From Kitasatospora fiedleri (GTDB lineage: Bacteria > Actinomycetota > Actinomycetes > Streptomycetales > Streptomycetaceae): a stretch of 64,000 nucleotides of DNA. Numbering within the stretch: the first letter of the stretch is position 1; each line of letters starts with the position of its first letter. Made by a program: the position numbers and the translations under genes. The notes beneath the pieces are model-generated. The model made no database searches and was not told where the DNA came from. It saw nothing but the letters and a program-made list of their open reading frames with translations. This document shows positions 1 to 64,000 of this stretch, in pieces. The stretch covers positions 5,022,001 through 5,086,000 of the forward strand of contig NZ_OX419519.1 of the NCBI RefSeq assembly GCF_948472415.1. The letters are read 5' to 3'.

Positions 1-2712
1 CGCCTCGGCGGCCTCGCGCTGTTCGGTGGTCTCGCGGTCGGCGGCGGCGCGCAGTGCGGTGGTCTCCTGCTCGGCGGTGGCCCGCAGTTCGCGGTCGTAC
101 GCCTCGGCGCTCTCGCGCAGCTCGGTGGTCTCCCGCTCGGCGACCGCCCGCAGTTCGGTGGTCTCCTGCTCCGCCACGGCCCGCAGTTCGCGGTCGTACG
201 CGTCGGCCTCCTCGCGCAGCCGGGCCGCCTCGGCCCGGTCGGCGGCGGCCTCGGCGCCCAGTGCCGCGGCGTCCGTGCGGGCGGCGGCCAGGGCCTGCTC
301 GGCCTCGGCGCGCAGCCGCTGGGCGTCCTGCTCGGCGTCGGCGCGGGCCCGGGCGGCGTCGGTGGCGGCACTCTCGCCCAGCGCCGCGGCCTCGGTGCGG
401 GCGGCCTCGCGGACCTGCTCGGCCTCGCCGTCGGCGGCCTCCCGGATGGCGGTGGCCTCGGCCAGCTTCTCGGCGGTCAGCGCCTGGTCGCGCTCCAGGT
501 CGGCGCGGGCGGCCTCGCGGGCGGCGGCGGCCTCCTCGCGCAGTGCCAGGGCGTCGGCCTCGGCCCGTTCGGCGACCGCGCGGGCCGCCTGCTCGGCCTC
601 GGCGCGCGCGGCCCGGCCGGCCTCCTCGGCCTCGGCGCGGTGGCGCTCGGCCCACTGGGCGGTGTCGGCACGCAGTGCCTCGGCGGCGGCGTCGGCCTCG
701 GCGCGGACGGTGTCGGCCGCGGCGGCGGCCCGCTCGCGCAGCTCGGCGCCGTCCCGTTCGGCGGCGGCCCGGGTCTCCTCGGCGGCGGCCTCGGCCGCGG
801 CCAGCTTCTCGGCGCGGGCCTGCTCGGCGGCGGCGGTGATCTTCTCGCCCTCGGCGCGGGCCCGGGCCAGGGTCTGCTCGGCCCGGCCCTGGACGGCGGC
901 GGCCTGCTCGCGGGCCTCGGCGCGCAGCCGCTCGACCTCCTCGCCGGCGCCGGAGCGCAGCGCGTCCGCGTCGGACTTGGCGCTGGTCAGCAGCTCCTCG
1001 GCCTGCTTCGCGGACTCCTCGATCTGCACCGCGGCCTGTCGGCGGGCCTCGGCCCGGACCCGTTCGGCCTCGGCCTCGGCGGCGGAGCGCTGCTCCTCGG
1101 CCTGTTCGCGGGCCCGGGCGGCCTCGGCCTGCATCCGCTCCAGCTGCTCGCGGATCGAGGCGGCGTCCTCCATGGCGGCGTTCTGGGCCTGCTCGACGGC
1201 CTCGCGGGCCTGCTCCAGCAGGGTGCCGGCCTCGGACTTGGCGTGCTCGACCAGCCGGTCGGCCTCGGCGGCGGCCTCGCCGCGGGTGGCCTCGGCGTCG
1301 CTGCTCGCCCGGGCGAGCACCTCCTCGGCCTGCTTGGCGGCGCGGGCCAGCCGCAGTGCCGCGTCCTTGGCGCCCTCGGCGCGGCCGGCGTCCTCGGCCT
1401 CGGCGCGGAGCCGTTCGGCCTCGGCGGCGGCCTGCTCGCGCAGCCGGGCGGCCTCGGCCTCGGCGGCGGCCCGGCGTTCGGCGATCTCCGCCTCGGCCTC
1501 GGTGCGCAGCTGGTCGGCGACCGACTCGGCGGCGCCGCGCAGGCGCTCGCTCTCCTCGCGGGCCGCGGCCTTGGCGGCGTCCGCCTCGGCCTGCACGGTG
1601 GCGGCGGCGGAGCGGATCAGGTCGGCCTCGCGGGTGGCGGCGGCCACCATCTTGGCGATCTCGGCGCGGGCGGTGGCGGAGCGCTGCTCGCTGGCGGCGG
1701 CGCCGTCGGCGACCTTGCGCTCGGCCTCGCTGGTGGCCTCGGCCTGCAGGCGCTGGGCGGCGGCGGTGGCCTCCTCGCGCATCCGGGCGGCCTCGGCGCG
1801 GGCCCGTTCGGTCTCGGCCACGGCCTCGGCGCGCAGCCGCTCTATCTCGGCCTGGGCGCCGGACAGGGCGGCCTCGGCGCGCTCCTGGTCGGCGCGGGCC
1901 TGCCGCTTGAGGGCGGTGATCTCGGCCTCGGCGGCGGCGAGCCTCTGCTGGGCGGCGGCGTGCGCGCCGGCCAGCTCCTGCTGGGCGGCGGTGAGGGCGG
2001 CGGCGCGGTGCTCCTCGGCCTGGGCGCCGGTCTGCTGGGCCTGCTCGGAGGCGGCGCGCAGCAGGCGTTCGGCGTCGGTCTGGGCGCGCAGCAGGGCGGC
2101 CTCGGCCTGGGCCTGGGCCTCGCCGCGGGCGGCGTCGACGTCGGCGGCGGTCTGGGCGCGGGCCTGGTCGGCGAGGGCGGCGGCCTCGGCGCGGACGGCG
2201 GCCATCATCCGGTCGGCCTCGGCGCGGGCCTCCTGGAGCAGGCGCTGGGCCTCCTGCTCGGTGCCGGCGCGGGTCTGCTCCGCCCAGTTGACGTTCTCGT
2301 TGACGTGGCGCTCGGCGGCGGCCCGGAACTCGGCGAGCTCCTCCTCCAGCCGGCGGCGCCGGGTGTTGAACTCGGCCTCCAGCTGGGCGGTGCGCTCGGC
2401 GGCCTCGGCCATCATCCGCTGGGTGGCGGCCTGGGACTCGCGCAGCTGGCGCTCGGCGTCCGCGCGCAGCGCCTCGGCCTGCATCTCGGCGTTGCGCAGG
2501 ACCTGCTCGGCCTGGCCGGAGACGGAGTCGAAGGCGCGCGGCTGGGCGAGCTGCCGACGGGCCTCGTGCAGCTTGGCCCGGAGCACCTCCACCTGGTAGG
2601 CGAGGTCGTCGGCGTGCTCGATGGTCTTGTCCCGCTCCTTGCGGGCCTTCTCCAGCTCGGCCTCGAACTTGGAGAGGTGATCCTCAACCTCGTAGCGGTC
2701 GTAGCCCCGCAC
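1..2712 (-). CDS. scy: Polarity scaffold coiled-coil protein Scy (3' end outside window)
   Basis: Long alpha-helical coiled-coil protein that in Streptomyces organises the tip-located polarisome with DivIVA and FilP and sets hyphal polarity and branching (family knowledge). The minus strand is open from a GTG at 2712 to the window edge, about 904 residues with no stop. The N-terminus opens MRGYDRYEVEDHL, then EVLRAKLHEARRQLAQ, which I recognise as Scy. The rest is almost wholly Ala/Glu/Arg/Gln with an AEAERLRAEA-type cadence expected of an extended coiled coil. No membrane segment is seen. The start follows a GGAG at loose spacing, so it rests mainly on family similarity. The gene lies downstream of and co-oriented with the epimerase gene. 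The repetitive codons create long Gly/Leu- and Ala/Ser-rich shadow frames on the plus strand. Confidence 0.9.
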   Translation of the reverse strand, partial: MRGYDRYEVEDHLSKFEAELEKARKERDKTIEHADDLAYQVEVLRAKLHEARRQLAQPRAFDSVSGQAEQVLRNAEMQAEALRADAERQLRESQAATQRMMAEAAERTAQLEAEFNTRRRRLEEELAEFRAAAERHVNENVNWAEQTRAGTEQEAQRLLQEARAEADRMMAAVRAEAAALADQARAQTAADVDAARGEAQAQAEAALLRAQTDAERLLRAASEQAQQTGAQAEEHRAAALTAAQQELAGAHAAAQQRLAAAEAEITALKRQARADQERAEAALSGAQAEIERLRAEAVAETERARAEAARMREEATAAAQRLQAEATSEAERKVADGAAASEQRSATARAEIAKMVAAATREADLIRSAAATVQAEADAAKAAAREESERLRGAAESVADQLRTEAEAEIAERRAAAEAEAARLREQAAAEAERLRAEAEDAGRAEGAKDAALRLARAAKQAEEVLARASSDAEATRGEAAAEADRLVEHAKSEAGTLLEQAREAVEQAQNAAMEDAASIREQLERMQAEAARAREQAEEQRSAAEAEAERVRAEARRQAAVQIEESAKQAEELLTSAKSDADALRSGAGEEVERLRAEAREQAAAVQGRAEQTLARARAEGEKITAAAEQARAEKLAAAEAAAEETRAAAERDGAELRERAAAAADTVRAEADAAAEALRADTAQWAERHRAEAEEAGRAARAEAEQAARAVAERAEADALALREEAAAAREAARADLERDQALTAEKLAEATAIREAADGEAEQVREAARTEAAALGESAATDAARARADAEQDAQRLRAEAEQALAAARTDAAALGAEAAADRAEAARLREEADAYDRELRAVAEQETTELRAVAERETTELRESAEAYDRELRATAEQETTALRAAADRETTEQREAAEA

Positions 2713-3050
2713 TCCGCGGTCCCATCCATCTCCTGGTCGCGTCCTCGACCGGGCCGTTCCGCTCCGTGGTCCACGGGCGGATCGGTTGGTCCTTGCAATC
2801 GCTCCACCGTCCGGGTGGACTCGTGAGCGACATGGTGCCTCTGGAGAATGGTGACAGATCCGAACGGCGACCGTCCGGCCGTGCCCGCGTCGTGGACTCC
2901 CCTGCGGTGCGCGGACCGGTGGTACCAGCGCACCTGGGCATTGTAGTGGGAGCCGCCCCCGGGGGAATGGGGGCGAGGTCCTTTTCGGAAGTTACCGGCC
3001 GGTTCGTTACCGGCCGGCCCGCCCCCGGACCCGCTCCGCACCAGAACCGG
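2713..3050. other. scy-mce intergenic region
   Basis: 338 bp without a credible gene. It must hold the scy promoter, but I see no convincing -35/-10 pair. The only clear structure is the repeated CCGGCCGG near 2995-3017, listed separately. Confidence 0.5.
2995..3017 (-). terminator. Hairpin downstream of mce
   Basis: CCGGCCGG at 2995-3002 and again at 3010-3017 (self-complementary) can form an 8-bp stem with a 7-nt loop, about 34 nt after the epimerase stop. There is no U tract, so termination is an inference. Confidence 0.35.
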
Positions 3051-3485
3051 TCAGTGCGCGGACGGGTCCGCCGCGGTGACCAGTTCGGTCAGCACGCCGC
3101 CGCAGTCCTTGGGGTGCAGGAAGGTGATCCGCGAGCCCATCGACCCGCGCCGCGGCTCGTCGTACAGCACCCGCACGCCCTTGCCGGCGACCGCCGCCGC
3201 GTCCGCGTCCACGTCGGCCGTCCCGAAGGCGACGTGGTGCACGCCCTCGCCGTTCTTGGCCAGCCACTTGGCGACCGTCGAGTCCTCCCGGGTCGGCTCC
3301 AGCAGCTGGAGGTAGGAGGCCCCGCCGTCCCCGGTGTCGTTGATCTTCAGCATGGCCTCGCGGACGCCCTGCTCCTCGTTGACCTCGGTGTGGAACACCT
3401 CGAAGCCGTACGTCGAGCGGTAGAACTCGACCGTCCGGTCCAGGTCGAAGCAGGCGATGCCGATGTGGTCGATGCGGGTCAGCAC
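3051..3485 (-). CDS. mce: Methylmalonyl-CoA epimerase (VOC fold)
   Basis: Interconverts (2R)- and (2S)-methylmalonyl-CoA, joining propionyl-CoA carboxylation to B12-dependent mutases and supplying polyketide extender units. 144 residues, the usual length for a two-module vicinal-oxygen-chelate protein. Candidate metal ligands are His7 in RIDHIGI, the His of GVHHVAFG near residue 87, and the Glu of GVLTELV near the C-terminus. The start is GTG (MLTRIDHIG), placed by the CCGGAGG ribosome site 5 nt upstream; a longer in-frame start exists but lacks a site. It is divergent from the thiolase gene, and with that gene and meaB forms an acyl-CoA neighbourhood typical of streptomycetes. Confidence 0.9.
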   Translation of the reverse strand: MLTRIDHIGIACFDLDRTVEFYRSTYGFEVFHTEVNEEQGVREAMLKINDTGDGGASYLQLLEPTREDSTVAKWLAKNGEGVHHVAFGTADVDADAAAVAGKGVRVLYDEPRRGSMGSRITFLHPKDCGGVLTELVTAADPSAH

Positions 3486-3642
3486 GGTGTCCTCCGGAAA
3501 GGGGCGGGACGGTGAGGGATGGCACCCAGTGCAGCGCATCCCGGCGACCGGGCGCCAGCGGGCCGCGCTGCGAGCCTGCTCACACGTTCCTGCGCGGTTC
3601 CGGCACGGTGTTCACTGGAGGGTGCCAGTAGCGCTGATCACA

Positions 3643-3657
3643 TCACCGCGGCGGTGA
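3643..3657. promoter_or_regulatory. Inverted repeat in mce/thiolase divergent promoter region
   Basis: TCACCGC-G-GCGGTGA, a perfect 7-bp inverted repeat in the 244-bp region between the divergent epimerase and thiolase genes, 73 bp before the thiolase start. It could be an operator. No regulator is assigned. Confidence 0.3.
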
Positions 3658-3729
3658 CGCAGAGGTGACCGATCAGTACATTGACGGCATCCCCGTACCC
3701 TCTGGTCCGACGCGCGAAGGGGCTCGTCC

Positions 3730-4920
3730 ATGACTACTTCTGTGATCGTCGCAGGTGCCCGTACCCCGATGGGTCGGCTGCTCGGCTCGCTCAAGGGCTT
3801 CTCCGGCGCCGAGTTGGGCGGCTTCGCGATCAAGGCGGCGCTGGAGCGGGCCGGGATCACCGGCGAGCAGGTGCAGTACGTGATCATGGGTCAGGTGCTC
3901 CAGGCCGGTGCGGGCCAGATCCCGGCCCGGCAGGCGGCGGTCAAGGCCGGCATCCCGATGAACGTCCCCGCCCTGACGATCAACAAGGTCTGCCTCTCCG
4001 GGCTGGACGCGATCGCGCTGGCCGACCAGCTGATCCGGGCCGGCGAGTTCGACGTGGTGGTGGCCGGCGGCCAGGAGTCCATGACCAACGCCCCGCACCT
4101 GCTGCCCAAGTCCCGCGAGGGCTTCAAGTACGGCGCGATCGAGATGCTCGACGCGATGGCGCACGACGGCCTCACCGACGCCTACGAGAACATCCCGATG
4201 GGCGAGTCCACCGAGAAGCACAACACCCGGCTCGGCATCGCCCGCGACGTGCAGGACGCCATCGCCGCCGCCTCCCACCAGCGCGCCGCCAAGGCCCAGG
4301 CCGACGGCGTCTTCGAGGCCGAGATCGTGCCGGTGGAGATCCCGCAGCGCAAGGGCGACCCGGTGCTGTTCGGCCAGGACGAGGGCATCCGCGCCGACAC
4401 CACCGTCGAGGGCCTGGCCCGGCTGCGCCCGGCCTTCAGCAAGGACGGCACCATCACCGCCGGCACCTCCTCGCAGATCTCCGACGGCGCCGCCGCGGTC
4501 GTGGTGATGAGCAAGGCCAGGGCCGAGGAGCTGGGCCTGAGCTGGATCGCCGAGATCGGCGCGCACGGCAACGTCGCGGGCCCGGACAACTCGCTCCAGT
4601 CCCAGCCGTCCAACGCGATCAGGCACGCCCTCGCCAAGGAGGGGCTGACGGTCGGCGACCTCGACCTGATCGAGATCAACGAGGCCTTCGCGGCCGTCGC
4701 CCACCAGTCGACGAAGGACCTGGGCGTCAGCGACGAGATCGTCAACGTCAACGGCGGCGCGATCGCGCTCGGCCACCCGATCGGCATGTCCGGCGCCCGC
4801 GTGGTGCTGCACCTGGCGCTGGAGCTCCAGCGCCGCGGCGGCGGGGTCGGCGCGGCCGCGCTGTGCGGCGGCGGCGGCCAGGGCGACGCGCTGATCGTCA
4901 AGGTCCCCGCGCAGGGCTGA
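3730..4920 (+). CDS. Acetyl-CoA C-acetyltransferase (thiolase II)
   Basis: Condenses two acetyl-CoA to acetoacetyl-CoA, or cleaves acetoacetyl-CoA. 396 residues, standard for a biosynthetic or degradative short-chain thiolase. The nucleophile is Cys88 in [11 protein letters not shown]. Further motifs are [24 protein letters not shown] with the catalytic His, and a C-terminal CGGGGQGDA with the second catalytic Cys. All active-site residues are present. The ATG is preceded by GAAGGGG. meaB follows after 94 bp in the same direction and may be co-transcribed. The substrate range (acetoacetyl versus longer 3-ketoacyl) cannot be settled from sequence alone. Confidence 0.93.
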
Positions 4921-5014
4921 CCCAGGACCCCAGGACCACTCGGGACCCCCGCCCAGGCCGCGTCACCCGGCCCTGGCGGGGCGTCCGTCTTTCTGCTGCG
5001 AGGAGCACAACCCG

Positions 5015-5968
5015 ATGGCCGATGTGGCGACGCTGGTCGAGCAGGCCCGGCAGGGCCGTCCCCGGGCGGTGGCCCGGCTGATCACCCTGGTGGAGAACGC
5101 CGCGCCCGAACTGCGCGAGGTGATGGCGGCCCTCGCCCCCCACAGCGGACGGGCCTACACGGTGGGCCTGACCGGCTCGCCCGGGGTGGGCAAGTCCACC
5201 TCCACCTCGGCGCTGGTGAGCGCCTACCGCAAGCTCGGCAGACGGGTCGGGGTGCTGGCCGTCGACCCGTCCTCGCCGTTCTCCGGCGGGGCGCTGCTCG
5301 GCGACCGGGTGCGGATGCAGGAGCACGCCACCGACCCGGAGGTGTTCATCCGCTCGATGGCCACCCGCGGCCACCTCGGCGGCCTGGCCTGGGCCGCCCC
5401 GCAGGCGCTGCGGGTGCTGGACGGGGCGGGCTGCGACGTGATCCTGGTGGAGACCGTCGGCGTCGGCCAGTCCGAGGTGGAGATCGCCGCGCAGGCCGAC
5501 ACCTCGGTCGTGCTGCTGGCCCCCGGCATGGGCGACGGCATCCAGGCCGCGAAGGCGGGCATCCTGGAGATCGGCGACGTGTTCGTGGTCAACAAGGCCG
5601 ACCGGGACGGCGCGGACGCCACCGCCCGGGAGCTCAACCACATGCTCGGCCTGGGGGAGTCCCGGCAGGCCGGCGACTGGCGCCCGCCGATCGTGAAGAC
5701 CGTCGCGGCCCGCGGCGAGGGACTGGACGAACTCGTCGAAGCCCTGGAGAAGCACCGCGGCTGGCTGACCGAGACCGGCGAACTGGACGCCCGCCGCCGC
5801 CGCCGGGCCGCCCAGGAGATCGAGGCCATCACCCTCGCCGCCCTGCGCGCCCGGATCGGCGACCTGCGCGGCGACCGGCACCTCGACGTCCTGGCCGGGC
5901 AGGTCGCCGCGGGCGCACTCGACCCGTACGCGGCGGCCGACCGGCTGGTGGCCGAACTGACCCGCTAA
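5015..5968 (+). CDS. meaB: MeaB/ArgK-type P-loop GTPase, acyl-CoA mutase chaperone
   Basis: G3E-type GTPase that protects and reloads coenzyme B12-dependent acyl-CoA mutases. 317 residues, normal for the family. The Walker A loop GSPGVGKS is at residues 54-61. Also present are VLAVDPSSPFSGGALLGDR, the switch sequence VETVGVGQSEVE, and the guanine-specificity motif NKAD at 192-195. The ATG has a GAGGAG site. The enzyme it could serve in this window is IcmA, 13 kb downstream, although MeaB could equally serve methylmalonyl-CoA mutase elsewhere. It converges with the MarR gene with only 16 bp between stops. Confidence 0.93.
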   Translation: MADVATLVEQARQGRPRAVARLITLVENAAPELREVMAALAPHSGRAYTVGLTGSPGVGKSTSTSALVSAYRKLGRRVGVLAVDPSSPFSGGALLGDRVRMQEHATDPEVFIRSMATRGHLGGLAWAAPQALRVLDGAGCDVILVETVGVGQSEVEIAAQADTSVVLLAPGMGDGIQAAKAGILEIGDVFVVNKADRDGADATARELNHMLGLGESRQAGDWRPPIVKTVAARGEGLDELVEALEKHRGWLTETGELDARRRRRAAQEIEAITLAALRARIGDLRGDRHLDVLAGQVAAGALDPYAAADRLVAELTR

Positions 5969-5984
5969 CGGCGGGGGAGCGGCC

Positions 5985-6503
5985 CTAGCCCCGGCCGCGG
6001 AGCCCGCGCAGGTGCTCGGCGATCGGGGCCAGGGCCGCGTACAGCGCGTCCAGCTGCTCGTCGGTGAGCCGGTCGATGAAGTGCGCGCGGACGCTGCGGA
6101 CGTGGTCCGGGGCGACCTTGCGCAGCGTCTCCCAGCCGTGCCCGGTCAGGTGCGCGTACAGGCCGCGGCGGTCGCCCGGGCACTCCTGGCGCAGCACCAG
6201 CCCGGCCGCCTCCATCCGGGTGATCTGGTGCGAGAGCCGGCTCTTGGACTGCAGGGTGGCGGTGGCCAGGTCGGTCATCCGCATCCGGCGGTCCGGGGAC
6301 TCGGAGAGCACCACCAGGATCTCGTAGTCGTTGATGGCGAGGTTGTGGGTCTGCAGCTCCCGGCTCAGCTGGTGGTCGAGGAGCTTGCCGACCTCCAGGT
6401 GGGCGCGCCACAGCCGCTGCTCGCGCGCGTCGAGCCACGGGGTGTCCGCCTCCCCGCCCCGGGAGGGGGGGACCGCGGGCGCTTCGGTCACGGAGTCGTC
6501 CAT
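5985..6503 (-). CDS. MarR-family transcriptional regulator
   Basis: 172-residue winged-helix dimeric regulator. The DNA-binding part is recognisable as LAINDYEILVVLSESPDRRMRMTDLA, then the recognition-helix stretch LQSKSRLSHQITRMEAAGLV, then a wing with CPGDRRGLYAHLTGHG. The ATG lies 7 nt after a TATACT -10 element with no room for a ribosome site, so the mRNA is probably leaderless. A direct repeat of GTTGTWC lies in the spacer of that promoter, where autorepression would be expected. It is divergent from the MBL-fold hydrolase, which may share the control region. The ligand is unknown. Confidence 0.88.
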   Translation of the reverse strand: MDDSVTEAPAVPPSRGGEADTPWLDAREQRLWRAHLEVGKLLDHQLSRELQTHNLAINDYEILVVLSESPDRRMRMTDLATATLQSKSRLSHQITRMEAAGLVLRQECPGDRRGLYAHLTGHGWETLRKVAPDHVRSVRAHFIDRLTDEQLDALYAALAPIAEHLRGLRGRG

Positions 6504-6510
6504 GCGACCG

Positions 6511-6539
6511 AGTATAGCCGAAGTTGTTCAATGTTGTAC
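6511..6539 (-). promoter_or_regulatory. marR promoter and candidate operator
   Basis: On the minus strand TATACT (6516-6511) lies 7 nt before the ATG. On the plus strand GTTGTTC (6523-6529) and GTTGTAC (6533-6539) form a 10-bp-period direct repeat within the promoter spacer. An autoregulatory site is inferred. Confidence 0.45.
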
Positions 6540-6680
6540 GAATTCACATCCCGAGCCCCGGTCCCGGCCCGGCCGCCGGGCCGACCGCTCCGTCCACGGA
6601 CAACCGCTGCCCCGCCTGGCCGAGTTGAACCGGACACGGTCAATTCCGGGACCGGAGTCAAACGGTGACACAGAGTTGGG

Positions 6681-6693
6681 CATAATCGCGCCC
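6681..6693 (+). promoter_or_regulatory. -10 element of MBL hydrolase, leaderless start
   Basis: CATAAT at 6681-6686 is followed by 7 nt and then the ATG at 6694. No Shine-Dalgarno sequence fits in between. Confidence 0.45.
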
Positions 6694-7671
6694 ATGACGA
6701 CGCCGAGCGCGCACTTCCATTCGATAGCCGACGGTATATACGCATGGCAGCCGCGGCAACGTGGTTGGGGCCTGGCCAACTGCGGCCTGGTCACCGCCGG
6801 CGGCTCCGCGCTGTGGATCGACACCCCGTACGACCGCGCGCTGGCCGGCGAGTTCCTGGAGCGCACCCGCGCCGTCCTCGCCCCCGGCACCGAGGTCGGG
6901 CGGATCGTGGTCACCCACGCCAACGGCGACCACCTGTGGGGCGCCGGCGTCCTCCCCGGGGCCGAGGTCATCACCACCCGCGAGGCGCTGCACCACATCG
7001 CCTACGAGCCGACCCCCGAGCAGCAGCACGCCCTGCTGCAGAACCTCGACCCGGGCGACGACACCGGCTCCTACCTGCACGAGCACTTCGGCTGCTTCGA
7101 CTGGGCCGACACCCCGCCGGTCGTTCCCGACACCGTCTTCACCGGCGAGCTCGAACTGCGCGTCGGCGACATCCCGGTGCAGGTCAGCAGCCTCCCGCCG
7201 GCCCACACCAGCGGCGACCTGATCGTCCACCTGCCCACCCGCTCCACCGTCTTCACCGGCGACATCGTCTTCGGCTCCACCGCCGACCGGCCCGGCGACC
7301 ACCCCGTGCACTGGGCCGGCCCGCTCGGCAACGTCATCGACGCCGTCGAGCGGCTGCTCGACACCGGCGCCGAGACGGTCGTCCCCGGCCACGGCCCGCT
7401 GCTCACCCGCGCCGACCTGCGCGCCCACGCCGGCTACCTGCGCTACGTCCGCGACCGGGCGCACGCCCTGCACGCCGCCGGCCTCCCGGCCGCCGAGGCC
7501 GCGCAGGCCGTCATCGACGAGGCCCGCTACCCCGAACTCGGCCTCCCCGAGCGGCTGCTGGTCACCATCGGCACCGAGTACCGGCACCTCGACGGCTCCC
7601 CCGAGCCCGCCATGCTGGAGGTCGTCGGCCGGATGGCCGGCCTGGCCCGGCAGCGCGCCCGCACCGCCTGA
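6694..7671 (+). CDS. MBL-fold metallo-hydrolase
   Basis: 325-residue soluble protein of the metallo-beta-lactamase superfamily. The metal motif reads THANGDH, with His75, Asp79 and His80 and an Asn at 77 where the canonical HxHxDH has its second His. Further ligands are likely in LPPAHTSGDLIVH, VFTGDIVFG and VVPGHGPLL. The substrate is not predictable; hydrolysis of a thioester, lactone or ester is typical of the superfamily. The start ATG at 6694 is supported by the -10 element 7 nt upstream and by the homology beginning at once (HFHSIADGIYAWQPR); the frame is open further upstream without support. The conservon begins 43 bp downstream in the same direction. Confidence 0.85.
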   Translation: MTTPSAHFHSIADGIYAWQPRQRGWGLANCGLVTAGGSALWIDTPYDRALAGEFLERTRAVLAPGTEVGRIVVTHANGDHLWGAGVLPGAEVITTREALHHIAYEPTPEQQHALLQNLDPGDDTGSYLHEHFGCFDWADTPPVVPDTVFTGELELRVGDIPVQVSSLPPAHTSGDLIVHLPTRSTVFTGDIVFGSTADRPGDHPVHWAGPLGNVIDAVERLLDTGAETVVPGHGPLLTRADLRAHAGYLRYVRDRAHALHAAGLPAAEAAQAVIDEARYPELGLPERLLVTIGTEYRHLDGSPEPAMLEVVGRMAGLARQRARTA

Positions 7672-7714
7672 ACCAGCGTCCCCCGCCCCAGCGACGACTC
7701 CCCCCGAGGACCCC

Positions 7715-9115
7715 ATGGTCGAGATCGTGCTCGCCCTGCTGGCCGGTGCCGCCCTGACCGCAGGACCCCTGCTCTGGTCGGCCCGGCGCACCGCCCGGGC
7801 CGCCGCCCGGCGCGCCACCGAGGCCGAGAACCGCGCCCAGGGCGCCGAAGTCCGGGCCCGGACCGCCGAGGAACGCGTCCGCGCCGGCGAGGGGCGCACC
7901 CGCACGGCCGAGGGCCGGGCCCACGCCGCCGAGGCCCGGCAGACCCTCGCCGAGGCCCGACTGGCCACCGCCGTCCGCGAGTTCGCCCACCTCGCGCACG
8001 AACGGCTGCCCGCCGCCGCCACCGCGCTCACCCACCCCCGCACGCCCGTCCCCGGCCCGCTCGACACCGGCGCCGGCCAGGAGGAGCTGCACCGCGCCCT
8101 GGACGCCGTCCTGAACGCCGCCGTCCGGGCCGCCCTCGCCGAACGCGAACGCACCGACGCCGCCGCCCGGGCCGCGCTGCGCGGCGCCGCCTCCAAGATC
8201 CAGGCGCTGCTGATCCAGGTCCGCTCGCTGCTGGAGGAGATCCAGCTCTCCGTCGACGACCCCCGGCTGCTCGCCCTCGACTTCCGCAACGAACTCACCC
8301 TGCGCCGGGTGCAGTCCCTCGCCGTGCTCTCCGGCGCCTGGCCCGGCATGACCCGCGAGGACTCCCCGCTCGCCGAACTCTGCGTCGGCGCGCAGTCCCG
8401 GGTGGCCGGCTACGCCCGGATCGAGATCACCAACCACCTGCGCGAGCCCCGGCTCGCGGTGGCCGCCCGGGCCGCCGAACCCGTCGCCATCGCGCTCGCC
8501 GAGATCCTCGGCAACGCCACCGCCTACTCGCACCCCGAGACCCGGGTCGTGGTCTCCGTCGAACAGGGCAGCTCCGGCGCCCTGGTGGTGGTCGACGACA
8601 TGGGCGTCGGCATGGAGCCCGACCAGCTCGAACGGGCCGGCGAACTGCTCGACGGCCAGGCCGAGGTGCTGCTCACCGAACTCGGCGACCCGCCGCAGGC
8701 CGGCTTCGCGGTGATCGGCCTGCTCTGCCGCCAGTTCGGCTTCGGCTGCCGGGTCGAGCCCTCCCCGTACGGCGGGGTCCGGGCCATCCTGCGGCTGCCC
8801 GCCGACCTGCTCACCCTGACCGACCCGACCGCCCCGCTCTCCGCCCTGGCCCCCCGGCCGATCACCCAGAGCGCCCCGGTGTTCGACGCGGGCGACGCGC
8901 TGCCGACCCGCAAGCGCCGCGCCCCCCGCGTCCCGCAGCAGGACGCCCCGTCCCCCCTCCCCGCCCCGGCGGGCACCACGCCCGACCGGGCCCGCAGCGC
9001 CTGGTCGGCGCTCCAGTCCGGCACCGCCGCCGGCCGCAGCGCCGCAGACCGCGCCGCCGACCGCACCGCCCGCCCCGAAGGACCCGCCGCACCCGAAGGA
9101 GTCGAAACCCCGTGA
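7715..9115 (+). CDS. cvnA: Conservon sensor ATPase CvnA
   Basis: First gene of a streptomycete conservon (cvn), a membrane-associated signalling complex compared with eukaryotic G-protein systems. 466 residues. An N-terminal membrane anchor (about 3-22, VEIVLALLAGAALTAGPLLW) is followed by an Ala/Arg/Glu coiled coil to about residue 85. The C-terminal half is a GHKL ATPase with N box EILGNATAYSHP (about 262), G1 box VVDDMGVGM (about 294) and a GFAVIGLL region. I see no clear phospho-acceptor His box, as expected for CvnA. The last 100 residues are Pro/Ala/Arg-rich and disordered. The ATG follows GAGGA, and the stop overlaps the cvnB GTG by 4 nt. Confidence 0.9.
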   Translation: MVEIVLALLAGAALTAGPLLWSARRTARAAARRATEAENRAQGAEVRARTAEERVRAGEGRTRTAEGRAHAAEARQTLAEARLATAVREFAHLAHERLPAAATALTHPRTPVPGPLDTGAGQEELHRALDAVLNAAVRAALAERERTDAAARAALRGAASKIQALLIQVRSLLEEIQLSVDDPRLLALDFRNELTLRRVQSLAVLSGAWPGMTREDSPLAELCVGAQSRVAGYARIEITNHLREPRLAVAARAAEPVAIALAEILGNATAYSHPETRVVVSVEQGSSGALVVVDDMGVGMEPDQLERAGELLDGQAEVLLTELGDPPQAGFAVIGLLCRQFGFGCRVEPSPYGGVRAILRLPADLLTLTDPTAPLSALAPRPITQSAPVFDAGDALPTRKRRAPRVPQQDAPSPLPAPAGTTPDRARSAWSALQSGTAAGRSAADRAADRTARPEGPAAPEGVETP

Positions 9116-9531
9116 CCACCCCGCTCCGCCGCCACACCGAGGACCTCTCCTGGGTCCTCATCCCGCTGCTCGACCTGCCCGGCGTGCAGAACGCCGTCAT
9201 CGCCACCGGCGACGGCCTGGTCACCGGCCACTCCGCCGACCTCGGCCGGGACGGCGCCGACCGGGTCGCCGCGATGACCGCCTCGCTGCACGCCGCCGCC
9301 CGGGCCTTCACCACCGCCTTCACCGGCGCCGAGAACGTCCGGCTCAACCAGACCGTGGTCGAGTCCGAGCACGGCTACGCCGTGGTCACCCCGGCCGGCG
9401 AGAACTCCTCGCTGGCCGTCTTCGCCCTCCCCGGCGCCGACCTCGGCACCATCGCCTACCAGATGCAGGTCCAGGTCGCCGCGCTCGCCCGGGCGCTGGC
9501 CAGCCCCGCCCGGGAGGCGAGCCACACATGA
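9112..9531 (+). CDS. cvnB: Conservon roadblock/LC7 protein CvnB
   Basis: 139-residue single-domain roadblock/LC7 protein, the class that acts as a GTPase-activating or scaffold partner for the conservon GTPase CvnD. The sequence LSWVLIPLLDLPGVQNAVIATGDGLVTGHS is typical of the fold's first half. The start is GTG, sharing GTGA with the cvnA stop, and its own stop shares ATGA with cvnC, so the three are translationally coupled. No signal peptide is seen; it is likely held at the membrane by CvnA. Confidence 0.9.
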   Translation: MTTPLRRHTEDLSWVLIPLLDLPGVQNAVIATGDGLVTGHSADLGRDGADRVAAMTASLHAAARAFTTAFTGAENVRLNQTVVESEHGYAVVTPAGENSSLAVFALPGADLGTIAYQMQVQVAALARALASPAREASHT

Positions 9532-9938
9532 GCGAGCCCCGCCCCCAGGGCCCGGACCCGCAGCGCCCGGACCCGCAGCGCCCGGACCCGCGGCGCCCCC
9601 GCCGCCGGCTCGTCCCGGCCTACCTCGCCACCCACGGCCGCGACGCCGCCGGCGGCGCCCACCGCCTGGACCGGCTCAGCGTGCTGCACGCCGCCGCCGA
9701 CCTCCCGGCCGGACTCGGCGGCGAGCACCGCCAGTTATGGGAACTGGTCCGCCCCGGCGCACTGACCCTCGCCGAGGCCGCCGCCCACCTCCGGCTCCCC
9801 GTCAGTGCGACCGTCTTCATCGCGGCCGACCTGGCCGAACGCGGCGCCCTGGCGGTCCGCGCGCCGATCCCCTCCGCCCAGCCGGTCAACCGGGACCTCG
9901 CCGAAAGGCTCCTCAGTGGACTTCGCGCCCTCAAGTAG
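9528..9938 (+). CDS. cvnC: Conservon DUF742 protein CvnC
   Basis: 136 residues. The N-terminus is a short disordered Pro/Asp/Arg tract containing three copies of RPDPQ (the third with R for Q), encoded by a 15-bp tandem repeat. The DUF742 winged-helix-like domain follows, with LTLAEAAAHLRLPVSATVFIAADLAERGAL. It has no known enzymatic activity and works with CvnA, B and D. Its last 23 nt overlap the start of cvnD in another frame, which is tight coupling. Confidence 0.88.
   Translation: MSEPRPQGPDPQRPDPQRPDPRRPRRRLVPAYLATHGRDAAGGAHRLDRLSVLHAAADLPAGLGGEHRQLWELVRPGALTLAEAAAHLRLPVSATVFIAADLAERGALAVRAPIPSAQPVNRDLAERLLSGLRALK
9550..9594 (+). repeat. 15-bp tandem repeat x3 inside cvnC
   Basis: GCCCGGACCCGCAGC occurs at 9550-9564 and 9565-9579, and with one change at 9580-9594. 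It encodes RPDPQ units in the disordered N-terminus of CvnC, where copy number may vary between strains. Confidence 0.8.
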
Positions 9939-10557
9939 CACCGCCACCGCCCCCGGTGACGGACCCCCCGGGGCCCCGGCCTACCTGCCCCCCACCGACC
10001 CGATCCTGATGAAGCTCATGGTCACCGGGCCGTTCGGGGTCGGCAAGACCACCTTCGTGCGCACCCTGTCGGAGATCCCGACCCTGCACACCGAGGAGAC
10101 CATGACCGCGGCCGGCATCCCGGTCGACGACACCAGCCGCACCCCCGGCAAGACCGCCACCACCGTCGCCGTCGACTTCGGCCGGCTCACCCTGTCGGCC
10201 GGCGAGTTCGTCCTCTACCTGTTCGGCACCCCCGGCCAGCGCCGCTTCCTCCCGCTCTGGGAGGACCTCGCCCGCGGCGCGCTCGGCGCCCTCGTCCTGG
10301 TCGACACCCGCCGCCTCGCCGACGCCTTCGACGCCATGGACCTGGTCGAGGAGGCCGGCCTGCCCTACGCCGTCGCGGTCAACCGCTTCCCCGACACCCC
10401 GCCGATCGCCCTCGACGCCGTCCGCGCCGCCCTCGACCTCGACCCCGCCACCCCGCTGGTCGAGTGCGACGCCCGCGCCCGCGAGGGCTGCGTCGACGCG
10501 CTGATCTCCCTCACCGAGCACGTCCTGGACCGCCTCCCCCAGGAGACCGCCCCATGA
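9916..10557 (+). CDS. cvnD: Conservon GTP-binding protein CvnD
   Basis: 213-residue small P-loop GTPase of the MglA/Ras-like group found in conservons. The P-loop is GPFGVGKT near residues 38-45, the switch/G3 region contains LYLFGTPGQRRF, and the fourth motif is degenerate (AVNRF where NKxD is usual). The start is GTG at 9916, preceded by GAAAGG and inside the cvnC tail; the first 30 residues are Pro/Ser/Thr-rich. The stop overlaps the P450 ATG as ATGA. GTP exchange and partner binding are inferred from the family. Confidence 0.88.
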   Translation: MDFAPSSSTATAPGDGPPGAPAYLPPTDPILMKLMVTGPFGVGKTTFVRTLSEIPTLHTEETMTAAGIPVDDTSRTPGKTATTVAVDFGRLTLSAGEFVLYLFGTPGQRRFLPLWEDLARGALGALVLVDTRRLADAFDAMDLVEEAGLPYAVAVNRFPDTPPIALDAVRAALDLDPATPLVECDARAREGCVDALISLTEHVLDRLPQETAP

Positions 10558-11741
10558 CCCCCCGCACCGCCCGCACCGCCCTCTACGGGGCGCAGTTCGC
10601 CGCCGACCCGCACGCCCACTACGCCCGGCTGCGCGACCGCGGGCCGCTCGCCCCGGTCGAACTCGCCCCCGGCGTCGACGCCTGGCTGGTCACCGACTAC
10701 CACGTCGCCCTGGAAGTCCTGCGCGACACCGACACCTGGACCCGCGACCCGCGCCGCTGGCAGGCCACCCAGCCCGCCGACTCCCCGCTGCTCCCGCTGT
10801 TCGGCTGGCGCCCCACCGCGCTGTTCTCCGACGGCCCCGCGCACGCCCGCTACCGCCAGGTCATCACCGACAGCGTCGGCATCCTCGAACCCCACCTGCT
10901 GCAGCGCGACACCACCGCCGTCGCCGAACAGCTCATCGCCGAGTTCGCCGGCGCCGGCAGGGCCGACCTGCTCGCCCAGTACGCCTACCGGCTCCCGCTG
11001 CTCATCCTCACCTCCTGGTACGGCGTCCCCGACCCGGACATCGACCGGATCAGCACCGCGATGAACCGCTCCTTCGAGACCTCCACCGGCGCCGCCGCCG
11101 CGTACGCCGACCTGGTCGCCGTCATCACCGAACAGGTCGCCGACCGCCGCACCGCCCCCCGGCACGACCTGATCTCCGCCTTCCTCGGCCACCCCGCGCG
11201 GCTCGCCGACGACGAGGTCGTCCGGCACATCACGCTCACCCTGATGGCCGGCCACGAACCCACCGCCAACCTGATCGCCAACGCGCTGCTGCGGATGCTC
11301 TCCGACGACCGCTACGCCGGCTCCCTGCACAGCGGCGCGATGACCGCGCACGACGCGGTCAACGAGGTGCTCTGGAACGACCCCCCGCTGTCCAACTTCT
11401 CCCCGCACTACCCCCGGCGCGAGATCGTCTTCCACGGCACCGCGCTCACCCCCGAGCAGCCCGTCCTGGTCTCCTACGCCTCCGCCAACGCCCAGGCCGT
11501 GCTCACCCCCGCCGAGAGCGAGTCCCTCGGCGGCTCCTACGCCCACCTCGCCTGGGGCGCCGGCCCGCACCGCTGCCCGGCCCGCCAGCCCGCCGTCCTG
11601 ATGGCCGTCACCGCCGTCGAGTACCTGATCAGCCGCCTCACCGACCTGCGGCTCGCCGTCCCCACCGCGGACGTCCTCTGGCGCCCGGGCCCGATCCACC
11701 GCGCGCTCGTCTCGCTCCCCGTGGAGTTCACGCCGCTGTAG
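10554..11741 (+). CDS. Conservon cytochrome P450 lacking the ExxR motif (CYP157-like)
   Basis: 395 residues, the usual length of a soluble bacterial P450. The heme-ligand loop is WGAGPHRC with Cys341. An I-helix stretch is seen as LTLMAGHEPTANLI. In the K helix, where almost all P450s have ExxR, this protein has E271-V-L-W274 (AVNEVLWNDPPLSNF), so the structural arginine is missing. That is the published hallmark of the Streptomyces CYP157 family, which is linked to conservons. The ATG overlaps the cvnD stop. No electron-transfer partner gene is adjacent. It may be a regulatory heme protein or an enzyme with unusual chemistry; the substrate is unknown. Confidence 0.88.
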   Translation: MTPRTARTALYGAQFAADPHAHYARLRDRGPLAPVELAPGVDAWLVTDYHVALEVLRDTDTWTRDPRRWQATQPADSPLLPLFGWRPTALFSDGPAHARYRQVITDSVGILEPHLLQRDTTAVAEQLIAEFAGAGRADLLAQYAYRLPLLILTSWYGVPDPDIDRISTAMNRSFETSTGAAAAYADLVAVITEQVADRRTAPRHDLISAFLGHPARLADDEVVRHITLTLMAGHEPTANLIANALLRMLSDDRYAGSLHSGAMTAHDAVNEVLWNDPPLSNFSPHYPRREIVFHGTALTPEQPVLVSYASANAQAVLTPAESESLGGSYAHLAWGAGPHRCPARQPAVLMAVTAVEYLISRLTDLRLAVPTADVLWRPGPIHRALVSLPVEFTPL

Positions 11742-11756
11742 GCCGCCGGCCGCGGG

Positions 11757-11788
11757 ACCGGGGGCGCGGAGAGGCCCGCGCCCCCGGT
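11757..11788. terminator. Bidirectional hairpin between the P450 and AIM24 genes
   Basis: ACCGGGGGCGCGG (11757-11769) pairs perfectly with CCGCGCCCCCGGT (11776-11788) across a 6-nt loop, 16 bp after one stop and 15 bp before the convergent one. Confidence 0.7.
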
Positions 11789-11802
11789 ACCGCCCTCCGG
11801 TC

Positions 11803-12831
11803 CTACAGGCCGAACCGCCGCCCCAGGTCCCCGAGGTTGCCCAGCCCCGGGATGTTCGGGGCCTGCTGGTGGCCGCCGGCCTGGTGCGGGACGCCGCTGC
11901 CCGGGATGCCCGGCTCCGCGCCGACCACGCCGACCGAGCGCTCGGCCATCAGCGTCTCGGAGGACTGCATCAGCACCTGCCCGGCCCCGATGAACTCGAA
12001 CTGGTGCTCCTCGCCGCTCGCGCCGCCGATCCCGGTCAGGTGCCGCAGGCCGCCGAGGACGCCGTGCAGGTAACCGTGGTCGTAGTGGTGGCAGGGCGCG
12101 GGGCAGTCCGCCCAGCCGACCAGGGCCTGCGGGTCGACCCGGACCGGGGGCTCGACGAAGTGCACCGGCCCGTTGGACGCGGCGACGAACTTGCCGGTGC
12201 CGATCAGGGTCAGGAACCCGGGGATGATCGACTGCTTGAGCCGCAGCGTGGGCTCGAAGGCGAGCAGGTTGCCCGAGCGCACGGTCAGGTTGCCGTCCTC
12301 CAGGTCGTACGAGTTGAGGTCGTACGACCGGTCGGCGAGCAGCAGCTTGCCGCGCCCCTCGGCGACCACCCAGTCGGCGGCGTGCAGCGGGGAGTTGAAG
12401 TTCTGCTCCAGGACGCGGTCGAGCGCGCCGCGGCCGATCCCGGAGAAGCGCATCTCGCCGTAGTAGGCGATCATCTTGCCCTTCTGCAGGTAGTACGCGC
12501 CGTTCAGGTCGACCGAGAAGCAGTAGGGGTTGACGTTGTCGTTCGAGGGCAGCGTGCCCGGGTCCCAGACCTGCGGGCCCTCGCCGCCGGGCGGCTGGAA
12601 CACCGGCGCGCCGAACTGCCCGGCCGGACCGGCCTGGTAGGGCGGCGGGGGGCCAGGCTGGCCGGCCTGGGTGGCCTGGTGGGACTGGTCGTACTGCTGC
12701 TGGGAGTACCCGGGCGGCGGCCCCTGCGGCGGGTACGGCGGGGGCTGCTGCCCGTACGGCTGCTGGCCGTAGGGCGGGGGCTGCTGTCCGTACGGCTGCT
12801 GGCCGTAGGGCTGCTGCGGGGGGTAGGACAT
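11803..12831 (-). CDS. AIM24-family protein with Gln/Pro/Tyr-rich N-terminus
   Basis: 342 residues. The first 95 or so are a low-complexity tract of YGQQP and PPPYG repeats ending near PVFQPPGGEGPQ. An AIM24 (DUF124) beta-rich domain follows (VNPYCFSVDLNGAYYLQKGKMIAYYGEMRF to VHFVEPPVRVDPQALVGW), then a Gly/Pro tail. AIM24 proteins form double beta-helix-like folds of unknown biochemical role. It is the third gene of a coupled set: the start ATG overlaps the preceding stop as TGATG. The Cys/His-containing stretch WADCPAPCHHYDHGYLHG could bind metal; that is speculation from composition. Confidence 0.82.
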   Translation of the reverse strand: MSYPPQQPYGQQPYGQQPPPYGQQPYGQQPPPYPPQGPPPGYSQQQYDQSHQATQAGQPGPPPPYQAGPAGQFGAPVFQPPGGEGPQVWDPGTLPSNDNVNPYCFSVDLNGAYYLQKGKMIAYYGEMRFSGIGRGALDRVLEQNFNSPLHAADWVVAEGRGKLLLADRSYDLNSYDLEDGNLTVRSGNLLAFEPTLRLKQSIIPGFLTLIGTGKFVAASNGPVHFVEPPVRVDPQALVGWADCPAPCHHYDHGYLHGVLGGLRHLTGIGGASGEEHQFEFIGAGQVLMQSSETLMAERSVGVVGAEPGIPGSGVPHQAGGHQQAPNIPGLGNLGDLGRRFGL

Positions 12832-13481
12832 CAGAGCTTCACCTCGCTGGCCTGCACGTACACCGTGCCCTGCCCGGACAGTTCGAGCTGGAACGCCTCG
12901 CCGGAGCCGCGTCCGACCATGTCGCGCCAGCCGAGGGCGCTGGAGAGCTTGTTGCTGACCTCGCCGCGGTGCGCGACGTAGGCCTGCGGGTCGACGTGGA
13001 CGGGCCGGCCGGGGAGGATCGGGAGTTCGATCACCCCGCCGTGGGCCATCACCGCGACCGCGCCCTTGCCGGTGAGCTTGGTGGTGAACAGGCCCTGGCC
13101 GGTCACCTGGCCGCGGACCACGCCCATCAGGCCGCCCTGCTGGCCCATGAACATGGTGGACTGCTGGAGGCTGCCCTCGAAGGCGAGCAGCCGGTCGGCC
13201 TCCACGTACAGGGTGTCGCCGACCAGGTCGACCACGTGCACGTGGTGGCCGCCGTGGCCGAACATCACGGTGCCGTGGCCCTCGACGGTCATCAGCGGGG
13301 TGTCCTCGTTGGCGACCCGGCGGCCGATCATCGACATCACGCCGCCCTGGCCGCCCATCAGGTTGGGCTGGAAGGAGACCTCGCCGGTGTAGCCGAGCAT
13401 CGCGCCGCGCTGGGACAGGATCCGCTGCCCGGGCACCACCTGGGCGGAGATCATCTTGCCGTTGATCCGGGTGAAGGCCAT
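12831..13481 (-). CDS. AIM24-family protein (middle copy)
   Basis: 216 residues consisting of little more than one AIM24 domain (MAFTRINGKMISAQVVPGQR to the C-terminus). It includes the family-like segments MLGYTGEVSFQP, GQGLFTTKLTGKG and LPGRPVHVDPQAYVAH. It has no signal peptide or membrane segment, so it is probably cytoplasmic. It is linked to both flanking AIM24 genes by one-base TGATG overlaps, giving an operon with fixed stoichiometry. It shares GLFTTKxxGxG and the VDPxAYxAHxG block with the upstream copy, so the set arose by tandem duplication. Confidence 0.85.
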   Translation of the reverse strand: MAFTRINGKMISAQVVPGQRILSQRGAMLGYTGEVSFQPNLMGGQGGVMSMIGRRVANEDTPLMTVEGHGTVMFGHGGHHVHVVDLVGDTLYVEADRLLAFEGSLQQSTMFMGQQGGLMGVVRGQVTGQGLFTTKLTGKGAVAVMAHGGVIELPILPGRPVHVDPQAYVAHRGEVSNKLSSALGWRDMVGRGSGEAFQLELSGQGTVYVQASEVKL

Positions 13482-14119
13482 CAGACCTCGCCTCCCAGCG
13501 TGATGCGCTCGGAGGGCTGGACGTAGACCAGGCCCTCGCCGGTGAACTCGACCTGCATCGCCTCGCCGCCGCCCTCGCCGATCAGGGTGGACCAGCCCGC
13601 CCCGGACTTGAGCGAGCGCTGGAGGTTGCCGGTGTGCGCGATGTACGCGCCCGGGTCGACCCGCAGCGGCAGGCCCTGGCCGACCCGGAGGATCACCGCC
13701 GGGCCGTCCGAGGTGACCGCGGCCCAGCCCTGGCCCTCGACCTTGGTGGTGAACAGGCCGTTGCCGCTGGCCATGCCGTTCAGCCCGGTGAAGGAGGTGC
13801 CGGTGCGCAGCGTCGCCTCGGTGCAGAGCAGGTTGTCGGATTCGACGAACAGCGTCTCGCCGTTCAGCCGGACCAGGTTGATCTCGGTGGCCCGGTCGGC
13901 GAAGTAGCAGGTGCCCTGCCCCTTCACCTCCATGACCTCCATGCGCTCGCCGGTGAGCCGGCGGGTGACCATGCCGCGCAGGCCGTCGCCGCCGCCGGAG
14001 AGCTTCTTGAAGCCCATCTGCCCGGTGTAGGCGACCATCGAGCCGTTGCGTGCCTTGACGGTGTCCCCGGCGAGATCGACGGCGAGGACCCTGGACCCCT
14101 GGAGTCGGAACTGTGCCAC
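13481..14119 (-). CDS. AIM24-family protein (first copy)
   Basis: 212-residue AIM24-domain protein (MAQFRLQGSRVLAVDLAGDTVKARNGSMVAYTGQ). The core blocks GNGLFTTKVEGQGWAAV and RVDPGAYIAHTGNLQ repeat those of the next gene. The start is GTG at 14119, exactly 7 nt after a TAGATT -10 element with no ribosome site, so the operon mRNA is probably leaderless. It heads a three-gene operon transcribed towards 11.8 kb. The function is unknown. The three differ in N-terminal dressing, which suggests hetero-oligomers or separate localisation. Confidence 0.85.
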   Translation of the reverse strand: MAQFRLQGSRVLAVDLAGDTVKARNGSMVAYTGQMGFKKLSGGGDGLRGMVTRRLTGERMEVMEVKGQGTCYFADRATEINLVRLNGETLFVESDNLLCTEATLRTGTSFTGLNGMASGNGLFTTKVEGQGWAAVTSDGPAVILRVGQGLPLRVDPGAYIAHTGNLQRSLKSGAGWSTLIGEGGGEAMQVEFTGEGLVYVQPSERITLGGEV

Positions 14120-14126
14120 GTCCGGG

Positions 14127-14132
14127 AATCTA
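14127..14132 (-). promoter_or_regulatory. -10 element of the AIM24 operon
   Basis: TAGATT on the minus strand, 7 nt before the GTG start at 14119. The start is inferred to be leaderless. Confidence 0.45.
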
Positions 14133-14253
14133 GCGCGCCCCTCCCCGGGAGGGGAGGGGAACCGGCCGTGCTGGTACCCGTTCGGTACGGAACCCGGACA
14201 TCGGACGCCCCGTCAGTCGGACATAACGGGCGAAACCCCCCGGCGGGCCGGGA

Positions 14254-15030
14254 TCAGACCTGCTGCGGCAGCGCCCCCGCCGAGACCTCCACCTCCAGCA
14301 GCGAGGCCGAGTGCCGCTCGGCCTCGAACGCGGCCCGGCCGCCGCGCAGGCCGAACAGGCGCTTGGAGAGCAGGATCCAGAGCACCGCGGCGACGTTCAG
14401 CAGCAGCGTGCAGACCTTCAGCACGCTGACGTGCTCGCTGAGCTCGTAGCCCTCCAGCGGGAGGAAGGCGGCGGTGGCCACCACCGTCAGGTACTCGGCC
14501 CAGCGGTGGCCCCACCACAGGCCGAACGCCTCGACGATCTCGATCAGCGCGTACGCCACCAGCGCGGCGGCCACGTAGACCAGGGTGGAGTGCTTGTAGT
14601 CGAAGGTCTTGCGGATGGTGTCGACGATCGGCGAGTGCTCCAGGTCCCAGTGGAAGTGCTCGGTGACCGGCTTGAGGACCGACAGGTTCTCGTCGAAGAT
14701 CCGGCGCACCGCGTCCTGGCTGTTGGAGAACTTCCACACCCCCCAGGCGACGACCACGATCAGCAGGCCGCGCAGCAGCCGCTCGACGGCCAGGAAGCGC
14801 AGGATGAACAGGTCGCGCAGCGCCTTGCCGCGGGGCACCAGCGGCGCGTCCTCGGCCGGGCCGGAGCCGTGCGGGTCGCCGAGCGCGAAGTCGCCGCAGC
14901 GCAGGCAGCGCCAGGCGGTGCCGACGGCGGTGGCGGTGCGCAGCCGCTCGCGCAGTTCGGGCTCGTCCGGCGCGTAGGTGACGTGGCCGCGCGTGGCGCA
15001 GGTGTGGCGGTCCCAGTCCCGTTTCAGCAT
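14254..15030 (-). CDS. DUF2127-type membrane protein
   Basis: 258 residues. An N-terminal soluble part carries Cys residues in HTCATRGHVTYAP and in WRCLRCGDFALG (a CxxC pair, possibly metal binding). Hydrophobic segments follow, including FLAVERLLRGLLIVVVAWGVW, LVYVAAALVAYALIEIVEAF, LTVVATAAFLPLEGYEL and VCTLLLNVAAVLWILLSKRLFG, a four-helix pattern typical of DUF2127. The start is the ATG of MLKRDWDRHTC, behind a G-rich ribosome site. An in-frame upstream ATG exists but gives a basic low-complexity leader. It is divergent from the DUF3817 gene. The role is unknown. Confidence 0.8.
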   Translation of the reverse strand: MLKRDWDRHTCATRGHVTYAPDEPELRERLRTATAVGTAWRCLRCGDFALGDPHGSGPAEDAPLVPRGKALRDLFILRFLAVERLLRGLLIVVVAWGVWKFSNSQDAVRRIFDENLSVLKPVTEHFHWDLEHSPIVDTIRKTFDYKHSTLVYVAAALVAYALIEIVEAFGLWWGHRWAEYLTVVATAAFLPLEGYELSEHVSVLKVCTLLLNVAAVLWILLSKRLFGLRGGRAAFEAERHSASLLEVEVSAGALPQQV

Positions 15031-15200
15031 GGCGTGTTCCCCCCGTGGGTCCGCGCGGCCCGACGGTCGGGGTGCGCGCAGCACAGCAGGATAGGGGGTC
15101 CGCCGTCGGCGCCGGTGTCGGGTCGGTGATAATGGGACCGGCTTGTGCATCCGTTCACAAACCCAGCCGTCCGCCGTGCCGTGCCCCGTGAGGAATCCCC

Positions 15201-15524
15201 GTGAAGAGCGTCGCCGCCGTCCACCGCCTGCGCCTGGTCTCCGGCCCCGAGGGCCTGTCGTTCCTGCTGCTGCTGGTCTGCTCGGTGCTCAAGCGCACCA
15301 CCAGCTTCAACGCCGTCCCGGTGATGGGCATGGTGCACGGCGTGCTGTTCATCCTCTACCTGGTGTTCCTGGTGCAGGCGCACCAGGCCCGCCGCTGGGA
15401 GCCGAAGCGCACCCTGCTGCTGTTCGTGCTCTCGGTGCTGCCCACCGGCGGCTTCTTCGCCGAGCGGACGCTGGCCCGGGAGGAGCGCGGCGAGCTCGAC
15501 GGCGCCGCCCCGGCGACCGCCTGA
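15201..15524 (+). CDS. DUF3817 small membrane protein
   Basis: 107 residues with about three transmembrane helices (EGLSFLLLLVCSVL, MGMVHGVLFILYLVFLVQ, RTLLLFVLSVLPTGGFFAER). It closely resembles the other DUF3817 gene at 18.3 kb: both have a HG-(W/V)L-(Y/F)-x-x-Y-L-x-F core and end in a PTxxFFxER motif. The GTG start has a GAGGAA site 6 nt upstream. A GATAAT -10-like hexamer lies about 70 nt upstream. It is the membrane domain also seen fused to transporters. No function is assigned. Confidence 0.85.
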   Translation: MKSVAAVHRLRLVSGPEGLSFLLLLVCSVLKRTTSFNAVPVMGMVHGVLFILYLVFLVQAHQARRWEPKRTLLLFVLSVLPTGGFFAERTLAREERGELDGAAPATA

Positions 15525-15548
15525 CCCGACCGCCCCGGAACGTGGTGC

Positions 15549-15587
15549 GCGGCGGCCGGGCCTCTTCGTGGGAGGCCGGGCCGCCGC
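15549..15587. terminator. Hairpin between convergent DUF3817 and M4 protease genes
   Basis: A 16-bp stem with one mismatch: GCGGCGGCCGGGCCTC (15549-15564) against GAGGCCGGGCCGCCGC (15572-15587), loop 7 nt. It serves both convergent genes. Confidence 0.65.
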
Positions 15588-15612
15588 GGGCTCTGCTGCT
15601 ACCGGGTCGGCG

Positions 15613-17247
15613 TCAGTTGACGTTCACCGCGGTCCACGCGGCCGCGACCGCGTTGTACTGGGTCGAGCCGGAGCCGTACAGGTCCTTCGCCGCGTTCAGG
15701 GTCGCCGTGCGGGCGGCCTTGTAGTTCGTGGTGGAGGTCATGTAGACGGTCAGCGCCCGGTACCAGATCTGCGCGGCCTTGTCCCGGCCGATGCCGGTGA
15801 GCGTCGAGCCGTTGTAGGTGGGCGAGTTGTAGCTCACCCCGTTGACGGTCTTCGCGCCGCTGCCCTCGGACAGCAGGTAGAAGAAGTGGTTGGCGACGCC
15901 CGAGGAGTAGTGGACGTCCTTGTTGCCGACGGTGGAGGACCAGTAGTCGGCGGACGCGCCGTCCTTGGAGGGCTTGTCCATGTAGCGCAGCGGCGTGCCG
16001 TTGCCGTTGATGTTGATCAGCTCGCCGATCAGGTAGTCCGGGTTGTCCTTCGACAGGTTGGCGTAGAACTCGACCAGGGTGCCGAAGATGTCGCTGGTGG
16101 CCTCGTTCAGGCCGCCGGACTCGCCCGAGTAGTTCAGGCCCGCGGTGTTGGAGGTCACACCGTGGCTCATCTCGTGGCCGGAGACGTCGAGTTCGGTCAG
16201 CGGGTGGGTGTTGCCCGAGCCGTCGCCGTACGTCATGCAGAAGCAGCTGTCGTCCCAGAACGCGTTGACGTAGTTGCTGCCGTAGTGGACCCGGCTGTAC
16301 GCGCCGACACCGTCGTTGCGGATGCCGCTGCGGCCGAAGGTGTTCTTGTAGAAGTCCCAGGTGACGGCCGCGCCGTACTGGGCGTCCACGGCCGCGGACT
16401 CGCCGTTGGAGGCGGCGCCGCTGCCCCAGGTGTTGCTGGTCTTGGAGTAGACGGTGCCCTTGCCGGAGGTCTTGCCGGCCAGGGTGGTGGTGTACTGGCC
16501 GCCGCGGGTGGCGTCCTTCAGCGTGTAGGTGCTGCCGGACAGCGTGGTGGTCAGCGAGACGTTGCCGACGAAGACGCCGTTGCCGGTGCCGGTCGCGTTG
16601 GAGGTCTGCACCTGCTCGTGGCTGGAGAGCAGCGCGCCGCTGTCCGCGTCGGTGACCAGCACCTGGTGGCTCGGGGTGCCGTCGGCCCGGACGCCCTCCA
16701 CGGTGGTGCGGTAGGCCAGCCGCGGGGCGCCGTCGGCGGCCCAGACCACCAGCTGGGCGTCGCCGCTCGCGCCGGAGACCGAGGTGAGGGCGGCCTCGTC
16801 GGCGTCCGCGGTGATGCCGACGGTGGCCTGCACCGCGCCGGTCGCCTTGGCGGCGGCCTGGCCGGCCGACAGCTTCGGGCTCAGCGAGGCGGGGGCCAGG
16901 CTGCCGGAGACGGCCTTGTCGGTGGACTTCACCTTGCCGTTGGCGGCCTGGTGCACGACCAGGTCGCCGCCGAGCACCGGCAGGCCGTTGTAGGTGCGCT
17001 CGTAACGGAAGTGGCGGGTGCCGTCGGCGTCGACGACGGCGTCCTTGACGACCAGCTTCTCCTGGGCGCCCAGGCCCAGGGCCTTGGCGGCGGCGGGCGC
17101 CTGCGCGGCGGCCAGCGCGAGCTGGTCGCCGTGGCCCAGGGCGGCGGGACTGGGGGCGGCGTACGCCATTCCGGCGCTCACCTGGATCGCACCGGCCAGC
17201 AGGGCCGAGGCAGAGAGAACGGCGCCGACAGCGAGCTTTCGCTTCAC
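15613..17247 (-). CDS. Secreted M4 (thermolysin-like) neutral metalloprotease
   Basis: 544 residues. A Sec signal peptide (MKRKLAVGAVLSASALLAGA..AYA, cleavage near residue 30) is followed by an FTP/PepSY propeptide to about residue 200 and then a mature M4 zinc protease. The zinc-binding helix is GHEMSHGVTSN near residue 355, the third ligand Glu lies in GGLNEATSDIFG, and the catalytic His in YSSGVANHFFYLLSEGSG. All catalytic elements are present. It secretes as a zymogen that self-processes (family knowledge). The GTG start follows GGAAGGAA. The long upstream region (461 bp) suggests developmental or nutritional control, but no regulator is assigned. Confidence 0.93.
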   Translation of the reverse strand: MKRKLAVGAVLSASALLAGAIQVSAGMAYAAPSPAALGHGDQLALAAAQAPAAAKALGLGAQEKLVVKDAVVDADGTRHFRYERTYNGLPVLGGDLVVHQAANGKVKSTDKAVSGSLAPASLSPKLSAGQAAAKATGAVQATVGITADADEAALTSVSGASGDAQLVVWAADGAPRLAYRTTVEGVRADGTPSHQVLVTDADSGALLSSHEQVQTSNATGTGNGVFVGNVSLTTTLSGSTYTLKDATRGGQYTTTLAGKTSGKGTVYSKTSNTWGSGAASNGESAAVDAQYGAAVTWDFYKNTFGRSGIRNDGVGAYSRVHYGSNYVNAFWDDSCFCMTYGDGSGNTHPLTELDVSGHEMSHGVTSNTAGLNYSGESGGLNEATSDIFGTLVEFYANLSKDNPDYLIGELININGNGTPLRYMDKPSKDGASADYWSSTVGNKDVHYSSGVANHFFYLLSEGSGAKTVNGVSYNSPTYNGSTLTGIGRDKAAQIWYRALTVYMTSTTNYKAARTATLNAAKDLYGSGSTQYNAVAAAWTAVNVN

Positions 17248-17622
17248 GTACGGGTTCCTTCCGGATCAACCGCGTGTGCGCGGTCACACCTCGTCCCGGG
17301 GCACCGGGGTCAGTGCCTGCTGGGGCGGAACGGGTGCTGACGTGCAGCTCCGTGCGGTCAGGCGACATCCGCCGGTGGGGCGGGCCGGCGGTGTCGAACG
17401 GGGCTGGCCAGAAGCATGACGACGCGGTGGCGGCCGGGAACAGCCGTTCGGCAACTATTGGCAAACTCTCGCCAGCGTCCGGGGAAAGAACAGCCCAGGA
17501 CATCGGATGTTTCACTGCGAACCGTGCCGCGTGGACTGCGCGGAGGCCCAACTCCGGTGCAATCACTGAATATTGCCGGAATATGCACGGTAAAAGGCCG
17601 TCGGCCGGCCGTCCTCGTCTGT

Positions 17623-17640
17623 TTGGCGTGATCCCGCCAA
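17623..17640. promoter_or_regulatory. Inverted repeat upstream of MarR
   Basis: TTGGCG-tgatcc-CGCCAA, 6-bp perfect arms and 6-bp spacer, 69 bp before the MarR start. A possible upstream operator or protease control site. Confidence 0.35.
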
Positions 17641-17651
17641 GTGGGGCGGCT

Positions 17652-17669
17652 TGTCCACCATCGTGGACA
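17652..17669. promoter_or_regulatory. Candidate MarR operator
   Basis: TGTCCAC-catc-GTGGACA, a perfect 7-bp inverted repeat. It lies 28 bp upstream of the TACGGT -10 hexamer (17697-17702), overlapping where the -35 would be. That placement fits autorepression by the downstream MarR protein. Confidence 0.5.
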
Positions 17670-17696
17670 CCTGCTACCCCCGCCCGGCCCCGCGGG

Positions 17697-17702
17697 TACG
17701 GT
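17697..17702 (+). promoter_or_regulatory. -10 element of the MarR gene
   Basis: TACGGT followed by 6 nt and the GTG at 17709. The start is probably leaderless. Confidence 0.4.
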
Positions 17703-17708
17703 GGGGGC

Positions 17709-18248
17709 GTGCCCAAGCCCCTCGCCCTCGACTTCGACCCGATCGCCCGCGCCGACGAGCTCTGGACCCGCCGCTGGGGCAAGGTGCCGTCCATGGCGGC
17801 GATCACCTCGGTGATGCGCGCCCACCAGATCCTGCTCGGCCGGGTCGACGCCGTGGTCAAGCCCTACGGCCTCACCTTCGCCCGCTACGAGGCCCTGGTG
17901 CTGCTCACCTTCAGCCGCTCCGGCGAGCTCCCGCTCTCCAAGATCGGCGAGCGCCTGATGGTCCACCCCACCAGCGTCACCAACACCGTCGACCGCCTGG
18001 AGCGGGCCGGCCTGGTCACCCGCCGCCCCAACCCGCTCGACGGCCGCGGCGTCCTCGCCGCCATCACCGACCGCGGCCGCCGGGTCGTCGAGGAGGCCAC
18101 CCGCGAACTCGTCACCGTCGAGTTCGGCCTGGACGGCTACGACGCCGACGCCTGCCGCGAGGTGTTCGACCTGCTGCGCCCGCTGCGGATCGCCGCCGGC
18201 GACTTCGAGGCCCCGGCCGAGGAGGGGCCCGACCGGGACGGCGCGTAG
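17709..18248 (+). CDS. MarR-family transcriptional regulator
   Basis: 179 residues. The winged helix-turn-helix is clear: LTFARYEALVLLTFSRSGELPLSKIGERL, recognition helix MVHPTSVTNTVDRLERAGLV, wing TRRPNPLDGRGVLAAITDRG. The start is GTG (MPKPLALDFDPIARADELW), placed by the -10 hexamer 6 nt upstream; the open frame continues upstream without homology. It sits behind a perfect TGTCCAC/GTGGACA palindrome and is followed after 20 bp by a DUF3817 gene with its own -10 element. It may control itself, the DUF3817 gene and perhaps the divergent protease. Confidence 0.88.
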   Translation: MPKPLALDFDPIARADELWTRRWGKVPSMAAITSVMRAHQILLGRVDAVVKPYGLTFARYEALVLLTFSRSGELPLSKIGERLMVHPTSVTNTVDRLERAGLVTRRPNPLDGRGVLAAITDRGRRVVEEATRELVTVEFGLDGYDADACREVFDLLRPLRIAAGDFEAPAEEGPDRDGA

Positions 18249-18255
18249 GGGCGGT

Positions 18256-18261
18256 TACCCT
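18256..18261 (+). promoter_or_regulatory. -10 element of second DUF3817 gene
   Basis: TACCCT, 7 nt before the ATG at 18269, with no ribosome site between. The start is inferred to be leaderless. Confidence 0.4.
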
Positions 18262-18268
18262 CGACTGC

Positions 18269-18601
18269 ATGAAGCAGAGTGTGCTGACCCGCTACCGCGC
18301 CATGGCCTACGTCACCGGTGTGCTCCTGATCCTGCTCACCCTCGGGGTGATCGCCAAGTACGTCCTCGACATCTCGGGCGCGTCCGGCTTCACCACCGCG
18401 GTCGGAATCGCGCACGGCTGGCTCTACGTGGTCTACCTGGCGTTCGCCTTCGACCTGGGCACCAAGGCCAAGTGGCCGATGGGCAAGCTGCTCTGGACCC
18501 TGCTGGCCGGCACCGTCCCCACCGCCGTGTTCTTCGTCGAGCGCCGGGTCGTCCGCGAGGTCGCGCCGCTGGTCGCCGCACCGGAGCCGGTCGCCGCCTG
18601 A
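18269..18601 (+). CDS. DUF3817 small membrane protein (second copy)
   Basis: 110 residues, three predicted membrane helices (AYVTGVLLILLTLGVIAKYVL, GIAHGWLYVVYLAFAFDLG, LLWTLLAGTVPTAVFFVERRV). It is a paralogue of the gene at 15.2 kb, with which it shares the HGWLY-type core and PTxxFFxER end. The ATG at 18269 follows a TACCCT hexamer by 7 nt. A perfect hairpin terminator lies 25 nt after the stop, so transcription probably ends before icmA. The function is unknown. Confidence 0.85.
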   Translation: MKQSVLTRYRAMAYVTGVLLILLTLGVIAKYVLDISGASGFTTAVGIAHGWLYVVYLAFAFDLGTKAKWPMGKLLWTLLAGTVPTAVFFVERRVVREVAPLVAAPEPVAA

Positions 18602-18625
18602 CCGCGCCCGCACCAGCGCTCTGCC

Positions 18626-18656
18626 GGGGCGCCCCTTCCGCCGGAAGGGGCGCCCC
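18626..18656 (+). terminator. Terminator hairpin after second DUF3817 gene
   Basis: GGGGCGCCCCTTCC (18626-18639) pairs perfectly with GGAAGGGGCGCCCC (18643-18656) across a 3-nt loop. There is no U tract, as is usual in this GC range. Confidence 0.7.
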
Positions 18657-18686
18657 TCCGCGTGTCCGGGGCCGGCCGTCGACAGG

Positions 18687-18725
18687 TACTAGGACGTCCG
18701 AGTAAATTACTAGGACATCCAAGCA
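18687..18725. promoter_or_regulatory. Twin palindromic operators upstream of icmA
   Basis: Two copies of an 18-bp imperfect palindrome, TACTAGGACGTCCGAGTA (18687-18704) and TACTAGGACATCCAAGCA (18708-18725), 21 bp centre to centre, so on the same face of the helix. They lie 53-91 bp before the icmA ATG. The consensus is TACTnGGACRTCCnAGYA. The binding protein is unknown; none of the regulators in the window is adjacent in a way that identifies it. Confidence 0.6.
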
Positions 18726-18777
18726 GTTCTTCCGCCGCCCCCACCGGAGCGGCCGCACGGAGCGGGAGTCGGAGCCG

Positions 18778-20478
18778 ATGGACGCCGAGCAGATCGAGGC
18801 CGGACGGCAGCGCTGGCAGCAGCGGTACGACAGGGCGCGCAAGCGCGACGCGGACTTCACCACGCTGAGCGGCGAGGAGGTCGCCCCGGTCTACGGCCCG
18901 CCGCCCGGCCAGGAGGTCGAGGGCTTCGAGCGGATCGGCTGGCCCGGCGAGTACCCCTACACCCGCGGCCTGCACCCCACCGGCTACCGCGGCCGGGCCT
19001 GGACCATCCGCCAGTTCGCCGGCTTCGGCAACGCCGAGCAGACCAACGAGCGCTACCGGATGATCCTCGACTCCGGCGGCGGCGGCCTCTCCGTCGCCTT
19101 CGACATGCCGACCCTGATGGGCTACGACTCCGACGACGCCCGCTCGCTCGGCGAGGTCGGCCACTGCGGCGTCGCCATCGACTCCGCCGCCGACATGGAG
19201 GTGCTGTTCCGCGGCATCCCGCTCGGCGAGGTCACCACCTCGATGACCATCAGCGGCCCCGCCGTCCCGGTCTTCTGCATGTACCTGGTCGCCGCCGAGC
19301 GCCAGGGCGTCGACCCCGCCGTCCTCAACGGCACCCTGCAGACCGATATCTTCAAGGAGTACATCGCGCAGAAGGAGTGGCTCTTCGCCCCCGAGCCCCA
19401 CCTGCGCCTGATCGGCGACCTGATGGAGCACTGCGCGGCCGGCATCCCCGCCTACAAGCCGCTCTCCGTCTCCGGCTACCACATCCGCGAGGCCGGGGCC
19501 ACGGCCGCCCAGGAGCTCGCCTACACCCTCGCCGACGGCCTCGCCTACGTCGAGCTCGGCCTCTCCCGCGGCCTCGACGTGGACGTCTTCGCCCCCGGCC
19601 TGTCCTTCTTCTTCGACGCCCACCTCGACTTCTTCGAGGAGATCGCCAAGTTCCGCGCCGCCCGCCGGATCTGGGCCCGCTGGATGCGCGACCACTTCGG
19701 CGCGAAGACCGACAAGGCGCAGTGGCTGCGCTTCCACACCCAGACCGCCGGCGTCTCGCTCACCGCCCAGCAGCCCTACAACAACGTGGTCCGCACCGCC
19801 GTCGAGGCGCTCTCCGCCGTCCTCGGCGGCACCAACTCGCTGCACACCAACGCCCTCGACGAGACGCTCGCCCTCCCCAGCGAGCAGGCCGCCGAGATCG
19901 CCCTGCGCACCCAGCAGGTGATCATGGAGGAGACCGGCGTCACCAACGTCGCCGACCCGCTCGGCGGCTCCTGGTACGTCGAGGCGCTCACCGACCGGAT
20001 CGAGCGGCAGGCCGAGGCGATCTTCCAGCAGATCCTGGACAAGGGCGGCCTCGGCAGGGAGGGCGCCGAGCACCCGATCGGCCCGATGACCTCCGGCATC
20101 CTGCGCGGCATCGAGGAGGGCTGGTTCACCGGCGAGATCGCCGAGGCCGCCTTCCGCTACCAGCAGGGCGTCGAGAAGGGCGACAAGCGGGTGGTCGGCG
20201 TCAACTGCCACCCCCGCAGCGTCACCCCCGAGCTGGAGATCCTCCGGGTCAGCCACGAGGTCGAACGCGAGCAGGTCCGCGCCCTGCGCGAGCGCAAGGC
20301 GCGGCGCGACGAGGACGCCGTCCGGGCCGGCCTCGACGCGATGCTGGCCGCCGCCCGCTCCGGCGCCAACATGATCGAGCCGATGCTCCGGGCCGTCCGC
20401 GCCGAGGCCACCCTCGGCGAGATCTGCCACGCCCTGCGCGAGGAGTGGGGCACCTACCAGGAGAACGCCAGCTTCTAG
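18778..20478 (+). CDS. icmA: Isobutyryl-CoA mutase large subunit IcmA
   Basis: Adenosylcobalamin-dependent acyl-CoA mutase TIM-barrel subunit interconverting isobutyryl- and n-butyryl-CoA, linking valine catabolism and fatty acids to polyketide precursors. 566 residues with no C-terminal B12-binding domain, the IcmA layout (IcmB carries B12 and is not in the window). Phe80 (RQFAGFGNAEQTN) and Gln198 (EYIAQKEW) are the residues reported to separate IcmA from methylmalonyl-CoA mutase, which has Tyr and Arg there. Other blocks are VAFDMPTLMGYDSDD and TAQQPYNNVVRTAVEAL. The start is the ATG at 18778. Upstream lie two palindromic sites suggesting ligand-controlled expression. Confidence 0.92.
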   Translation: MDAEQIEAGRQRWQQRYDRARKRDADFTTLSGEEVAPVYGPPPGQEVEGFERIGWPGEYPYTRGLHPTGYRGRAWTIRQFAGFGNAEQTNERYRMILDSGGGGLSVAFDMPTLMGYDSDDARSLGEVGHCGVAIDSAADMEVLFRGIPLGEVTTSMTISGPAVPVFCMYLVAAERQGVDPAVLNGTLQTDIFKEYIAQKEWLFAPEPHLRLIGDLMEHCAAGIPAYKPLSVSGYHIREAGATAAQELAYTLADGLAYVELGLSRGLDVDVFAPGLSFFFDAHLDFFEEIAKFRAARRIWARWMRDHFGAKTDKAQWLRFHTQTAGVSLTAQQPYNNVVRTAVEALSAVLGGTNSLHTNALDETLALPSEQAAEIALRTQQVIMEETGVTNVADPLGGSWYVEALTDRIERQAEAIFQQILDKGGLGREGAEHPIGPMTSGILRGIEEGWFTGEIAEAAFRYQQGVEKGDKRVVGVNCHPRSVTPELEILRVSHEVEREQVRALRERKARRDEDAVRAGLDAMLAAARSGANMIEPMLRAVRAEATLGEICHALREEWGTYQENASF

Positions 20479-20507
20479 CCGGCCGGTCGACGGACCTACC
20501 GGCCGGC
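20478..20507 (+). terminator. Hairpin at icmA stop
   Basis: GCCGGCCGGT (20478-20487) and ACCGGCCGGC (20498-20507) form a 10-bp stem that starts on the last base of the TAG codon. Confidence 0.5.
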
Positions 20508-20573
20508 CGACCGACCGCCCCGGGCCCCGTCCGTGCGCCCCCCTATCCTGGCCCGGGGAAAGGGGAGTGACGG

Positions 20574-21464
20574 ATGACCGGGGGAGCGCGGCTCGCCGAG
20601 CGGTTCGAGGAGCACCGGCCCAGGCTGCGGGCGGTGGCGTACCGGATGCTCGGGTCACTGGGCGAGGCCGACGACGTGGTGCAGGAGACCTGGCTGCGGC
20701 TGGACCGGCACGCCGAGGAGGTGGAGAACCTGGGCGGCTGGCTGACCACCGTCGCCTCCCGGGTCTGCCTGAACGAGCTGCGCGGCCGGGAGCGGCGGCG
20801 CGAGGAGGAACTGGACACCTCGGTGCCGGACCCGGTGCTGGCCGCGCCGGAGCGGGACGACCCGGAGGCGGTCGCGCTGCTGGGCGACCGGGTGGGGATC
20901 GCGCTCCAGGTGGTGCTGGGCACGCTGGGCCCGGCCGAGCGGCTCGGGTTCGTGCTGCACGACCTGTTCGCGGTGCCGTTCGAGGAGATCGCGCCGCTGC
21001 TGGACAAGTCCCCGGCGGCGGTGCGGCAGGCGGTCGGCCGGGCCCGCCGGCGGGTGCGCGAGGGCGCCCCGGAGCCGGACCGCGACCCGGCGGCCCAGCG
21101 GGCCGCGGTGGAGGCGTTCCGGGCGGCGTCCCGGGACGGCGACTTCGAGGCCCTGGTGGCGGTGCTGGCCCCGGACGCGGTGCTGCGGGCGGACGGCGGC
21201 ACCGCGCTGGCGGCGCTCAGCAAGGTGCTCCGCGGCAACCGGGCGATCGCGTCCTCGGCGCAGGGCTTCCGGCACCTGCTGCCGTTCGGCCGCCCGGTGC
21301 TGGTGAACGGCGCCTACGGGGTGCTGACGGTGGTGGACGGCGCGCCGGTCTCGGTGATGGCGTTCACCGTGGTGGACGGCCTGGTCGCGCGGATCGACGT
21401 GCTGGCCGACCCGGAGCGGCTGGCGGCGCTGGACCTGACCGGCCTGGACGGCCTCGACGACTGA
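20574..21464 (+). CDS. ECF sigma factor with SnoaL-like C-terminal domain (ECF41/SigJ-like)
   Basis: 296 residues. Sigma2 (RLRAVAYRMLGSLGEADDVVQETWLRL) and sigma4 (LGPAERLGFVLHDLFAVPFEEIAPLLDKSPAAVRQAVGRARRRV, in two parts) are clear. A C-terminal extension of about 120 residues resembles the SnoaL/NTF2-like domain of the ECF41 group, which tunes activity without an anti-sigma gene. The extension has RADGGTA and DPERL where ECF41 proteins have DGGGK and NPDKL, so those motifs are only partly conserved. A TATCCT hexamer (20544-20549) precedes the ATG, which has a GAAAGGGGAG site. It converges with the TetR gene, 7 bp between stops. Confidence 0.88.
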   Translation: MTGGARLAERFEEHRPRLRAVAYRMLGSLGEADDVVQETWLRLDRHAEEVENLGGWLTTVASRVCLNELRGRERRREEELDTSVPDPVLAAPERDDPEAVALLGDRVGIALQVVLGTLGPAERLGFVLHDLFAVPFEEIAPLLDKSPAAVRQAVGRARRRVREGAPEPDRDPAAQRAAVEAFRAASRDGDFEALVAVLAPDAVLRADGGTALAALSKVLRGNRAIASSAQGFRHLLPFGRPVLVNGAYGVLTVVDGAPVSVMAFTVVDGLVARIDVLADPERLAALDLTGLDGLDD

Positions 21465-21471
21465 GCGCGGG

Positions 21472-22167
21472 TCAGCGCAGCAGCCCCGGGAAGGGGCCCA
21501 GCAGCAGGGTGGTGAAGCGGCGGATCCAGTCCGGGGTGACGGGTTCGCCGCTCACCAGCAGCCGGTGCTCGACGGTGCCGGCGATGGTGTCGAAGATGAT
21601 GTCGATCTCCTCGTCGGCGGCGGCCCGGTCCCGGTCCGGGTCCATCTCGCCGCGCGCCTGGGCGTTGGCCCGGCCGAGTTCGACCAGGACCTTCTGCGGC
21701 TGGACGATCCGCTCCCGAATCCGCCGGCGCAGCTGCGGGTCGCGGGAGCCCTCGGCGAACAGGGCGAGCAGCGCGGCCTGGGTCTCGGGGAGGCTGAGCA
21801 GCTCGGCGAAGCGGGCGACCACGGCCTCGATGTCGGCCTGGAGGCTGCCGCGGTCGGCGCACTCCAGCTGGTCGAAGAGGCTGGCGATGGCGTCGACGAC
21901 GAGTTCGCTCTTGGACGGCCAGCGCCGGTAGAGGGTGGTCTTGGCGACGCCGGCCCGCAGGGCGACGTCGCCCATGGTGAGCCCGCCCCAGCCGAGTTCG
22001 GCGAGCGCCTCGCGGGTGGCGTCGAGGATGGCCTGGTCGGCGGCGGCGCTGCGGGGGCGGCCCTTGCCGCGGGCGGGCGGGGCGCCGGGCGGGGCGTCCT
22101 CGACGGGTGCGGCGTCCTGGGCGGGCGGGTCCTGGTGCTCGGCGGGCTGCCGGGTGGTGGGGGCCAC
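21472..22167 (-). CDS. TetR-family transcriptional regulator
   Basis: 231 residues. About 38 disordered Pro/Ala-rich residues and a basic GKGRPRS stretch precede a standard TetR DNA-binding domain (ILDATREALAELGWGGLTMGDVALRAGVAKTTLYRRWPSKSELV in outline). A helical ligand domain ends in a TetR_C-like DWIRRFTTLLLGPF. The GTG start follows AGGAGG. A TTACT-caga-AGTAA inverted repeat 18 bp upstream is the likely autoregulatory site. The usual TetR target, an adjacent efflux or redox gene, is missing; its divergent neighbour is the thioredoxin-TPR gene, 336 bp away. Confidence 0.88.
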   Translation of the reverse strand: MAPTTRQPAEHQDPPAQDAAPVEDAPPGAPPARGKGRPRSAAADQAILDATREALAELGWGGLTMGDVALRAGVAKTTLYRRWPSKSELVVDAIASLFDQLECADRGSLQADIEAVVARFAELLSLPETQAALLALFAEGSRDPQLRRRIRERIVQPQKVLVELGRANAQARGEMDPDRDRAAADEEIDIIFDTIAGTVEHRLLVSGEPVTPDWIRRFTTLLLGPFPGLLR

Positions 22168-22184
22168 CGCGCCTCCTGGCTTGT

Positions 22185-22198
22185 TTACTCAGAAGTAA
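22185..22198. promoter_or_regulatory. Candidate TetR operator
   Basis: TTACT-caga-AGTAA, perfect 5-bp arms, 18 bp upstream of the TetR start codon and overlapping the region where its promoter must lie. Confidence 0.4.
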
Positions 22199-22383
22199 CT
22201 TGTTGCTCCCACGGTAGCGACATGCCGCGTCGACCGGCACCCGCCCCGGACCGGAAAGTGGGACAGCTCACGCTCCGGGAGGGGGCGGGGGGCTTGCGGG
22301 GGGAGCCCGGGGGGCAGATACGCTACGACCAGTAGCGAAAGAGCGACGACCATCGCGCCCCGCCCCGGGATCGGGCGGGCGCC

Positions 22384-22455
22384 CGACGCGGGTGGGGACC
22401 CGCGTCGAACGGTTCGGGTCCCGCCGGGGAGGCGGGCGGCCCGCTCCGGGTTTTT
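22384..22455 (+). promoter_or_regulatory. Structured leader of the thioredoxin-like gene
   Basis: CGACGCGGGT (22384-22393) pairs perfectly with ACCCGCGTCG (22398-22407) over a GGGG loop. CCCGCC/GGCGGG (22420-22425/22431-22436) forms a second stem, and a GC-rich run ends in TTTTT about 50 nt before the ATG. It may be an attenuator or a terminator of upstream transcription. No known riboswitch class is recognised. Confidence 0.4.
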
Positions 22456-22503
22456 CCGGGTGGATGGCACCCGGCACCGGCTCCGACGGGGGAGGATAGA
22501 GCC

Positions 22504-23484
22504 ATGCAGTCACGGAATTCGCGTCTCAACAGCTCCGCCCTCCGCGGTGCGGTGGACCTCGCCGCGGTGAAGGCGGCCGGAGAGGCCGCCCAGAAGGCGG
22601 AGCAGACCCGGGCCGAGCGGGCCCGGCAGGCAGCGGCGGGCGACGGCCCGGCGCTCGCGGACTACCCCCTGGTCCTGGACGTCACCGAGGAGACCTTCGA
22701 GTCCGAGGTGGTCCAGCGCTCGGCCGAGGTCCCGGTGGTGGTGGACTTCTGGGCCGAGTGGTGCGGCCCGTGCAAGCAGCTCAGCCCGGTGCTGGAGCGC
22801 CTCGCCGAGGAGTACGCCGGCCGGATCGTGCTCGCCAAGATCGACGTGGACGCCAACCCGGAGATTGCCCAGCAGTTCGGGATCCAGGGCATCCCGGCCG
22901 TGATGGCGGTGGTGGCGGGCCAGCTGGTGCCGCTGTTCCAGGGCGCCGAGAACGAGGCGAACGTCCGCAAGATCCTGGACCAGCTGATCGCGGTGGCCGA
23001 GCAGCGCTTCGGCATCGTCGGCGGGGCCGCCGGCGGCGGCGAGGACGCGGCGGCCGAGCCCCGGGTGCCGGCCGACCCGGCGCTGGAGGCCGCGCACGAC
23101 GCGCTGGACCGGGGCGACCTGGCGGGCGCGGTGCGGGCGTACCAGAACGTGCTGAGCGACCGGCCCGGGCACGTCGAGGCCAAGCTGGGCCTGGCCCAGG
23201 CCCAGCTGCTGCAGCGGGTGGAGCAGCTCGACCCGCAGCAGGTGCGCGCCGACGCGGCGGCCGATCCGAAGGACGTACCGGCCCAGCTGCGGGCCGCGGA
23301 CCTGGACCTGGTCGGCGGACACGTGGAGGACGCCTTCGGACGCCTGGTCGACACCGTCGCCCGGACGTTCGGCGAGGACCGGGACGCGGCGCGGCTGCGG
23401 CTGCTGGAGCTGTTCGAGGTGATCGGTTCGGAGGACCCGCGCACCGTGGCGGCCCGCCAGGCGCTGGCCCGGGTGCTGTTCTGA
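22504..23484 (+). CDS. Thioredoxin-TPR protein (CnoX/YbbN-like)
   Basis: 326 residues. A charged Ala-rich N-terminal helix (about 1-50) precedes a thioredoxin domain with an intact WCGPC active site (Cys87 and Cys90) and cis-Pro in GIQGIPAVMAV. After a flexible Gly/Ala linker near residue 180, a helical C-terminal part (LEAAHDALDRGDLAGAVRAYQNVL) has the degenerate TPR pattern of CnoX/YbbN chaperone-type redoxins. It is likely cytoplasmic and protects or holds client proteins under oxidative stress (family inference). The ATG has a GGGGGAGGA site. A 19-bp perfect hairpin follows 160 nt after the stop. Confidence 0.88.
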   Translation: MQSRNSRLNSSALRGAVDLAAVKAAGEAAQKAEQTRAERARQAAAGDGPALADYPLVLDVTEETFESEVVQRSAEVPVVVDFWAEWCGPCKQLSPVLERLAEEYAGRIVLAKIDVDANPEIAQQFGIQGIPAVMAVVAGQLVPLFQGAENEANVRKILDQLIAVAEQRFGIVGGAAGGGEDAAAEPRVPADPALEAAHDALDRGDLAGAVRAYQNVLSDRPGHVEAKLGLAQAQLLQRVEQLDPQQVRADAAADPKDVPAQLRAADLDLVGGHVEDAFGRLVDTVARTFGEDRDAARLRLLELFEVIGSEDPRTVAARQALARVLF

Positions 23485-23644
23485 CGGACCGCCCGGGCGG
23501 CCCGTCCGGGCGGTGACCGAGCGGTCCGGACGGGGCACCCGAGAGCCTCCCGGCGGCACCGGGTGACACCTCGGGTGACCTGCGGTGTCGTCGGCGATTT
23601 GACGACTTTCGGGTGGAGTCCGGCCAGGTTTACCAAATCTTGAT

Positions 23645-23687
23645 AACACCCCGCCGCGGTCACGACTCGTGACCGCGGCGGGGTGTT
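23645..23687 (+). terminator. Strong 19-bp hairpin terminator
   Basis: AACACCCCGCCGCGGTCAC (23645-23663) pairs perfectly with 23669-23687 across the loop GACTC, followed by T. It is placed to end transcription from the thioredoxin-like gene. Confidence 0.75.
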
Positions 23688-23849
23688 TCGGCAGTGTTTC
23701 GGCGGTTTGACATCGGACGCACACGCGATTTCGGTCACACTCCGTTGCGGAGCCTTCGATTCCATGATCGACCCCGTTCACTGTTGGATTACCCGTCAGT
23801 AACGGACCTCTTGTGCTCCGCCCCGGTTTGGACAACGATCGGCGACGCC

Positions 23850-23956
23850 CGGTCCCTCGGCGACGAGGGGTCCCCACCGGGTGAGGGCAGGGGGGTAACC
23901 GCAGATCCCACGCGGCGGTTCCTGGCCTCGAAACGGCCGCGCGGCCCGCGCGGCCG
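23850..23956 (+). promoter_or_regulatory. Hairpin-rich leader upstream of DUF6230 gene
   Basis: Three potential stems: CCCTCG-GCGA-CGAGGG (23854-23869, a GNRA tetraloop), AACCGC with GCGGTT near 23897-23920, and CGGCCGCGCG-gcc-CGCGCGGCCG (23934-23956, perfect 10 bp). They lie 155-260 nt before the start codon. Whether they are transcribed is not known. No known riboswitch consensus is recognised. Confidence 0.4.
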
Positions 23957-24110
23957 CCTGGTTGTCGCTCGGGGGTGATCGCCGGCGCCGTCCCCACGGC
24001 AGCAGGCGCTCTCCGCTACCGAGGACGTAGCTCTCTCCCATCCCGGGCCGGACCACGTGCGGGACGCACCGGAACGACCGGAGATGTACGTCCTAGAAGG
24101 AGGACCACGC

Positions 24111-24758
24111 ATGTCCCAGTCCTACGGCAAGACCCGCTGGAAGCGCTTCGCCCTGGTGATGGTGCCCAGCATCGCGGCCACCGCCGCGATCGGCGTCTCG
24201 CTGGCCAACTCCGCCCTCGCGGCCTCGTTCTCGGTCTCCGGCCAGCAGTTCAAGGTCACCGTCGACGACCTGCAGGGCGAGGGTTTCTCCCAGTTCGGCG
24301 GCGTGGACGTCGAGAAGAACGGCACCCCGCACCCGGTCGCGGTCTCCGCCTTCGACCACGCGACGCTGAAGAACCTGTGCCAGTCGGTCGTCACCGACCT
24401 CGGCCCGCTCGGCAAGTGGACCCTGGTCCTCAACGCCGGCCAGAGCGACGACAAGGCGAAGCAGGTCGACGCCCAGCAGCTGCTGATCGACCTCAACCAG
24501 CTGAACGCGGACGCCGAGTTCAAGAACATCAACATCGGCCAGGACGCCGGCACCCTCAAGGGCTCCGCCGTCAAGAAGCTCCAGGACGACGGCGGCACCC
24601 TGCCGACCGGCGCCCAGGGCTTCGCCCAGGCCGCCGACTCCGCGCACCTGCAGCACGTCCAGCAGACCGCGTGGGCCACCTCGGCCGGCACCTTCACGCT
24701 CAACGGCCTGAAGCTGAACATCAACAAGGGCTCCGGCGCGGGCGTCGAGTGCTACTAG
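24111..24758 (+). CDS. DUF6230 exported or membrane-anchored protein
   Basis: 215 residues. A basic N-terminus (MSQSYGKTRWKRF) is followed by a hydrophobic segment ALVMVPSIAATAAIGVSLANSALA ending in an AxA-like site, so it is exported by Sec or anchored. The remaining 180 or so residues are predicted beta-rich (FSVSGQQFKVTVDDLQGEGFSQFGG), with two Cys (NLCQSV and the C-terminal VECY) that could form a disulfide. The start has an ideal AAGGAGG site; an upstream in-frame ATG does not. It is first of a three-gene group with DUF6114 and a linker-rich exported protein. No function is known. Confidence 0.85.
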   Translation: MSQSYGKTRWKRFALVMVPSIAATAAIGVSLANSALAASFSVSGQQFKVTVDDLQGEGFSQFGGVDVEKNGTPHPVAVSAFDHATLKNLCQSVVTDLGPLGKWTLVLNAGQSDDKAKQVDAQQLLIDLNQLNADAEFKNINIGQDAGTLKGSAVKKLQDDGGTLPTGAQGFAQAADSAHLQHVQQTAWATSAGTFTLNGLKLNINKGSGAGVECY

Positions 24759-24801
24759 TCCGCCCCTGAGGGCCCGCCCGCCGGGCCCGACGGCGGACCA
24801 C

Positions 24802-24838
24802 CGGTGCGAGGGGGCGGCCGCGCCGCCCCCTCGCACCG
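24802..24838 (+). terminator. Hairpin between DUF6230 and DUF6114 genes
   Basis: A 17-bp perfect stem with a 3-nt loop (arms 24802-24818 and 24822-24838), 44 nt after the DUF6230 stop. It is probably a partial terminator, giving more DUF6230 message than downstream message. Confidence 0.6.
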
Positions 24839-24900
24839 CACCCCGGCGCACCCGGGACCATCCGTCTTCCCCCTCGGACCCACCATCGAGGAGTCGCACC

Positions 24901-25464
24901 ATGTCCAGCGCAACCGTCGAGGCCTGGCCCGAGAACCCGGTCGGTCCGGTCGGCCGCACCCGGCGGGGGTTCCGCGCGTGGCGGCGCACCCGGCCGTTCT
25001 GGGGCGGGCTGCTCGCGATGATCGCCGGCGTGCCGATCCTGTACTTCCCCTACGCCCACCTCAGCCTGGGCGGCCTGACGGTGGCGATGGCCACCACCGC
25101 CGGCGCCGGCTCGATGATCATCGGCCTGCTGATGATCTCGCTCGGGCTGACCGCCTGGTTCCAGCCCTTGGTGCGGATCTTCTGCGGGGTGGCGACCACC
25201 ATCCTGGCGCTGATCTCCGTCCCGGTCTCCAACCTCGGCGGCTTCGGCATGGGCCTGGTGCCCGGTCTGATCGCCGGCGGCCTGCTGGTGTCCTGGGCGC
25301 CGCTGCCGGAGCCGGTCGCCGACCCGGCCACCGAGTCCGCGGCCGAGTTCGCCGCCGCGCCGCAGCCGGCCCCCGTCGCGCAGCTGCCCGCGCAGGCCGC
25401 CGCCGAGCGGCCGCTGGAGCACGGGGCCGTCCCGCAGGCGCCCGCCGGAGAGGAGCAGCGGTGA
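24901..25464 (+). CDS. DUF6114 integral membrane protein
   Basis: 187 residues with about four transmembrane helices: FWGGLLAMIAGVPILYFPYAHL, LTVAMATTAGAGSMIIGLLMIS, LTAWFQPLVRIFCGVATTILAL and MGLVPGLIAGGLLVSW. A Pro/Ala/Glu-rich cytoplasmic or external tail of about 45 residues follows. The ATG has a GAGGAG site. Its stop overlaps the next start as GTGA, so it is coupled to the third gene of the module. No known catalytic motif. Its constant partner DUF6230 suggests a joint envelope role (inference). Confidence 0.85.
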   Translation: MSSATVEAWPENPVGPVGRTRRGFRAWRRTRPFWGGLLAMIAGVPILYFPYAHLSLGGLTVAMATTAGAGSMIIGLLMISLGLTAWFQPLVRIFCGVATTILALISVPVSNLGGFGMGLVPGLIAGGLLVSWAPLPEPVADPATESAAEFAAAPQPAPVAQLPAQAAAERPLEHGAVPQAPAGEEQR

Positions 25465-26692
25465 CCGGACCCGAGAAGCCGACCGTCCAGGGCCCGCGGC
25501 ACGCGGTGCCCCGGGAGGGGGTCCGCTCCCGGCTGCGCGGACGGGCGCTGGCGATCGCCGCCGTGCCGACCGCGCTGCTGGTCGGCGCGGCCTACGCGCC
25601 GACGCTGGCCGCCGCCGACCCGCAGCAGAGCGGCGCCTGCGCCCCGGACACGGTGCTGAAGGAGACGCCCGTCCCGAAGAGCGAGATCAAGGTGCTGCCG
25701 GACTCCTCGGTGAGCCGGGCGGCGGCCGCCGGGCAGGCCCCGGCGGGCAGCGCCGCCGCGGTGCCGGCGGTCCTCACCGGCCCCGCGACGGCGCAGTCCG
25801 CCGTGTACACCGTGCCGAAGGCGGGCGCCGCCTCCGGCGGGGTCCAGCAGGCCGGGGTGATCGACGACTGGTGGAACGACCTGATCCACCCGGGCGCGAG
25901 CGCCTCCCCGTCCCCGACGCCCTCGCCGACCGCGCGGCCCACCACCGCCGCGCCGACCACCCCGCGGCCACCCCGGCCCCGTCCGGCGCCCCCCGCGCCG
26001 CCGGGACGCCCGCCGCCCCGCCCGCGTCCTCCGCCCCGGCCGCGAGCGGCTCCACCGCCCCGAAGCCCACCGCCTCCGGCGGCACCGCGCCCAAGGGCAG
26101 CGCCTCGCCGTCGTCCTCGCCGTCGCCGTCCGCCTCCGCCTCCGCGGACCCGAACTGCCTGGTCAGCACCAAGGGCCTGGCCGCGAAGGCGGCCCCCTCC
26201 GGCCACGTGGTGCCGGACCAGAACTGGGTGCTGCACTCGACCCGGCTGGCGCTGCACGGCTCGGTGTTCAACGGCGTCTACGACGTCACCACGGAGAGCG
26301 GCACCAAGCGGGTGCTGAAGTTCACCACGGCCAGCGTCGACATCGAGAACCTCGACATGTCGACCATCCAGATCCCCGGCCTGACCTTCCACGTGAAGAG
26401 CCGCGAGGGCTCGACCTCGACCATGCGCAACGGGCCGATCACCATGTACGTGGAGAGCCTGTCGGGCAACCTGGCGGCGGTCTACGGCCTGCCGATCCCG
26501 ATCGACCTGGGCCAGATCACGCTCACCCCGGACACCCTGCCGAAGTGGCTCTGGGACCTGCTGGGCGCGGTGCCGATCCCGTTGGACCTGACGCTGACCC
26601 ACGCCAAGGCGGTGCAGGCGGGCCAGTTCGGCGGCGACCTGACCATCCCCGGCATGCGGCTGTTCAACGACAAGGAGCCGTACGACGGCTGA
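25461..26692 (+). CDS. Linker-rich exported protein with apparent frameshift
   Basis: Starting from the GTG at 25461 (GTGA overlap with DUF6114), the frame gives a basic N-terminus, a hydrophobic export segment ALAIAAVPTALLVGAAYAPTLA and a Ser/Pro/Thr linker. Near 25955-25980 the sensible reading moves by -1. The upstream frame dissolves into Pro/Arg while the other frame continues as AATPAPSGAP and then an ordered domain (DPNCLVSTKGLAAKA to MRLFNDKEPYDG) ending at 26692. The combined product would be about 410 residues. This is either a real -1 lesion, a sequencing loss in a GC-homopolymer tract, or, less likely, programmed slippage. The C-terminal domain loosely resembles the end of the DUF6230 protein. 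Confidence 0.72.
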
Positions 26693-26704
26693 CCGGCCGC
26701 CACG

Positions 26705-26755
26705 GAACGCCGCAGGGGCGGGACCCGGTCCTCGGGTCCCGCCCCTGCGGCGTTC
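26705..26755. terminator. Bidirectional 22-bp hairpin before convergent pyk
   Basis: Perfect 22-bp arms (26705-26726 and 26734-26755) with loop GGTCCTC lie between the stops of the linker-rich gene (26692) and pyk (26767). It is the strongest inverted repeat in the window. Confidence 0.8.
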
Positions 26756-26766
26756 GTGCGGGGCGC

Positions 26767-28197
26767 TCAGCTCTCCGAGCGGGCGCCCAGGTGGTGCACC
26801 TGGACCATGTTGGTGGTGCCCGGGATGCCGACCGGCACGCCGGCCGTGACGATCACGGTGTCGCCCTCGGCGAGGCGGTTCATCTTGAGCAGCTCGCGGT
26901 CGACCTGCTCGACCATCTCGTCGGTGGTGGCCACCTGCTCCGAGACGTACGCCTCGACGCCCCAGCTCAGCGAGAGCTGGTTGCGGGTGGCGACGTCCGG
27001 GGTGAAGGCGATCACCGGGATCGGCGAGCGGTAGCGGGAGAGCCGGCGCGCGGTGTCACCGGACTTGGTGAACGCGACCAGCGCCTTGCCGTCCAGGAAG
27101 TCGCCCAGCTCGCACGCGGCGCGGGCGACCGAGCCGCCCTGGGTGCGGGGCTTGCGGCCCGGGTTGAGCGGCTGGAGGCCCTGCGAGAGCAGCTCCTCCT
27201 CGGCCTTCTCGGCGATCCTGCTCATGGTCTTGACGGTCTCGACCGGGTACTTGCCGACGCTCGACTCGGCGGACAGCATGACCGCGTCCGCCCCGTCCAG
27301 GATGGCGTTGGCGACGTCGGAGACCTCGGCGCGGGTCGGGCGCGAGGCGTGGATCATCGACTCCATCATCTGGGTGGCGACGATGACCGGCTTGGCGTTG
27401 CGGCGGGCGAGGGTGACCAGCCGCTTCTGGACCAGCGGCACCTTCTCCAGCGGGTACTCGACGGCGAGGTCGCCGCGGGCCACCATGATCGCGTCGAAGG
27501 CGAGGACGATCTCCTCCATGGCCTCGACGGCCTGCGGCTTCTCGATCTTGGCGATGACCGGCACACGAATGCCGACCTCGTCCATGACCTTGTGCACGTC
27601 GTCGATGTCCCCGGCGTTGCGGACGAACGACAGCGCGACCATGTCGACGCCCAGCTGGAGGGCGAAGCGCAGGTCGTCCTTGTCCTTCTCGGACAGCGCG
27701 GGGACGTTGACCGCCGCGCCGGGCAGGTTGATGCCCTTGTTGTTGGAGAGCACGCCGCCCTCGACCACCACGGTCTTCACCCGCGGGCCGTCGACGCTGA
27801 CGACCTCCAGGGCGATGACGCCGTCGTTGATCAGGATCGGGTCGCCGGGCTTCACGTCGCCGGGCAGGCCCTTGTAGGTGGTGCCGCAGATGTGCTGGTC
27901 ACCGGGGACGTCCTCGGTGGTGATGGTGAACGTGTCGCCGTTGTCAACGGTCACCGGGCCGTTGGCGAAGGTCGCCAGACGGATCTTGGGGCCCTGCAGG
28001 TCGGCCAGCACGCCGATGGTGCGGCCGGTGTCCTCCGAGACCTGGCGGACGCGGCGGTACCGGTCCTCGTGCTCGGCGTGGGAGCCGTGGCTCATGTTGA
28101 GGCGGGCGACGTTCATGCCCGCTTCGACGATGGCCTTCAGCTGTTCGTAGGAGTCCGTCGCGGGACCCAGGGTGCAGACAATTTTCGCTCGGCGCAT
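26767..28197 (-). CDS. pyk: Pyruvate kinase
   Basis: Last step of glycolysis, phosphoenolpyruvate plus ADP to pyruvate plus ATP. 476 residues, normal for actinobacteria. It begins MRRAKIVCTLGPATDS with the substrate loop ARLNMSHGSH, and the catalytic helix is VIAKIEKPQAVEAMEEI with VARGDLAVEYP after it. The C-terminal allosteric domain is present (FTKSGDTARRLSRYRSPIPVIA). The ATG lies exactly 7 nt after TAGACT with no ribosome site, suggesting a leaderless mRNA. It sits upstream of ackA-pta on the map but is separately promoted; the three genes make the pyruvate/acetate node. Confidence 0.95.
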   Translation of the reverse strand: MRRAKIVCTLGPATDSYEQLKAIVEAGMNVARLNMSHGSHAEHEDRYRRVRQVSEDTGRTIGVLADLQGPKIRLATFANGPVTVDNGDTFTITTEDVPGDQHICGTTYKGLPGDVKPGDPILINDGVIALEVVSVDGPRVKTVVVEGGVLSNNKGINLPGAAVNVPALSEKDKDDLRFALQLGVDMVALSFVRNAGDIDDVHKVMDEVGIRVPVIAKIEKPQAVEAMEEIVLAFDAIMVARGDLAVEYPLEKVPLVQKRLVTLARRNAKPVIVATQMMESMIHASRPTRAEVSDVANAILDGADAVMLSAESSVGKYPVETVKTMSRIAEKAEEELLSQGLQPLNPGRKPRTQGGSVARAACELGDFLDGKALVAFTKSGDTARRLSRYRSPIPVIAFTPDVATRNQLSLSWGVEAYVSEQVATTDEMVEQVDRELLKMNRLAEGDTVIVTAGVPVGIPGTTNMVQVHHLGARSES

Positions 28198-28204
28198 ATC
28201 CGTC

Positions 28205-28210
28205 AGTCTA
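28205..28210 (-). promoter_or_regulatory. -10 element of pyk
   Basis: TAGACT on the minus strand, 7 nt from the ATG at 28197. The start is inferred to be leaderless. Confidence 0.45.
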
Positions 28211-28309
28211 TCCGTTCGTGTTATCGGTACATTCAGCTCGTACCGTCAGATATCGCCAACGAACATTCCGAGGGGTGGGATACTGACGGGTAGTCATCCC
28301 GCGCGGGGC

Positions 28310-29515
28310 CTACACCTCGTGGACCAGCGCGAACGTCTGCTGGGCGATCTCCAGCTCCTCGTCGGTCGGCACCACGGCGACGGTGACCCGCGAGTAGGAC
28401 GGCGAGACCGTCCGCGCCTCCCGCGAGCGCACCGCGTTCAGCTCCGGGTCGACCGAAATGCCCAGCTCCTCCAGATTGGCACAGACCGCGGCCCGCACCT
28501 CGGCGGAGTTCTCCCCGACACCCGCGGTGAACGCCACCGCGTCCACCCGCCCCAGCACCGCGTAGTAGCCGCCCAGGTAGCGCCGGACGCGGTGCACGTA
28601 GGCGTCGAACGCCAGCTTGGCGTCCTCCTCGCCCTCCTGGGCCCGGCGCACCACCTCGCGCATGTCGTTGTCCCCGCACAGGCCCAGCAGGCCGCTGCGC
28701 CGGTTCAGCAGGTCGTCGATCTCGTCGATGCTCATCCCGCCCACCCGGTGCAGGTGGAACACCAGGCCCGGGTCCACGTCGCCGGAGCGGGTGCCCATCA
28801 CCAGGCCCTCCAGCGGGGTCAGGCCCATCGAGGTCTCCACGCACACCCCGCCCGCCACCGCCGAGGCCGAGGCGCCGTTGCCCAGGTGCAGCACGATCAC
28901 GTTCAGCTCCGCCGGGTCCCGGCCGAGCAGCCGGGCGGTGGCCCGGGAGACGTACCGGTGCGAGGTGCCGTGGAAGCCGTAGCGGCGCACCCGGTGCGCG
29001 TCGGCGGTGGCCCGGTCGATCGCGTAGCGGGCCGCGTGCTCGGGCAGCGTGGCGTGGAACGCGGTGTCGAACACCGCGACCTGCGGCAGGTCCGGCCGCA
29101 GCGCCCGGGCCACCTCGATGCCGGTGATGTTCGCCGGGTTGTGCAGCGGCGCGACCGGGATCAGCCGGCGGATCTCGGCCAGCACCGCGTCGGTGACCAG
29201 GGTCGGCCGGGTGAAGCGCAGCCCGCCGTGCACCACCCGGTGGCCGATCGCCGCCAGCTCCGGCGAGTCCAGGCCCATCAGGTCCGCGGCCAGCTCCCCG
29301 GCCACCGCCTCCAGCGCCACGTCGTGCCCGGCGAACCGCCGCAGCGTCTCGCGCGGCTCCCCGGTCAGCGGCAGGTGCAGCAGTCGGCCGCCCTCCTCGC
29401 CGATCCGCTCCACCAGGCCGGAGGCCAGCTTCGAGCCGTCCAGCATGTCGATCAGCTGGTACTTCACCGAGGACGACCCGGCGTTCAGCACCAGGACACG
29501 GGTACCGGCGGTCAC
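28310..29515 (-). CDS. ackA: Acetate kinase
   Basis: Converts acetyl phosphate and ADP to acetate and ATP, reversibly. 401 residues, standard length. It opens VLVLNAGSSSVKYQLID (phosphate 1 region) and has HRVVHGGLRF, FDTAFHATLP, YGFHGTSHRYV and LHLGNGASASAV, the ASKHA-fold signature sequences. The start is GTG, overlapping the pta stop by 4 nt, and replaces a long apparent read-through frame upstream. The pta-ackA order and overlap mean coupled synthesis of the acetate overflow pathway. Confidence 0.95.
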   Translation of the reverse strand: MTAGTRVLVLNAGSSSVKYQLIDMLDGSKLASGLVERIGEEGGRLLHLPLTGEPRETLRRFAGHDVALEAVAGELAADLMGLDSPELAAIGHRVVHGGLRFTRPTLVTDAVLAEIRRLIPVAPLHNPANITGIEVARALRPDLPQVAVFDTAFHATLPEHAARYAIDRATADAHRVRRYGFHGTSHRYVSRATARLLGRDPAELNVIVLHLGNGASASAVAGGVCVETSMGLTPLEGLVMGTRSGDVDPGLVFHLHRVGGMSIDEIDDLLNRRSGLLGLCGDNDMREVVRRAQEGEEDAKLAFDAYVHRVRRYLGGYYAVLGRVDAVAFTAGVGENSAEVRAAVCANLEELGISVDPELNAVRSREARTVSPSYSRVTVAVVPTDEELEIAQQTFALVHEV

Positions 29516-31731
29516 TGCGGGCCTCCTGCGGCGGGGTTCTCGGCGGCGGCGGGGGCTGCGGCCTCTGCGGGAGCGGGAGCGGAAGCGGGAACGGGAGCTG
29601 CGGCCTCGACGGCGGCGGCCTCGGCGGCGGTCTGGGACTGGATCGCGGTGATCGCCACCGTGTTGACGATGTCCTCCACCAGCGCGCCCCGGGACAGGTC
29701 GTTCACCGGCTTGTTCAGGCCCTGGAGCACCGGGCCGACCGCGATCGCCCCGGCCGAGCGCTGCACCGCCTTGTAGGTGTTGTTGCCGGTGTTCAGGTCC
29801 GGGAAGATCAGCACGGTGGCCCGCCCGGCCACCGCCGAGCCCGGCAGCTTGGTCGCCGCGACGTGCGCGTCCACCGCCGCGTCGTACTGGATCGGACCCT
29901 CCACCAGCAGGTCCGGGCGCTGCTCGCGGACCAGCTCGGTGGCCCTGCGGACCTTGTCCACGTCCGCGCCGGAGCCCGAGGTGCCGGTCGAGTACGACAG
30001 CATCGCCACCCGCGGCTCCACCCCGAACTGGGCGGAGGTCTCCGCCGACTGGATCGCGATGTCGGCCAGCTGCCGGGCGTCCGGGTCCGGGTTGACCGCG
30101 CAGTCGCCGTACACCAGCACCTTGTCGGCCAGGCACATGAAGAACACCGAGGAGACGATCGCCGCGCCCGGCGAGGTCTTGATCACCTCGAAGGCCGGCC
30201 GGATGGTCGCCGCGGTCGAGTGCACCGCGCCGGAGACCATGCCGTCCGCGATGCCCTCCTGCACCATCAGGGTGCCGAAGTACGAGACGTCGGCGACCAC
30301 GTCCAGCGCCCGCTCCACCGTCATGCCCTTGTGCGCCCGGGCCTTCGCGTACAGCTCGGCGAACTGCTGGCGCAGCGGGCTGGCCGCCGGGTCGACGATC
30401 CGGGCCTGCGCGCCCGCGTCGCCGGCCTGCGGGAACTCGATGCCCAGCGCGGCCAGCCGGCGGTGCACCGCGTCCGGGTCGCCGAGCAGGGTCAGGTCGC
30501 AGATGTTGCGGCGCAGCAGCACCTCGGCGGCGCGCAGCACCCGGTCCTCGGTGCCCTCCGGCAGCACGATGTGCCGGCGGTCCGCGCGGGCCCGCTCCAG
30601 CAGCGCGTGCTCGAACATCATCGGGGTCACCCGCTCGGACCGGCTCAGCTCGATCCGGCTGGTCAACTCGGCGGTGTCCACGTGCAGTTCGAACAGGCCG
30701 AGGGCGATCTCGGCCTTCCGCGGGCTGTTCGGCCCGATCCGGCCCTCCAGGTGGGTGAGCGCCGCCGCGGTCAGCCAGGAGCCCTCCGACACCTCCGCCA
30801 CCGGGGTGCCCGGGGCCAGCCGGGAGGCCAGCGCCATCACGTTGGGGCCCGGGTGCTGGCCGAGCGTCAGCAGCACGCCCGCGATCGGCGGGGAGCCCGC
30901 CGCGTGCGCCGCCAGCGACCCGATCACCAGGTCCGCCCGGTCGCCCGGGGTCACCACCAGCGCGCCCTCGGTCAGCGCGTCCAGGAAGGTCGGCAGCATC
31001 GCCCCGCCGAACACGAAGTTCCGCACGTCCCGGGAGAGCCCCGCCGTGTCGCCCAGCAGCACCGTCGCGCCGGTCGCCTCCACCAGCTGCGCCACCGTCG
31101 GCGCGGCCAGCGCCGGCTCCTCCGGGATCACGTACACCGGCACCGGCAGCTTCTCGGTCAGCGTCCGCTGCACCTGCTGCTTGGCCCCCGGCCGGACCCG
31201 GTTGGCCACCATCGCCAGGATCGAGCACCCCAGGTCCCGGTAGGCCCGGTGCGCGTTGCGCACCTCCGCGACCACCGCCTGCGGGTCCTCGTGCCGGCCG
31301 CCGACCACCGGCAGCACGCCCGCCCCGAACTCGTTCGCCAGCCGGGCGTTGAACGCCAGCTCGTCCGGGATGTTGGTCTCCGAGAAGTCGGTGCCCAGCA
31401 CCAGCACCGCCTGGCAGCGCCGCTCCAGCTGGTGGAACCGGTCCACCAGCGCCGAGACCAGCTCGTCCTGCCCGCGGGCCGCCTGCAGCGCCGCCGCCTC
31501 GTCGTAGGTCAGCCCGTACAGCTCGGCGACCGGCAGGTCCAGCCGGTACCTGCCGCGCAGCAGCTCCACCACGTGGTCGCTGCCCGCCCCGCCGCCGTCG
31601 GGGGCGTGCACCAGCGGCCGGAACACCCCCACCCGGTCCACCTGGCGGGTGAGCAGTTCCATGACCCCGAGCTCCACGGCCTGTCGGCCGTCCCCCCGGT
31701 CGATGCCGGTCACGTACACGCTGCGCGCCAC
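29512..31731 (-). CDS. pta: Phosphate acetyltransferase (long form)
   Basis: Transfers acetyl between CoA and phosphate. 739 residues, the long type. An N-terminal P-loop-like regulatory domain (ARSVYVTGIDRGDGRQAVELG) is followed by a DRTGG-type middle domain, and a C-terminal catalytic PTA domain begins near MFEHALLERARADRRHIVLPEG with YFGTLMVQEGIADGMVSGAVHST. A Pro/Ala tail ends the protein. The N-terminal domain has DRGDGR where a Walker A lysine loop might be, so nucleotide binding there is doubtful. The GTG start follows GGAGAG. A TATGGT hexamer about 55 nt upstream is a candidate -10. ackA follows directly. Confidence 0.93.
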   Translation of the reverse strand: MARSVYVTGIDRGDGRQAVELGVMELLTRQVDRVGVFRPLVHAPDGGGAGSDHVVELLRGRYRLDLPVAELYGLTYDEAAALQAARGQDELVSALVDRFHQLERRCQAVLVLGTDFSETNIPDELAFNARLANEFGAGVLPVVGGRHEDPQAVVAEVRNAHRAYRDLGCSILAMVANRVRPGAKQQVQRTLTEKLPVPVYVIPEEPALAAPTVAQLVEATGATVLLGDTAGLSRDVRNFVFGGAMLPTFLDALTEGALVVTPGDRADLVIGSLAAHAAGSPPIAGVLLTLGQHPGPNVMALASRLAPGTPVAEVSEGSWLTAAALTHLEGRIGPNSPRKAEIALGLFELHVDTAELTSRIELSRSERVTPMMFEHALLERARADRRHIVLPEGTEDRVLRAAEVLLRRNICDLTLLGDPDAVHRRLAALGIEFPQAGDAGAQARIVDPAASPLRQQFAELYAKARAHKGMTVERALDVVADVSYFGTLMVQEGIADGMVSGAVHSTAATIRPAFEVIKTSPGAAIVSSVFFMCLADKVLVYGDCAVNPDPDARQLADIAIQSAETSAQFGVEPRVAMLSYSTGTSGSGADVDKVRRATELVREQRPDLLVEGPIQYDAAVDAHVAATKLPGSAVAGRATVLIFPDLNTGNNTYKAVQRSAGAIAVGPVLQGLNKPVNDLSRGALVEDIVNTVAITAIQSQTAAEAAAVEAAAPVPASAPAPAEAAAPAAAENPAAGGPQ

Positions 31732-31823
31732 GGTGGAGCTCTCCGTCCGGTCGTCCCAGCCGGTCGTCCCGGGCTGCGGTCGTACCGACCATACCGTCGT
31801 ACCACACGGGGGACTTGCTGCGG

Positions 31824-31866
31824 CACCGCCGCTACCGCCGCACGGGTCGGGTGCCGCGCGGCGGTG
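31824..31866 (-). terminator. Hairpin downstream of glgB
   Basis: CACCGCCGC (31824-31832) pairs with GCGGCGGTG (31858-31866), 11 nt after the glgB stop on the minus strand, with a long loop. A plausible terminator for the glgE-glgB gene group. Confidence 0.45.
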
Positions 31867-31876
31867 GCGGAGCGGT

Positions 31877-34318
<2,442 letters not shown>

Positions 34319-34473
34319 GGCGGAATCCTCCAGGATCGGGGTGCCTTGCGCGGGGGGACGCGGAGAGCTGTCGGGGAGGGGCGGGTGGCGCGGGTCGTAC
34401 GGGTCGTTCCGGTCGTACGGGTGGCGCGCGGGCGCGCGGCGGCCCGGCCGCCGGGCGGGCGGCCGGGCCCGGG

Positions 34474-35964
34474 TCAGACGGAGTCCGCCAGGCGGTTGAT
34501 CGCGGCCAGCGGGATGGGAAGCCAGCTCGGTCGGTGCCGGGCCTCGTACACCACCTCGTAGACCGCCTTGTCGATCTCCAGCGCCCGCATCAGCTCCGGG
34601 GTGCCGGCCGGGTCGGCGCCGCCGCCCGCGGTGTAGCCCGCGCAGTACGCGGCCCGGTTGCGGGCGGCCCAGGCCGAGGCGAGCAGGGCCAGCTCCGGGT
34701 CCTGGCCGGGGGCGCCGGCCAGCAGGTGGGCGGCCGCGTAGTCGAAGGAGCGGAGCATCGCGGCGACGTCCCGCAGCGCGGGCTGCGGGAGGCGGCGCTC
34801 GGCCAGCGGCTTGGCCGGCTCGCCCTCGAAGTCCAGCAGCACCCAGCCCTGCGGGGTGCGCATCGCCTGGCCCAGGTGCAGGTCGCCGTGGATCCGCTGG
34901 ACCAGCAGGCCGTCCAGGTGGGCCTCGGTGAGCTGCTGGAACGCGGCGCGCAGCGCGGGGCGGTAGCGCATCAGGCCGGGCACGGCGGTGACTGCGGAGT
35001 CCAGCCGGGCGGCCATCGCGTCGGCCAGCTCGGCGATCTTCGTCCGGTCCAGCCGGGCGGTCGGCATGCTGCGGGCCAGCACCCGGTGCACCTCGGCGGT
35101 GGCCCGGCCCAGCCGGTGCGCCTCGATCGCGAAGTTGCCCGGCGAGGGGTCGCCCTTGAGCCGGGCGACCTGGTCGAGGGCCAGCTCCCAGCCGTCCTCG
35201 GCGTCCTCCAGGTAGCGCTGCAGCAGGCCCAGGGTGGCGGGCTCGGAGCGCTCCAGTCGGCACTCGAACCAGGCGGCGACCCGCGGGATGCGGGTCGAGC
35301 CGGCCCGGGACAGCGCCAGCGAGAGTTCCAGGTCGGGGTTGGTGCCCGGGCTGATCCGGCGGAACAGCTTGAGGATGAACGCGGTGTCGTAGATCACCGA
35401 GGAGTTGGACTGCTCGGCGGTGGACGCCCGCCCCGGCAGGTTGCCCGGCAGGCCCGGGCCGGGGGTGCGGCGGAACGACAGCGAGCCGAACCGGTCGCCG
35501 GTGGCCAGGTGCTCCAGCAGCCGGCCGGTCAGCTCCGGGTCGTGCACCGCGTCGTAGAGCGTCGCCCCGTCGTAGGTGCCGCCCGTCAGCCGGCCCAGCA
35601 CCGCCATCGGGCCGACCGAGGCGGGCTGCTCCGAGCGGATGCCCAGCAGCAGCTGGTAGACGTCCTCCGGGCCGGCGGAGGCGCCGCCGTACTCGACCCG
35701 CAGCAGCAGGTGCAGCAGGGCCGGGTCGCCGACCTGGAGCGGGGTGCCGACCACCGGGGTGAGCGCGGCGATCGGCCGGCCCTTGCCGGCGTACCAGCGT
35801 TGGGTGGGCAGCCACTCGGCGATCAGCGGCATGGCCGCCTGGACCAGTTCGCCGACTCCGGCGGCGGTTCTCCGGACCCCCGGTGTGCGCGTTCCCACCG
35901 GCCCCATGGCGGCGTCGGAGGGCTCACGGTGCACGTGGGCTTGAGAACGGGAGGGTTCGGACAT
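34474..35964 (-). CDS. mak: Maltokinase (Mak/Pep2)
   Basis: ATP-dependent phosphorylation of maltose to maltose 1-phosphate, the donor for GlgE. 496 residues. An N-terminal cap (LIAEWLPTQRWYAGKGRPI) is typical of Mak. The kinase-like C-lobe has VQRIHGDLHLGQAMRTPQGWVLLDFEGEP, which includes the catalytic Asp and the metal-binding DFE. The start ATG (MSEPSRSQAH) has an AAAGGGAG site close upstream. It is a stand-alone enzyme rather than fused to TreS as in some actinobacteria. A 269-bp gap separates it from treS and a 155-bp gap from glgB. Confidence 0.93.
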   Translation of the reverse strand: MSEPSRSQAHVHREPSDAAMGPVGTRTPGVRRTAAGVGELVQAAMPLIAEWLPTQRWYAGKGRPIAALTPVVGTPLQVGDPALLHLLLRVEYGGASAGPEDVYQLLLGIRSEQPASVGPMAVLGRLTGGTYDGATLYDAVHDPELTGRLLEHLATGDRFGSLSFRRTPGPGLPGNLPGRASTAEQSNSSVIYDTAFILKLFRRISPGTNPDLELSLALSRAGSTRIPRVAAWFECRLERSEPATLGLLQRYLEDAEDGWELALDQVARLKGDPSPGNFAIEAHRLGRATAEVHRVLARSMPTARLDRTKIAELADAMAARLDSAVTAVPGLMRYRPALRAAFQQLTEAHLDGLLVQRIHGDLHLGQAMRTPQGWVLLDFEGEPAKPLAERRLPQPALRDVAAMLRSFDYAAAHLLAGAPGQDPELALLASAWAARNRAAYCAGYTAGGGADPAGTPELMRALEIDKAVYEVVYEARHRPSWLPIPLAAINRLADSV

Positions 35965-36137
35965 GACTCCCTTTCCCCGGAAGCGGGCGGCTGCCCGACG
36001 AATCGTGGCCGGGCCCAGCAGTCTTCCGGATTTCGGCGGCGCGGCGGCGACGGCACGCGAGCAGCGGCTCGGTGTCACGCCTTCGTGTGGGTGGCCGTTG
36101 GGCTGTTCTCCGTACGCGGTGGTGCGAAGACCCCCGG

Positions 36138-36163
36138 GGGCGCGCGAGGATTCCCGCGCGCCC
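36138..36163 (-). terminator. Hairpin in treS-mak gap
   Basis: GGGCGCGCG (36138-36146) and CGCGCGCCC (36155-36163) form a perfect 9-bp stem, 71 nt past the treS stop. It may reduce transcription into mak and glgB. Confidence 0.4.
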
Positions 36164-36233
36164 GCGGAGGGTGACGTCCCGTTCGGGGCCTGAGGGATCG
36201 TTACTTCGTGGACGTGCTGCGGCGTTCCGGCCG

Positions 36234-40318
<4,085 letters not shown>

Positions 40319-40960
40319 GCCAATGCTCCTGCCCGAGATCGGCGGCAACTCCCGAGGCAGCGGCGCCGAGGGAGTACCGGGAGGACTGCTGGGGTGAGGA
40401 AGGACGTGCGGTCGCGGCCTGCCCGTGCGGACGGACCCGGCAATCCCGCCCACCGGTCGCGGTCACGCGGCGGCGCGCAGGAACCGGACACGCGCGTCCC
40501 GGCGCGCGCCGTTCGATGCACGCCCCCCACGTGACCCAACCCACCGGAAAACGACCGGGCAGGGAACAAGGACACGCGGAGACGCGGCGACTGGGGCCGA
40601 ACGAGCTAAGGAAAGTGAGGGTTCGTCGAACAGGGCATGCAGCAGCCGAGGCAGCAGGGGGCGACCACCCGATCGCGCACCAGCGGCACTCACGACCTTG
40701 TTGCATCCTCGCACCACGGGCAAGGGCTGTGCGTGGGTCGGCGCGCTCTTTAAGCCGCTATGTCGCACTGCGGAAGACTCCCGCAACACCTCCGTTCCCA
40801 GAAGTTCACACCTGACGGCGCTTCTTTTCCCAGCGTGCGCCCCCTGCGCGCCGGGTTTTGCCACCACGCGCCCGGAACGATCTCAACACTGCTCCGAACG
40901 GGTGCGGCATCCGCCAGTTGACGCCCCCTCAGGCGCCCGAGCGGGACTACGCTCCTTGCC
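40319..40960. other. Long divergent region between glgE and glgP
   Basis: 642 bp without a convincing gene. It is somewhat less GC-rich near 40740-40860. The only element I can place is the glgP -10 hexamer. No clear operator repeat was found by eye. Confidence 0.5.
40948..40953 (+). promoter_or_regulatory. -10 element of glgP
   Basis: TACGCT, 7 nt before the GTG start at 40961, and no ribosome site. TTGACG at 40918-40923 is too far (24 nt) to be its -35. Confidence 0.4.
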
Positions 40961-43645
40961 GTGAAGGCAATCCGCAGGTTCACCGTCCGCACCGTCCTGC
41001 CCGAACAACTGCAGCCACTGCACGAGCTCGCGCTGAACCTCCGCTGGTCCTGGCACGCCGAGACGAGGGAGCTGTTCCGCTCCGTCGACCCGGACGTCTG
41101 GGCCGCCGTCGGCGAGGACCCGGTCCGACTGCTCGGCGAAGTCCCCGCGGCCAGGCTCGCCGCGCTGGCCGGCGACCGGCGCTTCCTGCGCCGCCTCGGC
41201 GACCTGTCCGACGAACTGCGCGACTACCTCACCGGCCCGCGCTGGTACCAGAGCGCGACCGACCCCGTCGACCCCGAGGGCGGCCTGCCCGCCGCCATCG
41301 CCTACTTCTCGCCCGAGTACGGCATCGCCGCCGCCCTCCCGCAGTACTCCGGCGGGCTCGGCATCCTGGCCGGCGACCACCTCAAGGCCGCCTCCGACCT
41401 CGGCGTCCCGATCATCGGCGTCGGCCTGTTCTACCGGCACGGCTACTTCCGGCAGTCCCTCGACCGGGACGGCTGGCAGCAGGAGCGCTACCCCCTGCTC
41501 GACCCCGACGCGCTCGCCGTCGCCCTGCTCCGCGAACCCGACGGCACCCCCTGCCGGATCGACCTCGCCCTCCCCGGCGGCCGCACCCTGGCCGCCCAGG
41601 TCTGGCGGGCCCAGGTCGGCCGCGTCCCGCTGCTGCTGCTCGACTCCGACGTCGAGGCCAACAGCCCCGCCGAACGCGACGTCACCGACCGGCTCTACGG
41701 CGGCGGCAGCGAGCATCGGCTGCTGCAGGAGATACTGCTGGGCATCGGCGGCGTCCGCGCCGTCCGCACCTACTGCCGGCTCACCGGCCACCCCGAGCCC
41801 GAGGTCTTCCACACCAACGAGGGCCACGCCGGCTTCCTCGGCCTGGAGCGGATCGGCGAACTCGTCACCGCCCACCCCGGACTCGGCTTCGCCGACGCCC
41901 TGGAGGCCGTCCGGGCCGGGACGGTCTTCACCACCCACACGCCCGTCCCGGCCGGCATCGACCGCTTCGACCGCGAGCTGGTCGCCCGGCACTTCGGCGG
42001 CGACGCCGCGCTGCCCGGCGTCCCCGTCGACCAGGTGCTCGCCCTCGGCGCGGAGAGCTGGAGCGACGGCGACCCCAAGCTGTTCAACATGGCCGCGATG
42101 GGCCTGCGGCTGGCCCAGCGCGCCAACGGCGTCTCCACCCTGCACGGCGCCGTCAGCCGGGAGATGTTCCGCGGCCTGTGGCCCGGCTTCGACACGCCCG
42201 AGGTCCCGATCACCTCGATCACCAACGGCGTACACGCCCCCACCTGGATCGACCCCGCCGTCGTCCGGCTCGGCGCCACCGAGCTCGGCCAGGAGCGCGC
42301 CGAGCACGCGATGGCCGTCGGCACCGCCGAGCAGTGGACCGGCCTGGAGCGGATCGGCAACGCCGAGGTCTGGGCGCTGCGCCGCTCACTGCGCGCCCAG
42401 CTGGTCGACGAGGCCCGCCGCCGGCTGCGCGCTTCCTGGAAGCAGCGCGGCGCCGGCGAGGCCGAACTGGGCTGGACCGGCGCCGTCCTCGACCCCGACG
42501 TGCTGACCATCGGCTTCGCCCGCCGGGTCCCCTCGTACAAGCGCCTGACCCTGATGCTGCGCGACCCGGCCCGGCTGCGCGCCCTGCTGCTCGACCCCGA
42601 GCGGCCGGTGCAGATCGTCATCGCCGGCAAAGCGCACCCCGCCGACGACGGCGGCAAGCGGCTCATCCAGAAGCTGGTCGCCTTCGCCGACGACCCCGCG
42701 GTGCGGCACCGGATCGTCTTCCTGCCCGACTACGACATGGCGATGGCCAAGACGCTCTACCCCGGCTGCGACGTCTGGCTGAACAACCCGCTGCGCCCGC
42801 TGGAGGCCTGCGGCACCTCCGGGATGAAGGCCGCGCTGAACGGCTGCCTCAACCTGTCCATCCTCGACGGGTGGTGGGACGAGTGGTACGACGGCCAGAA
42901 CGGCTGGGCCATCCCCACCGCCGACGGCGGCACCGGGGAGGGCGTGGTCGACCCGGAGAGCAAGGAGGCCGAGCGCCGCGACGACATCGAGGCCGCCGCG
43001 CTCTACGACCTGATCGAGCACCAGGTCGCCGCCCGGTTCTACGACCGCGGCACGGACGGGCTCCCGCACCGGTGGATCTCCATGGTCCGGCACACCCTGG
43101 TCACCCTCGGCCCGAAGGTGCTGGCCGGCCGGATGGTGCGCGAGTACGTCGAGCGGCTGTACGCCCCGGCCGCCGCGGCGAAGCGGCGGCTCGCGGGCGA
43201 GGACGGCGACTACGCCGCCGCGAAGGCCCTGGCGGGCTGGAAGGCCGGCGTCCGGGAGGCGTGGCCGACCGTCCGGGTCGAGCACGTCGAGGCGGACGGG
43301 GCGGGCGAGGCGCAGGAGCTCGGCGCGACGCTGGCCCTGCGGGTCCAGGTCAACCTCGGGCGGCTGCGCCCCGAGGACGTCGAGGTGCAGGTGGTCTCCG
43401 GTCGGGTCGACGAGAGCGACCGGATCTCCGAGGCCACCACCCTCGCGCTCAAGCCCGCGGGCGGCGGCACCGACCTGGACGGCCGGATTCGCTACGAGGG
43501 CCACCTCGAACTCGCCCGCACCGGCCCGTTCGGCTACACCGTCCGGGTGCTGCCCACCCACCCCCGCCTCGCCTCGGTCGCCGAGCTCGGGCTGCTGGCG
43601 GTGCCGGTGGAGACCGGCGGGATGGACGCGGGGGTGCTGCGCTAG
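40961..43645 (+). CDS. glgP: Alpha-glucan (maltodextrin) phosphorylase GlgP
   Basis: PLP-dependent phosphorolysis of alpha-1,4-glucan to glucose 1-phosphate. 894 residues. An N-terminal DUF3417 block (MKAIRRFTVRTVLPEQLQPLHELALNLRWSWH in outline) marks the GT35 subgroup common in actinobacteria. YFSPEYGIAAALPQYSGGLGILAGDHLKAASDLG follows, and the PLP lysine is K623 in EACGTSGMKAALNG. The GTG start is placed by the -10 hexamer 7 nt upstream and the immediate homology. It faces away from glgE, so degradation and synthesis have separate promoters in one control region. Confidence 0.94.
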   Translation: MKAIRRFTVRTVLPEQLQPLHELALNLRWSWHAETRELFRSVDPDVWAAVGEDPVRLLGEVPAARLAALAGDRRFLRRLGDLSDELRDYLTGPRWYQSATDPVDPEGGLPAAIAYFSPEYGIAAALPQYSGGLGILAGDHLKAASDLGVPIIGVGLFYRHGYFRQSLDRDGWQQERYPLLDPDALAVALLREPDGTPCRIDLALPGGRTLAAQVWRAQVGRVPLLLLDSDVEANSPAERDVTDRLYGGGSEHRLLQEILLGIGGVRAVRTYCRLTGHPEPEVFHTNEGHAGFLGLERIGELVTAHPGLGFADALEAVRAGTVFTTHTPVPAGIDRFDRELVARHFGGDAALPGVPVDQVLALGAESWSDGDPKLFNMAAMGLRLAQRANGVSTLHGAVSREMFRGLWPGFDTPEVPITSITNGVHAPTWIDPAVVRLGATELGQERAEHAMAVGTAEQWTGLERIGNAEVWALRRSLRAQLVDEARRRLRASWKQRGAGEAELGWTGAVLDPDVLTIGFARRVPSYKRLTLMLRDPARLRALLLDPERPVQIVIAGKAHPADDGGKRLIQKLVAFADDPAVRHRIVFLPDYDMAMAKTLYPGCDVWLNNPLRPLEACGTSGMKAALNGCLNLSILDGWWDEWYDGQNGWAIPTADGGTGEGVVDPESKEAERRDDIEAAALYDLIEHQVAARFYDRGTDGLPHRWISMVRHTLVTLGPKVLAGRMVREYVERLYAPAAAAKRRLAGEDGDYAAAKALAGWKAGVREAWPTVRVEHVEADGAGEAQELGATLALRVQVNLGRLRPEDVEVQVVSGRVDESDRISEATTLALKPAGGGTDLDGRIRYEGHLELARTGPFGYTVRVLPTHPRLASVAELGLLAVPVETGGMDAGVLR

Positions 43646-43726
43646 GACGTCCCCCCGCGGGCGTTCCCAGGGCTCGGACCCGAGACCCGGGGCCCGGGGG
43701 ACGGCGGGCCGCCGCGTCGTGCGGGG

Positions 43727-45493
43727 TCAGCCGCTCCCCGGGCCCCGGCCCCCGTCCGGGCCCTGCCAGGTGTGCCAGAGGGCGGCGTAGCGGCCCCGGG
43801 CGGCGAGCAGGTCCTCGTGCGGGCCCAGGTCGGTGAGGCGGCCGTGGGTGAGGACGGCCACCCGGTCGGCGTCGTGCGCGGTGTGCAGCCGGTGGGCGAT
43901 GGCGATGACGGTGCGGCCGGTCAGGGTGGCGGCCAGCGCCCGCTCGGTGTGGCGGGCGGTGGCGGGGTCGAGCAGGGCGGTGGCCTCGTCGAGGACCAGG
44001 GTGTGCGGGTCGGCGAGGATGACCCGGGCCAGCGCGACCTGCTGGGCCCGGGCGCCGTCGAGGCGGGTCGCGGCCGGGCCGAGCTCGGTGTCCAGGCCGG
44101 CCGGGAGGTCGTGCTGCCAGCCGACCGCGTCCAGCGCGGCGGTCAGGGCGGCGTCGTCGGCCCCCGGGGCGGCGATCCGCAGGTTGTCGCGGAGGGTGCC
44201 GAGGAAGACGTGGTGCTCCTGGGTGACCAGGACGACCTGGCGGCGCAGCCGGTCGGGGGAGAGGTCGGCGAGCGGGACGCCGCCGACCGTGACGCTCCCG
44301 GCCCGGGGGCGGTCGACGCCCGCGAGGAGGCGGCCGAGGGTGGACTTGCCGGAGCCGGAGGGGCCGACCACGGCCAGCCGCTCGCCCGGGGTCAGCTCCA
44401 GGTCGAGGCCGTGCAGGACGTCGGGCCCGTCCGGGTAGGCGTGGTGGACGCCGCGGACCTCGATCCGGTCGTCGGCGGGTTCGACGCCCCCGGCGCGGGC
44501 CTGGACGGGGACGGCGGCGGGGGCGGCGGCCAGGCCCTCGACCCGGGCGTACGCGGCGGTGCTGCTCTGCAGGGATTCCAGCAGGATGACGACGTTGTCC
44601 AGCGGGTCGACCAGGCGCTGCAGGTACAGCGCGGTGGAGACGGCCGCGCCGAGGGTGACGGTGTGGTGGGCGACCAGGACGGCGCCGAGCGGGAGGACCA
44701 GGACGGTCGGGACGGTGTAGGAGAGGTTGATGGCGGCGAAGAAGCGCAGCCGCAGGTCCAGGGTGCGCATCCGGGTCCGGTACGCGGTGGCGACGGCCGC
44801 GCGACCGGCGGCCAGGCGCTGCTGCCCCAGGCCGAGGGCGTCGACGGTGCGGGCGCCGTTCGCGGTGGCGGAGAGGGTCTCGGCGAGGCCGGCGTTCGCG
44901 GCCCGGTCGGCGAGGTAGGCGGGGCGGGAGCGGCGCAGGTACCAGCGCGCGCCGAGGGCGATGCCCAGGATGCCGATCAGCCCGCAACCACCCAGCAGCG
45001 GGCTGACGGTGAGGATCGCGCCGAGGATGAACAGGATCTGCGCGCCGGCCACGAACAGCTCGGGCGCGGCGTCCCGGAGCGTCTCGCCGACGGCGGTGGA
45101 GTCGGCGGTGCCGCGGGCGGTGAGGTCGCCGGTGCCGGCCCGTTCGGCGGTGGCGGCGGGCAGCGCGAGGACCCGGTCGAGCAGCCGCTCGCGGACCTCG
45201 GCGGCGGAGCGCTCGCCGAACCGGTGCGCCAGGTAGCGGGCCTGGCGGTTGGTCAGGACCTGGACGAGGGCGCAGCCGAGCAGCAGCAGGCCGAGCCGGT
45301 CGACGTCCGCGGTGGTGGCGCCGGCGGCGACCCGGTCGATGATCCGGCCGAGCAGCCAGGGCCCGGCCAGGCCGAGCAGGGCGGCCGCCGCGTTGAGGGC
45401 CAGCACGACGGCGAAGGCCCGGCCGTCGGCCCGGACCAGGGCGACGGCGGCCCGCCGAACCTGGCGGGGGGTGGCGATCGGCAGGGTGCTCAA
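43727..45493 (-). CDS. ABC exporter half-transporter, consensus ATP-binding motifs but degenerate signature
   Basis: 588 residues: six-helix type IV exporter membrane domain, then an NBD. Walker A GPSGSGKST, Walker B TLVLDEATALLD and the H-loop IAHRLH are intact, but the LSGGQ signature reads LDGARAQQ. It would therefore supply ATP-binding residues for the consensus site, with the partner's LSGGQ completing it. The start is TTG, overlapping the upstream stop as TTGA, with AGGAGG 5 nt before it; the partner gene is immediately upstream. The substrate is unknown. It is co-transcribed and surely heterodimeric with the 605-residue subunit. Confidence 0.9.
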   Translation of the reverse strand: MSTLPIATPRQVRRAAVALVRADGRAFAVVLALNAAAALLGLAGPWLLGRIIDRVAAGATTADVDRLGLLLLGCALVQVLTNRQARYLAHRFGERSAAEVRERLLDRVLALPAATAERAGTGDLTARGTADSTAVGETLRDAAPELFVAGAQILFILGAILTVSPLLGGCGLIGILGIALGARWYLRRSRPAYLADRAANAGLAETLSATANGARTVDALGLGQQRLAAGRAAVATAYRTRMRTLDLRLRFFAAINLSYTVPTVLVLPLGAVLVAHHTVTLGAAVSTALYLQRLVDPLDNVVILLESLQSSTAAYARVEGLAAAPAAVPVQARAGGVEPADDRIEVRGVHHAYPDGPDVLHGLDLELTPGERLAVVGPSGSGKSTLGRLLAGVDRPRAGSVTVGGVPLADLSPDRLRRQVVLVTQEHHVFLGTLRDNLRIAAPGADDAALTAALDAVGWQHDLPAGLDTELGPAATRLDGARAQQVALARVILADPHTLVLDEATALLDPATARHTERALAATLTGRTVIAIAHRLHTAHDADRVAVLTHGRLTDLGPHEDLLAARGRYAALWHTWQGPDGGRGPGSG

Positions 45494-47307
45494 CGGCCCT
45501 CCTGGACAAGGGTGGTGGGGCTTCCGGCGTGGGAGCCGGCTTCGTCGGGCTCGGTGCGGTCGGGCTCGGTGCGGTCGGGCTCGGTGCCGTCGGGCCCGGC
45601 TTCGTCGGGTGCGGTGTCGCGGGTGACCAGGGCGCGGTAGCCGGGTCGGGTGCGCAGCAGCTCGCGGTGGGTGCCGGTGGCGGCGACCTTGCCGTCGACC
45701 AGGTAGTGGACGGTGTCGGCCCGGTCGAGCAGCAGCGGGGAGGTGCTGGTGAGCAGGGTGGTGCGGCCGGTCCGGGCGGCGTACAGGCCGGCGGCCATCG
45801 CGGCCTCGGTGTGGGCGTCGACCGCGGAGGTGGGCTCGACGGCCAGCAGGACCTCCGGGTCGGCGGTCAACGCCCTGGCCAGGCGCAGCCGTTGGCGCTG
45901 ACCGCCGGAGAGGTTGCGGCCGCCGGGGGCGATCGGGGCGGCCAGGCCGCCGGGCAGGGCGTCGTGCACGTCGCGGGCGGCGGCGGCGTCGATCGCGGCC
46001 AGCAGGACCGCGTCGTCGGCCCCGGTACGGCCGCGGACGGTCTCGCGCAGGGTGCCCGCGAACAGCGCGGCCTCGTTCTCGGCGAGGACGATCCCGTCCC
46101 GGACGGCGGACAGCGGCAGGTCGGCGAGCGGGGTGCCGCCCCACTCGGCGCCGGTGGCGGCGTCCAGCCGGGCGAGGCGTTCGGCGACGGCGGCGGTGTC
46201 GGCGGGGCGGGCGGAGGCGAGCACGGTGAGTTCGCCGGGGGCGGCCCGGACGCCGGACGCGGGGTCGGTCAGCGCGGCGGGCCCGGCGGGGGCCGCCGCG
46301 GTGCCGTGGTCGGGCGCGGGGGCGAGCCGGAGGAAGGCGACCACCCGGCGGGCGGAGACCAGGGCGCGGCCGATGTCCTGGCTGCTCTCCAGCAGGAAGT
46401 AGACCGGGGCGACCAGCACGGCCGCGTACCCGAAGACCGCGGCGAGCTGACCGGGCGTCAACCGGCCCTCGACGGCGAGGCGGGCGCCGAGCCAGGTGAC
46501 GGCGGCCAGCAGCAGGACGGGCAGGCCGGAGCCGAGGGCCTGGATCCAGCTGGTGACGGCGCCGACCCGGTAGCCCTCGGCGCGCAGCCGCCCGGAGTCC
46601 GCCCGGTAGCGGGCCGCGAACACCTCCTTGCCGCCGAGGCCGTTCAGCACCCGCAGCCCGCCGGCCAGGTCCTCGAAGCGGGCGGTGAGCCGCCCCTGCC
46701 GGTCGCGGTACTCGCCCTCCACCCGCTGCTGGCGGGCGAGCAGCGGGCGCACGGCCAGACCGAGCAGCGGCAGGCCGAGCAGCACCACCAGGGCCAGCAG
46801 CGGGGAGAGGGCGAGCAGGATCGCGGCGACCGTCAGGTAGCAGACCACCGCGCCGACGCCGGGCCCGACGAAGGTCAGCGCCAGGGACATCCGGACCACG
46901 TCGGAGATCCCGATGGTGACCACCTCGCCCGCGGACACCTGCCGGGGCAGCGCCGCGCCCAGCCGGGTGCTGTGCCGCAGCACCACGCCGACGGTGCGGA
47001 AGGTGGCGTCGGCGCGGACCAGCGTCATGGTGCGGTGCCGGTACCAGGCGAGCGCGGCGCTGAGCAGGCCGGAGCCGAGCATCGCGCCGGCCCAGCCGAG
47101 GACGGTGCCGGTCCGGCCGGTGCGCAGCCCGTCGTCCACGGCCCGGGAGAGCAGGTAGGGCTGGACGGTGAGCCCGAGCATCCAGGCGGTGCCGAAGAAG
47201 GTGCCCGCCAGCGAGCGGCCGAGCTGGCTGACGGCCAGCCAGCACAGGAAGCGCAACGGGCCGCGGGTGTCTGGCTCGCCGGGCTCCCCGGCCGTCGGAT
47301 CGTTCAC
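45490..47307 (-). CDS. ABC exporter half-transporter with degenerate Walker motifs
   Basis: 605 residues: membrane domain (LAVSQLGRSLAGTFFGTAWMLG onward), then an NBD that has lost most ATP-binding residues. There is no Walker A lysine loop (ASARPADTAAV in its place), Walker B reads LLAVEPTSAVD with the Asp replaced, the Q-loop region reads LAENEAALF and the H-loop reads STSPLL. The signature LSGGQRQRLRLARAL is intact. This complements the degenerate signature of the partner. The GTG at 47307 lies 6 nt after a TAGCCT -10 hexamer with no ribosome site. A 21-bp perfect palindrome lies about 110 bp upstream. Confidence 0.9.
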   Translation of the reverse strand: MNDPTAGEPGEPDTRGPLRFLCWLAVSQLGRSLAGTFFGTAWMLGLTVQPYLLSRAVDDGLRTGRTGTVLGWAGAMLGSGLLSAALAWYRHRTMTLVRADATFRTVGVVLRHSTRLGAALPRQVSAGEVVTIGISDVVRMSLALTFVGPGVGAVVCYLTVAAILLALSPLLALVVLLGLPLLGLAVRPLLARQQRVEGEYRDRQGRLTARFEDLAGGLRVLNGLGGKEVFAARYRADSGRLRAEGYRVGAVTSWIQALGSGLPVLLLAAVTWLGARLAVEGRLTPGQLAAVFGYAAVLVAPVYFLLESSQDIGRALVSARRVVAFLRLAPAPDHGTAAAPAGPAALTDPASGVRAAPGELTVLASARPADTAAVAERLARLDAATGAEWGGTPLADLPLSAVRDGIVLAENEAALFAGTLRETVRGRTGADDAVLLAAIDAAAARDVHDALPGGLAAPIAPGGRNLSGGQRQRLRLARALTADPEVLLAVEPTSAVDAHTEAAMAAGLYAARTGRTTLLTSTSPLLLDRADTVHYLVDGKVAATGTHRELLRTRPGYRALVTRDTAPDEAGPDGTEPDRTEPDRTEPDEAGSHAGSPTTLVQEGR

Positions 47308-47313
47308 GGAGCG

Positions 47314-47319
47314 AGGCTA
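47314..47319 (-). promoter_or_regulatory. -10 element of the asymmetric ABC operon
   Basis: TAGCCT on the minus strand, 6 nt before the GTG at 47307. The start is inferred to be leaderless. Confidence 0.4.
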
Positions 47320-47403
47320 ACGGCCGCACCGGGCCGGGGTCGATCGGATTCGCCCCGGCCGGACGCCGCGGGCCCCGGCCGCCCCAGGGCCTTGCGCGGA
47401 CGG

Positions 47404-47448
47404 CCGCCCCTCCGTTAGCGTCAGTCTGACGCTAAGGCGGAGGGGCGG
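47404..47448. promoter_or_regulatory. Large palindrome between GH99-like gene and ABC operon
   Basis: The core TTAGCGTCAG (47415-47424), a central T, and CTGACGCTAA (47426-47435) make a perfect 21-bp palindrome. After a 2-nt bulge it is extended by 11 more complementary pairs (47404-47414 with 47438-47448). It lies 28 bp past the GH99-like stop and upstream of the ABC start. It could be a terminator, a TetR-type operator for the exporter, or both. Confidence 0.6.
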
Positions 47449-47475
47449 CGGCTCGCCGGGTGGGGGCGCTCCGGG

Positions 47476-49425
47476 TTACGCGGCGAAGACCTGGAGTTCG
47501 GCGACCTGGCCGGCCGGCCAGCCGGTGTTGGCGGTGAACACCAGGCGTACCTGACGGGCGCTCACCCCGGAGGGGAGGGTGAGGGTCGCGCTGTTGCCGC
47601 TCGCCGGGTCGAACACGTACCCGGCGGGCGCCAGCAGGCGGGAGAAGGTCACTCCGTCGGTGCTGCCCTGCACCTCCACGGTCTGGGTGCGGGTGGCCCA
47701 GGCGGCGGCCGGGGGCACCGAGAGCACGATCCGGCGGACCGGGAGGGTCGAGCCCAGGTCGGTCTGCAGCCACTGCGGGAAGGAGTTGTTGGGGCTCTCC
47801 CAGTAGCTGTTCGGGTCGCCGTCCACCGCGTTGCCCGAGCCGTAGTTCTGGGTGTGGCCGCTCTCCGCGGTCGGCCGGTGCAGCGCCAGGTTGCCGGTGG
47901 GGACGGTGGCGGGGGAGGTGGTCGCCGAGACCTGGCCGGAGGCGGGGGAGGTGTTGCCCGCCGCGTCCAGCGCCAGCACGTCGAAGGTGTACGCGGTGGC
48001 GGCGGACAGGCCGGTGACGGTGAACGAGGTCGCGGTGGTGGTGGCCCGGACCGCGCCGCCGACCCGGACCCGGTAGCCGGTGACGCCCACGTTGTCGGTC
48101 GAGGCGCTCCAGGCCAGCGAGACCGTGGTGTCGCTCTGCCCGGTCACCCGCAGCCCGCCCGGCGCGGTCGGCGCCGAGGTGTCCGGCTGGGACGGGAACG
48201 GCTGGGTCGGCCGGGCCGCCGTCACGGCCAGCTGCCCCTTGAGCATTCGGCCGCCGTCGCCGGTCAGCCGCAGGTAGTAGTCCGAGGAGCAGGCCGTACC
48301 GTCCTCGTCCAGTGCCAGGAACCCGGCCCCGGCCGGTACCCACGCCTGCGACTCGGCGGTCTTGGCGATCTGGTTGCCCTCGTTGTACTCGTCGAACATC
48401 GAGATGTACGCGGACGCCACCCCCGCCCGGGCCATGTTGTAGAACTGCCGCCACATGAAGTCGCCGTGCGCCCGCTGCCGGTCGCCCACCCCGCCCGGCA
48501 GCACGCACGGCTGGTAGTCGATGCCGTGCGCGTTGCACTCCGCGAGGTCCGGGACGGTCGCCACGTTGTAGAAGTTGTCGGCGTCCGCGGCGCTGCCGAT
48601 CCGGCCGACCAGCCACGGCGAGAGCATGTCGAAGGAGTGGTAGACCTCCGAGAAGCCCGCCCGGGAGTCCCGGTCGCCGGTGCGCCACCAGGTCGGCACC
48701 CCGCCGATCACGTAACAGCCCTGCGCCTTGAACCAGTTGAGCACGTCCAGGCACTGCGCCGGGGTGAACGGGCGCTGGTTGTCGTTGAACCCGAAGCCCC
48801 AGATGCACACCACCGGCTTCCCGTTCTGCCGGGCGTACGCGGACGAGGCGGTGTGGGCGCGCATCTTGTTCGTCCAGTCGGCCTTGATGTCCGACTGCAT
48901 GGTCGTCCAGTCCGAGACGTCGTACATGACGTAGAACTTCACGCCCTGCGACTCCGCGGCGCTGCGCACCTTCCCCGCCATCGCGTCCCGGGTCGGGCCC
49001 TCGCCGCCGGTCGGGTTGAAGCGCTGCAGGGCGGCGGTGTCGATGCCGTACTGCTTCATCCAGCGGAAGTGCACGTCGACCGTGGACTGGTCGTAGGAGG
49101 AGAACAGCGAGGCCGGCTGGCCGTTGTTCAGGTTCGGGAAGGCCGTGGCGTACGTCTTCGGGTACTCGCGGACGTCCGGCCAGGCGACGATCGAGCTGTT
49201 CGAGGAAGAGGGGGAGGTGCCCCAGTTCCGGGCCCAGTGCCACCAGCCGTTGATCGGAGCGCCGTCGCCCGGGCAGGCGAACCAGCCCTGGTAGCCGACC
49301 GTCACCTTCCCGACCACGTCACCCGCCGGGCTGGCCGCCTGCGCGGCGCCCTCGCCCAGGCCCACCGCCCCGAGCACGCCCGCCGCCGCCGCAGCCTGCA
49401 GGAACGTCCGCCGCGATACCACCAT
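47476..49425 (-). CDS. Tat-exported GH99/GH71-like glycosidase with FN3 and F5/8-type CBM
   Basis: 649 residues. The twin-arginine signal SRRTFLQ plus hydrophobic Ala-rich segment gives Tat export. A catalytic-like domain (about 35-400) starts VGKVTVGYQGWFACPGDGAPINGWWHW and has GVKFYVMYDVSDW and AYISMFDEYNEGNQI, resembling the GH99/GH71-like group. An FN3 domain follows (APTAPGGLRVTGQSDTTVSLAWSAS) and then a discoidin/F5-8C-type carbohydrate-binding domain (NLALHRPTAESGHTQNYGSG to the end). Candidate acids are in FDEYNEG. The substrate is probably a mannan or xylan-like glycan, uncertain. The ATG has a GGAGG site. Confidence 0.85.
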   Translation of the reverse strand: MVVSRRTFLQAAAAAGVLGAVGLGEGAAQAASPAGDVVGKVTVGYQGWFACPGDGAPINGWWHWARNWGTSPSSSNSSIVAWPDVREYPKTYATAFPNLNNGQPASLFSSYDQSTVDVHFRWMKQYGIDTAALQRFNPTGGEGPTRDAMAGKVRSAAESQGVKFYVMYDVSDWTTMQSDIKADWTNKMRAHTASSAYARQNGKPVVCIWGFGFNDNQRPFTPAQCLDVLNWFKAQGCYVIGGVPTWWRTGDRDSRAGFSEVYHSFDMLSPWLVGRIGSAADADNFYNVATVPDLAECNAHGIDYQPCVLPGGVGDRQRAHGDFMWRQFYNMARAGVASAYISMFDEYNEGNQIAKTAESQAWVPAGAGFLALDEDGTACSSDYYLRLTGDGGRMLKGQLAVTAARPTQPFPSQPDTSAPTAPGGLRVTGQSDTTVSLAWSASTDNVGVTGYRVRVGGAVRATTTATSFTVTGLSAATAYTFDVLALDAAGNTSPASGQVSATTSPATVPTGNLALHRPTAESGHTQNYGSGNAVDGDPNSYWESPNNSFPQWLQTDLGSTLPVRRIVLSVPPAAAWATRTQTVEVQGSTDGVTFSRLLAPAGYVFDPASGNSATLTLPSGVSARQVRLVFTANTGWPAGQVAELQVFAA

Positions 49426-49822
49426 GCCGTTGCCTCCGCCCGGTTGACCGACACCTTGTCAGGTCCTCGACCTGCCGTCGGGATAGTAGTGAGGACGACA
49501 TCTGACGGCAATAGACGTGACATATGACGTAAATAATCGACAGTTTGATCGCAAGATCCGGCCAGGCGGTGGCCGGGTCGGGAGCGGCCACGGCGGCAGC
49601 GGCGGTCCGACTGGAAGCTCGAGTGCGGTGGCAAGCCGGCCGGCAGGGCGGAACCCGGGCGTGGCGGGGCTCCCGGCGGCGGAGGGGCGGCAGTGCGCCC
49701 AGTCCCTCCGGGTTTCGAACTCGCTCTGTATGCCTCGCAGTTGAAGACCGCCCAGGACGCCGAGGCCGCGCACGACCCGACGGTGCTGGGCGCCCGCTCC
49801 ACTCCCGGCGGGGCGCCGGCGG
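49426..49822. other. Intergenic region upstream of the GH99-like gene
   Basis: 397 bp without a gene. The stretch 49480-49560 is notably AT-rich for this genome and has repeated GACGT/TGACGT words (near 49514-49531), consistent with the GH99-like promoter. I see nothing in the rest. Confidence 0.45.
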
Positions 49823-51655
49823 TCAGACCAGGCTGTCCTTCCAGGTCTGGTGGAGGGTGGCGAAGCGGCCCTCGCCGGCGATCAGGGCGGCGGGGGTGCC
49901 GTCCTCGACGACGCGGCCCTGGTCCATCACCAGGACGCGGTCGGCGATCTCGACGGTGGAGAGGCGGTGGGCGATGATCACGGCGGTGCGGCCGGCCAGG
50001 ACGGTGCGCATGGCGTGCTGGACGGCCTGTTCGCCGGGGACGTCCAGCGAGGAGGTCGCCTCGTCGAGGATGAGGACGGCGGGGTCGGCGAGCAGGGCGC
50101 GGGCGAAGGCCACGAGTTGGCGCTGGCCGGCCGAGATCCGGCCGCCGCGCTTGCGGACGTCGGTGTCGTAGCCGTCGGGCAGGGCGGCGATGAACGGGTG
50201 GGCGCCGATCGCGCGGGCCGCGGCCTCGACCTCGGCGCGGGTCGCGTCGGGCTTGCCGACGGCGATGTTCTCGGCGACCGTCCCGGAGAACAGGAAGGAC
50301 TCCTGGGTGACCATCACGACGTTGGCGCGCAGCTCGGCGGTGGAGAGCTCGCGCAGGTCGACGCCGTCGAGGGTGATCCGGCCGGCGGTGGGGTCGTAGA
50401 ACCGGGCCAGCAGCTTGGCCAGGGTGGACTTGCCCGCGCCGGTGGCGCCGACCACGGCGGTGGTCCGCCCGGCGGGCAGCACCAGGTCGAACGGGGCGAG
50501 CACCTGCTTGCCGTTGGCGTAGGCGAAGGAGGTGGCCCGGAAGGCGACCTCGCGGCCCTTGCCGCGCGTGGCGGGCAGGGCGGCGGGCGCGGCGGGCTCG
50601 GGGACGGACGGCTCGTGGGCGAGCAGGCCGGCCATCTTCTCCAGCGCGGCGGCCGCGGACTGGTAGCTGTTGAGGAACATCGCCAGCTGGTCGATCGGGT
50701 CGTAGAGCCGCCGCAGGTAGAGCACGAAGGCGGTCAGGACGCCGAGTTCGAGGCTGCCGTCGGTGACCAGGAAGGCCCCGAGGACGACCACGCCGGTGAT
50801 CCAGACGTTGGCCGTCAGCCGGGACAGGAAGACGTACCGGGCCATCTCCAGCAGGCCGTCCGCGGTGGCGGTGGCGGACTGCCGGTTGACGGTGCCGAAC
50901 GCCTTGTCGTTGGCGGCCTCGCGGCGGAACGCCTGCACCGGGCGGATGCCGTTCATGGTCTCGGTGAAGCGGACGATCAGCCCGGCGGAGACGGTGCGGG
51001 AGCGCCGGTAGACCTGCTGGGAGCGGCGCCGGAAGGACCGGATGACCAGGTACATCGGCAGGAAGGAGGCCAGCGCGGCCAGGCCGAGGCGCCAGTCGAC
51101 GACCACCAGGACGACCGTGATGTAGCCGACCGACAGGCAGACCATCAGCAGTTCCTGCAGGCCCTCGGAGAGCAGCTCGCGCAGGGTGTCCACGTCGCTG
51201 GTGGCGCGGGAGATGATCCGGCCGGAGGTGTAGCGCTCGTGGAAGTCGAGGCTGAGCCGCTGGGCGTGCCGGAAGATCCGGCCGCGCAGGTCCAGCAGGA
51301 TGTCCTGGTTGATCCGGGCGGCGACCCGGATGAACGCCCGCTGGAGCAGGGTGGCGGCCAGCGCGCAGCCCAGGTAGGAGAGGGTGACGGCGATCAGCGG
51401 GCCGGCGTCGTGGCCGCGCAGGGCGGGGATGCCGCGGTCGATGGCGTAGGCGACCAGCAGCGGACCGGACTGCAGCGCGGCCTGCTGGAGCAGCACGGCC
51501 AGCACGGCGACGGTGATCCGGCGGCGGTGCGGGGACAGCAGCGAGCCGAGCAGGGCGCGCGGGGCGCCGGGCGGGACGGGGATGTCCTGGTCGTCGGTGG
51601 CCGGGGGGAGGAGCTCGTCCTCCTCGGCGACGGGTGCGGCGACGGCGGTGGTCAT
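49823..51655 (-). CDS. ABC exporter half-transporter (catalytic Glu present)
   Basis: 610 residues: Pro/Asp/Glu N-terminal tail, six-helix exporter domain ([22 protein letters not shown] onward), then an NBD with Walker [10 protein letters not shown], signature ISAGQRQL (a change from LSGGQ), Walker [14 protein letters not shown] with the catalytic Glu, and H-loop IAHRLST. It pairs with the upstream 614-residue subunit, whose stop overlaps this ATG as ATGA. By analogy with TM287/288 and LmrCD, one ATP site is hydrolytic. The substrate is likely a drug or lipid, not determinable here. Confidence 0.9.
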
Positions 51656-53496
51656 CGGGCCAGCGCCCCTTCCAGCTCGGACTCGCCGGACATCAGGGCC
51701 CGGTAGGCGGGACAGGAGCGCAGCAGCTCCTGGTGGGTGCCGACGGCGGCGATCCGGCCGTCGGCGAGCAGCGCGACCCGGTCGGCGAGCAGCACCGTGG
51801 ACGGGCGGTGCGCGACGACCAGGGCGGTGGTGCCGGCCAGCACCCGGCGCAGGGCGCGCTCGACCAGCGCCTCGGTGTGCACGTCGAGCGCGGAGAGCGG
51901 GTCGTCCAGGACCAGGAAGCGCGGTGCGCCGACCACGGCCCGGGCCAGCGCCAGGCGCTGGCGCTGGCCGCCGGACAGGCTCAGGCCCTGCTCGCCGACC
52001 TCGGTGTCCAGGCCGTCCGGGAGCCGGTCGACGAACCCGGCCTGCGCGGTGGCCAGGGCGGCGGCGACCTGCTCGGGGGTGGCGTCGGGGGCGCCCATCA
52101 GGACGTTCTCCCGGACGGTGGCGGAGAACAGGGTGGGTTCCTCGAAGGCGACGGCGAGGTCGCGGCGCAGCTCGGCGCGCGGCACGTCCCGGAGGTCGGT
52201 GCCGTCCAGGGTGATCGAGCCGGCGGTGGGCTCGTACAGCCGGGGGAGCAGCGCGGTGAGGGTGGTCTTGCCGCTGCCGGTGGCGCCGACCAGGGCGAGC
52301 GTCTCGCCGGGGCGGACGTGCAGGTCGACGCCGGCCAGCAGGTCGGGGGTGCCGGCGGGCGCGTCGGGGTAGCGGAAGCGGACGCCGGTGAAGCGGATGC
52401 CGCGGTCGTCGGACGGCGCCAGGCCGGACGGCGGGTCGGCCGGCTCCGGTTCGTCCATCACCTCGAAGTAGCGGTTGGCGGCGCTGGCGGCCTCGGCGGC
52501 GAAGCCGAGCAGCCAGCCGAGCGACTCGACCGGCCAGCGCAGGGCCAGCGCGGTGGACAGGAAGGCGACCAGGGTGCCGACCGAGAGCCGGTCGTGCGCG
52601 ACCAGGACGGCGCCGGCGGCCAGGGCGCCGCCGAGGGCGAGTTCGGGCAGGCCGACGATGACCGCCCACAGGTTGCCGAGCAGGCCGGCCTTGCGCAGCT
52701 CGGTCTCGCGCAGGGCGGCGCTGTGCCGGCGGAACTCCTCGGCCATGGTGCGGTGCCGGCCGAAGGCCTTGAGGACGCGGATGCCGAGCACCGACTCCTC
52801 GACCACGGTGGCCAGGTCCCCGTTCTGGTCCTGGGCGAGCCGGGAGGCGGCCGAGTACCCGGCCTCGAAGCGCCGGGTGAAGTACAGCAGCGGGATCGCC
52901 GGGAGCACGGTGATCAGGGCGAGCCGCCAGTCGAGGACGAACATCAGGGCGGTGCCGGTCAGGAAGACCGTGGAGTTGACGACCAGGAAGACCAGCGGGA
53001 AGGCCAGGAACAGCCGCAGCACGAACAGGTCCGAGGTGGCCCGGGAGAGCAACTGCCCCGAGGGCCAGCGGTCGTGGAAGGAGATCGGCAGCCGCTGGAG
53101 CTTGGCGAACAGCTCGCCGCGCAGCCTGGTCTCGACCCTGGCCAGCGGGCGGGCCACGATCACCCGGCGGACGCCGAACAGCACGGCCTCGGCCACGCCG
53201 AGCAGCAGCAGCAGGCCGGCCAGCGGCCACAGGGCGGACAGCTCCCGGTGGGCGACCGGGCCGTCGACGATCCGGCGCAGCACGACCGGGACGGCCAGCA
53301 CGCTGAGCGAGGCGAGCCCGGCGGCGGCCATCGAGCCGAAGATCCGCCAGCGGGCCTCGCGCGCGTAGGGCCACAGGCGCAGCAGCGAGCGCACCGCGGA
53401 CCGGGGTGCCGGTACGGGTGAACCGTGGGCGCCGCCTGTTGACGGTGCGTTCGAATCCGCGGGGGTGGGCGGAGCGGGGTTCTGGTTCTCGGCCAT
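51652..53496 (-). CDS. ABC exporter half-transporter (Walker B Asp in place of Glu)
   Basis: 614 residues from the ATG at 53496 (MAENQNPAPPTP). An N-terminal disordered tail, a six-helix exporter domain (VRSLLRLWPYAREARWRIFG onward) and an NBD are present. Walker A is GATGSGKTT and the signature LSGGQRQRLALARAV is perfect, but Walker B ends RFLVLDDPLSALD, so the catalytic Glu is Asp. It therefore contributes the signature to the active site and the non-hydrolysing ATP site to the heterodimer. The start is chosen because TACCCT lies exactly 7 nt upstream; an in-frame ATG 30 nt earlier would lie upstream of that promoter element. Confidence 0.88.
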   Translation of the reverse strand: MAENQNPAPPTPADSNAPSTGGAHGSPVPAPRSAVRSLLRLWPYAREARWRIFGSMAAAGLASLSVLAVPVVLRRIVDGPVAHRELSALWPLAGLLLLLGVAEAVLFGVRRVIVARPLARVETRLRGELFAKLQRLPISFHDRWPSGQLLSRATSDLFVLRLFLAFPLVFLVVNSTVFLTGTALMFVLDWRLALITVLPAIPLLYFTRRFEAGYSAASRLAQDQNGDLATVVEESVLGIRVLKAFGRHRTMAEEFRRHSAALRETELRKAGLLGNLWAVIVGLPELALGGALAAGAVLVAHDRLSVGTLVAFLSTALALRWPVESLGWLLGFAAEAASAANRYFEVMDEPEPADPPSGLAPSDDRGIRFTGVRFRYPDAPAGTPDLLAGVDLHVRPGETLALVGATGSGKTTLTALLPRLYEPTAGSITLDGTDLRDVPRAELRRDLAVAFEEPTLFSATVRENVLMGAPDATPEQVAAALATAQAGFVDRLPDGLDTEVGEQGLSLSGGQRQRLALARAVVGAPRFLVLDDPLSALDVHTEALVERALRRVLAGTTALVVAHRPSTVLLADRVALLADGRIAAVGTHQELLRSCPAYRALMSGESELEGALAR

Positions 53497-53503
53497 CGCC
53501 GAG

Positions 53504-53509
53504 AGGGTA
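53504..53509 (-). promoter_or_regulatory. -10 element of second ABC operon
   Basis: TACCCT on the minus strand, 7 nt from the ATG at 53496. It decides the start codon. Confidence 0.45.
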
Positions 53510-53588
53510 GGCCGTTCCGCCGACATTTCTCATCCGGTTTTTTGCCCCTGTCGGTGAGAACCGGCCAGGCCGCAGGGGCCCCGCGCGG

Positions 53589-55790
53589 TCAGCCGGCCGT
53601 CAGCAGTACCGCCGAACGGCCCGTCAGCAGCACCTCCGCCACCGGCACGGCGTCCGGCGGGCCGGCCAGCGCGGTGTCCAGCAGCGGGACGTGCGGGGCG
53701 GGCAGGGTGAAGCGCCGCGGCTCGGGGGCGGCGTTCAGCAGCAGCAGGAAGTCGGCGTCCCGCACCTCCCGGCCCCGCTGGTCGCGCTCGGAGATCGCGC
53801 TGCCGGACAGCCGCATCGCCAGCGCCTGCCCCGGCGAGAACCAGTCCGCGTCGGTCATCTCGGTGCCCGCCGGGGTCAGCCAGGTGAGGTCCCGCTGCCC
53901 GTCCGGCCCGGCCGGGCGGCCGGAGAAGAACGCCCGCTGCCGCAGCACCGGGTGCGCCCGGCGCAGGTGCACCAGCCTGGCGGTCAGCTCGGCCAGCGAG
54001 CGCCAGTCCGGGTCGTCCAGCAGCGACCAGTCCACCCAGCCGGTCTCGTTGTCCTGGCAGTACGCGTTGTTGTTGCCGCCCTGGGTGCGGCCCATCTCGT
54101 CGCCCGCGGTGATCATCGGCACCCCGCTGGAGAGCAGCAGCGTGGTCAGCAGGTTGCGCAGCTGGCGCACCCGCAGCGAGCGGACCGCCGGGTCGTCGCT
54201 CTCGCCCTCCGCGCCGTGGTTCCAGGACCGGTTGTCGTCGGTACCGTCCCGGTTGTCCTCGCCGTTGGCCCCGTTGTGCTTGCGGTCGTAGCTGACGAGG
54301 TCGCGCAGGGTGAAGCCGTCGTGCGCGGTGACGAAGTTGACCGAGGCGTACGGGCGGCGGCCGCCGCGCTGGTACAGGTCGGAGGAGCCGGAGAGCCGGG
54401 TGGCCAGCTCCCGGACGTCCGGCCGGGCGCCGCGCCAGAAGTCCCGGACGGTGTCCCGGTAGTGGTCGTTCCACTCGCCCCACAGCGGCGGGAAGCCGCC
54501 CACCTGGTAGCCGCCCGGGCCGACGTCCCACGGCTCGGCGATCAGCTTCACCCGGCTGAGCAGCGGGTCCTGGGAGACCGCGGCGAGGAACGGATGCTCC
54601 ATCTCCACGCCGTCCGCGCCGCGGGCCAGCGCCGCCGCCAGGTCGAACCGGAAGCCGTCCACGCCCATCTCGGCGACCCAGTACCGCAGCGAGTCGGTGA
54701 TCAGCCGGATCACCTGCGGGCGCCGGGTGTCCAGCGTGTTGCCGCAGCCGGTGTAGTCCGCGTAGCCGCGGCGGGAGCGGTCCGGCCGGTAGTAGCCGGT
54801 GTTGTCGATGCCGCGGAAGGAGAGCGCCGGGCCCATCACGCCCTGCTCGGCGGTGTGGTTGTAGACCACGTCGAGGATCACCTCGATGCCCGCGGCGTGC
54901 AGCGCCCGCACCATCCGCTTGAACTCGCCGACCTGCTGGCCCCGGCTGCCGCTCGCCGCGTAGCCCGCGTGCGGGGCGAAGTAGCCGAGCGTGTTGTAGC
55001 CCCAGTAGTTGACCAGCCCGCGGGCCTGCAGGTGGTCCTCGCTGACGTGGTGGTGCACCGGCAGCAGCTCCACCGCCGTCACCCCCAGCCCGGTCAGGTG
55101 GGCGACCGCCGCCGGGTGCGCCAGCCCCGCGTAGGTGCCGCGCAGCTCGGGCGGCACCTCCGGGTGGCGCATGGTGAAGCCGCGCACGTGCAGCTCGTAC
55201 AGCACCGTCTCGGCCCAGGGCGTCTTCGGCCGCTGGTCGTCGTACCAGTCGTCGGCGTCGTCCACCACCACGGCCTTGGGCACGTACGGCGCGGAGTCCC
55301 GGTCGTCCCGGACGGTGTCCGCCACGTCCCGCTCGGGCCAGTTGCGGACGGCCGCGCAGGTCGCGTCGTGGGCCGTGTAGGCGCCGTCGATCGCCCGGGC
55401 GTACGGGTCGAGCAGCAGCTTGGCGGGATTGTGCCGGGCGCCGGTCCACGGGTCCCACCGGCCGTGCACCCGGAAGCCGTAGCGGGTGCCGGGCAGCACG
55501 CCCGGCAGGTAGCCGTGCCAGGTCTGGTACGTCTGCTCGGTCAGCCGGTGCCGGCTCTCCCGGCCGCGCTCGTCGAACAGGCACAGGTCGACCGCCTCGG
55601 CCTGCGGGGCCCAGAGCGCGAAGTTGGTGCCCCGGCCGCCCTCCGGGTCGGTGCGGAACCGGGCGCCCAGCGGCTGCCAGCTGCCCGGCCACGGCGGTGC
55701 GGCGTCCGGCCGGGGAGCCGCGCCGTTCCACCGGGCGGCCGACCGCGTCTGACGGGCCGTGCCCGCACCCAGCTCCTGCCACGCCGTCAT
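53589..55790 (-). CDS. glgX: Glycogen debranching enzyme GlgX (isoamylase type)
   Basis: Hydrolyses alpha-1,6 branch points of glycogen-like glucan. 733 residues: CBM48 N-terminal domain (PLGARFRTDPEGGRGTNFALWAPQA), a GH13 barrel with GYNTLGYFAP, nucleophile Asp in GVDGFRFDLAAALARG, acid Glu in LIAEPWDVGPGGYQVGGFP and third Asp in FVTAHDGFTLRDLVSY, then a C-terminal beta domain. The start ATG (MTAWQELGAG) follows GGGAGG by 6 nt; upstream in-frame ATGs lack a site. It is away from the glgE group but completes glucan turnover with GlgP. Confidence 0.94.
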   Translation of the reverse strand: MTAWQELGAGTARQTRSAARWNGAAPRPDAAPPWPGSWQPLGARFRTDPEGGRGTNFALWAPQAEAVDLCLFDERGRESRHRLTEQTYQTWHGYLPGVLPGTRYGFRVHGRWDPWTGARHNPAKLLLDPYARAIDGAYTAHDATCAAVRNWPERDVADTVRDDRDSAPYVPKAVVVDDADDWYDDQRPKTPWAETVLYELHVRGFTMRHPEVPPELRGTYAGLAHPAAVAHLTGLGVTAVELLPVHHHVSEDHLQARGLVNYWGYNTLGYFAPHAGYAASGSRGQQVGEFKRMVRALHAAGIEVILDVVYNHTAEQGVMGPALSFRGIDNTGYYRPDRSRRGYADYTGCGNTLDTRRPQVIRLITDSLRYWVAEMGVDGFRFDLAAALARGADGVEMEHPFLAAVSQDPLLSRVKLIAEPWDVGPGGYQVGGFPPLWGEWNDHYRDTVRDFWRGARPDVRELATRLSGSSDLYQRGGRRPYASVNFVTAHDGFTLRDLVSYDRKHNGANGEDNRDGTDDNRSWNHGAEGESDDPAVRSLRVRQLRNLLTTLLLSSGVPMITAGDEMGRTQGGNNNAYCQDNETGWVDWSLLDDPDWRSLAELTARLVHLRRAHPVLRQRAFFSGRPAGPDGQRDLTWLTPAGTEMTDADWFSPGQALAMRLSGSAISERDQRGREVRDADFLLLLNAAPEPRRFTLPAPHVPLLDTALAGPPDAVPVAEVLLTGRSAVLLTAG

Positions 55791-55989
55791 GGCGACCCTC
55801 CCAGCCATCCGGGGGCCCGTCCCCGTTCTTCCGGTTGTTCCCTGTCCGACGGCCCTCGTCACCCCGGGTCGAGCGGAGTGACGCGCCGTGATCGATCATG
55901 TGCCCAGCGGAGCCGGGTGCGGAAACCATCCGGTCGTGTCCGCGGGGCGGAACCGCCCATCGGGTCCGGTATCGGGTGGTATGGGGTGG

Positions 55990-56022
55990 TGTCGGACGAA
56001 TGTCGGACGAGTGTCGGACGAA
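55990..56022 (+). repeat. 11-bp tandem triplet before the first L,D-transpeptidase
   Basis: TGTCGGACGAA, TGTCGGACGAG and TGTCGGACGAA are head to tail at 55990-56000, 56001-56011 and 56012-56022, ending 13 bp before the ATG. An 11-bp period places each copy on the same helix face. Confidence 0.7.
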
Positions 56023-56035
56023 TGCGGAGGACGGC

Positions 56036-57244
56036 ATGCGCGCCGCGGTACGGCTCTGGACCCGGCGGGCGGCGGCGCTCGCCCTGGTGCTGCTGACCGG
56101 CTGCTCCGGCGGCGGCGACGGCGGCGACCGGCCGCCGGGCGACGCGGCCGCCCCGCCGCCGGCCTCCCGGGCCCGGCTCGCGGTGCGGCCCGCCGACGGT
56201 GCGCGGGACGTCCCGGCCGACGGCCCGGTGCGGGTCGAGGTCGACGGCGGCCGGCTGCTGACCGTCCGGCTCGCCGACGACCGGGGCGCCGCCGTCCCCG
56301 GCACCCTCACCGCCGACGGCACCCGCTGGACGGCCGACCGCCGGCTGGCCACCGCCACCGGGTACACCCTGGACGCGGTCGCCGAGGACGCGGACGGCCT
56401 GCGCGCCGCCCGGCACGCGGCCTTCGCCACCGCCGCCCCCGCGCACACCTTCGTCGGCTCCTTCACCCCCGAGGACGGCTCCACCGTCGGCGTCGGCATG
56501 CCGGTCTCGCTGCGCTTCTCGCACCCGATCGCGGACCGCGCCGCGGTGGAGCGGGCCGTCGCGGTGGTCTCCGACCCGCCGCTGGAGATCGCCCCGCACT
56601 GGTTCGGCGACCGGCGGCTGGACTTCCGCCCCGCCGCGTACTGGCCGGCCGGCACCCGGGTCACCCTGCGGCTGCGGCTCAGGGACGTCGAGGGCGCGCC
56701 CGGCTACCTCGGCACCCAGGACGAGGACGTGCACTTCACCGTCGGCCGCGCGCTGGTGGCCGCCGTCGACCTGGACGCGCACACCATGACGGTCCGCCGG
56801 GACGGCGAGGTGCTGCGGGTGCTGCCGGTCAGCGGCGGCAGCCCCGAGCACCCCACCTACCTGGGCACCATGGTGGTCTCCGAGCGCCACGAGGCGATCA
56901 GGATGGACTCGCGGACCGTCGGCCTCGGCGACGCGTACGACATCGCGGACGTCCCGCACGCGCTGCGGCTGACCGCCTCCGGCACCTTCGTGCACGGCAA
57001 CTACTGGAGCGCCCCGGCGGTCTTCGGCGCCGCCAACACCAGCCACGGCTGCATCGGCCTGCCCGACGCCAGGGGCGGCTCCGCCGACTCCCCGGCCGGC
57101 TGGCTCTACGCGCACACCCGCACCGGCGACGTGGTGGAGGTGCGCGGCTCCCGCGGCGAGCGGGTCGCCCCCGACAACGGCCTCTCCGACTGGAACCTGG
57201 ACTGGCGGCAGTGGACGGCGGGCAGCGCGCCCGGCGTTCACTGA
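56036..57244 (+). CDS. Lipoprotein L,D-transpeptidase (first of three)
   Basis: Forms 3-3 or lipoprotein-type crosslinks in peptidoglycan with a Cys nucleophile (YkuD family). 402 residues. Lipobox LLTGC with Cys23, a Gly/Pro linker, an Ig-like domain (ARLAVRPADGARDVPADGPVRVEV region), a second beta domain, then the YkuD domain with VHGNYWSAP and SHGCIGL (Cys339 nucleophile). The C-terminus ends in a WNLDWRQW tail. The ATG follows GCGGAGG. It is preceded by an 11-bp tandem repeat and followed by two paralogues in the same direction. Confidence 0.92.
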   Translation: MRAAVRLWTRRAAALALVLLTGCSGGGDGGDRPPGDAAAPPPASRARLAVRPADGARDVPADGPVRVEVDGGRLLTVRLADDRGAAVPGTLTADGTRWTADRRLATATGYTLDAVAEDADGLRAARHAAFATAAPAHTFVGSFTPEDGSTVGVGMPVSLRFSHPIADRAAVERAVAVVSDPPLEIAPHWFGDRRLDFRPAAYWPAGTRVTLRLRLRDVEGAPGYLGTQDEDVHFTVGRALVAAVDLDAHTMTVRRDGEVLRVLPVSGGSPEHPTYLGTMVVSERHEAIRMDSRTVGLGDAYDIADVPHALRLTASGTFVHGNYWSAPAVFGAANTSHGCIGLPDARGGSADSPAGWLYAHTRTGDVVEVRGSRGERVAPDNGLSDWNLDWRQWTAGSAPGVH

Positions 57245-57410
57245 ACGGGCACCCGGCTCCCGCCGAAGATTCACCCGGCCGGGCCGGTTATCCTGGCCGC
57301 GCGCGACCGGAGTCGAACGGCGCGGCCACCGGATCGCGGTCGGCCCGGTGCAACCGATCCCGGGCACGGGCACGTGTACGCGATGGGAACACCGGGAGGG
57401 GAGCAGCGCA

Positions 57411-58661
57411 GTGGAGACGGTTCACAGGACCTGGGCCGTGGCGGGACGCGGACGCCGGGCCAGGCGGGGGGCGGCGGCCCTGCTGGTGGGCGGCGTACTG
57501 CTGCTCGGCACGGCCTGCAACGGCGACGGCGGCGGGTCGACGGACGCCAAGGGCACGGCGGGCGGCGGGAGTTCGTCCTCCTCCACGTCCGACACCACCC
57601 CGAAGGTCTCGACCGCGCAGCTGACCGTCACCCCGGCCAACGGGGCCACCGACGTGCAGCCGAAGGACGGCCTCCAGGTGGCGGTGGCGAGCGGGAAGCT
57701 CACCACCGTCGAGGTCACCGACAAGAACGGCAAGGCGGTGGACGGCAAGATCTCCGACGACGGCCTGAGCTGGAAGCCCGCCGGCCAGCTGGCCGTCGGC
57801 ACCACCTACACGGTCGCCGCGCAGGCGGTGGACGCGGCCGGGCTGGTGGCCGCCTCGACCACCAGCTTCACCACGCTGACCCCGGCGAAGACCGCCTCGA
57901 CCAACGACAACATCGCCGACAACGGCACCTACGGCGTCGGCATGATCGTCTCGGTCAGCTTCGGCAAGCCGATCAAGAACAAGGACGCGGTGCTGGCGGG
58001 CATCACCGTCACCGGCTCCGACGGCACGGTGGCCAAGGGCCACTGGTTCACCAGCCAGCGGCTGGACTTCCGGCCGGAGCAGTTCTGGAAGCCGGGCACC
58101 AAGGTGACGGTCAAGTACCGGCTGAAGAACGTCGAGGTGGCGCCCGGCGTGTACGGCGACATCGACAAGGACGAGCCATTCACCATCGGCCGCTACCAGG
58201 TCTCCACGGTCGACGCGGCGGCCCACACCATGACGGTGGACCACGGCGGCGGCAAGACCGAGAGCATCCCGATCACGGCCGGCAACGACCAGAACGCGTC
58301 CTGGAACGGCACCATGGTGATCTCCTCCAAGGAGAAGGTCACCCGGATGAACTCGGCGACCGTCTCCAACGTCAAGGGCGACGAGTACGACGTCCCGGAC
58401 GTGCCGCACGCGATGCGCCTGACCAGCACCGGCACCTACGTGCACGGCAACTACTGGAGCAGCGCCTTCGGCAAGTCCAACGCCAGCCACGGCTGCGTCG
58501 GCATGGCCGACGTCAAGGGCGGCGGCGACAGCACGGCGGCGGGCAAGTTCTTCAACTCCTCGATCATCGGGGACGTGGTGCGGATCAAGAACTCCAAGGG
58601 CCAGACCGTCGCCGGCGACAACGGCTGGAGCGGCTGGACCCTCCCGTGGAGCAAGTGGTAG
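57411..58661 (+). CDS. Lipoprotein L,D-transpeptidase (second of three)
   Basis: 416 residues with the same layout as its neighbours: twin basic N-terminus, lipobox GTAC with Cys36, Gly/Ser/Thr-rich linker, Ig-like domain beginning AQLTVTPANGATDVQPKDG, and a YkuD domain with YVHGNYWSS and SHGCVGM (Cys362 nucleophile). It shares long blocks with the third copy, such as DNGTYGVGMIVSV and APGVYGDIDKDEPFTIGR. The GTG start (METVHRTWAVAGRG) follows GGGAGGGG. A perfect 10-bp hairpin 36 nt after the stop probably ends this message. Localised on the outer face of the membrane. Confidence 0.92.
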   Translation: METVHRTWAVAGRGRRARRGAAALLVGGVLLLGTACNGDGGGSTDAKGTAGGGSSSSSTSDTTPKVSTAQLTVTPANGATDVQPKDGLQVAVASGKLTTVEVTDKNGKAVDGKISDDGLSWKPAGQLAVGTTYTVAAQAVDAAGLVAASTTSFTTLTPAKTASTNDNIADNGTYGVGMIVSVSFGKPIKNKDAVLAGITVTGSDGTVAKGHWFTSQRLDFRPEQFWKPGTKVTVKYRLKNVEVAPGVYGDIDKDEPFTIGRYQVSTVDAAAHTMTVDHGGGKTESIPITAGNDQNASWNGTMVISSKEKVTRMNSATVSNVKGDEYDVPDVPHAMRLTSTGTYVHGNYWSSAFGKSNASHGCVGMADVKGGGDSTAAGKFFNSSIIGDVVRIKNSKGQTVAGDNGWSGWTLPWSKW

Positions 58662-58696
58662 CCGACCGCCCGCAGGCCCGCCCGCACGCCCGCTCG

Positions 58697-58730
58697 CACG
58701 GCCCGGTGGTCACCCGACCGCCGGGCCGTG
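58697..58730 (+). terminator. Hairpin between second and third L,D-transpeptidase genes
   Basis: CACGGCCCGG (58697-58706) pairs perfectly with CCGGGCCGTG (58721-58730). The third gene therefore probably has its own promoter. Confidence 0.55.
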
Positions 58731-58843
58731 GTCCGTTCGTGACCGGACCGGGACACTCGGGTCGCAACGTTTCCGGTCCCCGATCCGTCATATCAAGCGA
58801 AAGTCCTGTCAGCGGACAGGCGGGTGACTGGGGAGAGCGGAAC

Positions 58844-60046
58844 GTGAAGGCGATGCGCGGGGCACATGTGGCGGGGGCGCTCGCGGGCGCCCTGGTGCTG
58901 ATGACCACGGCCGGTTGCAGCTCCGGCCCGGCGAAGCCGGACGGCCCCAAGGGCACGGCCGGTGCCACGGCCGGCGAGAGCAAGCCGGCGGTGTCGGCCG
59001 CCACCATCGCCATCACGCCCGCCGACGGCGCCACCGGGGTGAAGCCGACCGGCGAGGTCAAGGTGACGGCCGCGGCCGGCAAGCTCACCTCGGTCAAGGT
59101 CACCGGCCCGGACGGCGTCGAGGTGCCCGGCCAGATCGCCGCCGACGGCAGCTGGGCCCCCACCGGCAGCCTCCTGGTGGCCACCGCCTACACCGTGGAC
59201 GCGCTCGCCGAGGACGACAAGGGCGTGGTCGCCAACGCGCGCTCCGGCTTCACCACCCTCACCCCCGACAAGGAGGCCGGCACCAGCGACAACATCGCGG
59301 ACGACGGCACCTACGGCGTCGGCATGATCGTCTCGGTGCGGTTCAAGCGGTCCGTGGTCAACAAGGACGCGGTCAAGGCCGGCATCACCTTCGAGACCTC
59401 CGACGGCACCGAGGTCCGCGGCCACTGGGTCAACGACAAGCGGATCGACTTCCGGCCGGAGAACTACTGGAACGCCAACACCAAGGTCACCATCCACTAC
59501 AAGCTCAAGAACGTGGAGACCGCGCCCGGCGTGTACGGCGACGTGGACAAGGACGAGCCGTTCACCATCGGCCGCTCGCAGGTCTCCACCGTGGACGTCA
59601 ACACCCACCGGATGTCGGTGGTCCGGGACGGCCAGCAGACCGACACCGTCGAGTTCACGGCCGGCAAGCCCGGCTACGACACCTGGAACGGCGTCATGGT
59701 GGTCGAGGCGATGGAGGGCACCACCCGGATGACCTCCAACGGCGTCACCAAGGAGGGCTCCGGCGACGAGTACGACCTGGTGGTTCCGCACGCCATGAGG
59801 TTGACGGACTCCGGCACCTACGTGCACGGCAACTCGTGGAGCGCGGGCGTGATCGGCCGCTCCAACGGCAGCCACGGCTGCATCGGCGTCACCGACACCG
59901 CCAAGGGCGGCGACGGCACCCCGGCGGGCAAGCTCTACAACTCCAGCATGGTCGGGGACGTGTTCAAGGTGGTCAACTCCAAGGGCGCGACGGTCTCGAT
60001 CGACAACGGCCTGGGCGGGTGGAACACCCCCTGGGCGCAGTGGTGA
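58844..60046 (+). CDS. Lipoprotein L,D-transpeptidase (third of three)
   Basis: 400 residues. Lipobox TTAGC with Cys25, linker, Ig-like domain (ATIAITPADGATGVKPTGEV), beta domain and YkuD domain with TYVHGNSWSAG and SHGCIGV (Cys346). Compared with the others, the conserved NYW before the active site is NSW. The GTG start (MKAMRGAHVAG) follows GGGGAGAG. It is closest to the second copy over the whole length, so tandem duplication is the simplest origin. Its neighbour is an RsbW-like ATPase, 103 bp downstream. Confidence 0.92.
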   Translation: MKAMRGAHVAGALAGALVLMTTAGCSSGPAKPDGPKGTAGATAGESKPAVSAATIAITPADGATGVKPTGEVKVTAAAGKLTSVKVTGPDGVEVPGQIAADGSWAPTGSLLVATAYTVDALAEDDKGVVANARSGFTTLTPDKEAGTSDNIADDGTYGVGMIVSVRFKRSVVNKDAVKAGITFETSDGTEVRGHWVNDKRIDFRPENYWNANTKVTIHYKLKNVETAPGVYGDVDKDEPFTIGRSQVSTVDVNTHRMSVVRDGQQTDTVEFTAGKPGYDTWNGVMVVEAMEGTTRMTSNGVTKEGSGDEYDLVVPHAMRLTDSGTYVHGNSWSAGVIGRSNGSHGCIGVTDTAKGGDGTPAGKLYNSSMVGDVFKVVNSKGATVSIDNGLGGWNTPWAQW

Positions 60047-60149
60047 CGCCCGGGCGTCCGTTCGGTTGCTGACGGCATATGCCAAATGAATAGTGATCGT
60101 TTGCTCATTGTCCGTACGCGGCCGCTCGCGTTCCGCAATGATGGGGCGC

Positions 60150-60719
60150 ATGGCGGCATGGGGCGAAGCAGACCGGTCATCACTTCCGGCGGCCGGCAGG
60201 CGTGGTGACGATCCGTCAGTGATCGGCGCCGGTGTGGTGCTGGCCGATCTGGAGCGGCTGACGCCGGAGGAGATGGAGCACCTCTTCTTCGGCGTCCTCA
60301 GCGATCCCGACGCCGCGGAGGAGGTGCGGCTGCCCTCCCGCCCGGAGTCGGCCAAGGTGGCCCGCCGGCTGGTCCTCTCGGTCTTACGGACGTGGAAACT
60401 CCACCAGCTGCTGGAGGCCGGGGAGTTGCTCACGGGCGAACTGGTGGCCAACGCCGTCCGGCACGCGGGCGGCCGGATGATCGGACTCAAGGTGACCCGC
60501 CGCCCCGGCTGGCTGCGGGTCGAGGTCCGGGACTCCTCGCGCGCCCTGCCCTGCCTGATCCGGGCCCCCGAGGTCGGCTACCAGAACGGCCACGGCCTGC
60601 GGCTGGTGGAGTCGCTCGCCGACCGCTGGGGCGCCGACCTGCTGCCGCGCGGCAAGGGCGTCTGGTTCGAGATCAGAATCCGCGAGCGGGCCGCCGCCAT
60701 CGCCGCCGCCGCGCTCTGA
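60150..60719 (+). CDS. RsbW-like ATP-binding protein (anti-sigma-factor-kinase type)
   Basis: 189 residues. A GHKL/HATPase_c_2 domain (about 65-180): SAKVARRLVLSVLRTW, N box LLTGELVANAVRHAGG, G1 region VEVRDSSRALP, G2-like GHGLRLVESLADRWG and a closing GVWFEIRI. The N-terminal 60 residues are variable. Such proteins are very numerous in streptomycetes and act as anti-sigma kinases or orphan ATPases; no anti-anti-sigma or sigma gene is adjacent, so the partner is unknown. The start at ATG 60150 lies 7 nt after AATGAT, though a weak GATGGGG site overlaps. Confidence 0.82.
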   Translation: MAAWGEADRSSLPAAGRRGDDPSVIGAGVVLADLERLTPEEMEHLFFGVLSDPDAAEEVRLPSRPESAKVARRLVLSVLRTWKLHQLLEAGELLTGELVANAVRHAGGRMIGLKVTRRPGWLRVEVRDSSRALPCLIRAPEVGYQNGHGLRLVESLADRWGADLLPRGKGVWFEIRIRERAAAIAAAAL

Positions 60720-60907
60720 GCCCGCACCGATCCACTCTGAGCCCACCCCGCCGTCCCACCTGGAATGTGAAGGTGAAGTGAACCACACGCCTTGGTTTCG
60801 ATTTTGTTCACCGGTTCACGGCATGCGATAGTCATGCACGTCGGGCAGCACAACCCGACGCCTCCCCTCCGCCGGCACGCACCCCCTTGGCCGCCGGAGG
60901 ACGCACA

Positions 60908-60945
60908 GGGGCCCCGGACCGCGCACCACCGCGGACAGGGGCCCC
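60908..60945 (-). terminator. Hairpin downstream of sdaA
   Basis: GGGGCCCC at 60908-60915 and 60938-60945, with inner CCGCG/CGCGG (60919-60923/60930-60934), 16 nt after the sdaA stop on the minus strand. It separates sdaA from the convergent ATPase gene. Confidence 0.6.
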
Positions 60946-60960
60946 GTACCGTTTCCGGGG

Positions 60961-62328
60961 TCAGCACTCGATGACGTTGACGGCGAGGCCGCCGCGGCTG
61001 GTCTCCTTGTACTTGACCTTCATGTCGGCGCCGGTCTCCTTCATGGTCTTGATCGCCTTGTCGAGGGAGACATGGTGGCGCCCGTCGCCGCGCAGGGCCA
61101 TCCGGGCGGCGGTGACGGCCTTCACCGAGGCCATGCCGTTGCGTTCGATGCAGGGGATCTGGACCAGGCCGCCGACCGGGTCGCAGGTGAGGCCGAGGTT
61201 GTGCTCGATGCCGATCTCGGCGGCGTTCTCGACCTGCTCGGGGGTGCCGCCGAGGACCTCGGCGAGGCCGCCCGCGGCCATCGAGCAGGCGGAGCCGACC
61301 TCGCCCTGGCAGCCGACCTCGGCGCCGGAGATGGAGGCGTTCTCCTTGAAGAGCATGCCGATCGCGCCCGCCGCGAGCAGGAAGCGGACGATGCCCTCCT
61401 CGTCCGAGCCCGGGATGAAGTTCAGGTAGTAGTGCAGGACGGCCGGGATGATCCCGGCGGCGCCGTTGGTGGGGGCGGTGACCACCCGGCGGCCGGAGGC
61501 GTTCTCCTCGTTGACGGCCATCGCGTAGAGGGTGACCCACTCCATCGCGTTGCCCGGGTTGACGCCCTCGGCGCGCAGCGCGCGGGCGGCGGAGGCGGCC
61601 CGGCGGCGGACCTTGAGGCCGCCGGGGAGGATGCCCTCGCGGGACATGCCGGCCGCGACGCACTCCTTCATGACGGCCCAGATCTCCAGCAGCCCGGCCC
61701 GGATCTCGGCCTCGGTGCGCCACGCCTTCTCGTTCTCCAGCATCAGGCCGGAGATGGACAGGCCGGTCTCCCTGGTCAGCCGCAGCAGCTCCTCGCCGGT
61801 GCGGAAGGGGTACCGCAGGGCGGTGTCGTCGGGCTTGATCCGGGCCTCGCCGAGGGCGTCCTCGTCGACCACGAAGCCGCCGCCGACCGAGTAGTAGGTC
61901 TTCTCCAGCAGCGTCTCGCCGGAGGCGTCGTACGCCCACAGGGCCATGCCGTTGGCGTGGTACGGGAGCGCCTTGCGGCGGTGCAGGACCAGGTCGTGGT
62001 CCGGGTCGAACGGGATCTCGTGCCGGCCGAGCAGGCTGAGCCGCTTCTCGGCGCGAATCCGCTCGACGTCCAGGTCGGCGCGGTCGACGTCGACCGTGCG
62101 GGGCGAGTGGTTCTCCAGGCCGAGCAGGACGGCCTTGGGGGTGCCGTGGCCGTGCCCGGTGGCGCCGAGCGAGCCGTACAGCTCGGCGCGGACGGTGGCG
62201 ACCCGCTCCAGCAGGCCCTCGGAGCCGAGCCGGCGGGCGAACATCCGGGCCGCGCGCATCGGGCCCACGGTGTGCGAGGAGGAGGGGCCGATGCCGATGG
62301 AGAAGAGGTCGAAGACGCTGATGGCCAC
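60961..62328 (-). CDS. sdaA: L-serine ammonia-lyase (single-chain, iron-sulfur)
   Basis: Deaminates L-serine to pyruvate with a [4Fe-4S] cluster. 455 residues, the fused alpha-beta form. It opens [27 protein letters not shown] with the substrate SSSHT motif. Cluster cysteines are expected in [16 protein letters not shown] and in [17 protein letters not shown], and all are present. The GTG start has an AAGGA site. It is in line behind glyA and gcvH on the minus strand, so serine is either degraded to pyruvate or converted to glycine within one gene group. Confidence 0.95.
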
Positions 62329-62487
62329 GGGGTGACGTCCTTGTCCGGTCTCGTGGTGGTGTGCCGGTTCCCGCCCGGTGGGGCGGGGCGCGGCATGGAA
62401 CGGGGCACCGCGCGCACCTCTCCAGTGTGCGTGGTGCCCCGGGAAGCCCGGGCGGGCCGCCGGTCGGGCGGCCCGCCGGGCGGGGTC

Positions 62488-63756
<1,269 letters not shown>

Positions 63757-63772
63757 CAGGGGGGTCTCCCGG

Positions 63773-64000
63773 TCAGGCGCCGGTGAAGGCGGTGTAGCCG
63801 TCGGCGTCGAGCAGCTCGTCGGTCGCCTCGACCCGGACCTTGAACAGCCAACCGCCCTCGAAGGGCTCCGAGTTGACCAGGGCCGGCTCGTCGATGACCG
63901 CCTGGTTGACCTCGGTGACCTCGCCGGTGGCGGGGGAGTAGAGGTCGCTGACCGACTTGGTGGATTCGAGCTCGCCACAGGTCTCACCCGCGGTGACGGT
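63773..64000 (-). CDS. gcvH: Glycine cleavage system H protein (5' part outside window)
   Basis: The C-terminal 75 residues are visible; the start lies beyond the window end. The sequence [24 protein letters not shown] carries the lipoyl-accepting lysine in ESTKSVSD, followed by [15 protein letters not shown] and a C-terminus [12 protein letters not shown] protein carries the aminomethyl group between the P, T and L proteins. glyA follows after 16 bp on the same strand; the rest of the glycine cleavage genes are expected upstream, outside the window. Confidence 0.95.

Follow-up and report, generated by a model that had tools for sequence, protein, structure and literature searches.

What a degenerate ATP site is for in an ABC transporter is a debated question, and it is the question raised by two adjacent genes, here called A and B, in the window that we analysed, a 64,000-nucleotide stretch of Kitasatospora fiedleri DNA. 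In the leading view, ATP stays at the degenerate site as a glue or hinge, and continued use has kept the site from diverging more (PMC7756269; PMC12038006). An earlier note on this DNA had placed the pair at 43727-47307, coordinates that proved right when both frames were re-checked. Pfam assigns to each half a PF00664 transmembrane domain (TMD) joined to an ABC nucleotide-binding domain (NBD), the NBD of A being matched above the cut-off over part of the ABC_tran model only (positions 46-137). The genes and motif positions are as follows:

45490-47307, minus strand: gene A, ABC half-transporter of 605 aa with a GTG start; TMD plus an NBD without ATP-holding elements
46192-46215, minus strand: Walker A position of A, SARPADTA, no P-loop (alignment and model)
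46060-46089, minus strand: Q-loop position of A, VLAENEAALF, no Gln (alignment)
45898-45912, minus strand: signature of A, LSGGQ, intact (alignment)
45817-45849, minus strand: Walker B position of A, LLAVEPTSAVD, without the Asp, Glu and D-loop retained
45730-45750, minus strand: H-loop position of A, TSTSPLL, His lost, Ser-Pro conserved in 105/106
45490-45493, minus strand: TTGA overlap of the A stop and the B start
43727-45493, minus strand: gene B, ABC half-transporter of 588 aa with a TTG start and a catalytic NBD
44426-44443, minus strand: A-loop of B, HAYPDG, intact (alignment)
44342-44365, minus strand: Walker A of B, GPSGSGKS (extended, GPSGSGKST), intact (alignment)
44204-44227, minus strand: Q-loop of B, VTQEHHVF, intact (alignment)
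44039-44062, minus strand: degenerate signature of B, LDGARAQQ (alignment)
43967-43999, minus strand: Walker B and catalytic Glu of B, LVLDEATALLD, intact; D-loop altered from the SALD type to ALLD
43880-43897, minus strand: H-loop of B, AHRLHT, intact (alignment)

Where GxxGxGK(S/T) is expected at the Walker A position, A has SARPADTA instead, and its Walker B reads VLLAVEPTSAVD, with Val in place of Asp and the Glu retained. The motif read-out confirmed the earlier description of A as a partner without a Walker A, with a lost Walker B Asp, altered Q and H loops and a perfect LSGGQ, and added that the A-loop strand is lost as well. The description of the 588-residue subunit, B, as having a good Walker A, Walker B and H-loop alongside the signature LDGARAQQ also stood, and its A-loop and Q-loop are intact too. 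TM6 and the Walker A position are a median of 55 residues apart in A, about 11-18 fewer than in B (66) and in the neighbouring ABC pair (72-73). An AlphaFold model of A (23-sequence alignment, pLDDT 84) has the ABC exporter fold with a strand at 360-365 and a helix from 368, so that two residues stand where the P-loop belongs, while in the model of B (pLDDT 81) a gap at 377-382 separates the strand, which runs to 376, from the helix, which begins at 383. The best Foldseek matches of A were TmrAB, TM287/288, TAP and MsRv1273c/72c, with YbtPQ among the matches. The C-terminal tail of A (45493-45620) is acidic and repetitive, EPDRTEPDRTEPDEAG, is modelled with low confidence and lies outside the matches to many orthologues.

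Complementary motif loss across the Actinomycetes

We tabulated the A-loop, Walker A, Q-loop, signature, Walker B, D-loop and H-loop in a sample of Actinomycetes sequences (106 A, 101 B) that has A and B side by side at 92 loci. The orthologues of one genome, G059, were excluded, since apparent frameshifts split A, B and the neighbouring ABC gene at its locus L067 (G059:C1:5257000-5276500), probably through assembly errors.

In A, the A-loop aromatic residue, the Walker A Lys, the Q-loop Gln and the H-loop His are each present in 0/106 sequences, whereas Ser-Gly-Gly of the signature (as SGG(Q/E)) and the Ala and Asp of the D-loop are present in 106/106. The Walker B Asp is kept in 27/106 and the catalytic Glu in 86/106, so the dead site partly persists in some lineages, and loss of the Walker B Asp, unlike the other losses, is lineage-specific. 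In B, the A-loop Tyr, Walker A and Q-loop Gln are found in all 101 sequences, and the Walker B Asp with its Glu (93/93) and the His (92/92) at every locus reaching far enough. The B signature retains its Ser in 13/101, its first Gly in 24/101 and its second Gly in 3/101, and the D-loop Ala is lost in nearly all B sequences; the B proteins of a side branch of the family (L234-L246, L296-L298) have lost the D-loop Asp as well, SLLD having become AEAG. Every element of the site between the B Walker motifs and the A signature is thus kept, and most elements of its mirror image are lost. Conservation excludes chance as the source of this pattern, with the Walker A Lys in 0/106 A against 101/101 B, and SGG in 106/106 A against the second Gly in 3/101 B. 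The family alignment that the earlier note had proposed as a check finds the pattern fixed in every A and B examined, save for the Walker B Asp; orthologues with intact motifs, the outcome named beforehand as speaking against the idea, were absent among the 106 A and 101 B.

The dead side has fixed residues of its own. Ser-Pro occupies the His-Arg position in 105/106 A, and the former P-loop carries a Pro in 91/106 and an Asp or Glu in 70/106; in B, the signature helix carries Gln-Gln (99/101 and 94/101) and a His follows the Q-loop in 100/101 (EHHVF). Column entropy is 1.52 bits for the A NBD, 1.90 bits for the A TMD and 1.17 bits for the B NBD, meaning that the NBD of A is more conserved than its own TMD. 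Together, these features indicate that the dead side is structurally constrained and not drifting freely.

The family is class-wide and extends well beyond one strain. In searches at the level of genus, family, class and phylum, a clear score gap separates the A family from other ABC exporters. A main branch (E < 1e-160) is present in about 100/247 sampled genomes of the class, from ~19 families, and the side branch is the best match in some 20 further genomes (E ~1e-93 to 1e-116, with samples checked for membership); other classes of the same phylum hold a few A-family members. Herbidospora, Terrabacter, Glycomyces and Streptomyces are among the named carriers, and the window's own genome has a second A/B copy (at 1.69 Mb, L056).

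Pairing, descent and comparison with known transporters

At all 92 loci with a full A, B lies 3' of A on the same strand, and the two genes overlap or are <60 nt apart at 67 of them. In pairs other than that of the window, the spacing runs from -7 to 301 nt, with one listed value of -1058 that is probably an artefact of automatic start choice. Translational coupling of A and B through the TTGA overlap is likely in the window. Pairwise distances among A and among B are closely correlated (Mantel r 0.972; 0/999 permutations as high). In a FastTree phylogeny (258 sequences, 559 columns, midpoint root; motif columns included, though few), A is monophyletic (support 1.0), as is B (0.996), and their subclades mirror each other. 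In one genome (G039, L292/L294) the pair is split, B and A flanking NRPS genes on one strand.

A groups in this tree with Rv1273c-like halves and B with Rv1272c-like halves, but assigning the pair to the Rv1273c/72c group was rejected, since A and B form clades of their own. Changes in the degenerate site of Rv1273c/72c-like halves are confined to single residues (Q-loop Glu, Asp-Asp, ISAGQ), and placement beside these halves suggests a single loss of Walker A, at the base of A, with later and repeated losses of the Walker B Asp. The graded series from Rv1273c/72c-like halves through A with the Walker B Asp to A without it may represent an evolutionary path.

MsRv1273c/72c is, like A/B, an actinobacterial heterodimer of ABCB fold in which one half donates LSGGQ and the other has a weakened signature and the catalytic site. 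Its degenerate site binds ATP in the structure and has been called essential (PMC12038006). That site keeps its Walker A and A-loop, as is general for TM287/288, TmrAB and MsRv1273c/72c, whereas both are at 0/106 in A; the weakened partner signature of this class is shared by B (Ser 13/101, second Gly 3/101). TM287/288, TmrAB, BmrCD and TAP resemble A/B in being heterodimeric exporters with one degenerate site, but their degenerate sites differ at a few residues, whereas A has lost the A-loop, Walker A, Gln and His, which bears out the proposal that the degeneration goes beyond the usual single-residue asymmetry. Human ABC proteins show changes in the signature and in the Glu; the one change to Walker A is a Lys-to-Arg replacement in ABCG5/G8 (PMC7756269). 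What appears to be new, judging by sequence, is a weak site without Walker A, given that known degenerate sites keep Walker A and bind ATP; no transporter with so full an erasure, exporters without Walker A included, was found described in the open-licence literature, which is no proof of absence. The lanthipeptide exporters RamAB/AmfAB were considered as relatives and dropped, with no supporting evidence and an empty literature search.

A putative single-site cycle and its alternatives

The two adjacent genes encode different half-transporters whose motifs combine into one composite consensus ATP site, so the earlier claim that they jointly make exactly one complete site holds at the level of sequence. 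From the motif pattern, its fixation, the adjacency of the genes and their co-divergence, we consider it highly probable that A and B form an obligate heterodimeric ABC transporter of ABCB-type exporter fold, with one ATP site and the other side held by protein contacts. From A would come the LSGGQ and D-loop, and from B the A-loop, both Walker motifs, the Q-loop, the catalytic Glu and the His; the mirror site, where A is without P-loop, A-loop, Gln and His and B without LSGGQ, should bind no ATP. Loss of the whole P-loop and A-loop in A strongly implies that the A-side site is dead even for ATP binding. A likely cycle would use one ATP per stroke, in which ATP at the single site would close the NBDs and drive the outward movement, and hydrolysis by the catalytic Glu of B would reopen the live side. 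The dead side would serve as a permanent protein hinge, formed by Ser-Pro in A and Gln-Gln in the signature helix of B. That a large natural family cycles in this way, on a single nucleotide site with no ATP at the second and a protein-contact hinge between the NBDs, is a broader reading that we regard as reasonably probable.

A different account would make A a gene in decay in this strain or lineage, for which the lineage-specific loss of the Walker B Asp and a dN/dS of ~0.43-0.73 in the A NBD against 0.17-0.49 in the B NBD could be cited, although a strong G+C constraint on third positions limits the use of dN/dS here. However, the same loss is found in all 106 A across many genera and families with frames open and the SGG and D-loop invariant, the A NBD is more conserved than the A TMD, and A always occurs with B; decay confined to the strain is refuted by relatives without Walker A throughout the class, and decay in any form is so improbable as to be nearly negligible. 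B does hold all the catalytic elements and might act as a homodimer, or with another half-transporter such as one from the canonical-looking ABC pair next door (49823-53526), leaving A as a regulator. A homodimer of the 588-residue subunit, named beforehand as evidence against the pairing, would set B's own signature, altered in essentially all 101 sequences, opposite both sites, and the unbroken LSGGQ of A is useful only facing the Walker A of B. With A and B also strictly adjacent and co-diverging (92/92), a heterodimer of A and B is much the more likely unit, and we consider this arrangement of B without A very improbable. The conserved replacements in A (Pro 91/106, Asp/Glu 70/106, Ser-Pro 105/106) could instead mean that the A-side site binds ATP or another ligand non-canonically, but with the P-loop down to about two residues in the model, the A-loop strand absent and no Lys, Gln or His, this seems quite unlikely, if less so than the preceding alternatives.

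With the ATP-holding elements all gone and the pair kept across the class, the A/B heterodimer would stand as a natural counterexample, in its sequence, to the leading view. If the single-site cycle is true, ATP at the degenerate site would be dispensable in principle. Whether pumps of this kind require a second ATP site could be tested on this natural pair, and its family is ready material for testing one-ATP transport.

Genomic settings and candidate substrates

In the window, the pair is flanked by an alpha-glucan phosphorylase gene (in a GlgE-type cluster) and a gene for an fn3/F5-8C protein; it adjoins glycogen/maltosyl genes, with no evident substrate link, and the glucan-phosphorylase setting recurs at ~15 related loci. 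Other branches lie near genes that by sequence alone resemble guaA/guaB or betaine uptake genes, or near NRPS genes, the last at about 13 loci by raw count. In two loci (L065, L066), the A/B pair sits inside a natural-product cluster with an O-methyltransferase, an NRPS and a PreAtp-grasp plus PGM1_C protein.

The split pair belongs to a side-branch locus with the order formyltransferase, ornithine monooxygenase, FecCD, ATPase, binding protein, B, NRPS, A, esterase, which we take to be the order of the coelichelin cluster. Its A (L292:14006-15706) and B (L294:7826-9730) occupy the cchI and cchG positions, separated by NRPS genes, and group with the side branch of the A and B clades described above, showing the same complementary loss. 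IrtAB and YbtPQ share the fold and import siderophores, so the direction of transport is not fixed by the fold. A/B could likewise be an importer with an exporter fold, given YbtPQ among the Foldseek matches and a side branch in siderophore clusters, but a FecCD/ATPase/binding-protein importer is already encoded in that coelichelin-type cluster, and the CchGI of S. coelicolor (SCO0491, SCO0493) is a presumed coelichelin exporter (PMC12161575); import is thus unlikely, though the least improbable of the alternatives weighed. By analogy with CchGI and its cluster order, the side branch probably exports small peptides or siderophores, and such substrates are a reasonable guess for some of the A/B family. 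The likeness of the side branch to CchG/CchI is one of cluster position and gene order; the window pair belongs to the other, main branch and lies outside any NRPS siderophore cluster, in a different genomic setting.

The product of 47476-49425, encoded upstream of A in several relatives too, combines a long N-terminal part without an assigned domain with fn3 and F5/8 type C domains, and by eye it seems to begin with a signal peptide. The neighbouring ABC pair (51652-53526 / 49823-51655) shows mild single-residue degeneration, with the Q-loop FEEP and DDP in one half and ISAGQ in the other. By motifs and tree it looks like the Rv1273c/72c type, and a PDB search with its second protein returned MsRv1272c as the best bacterial half-transporter. 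At two loci (L088 and L248), A/B and this neighbouring pair stand as four genes in tandem.
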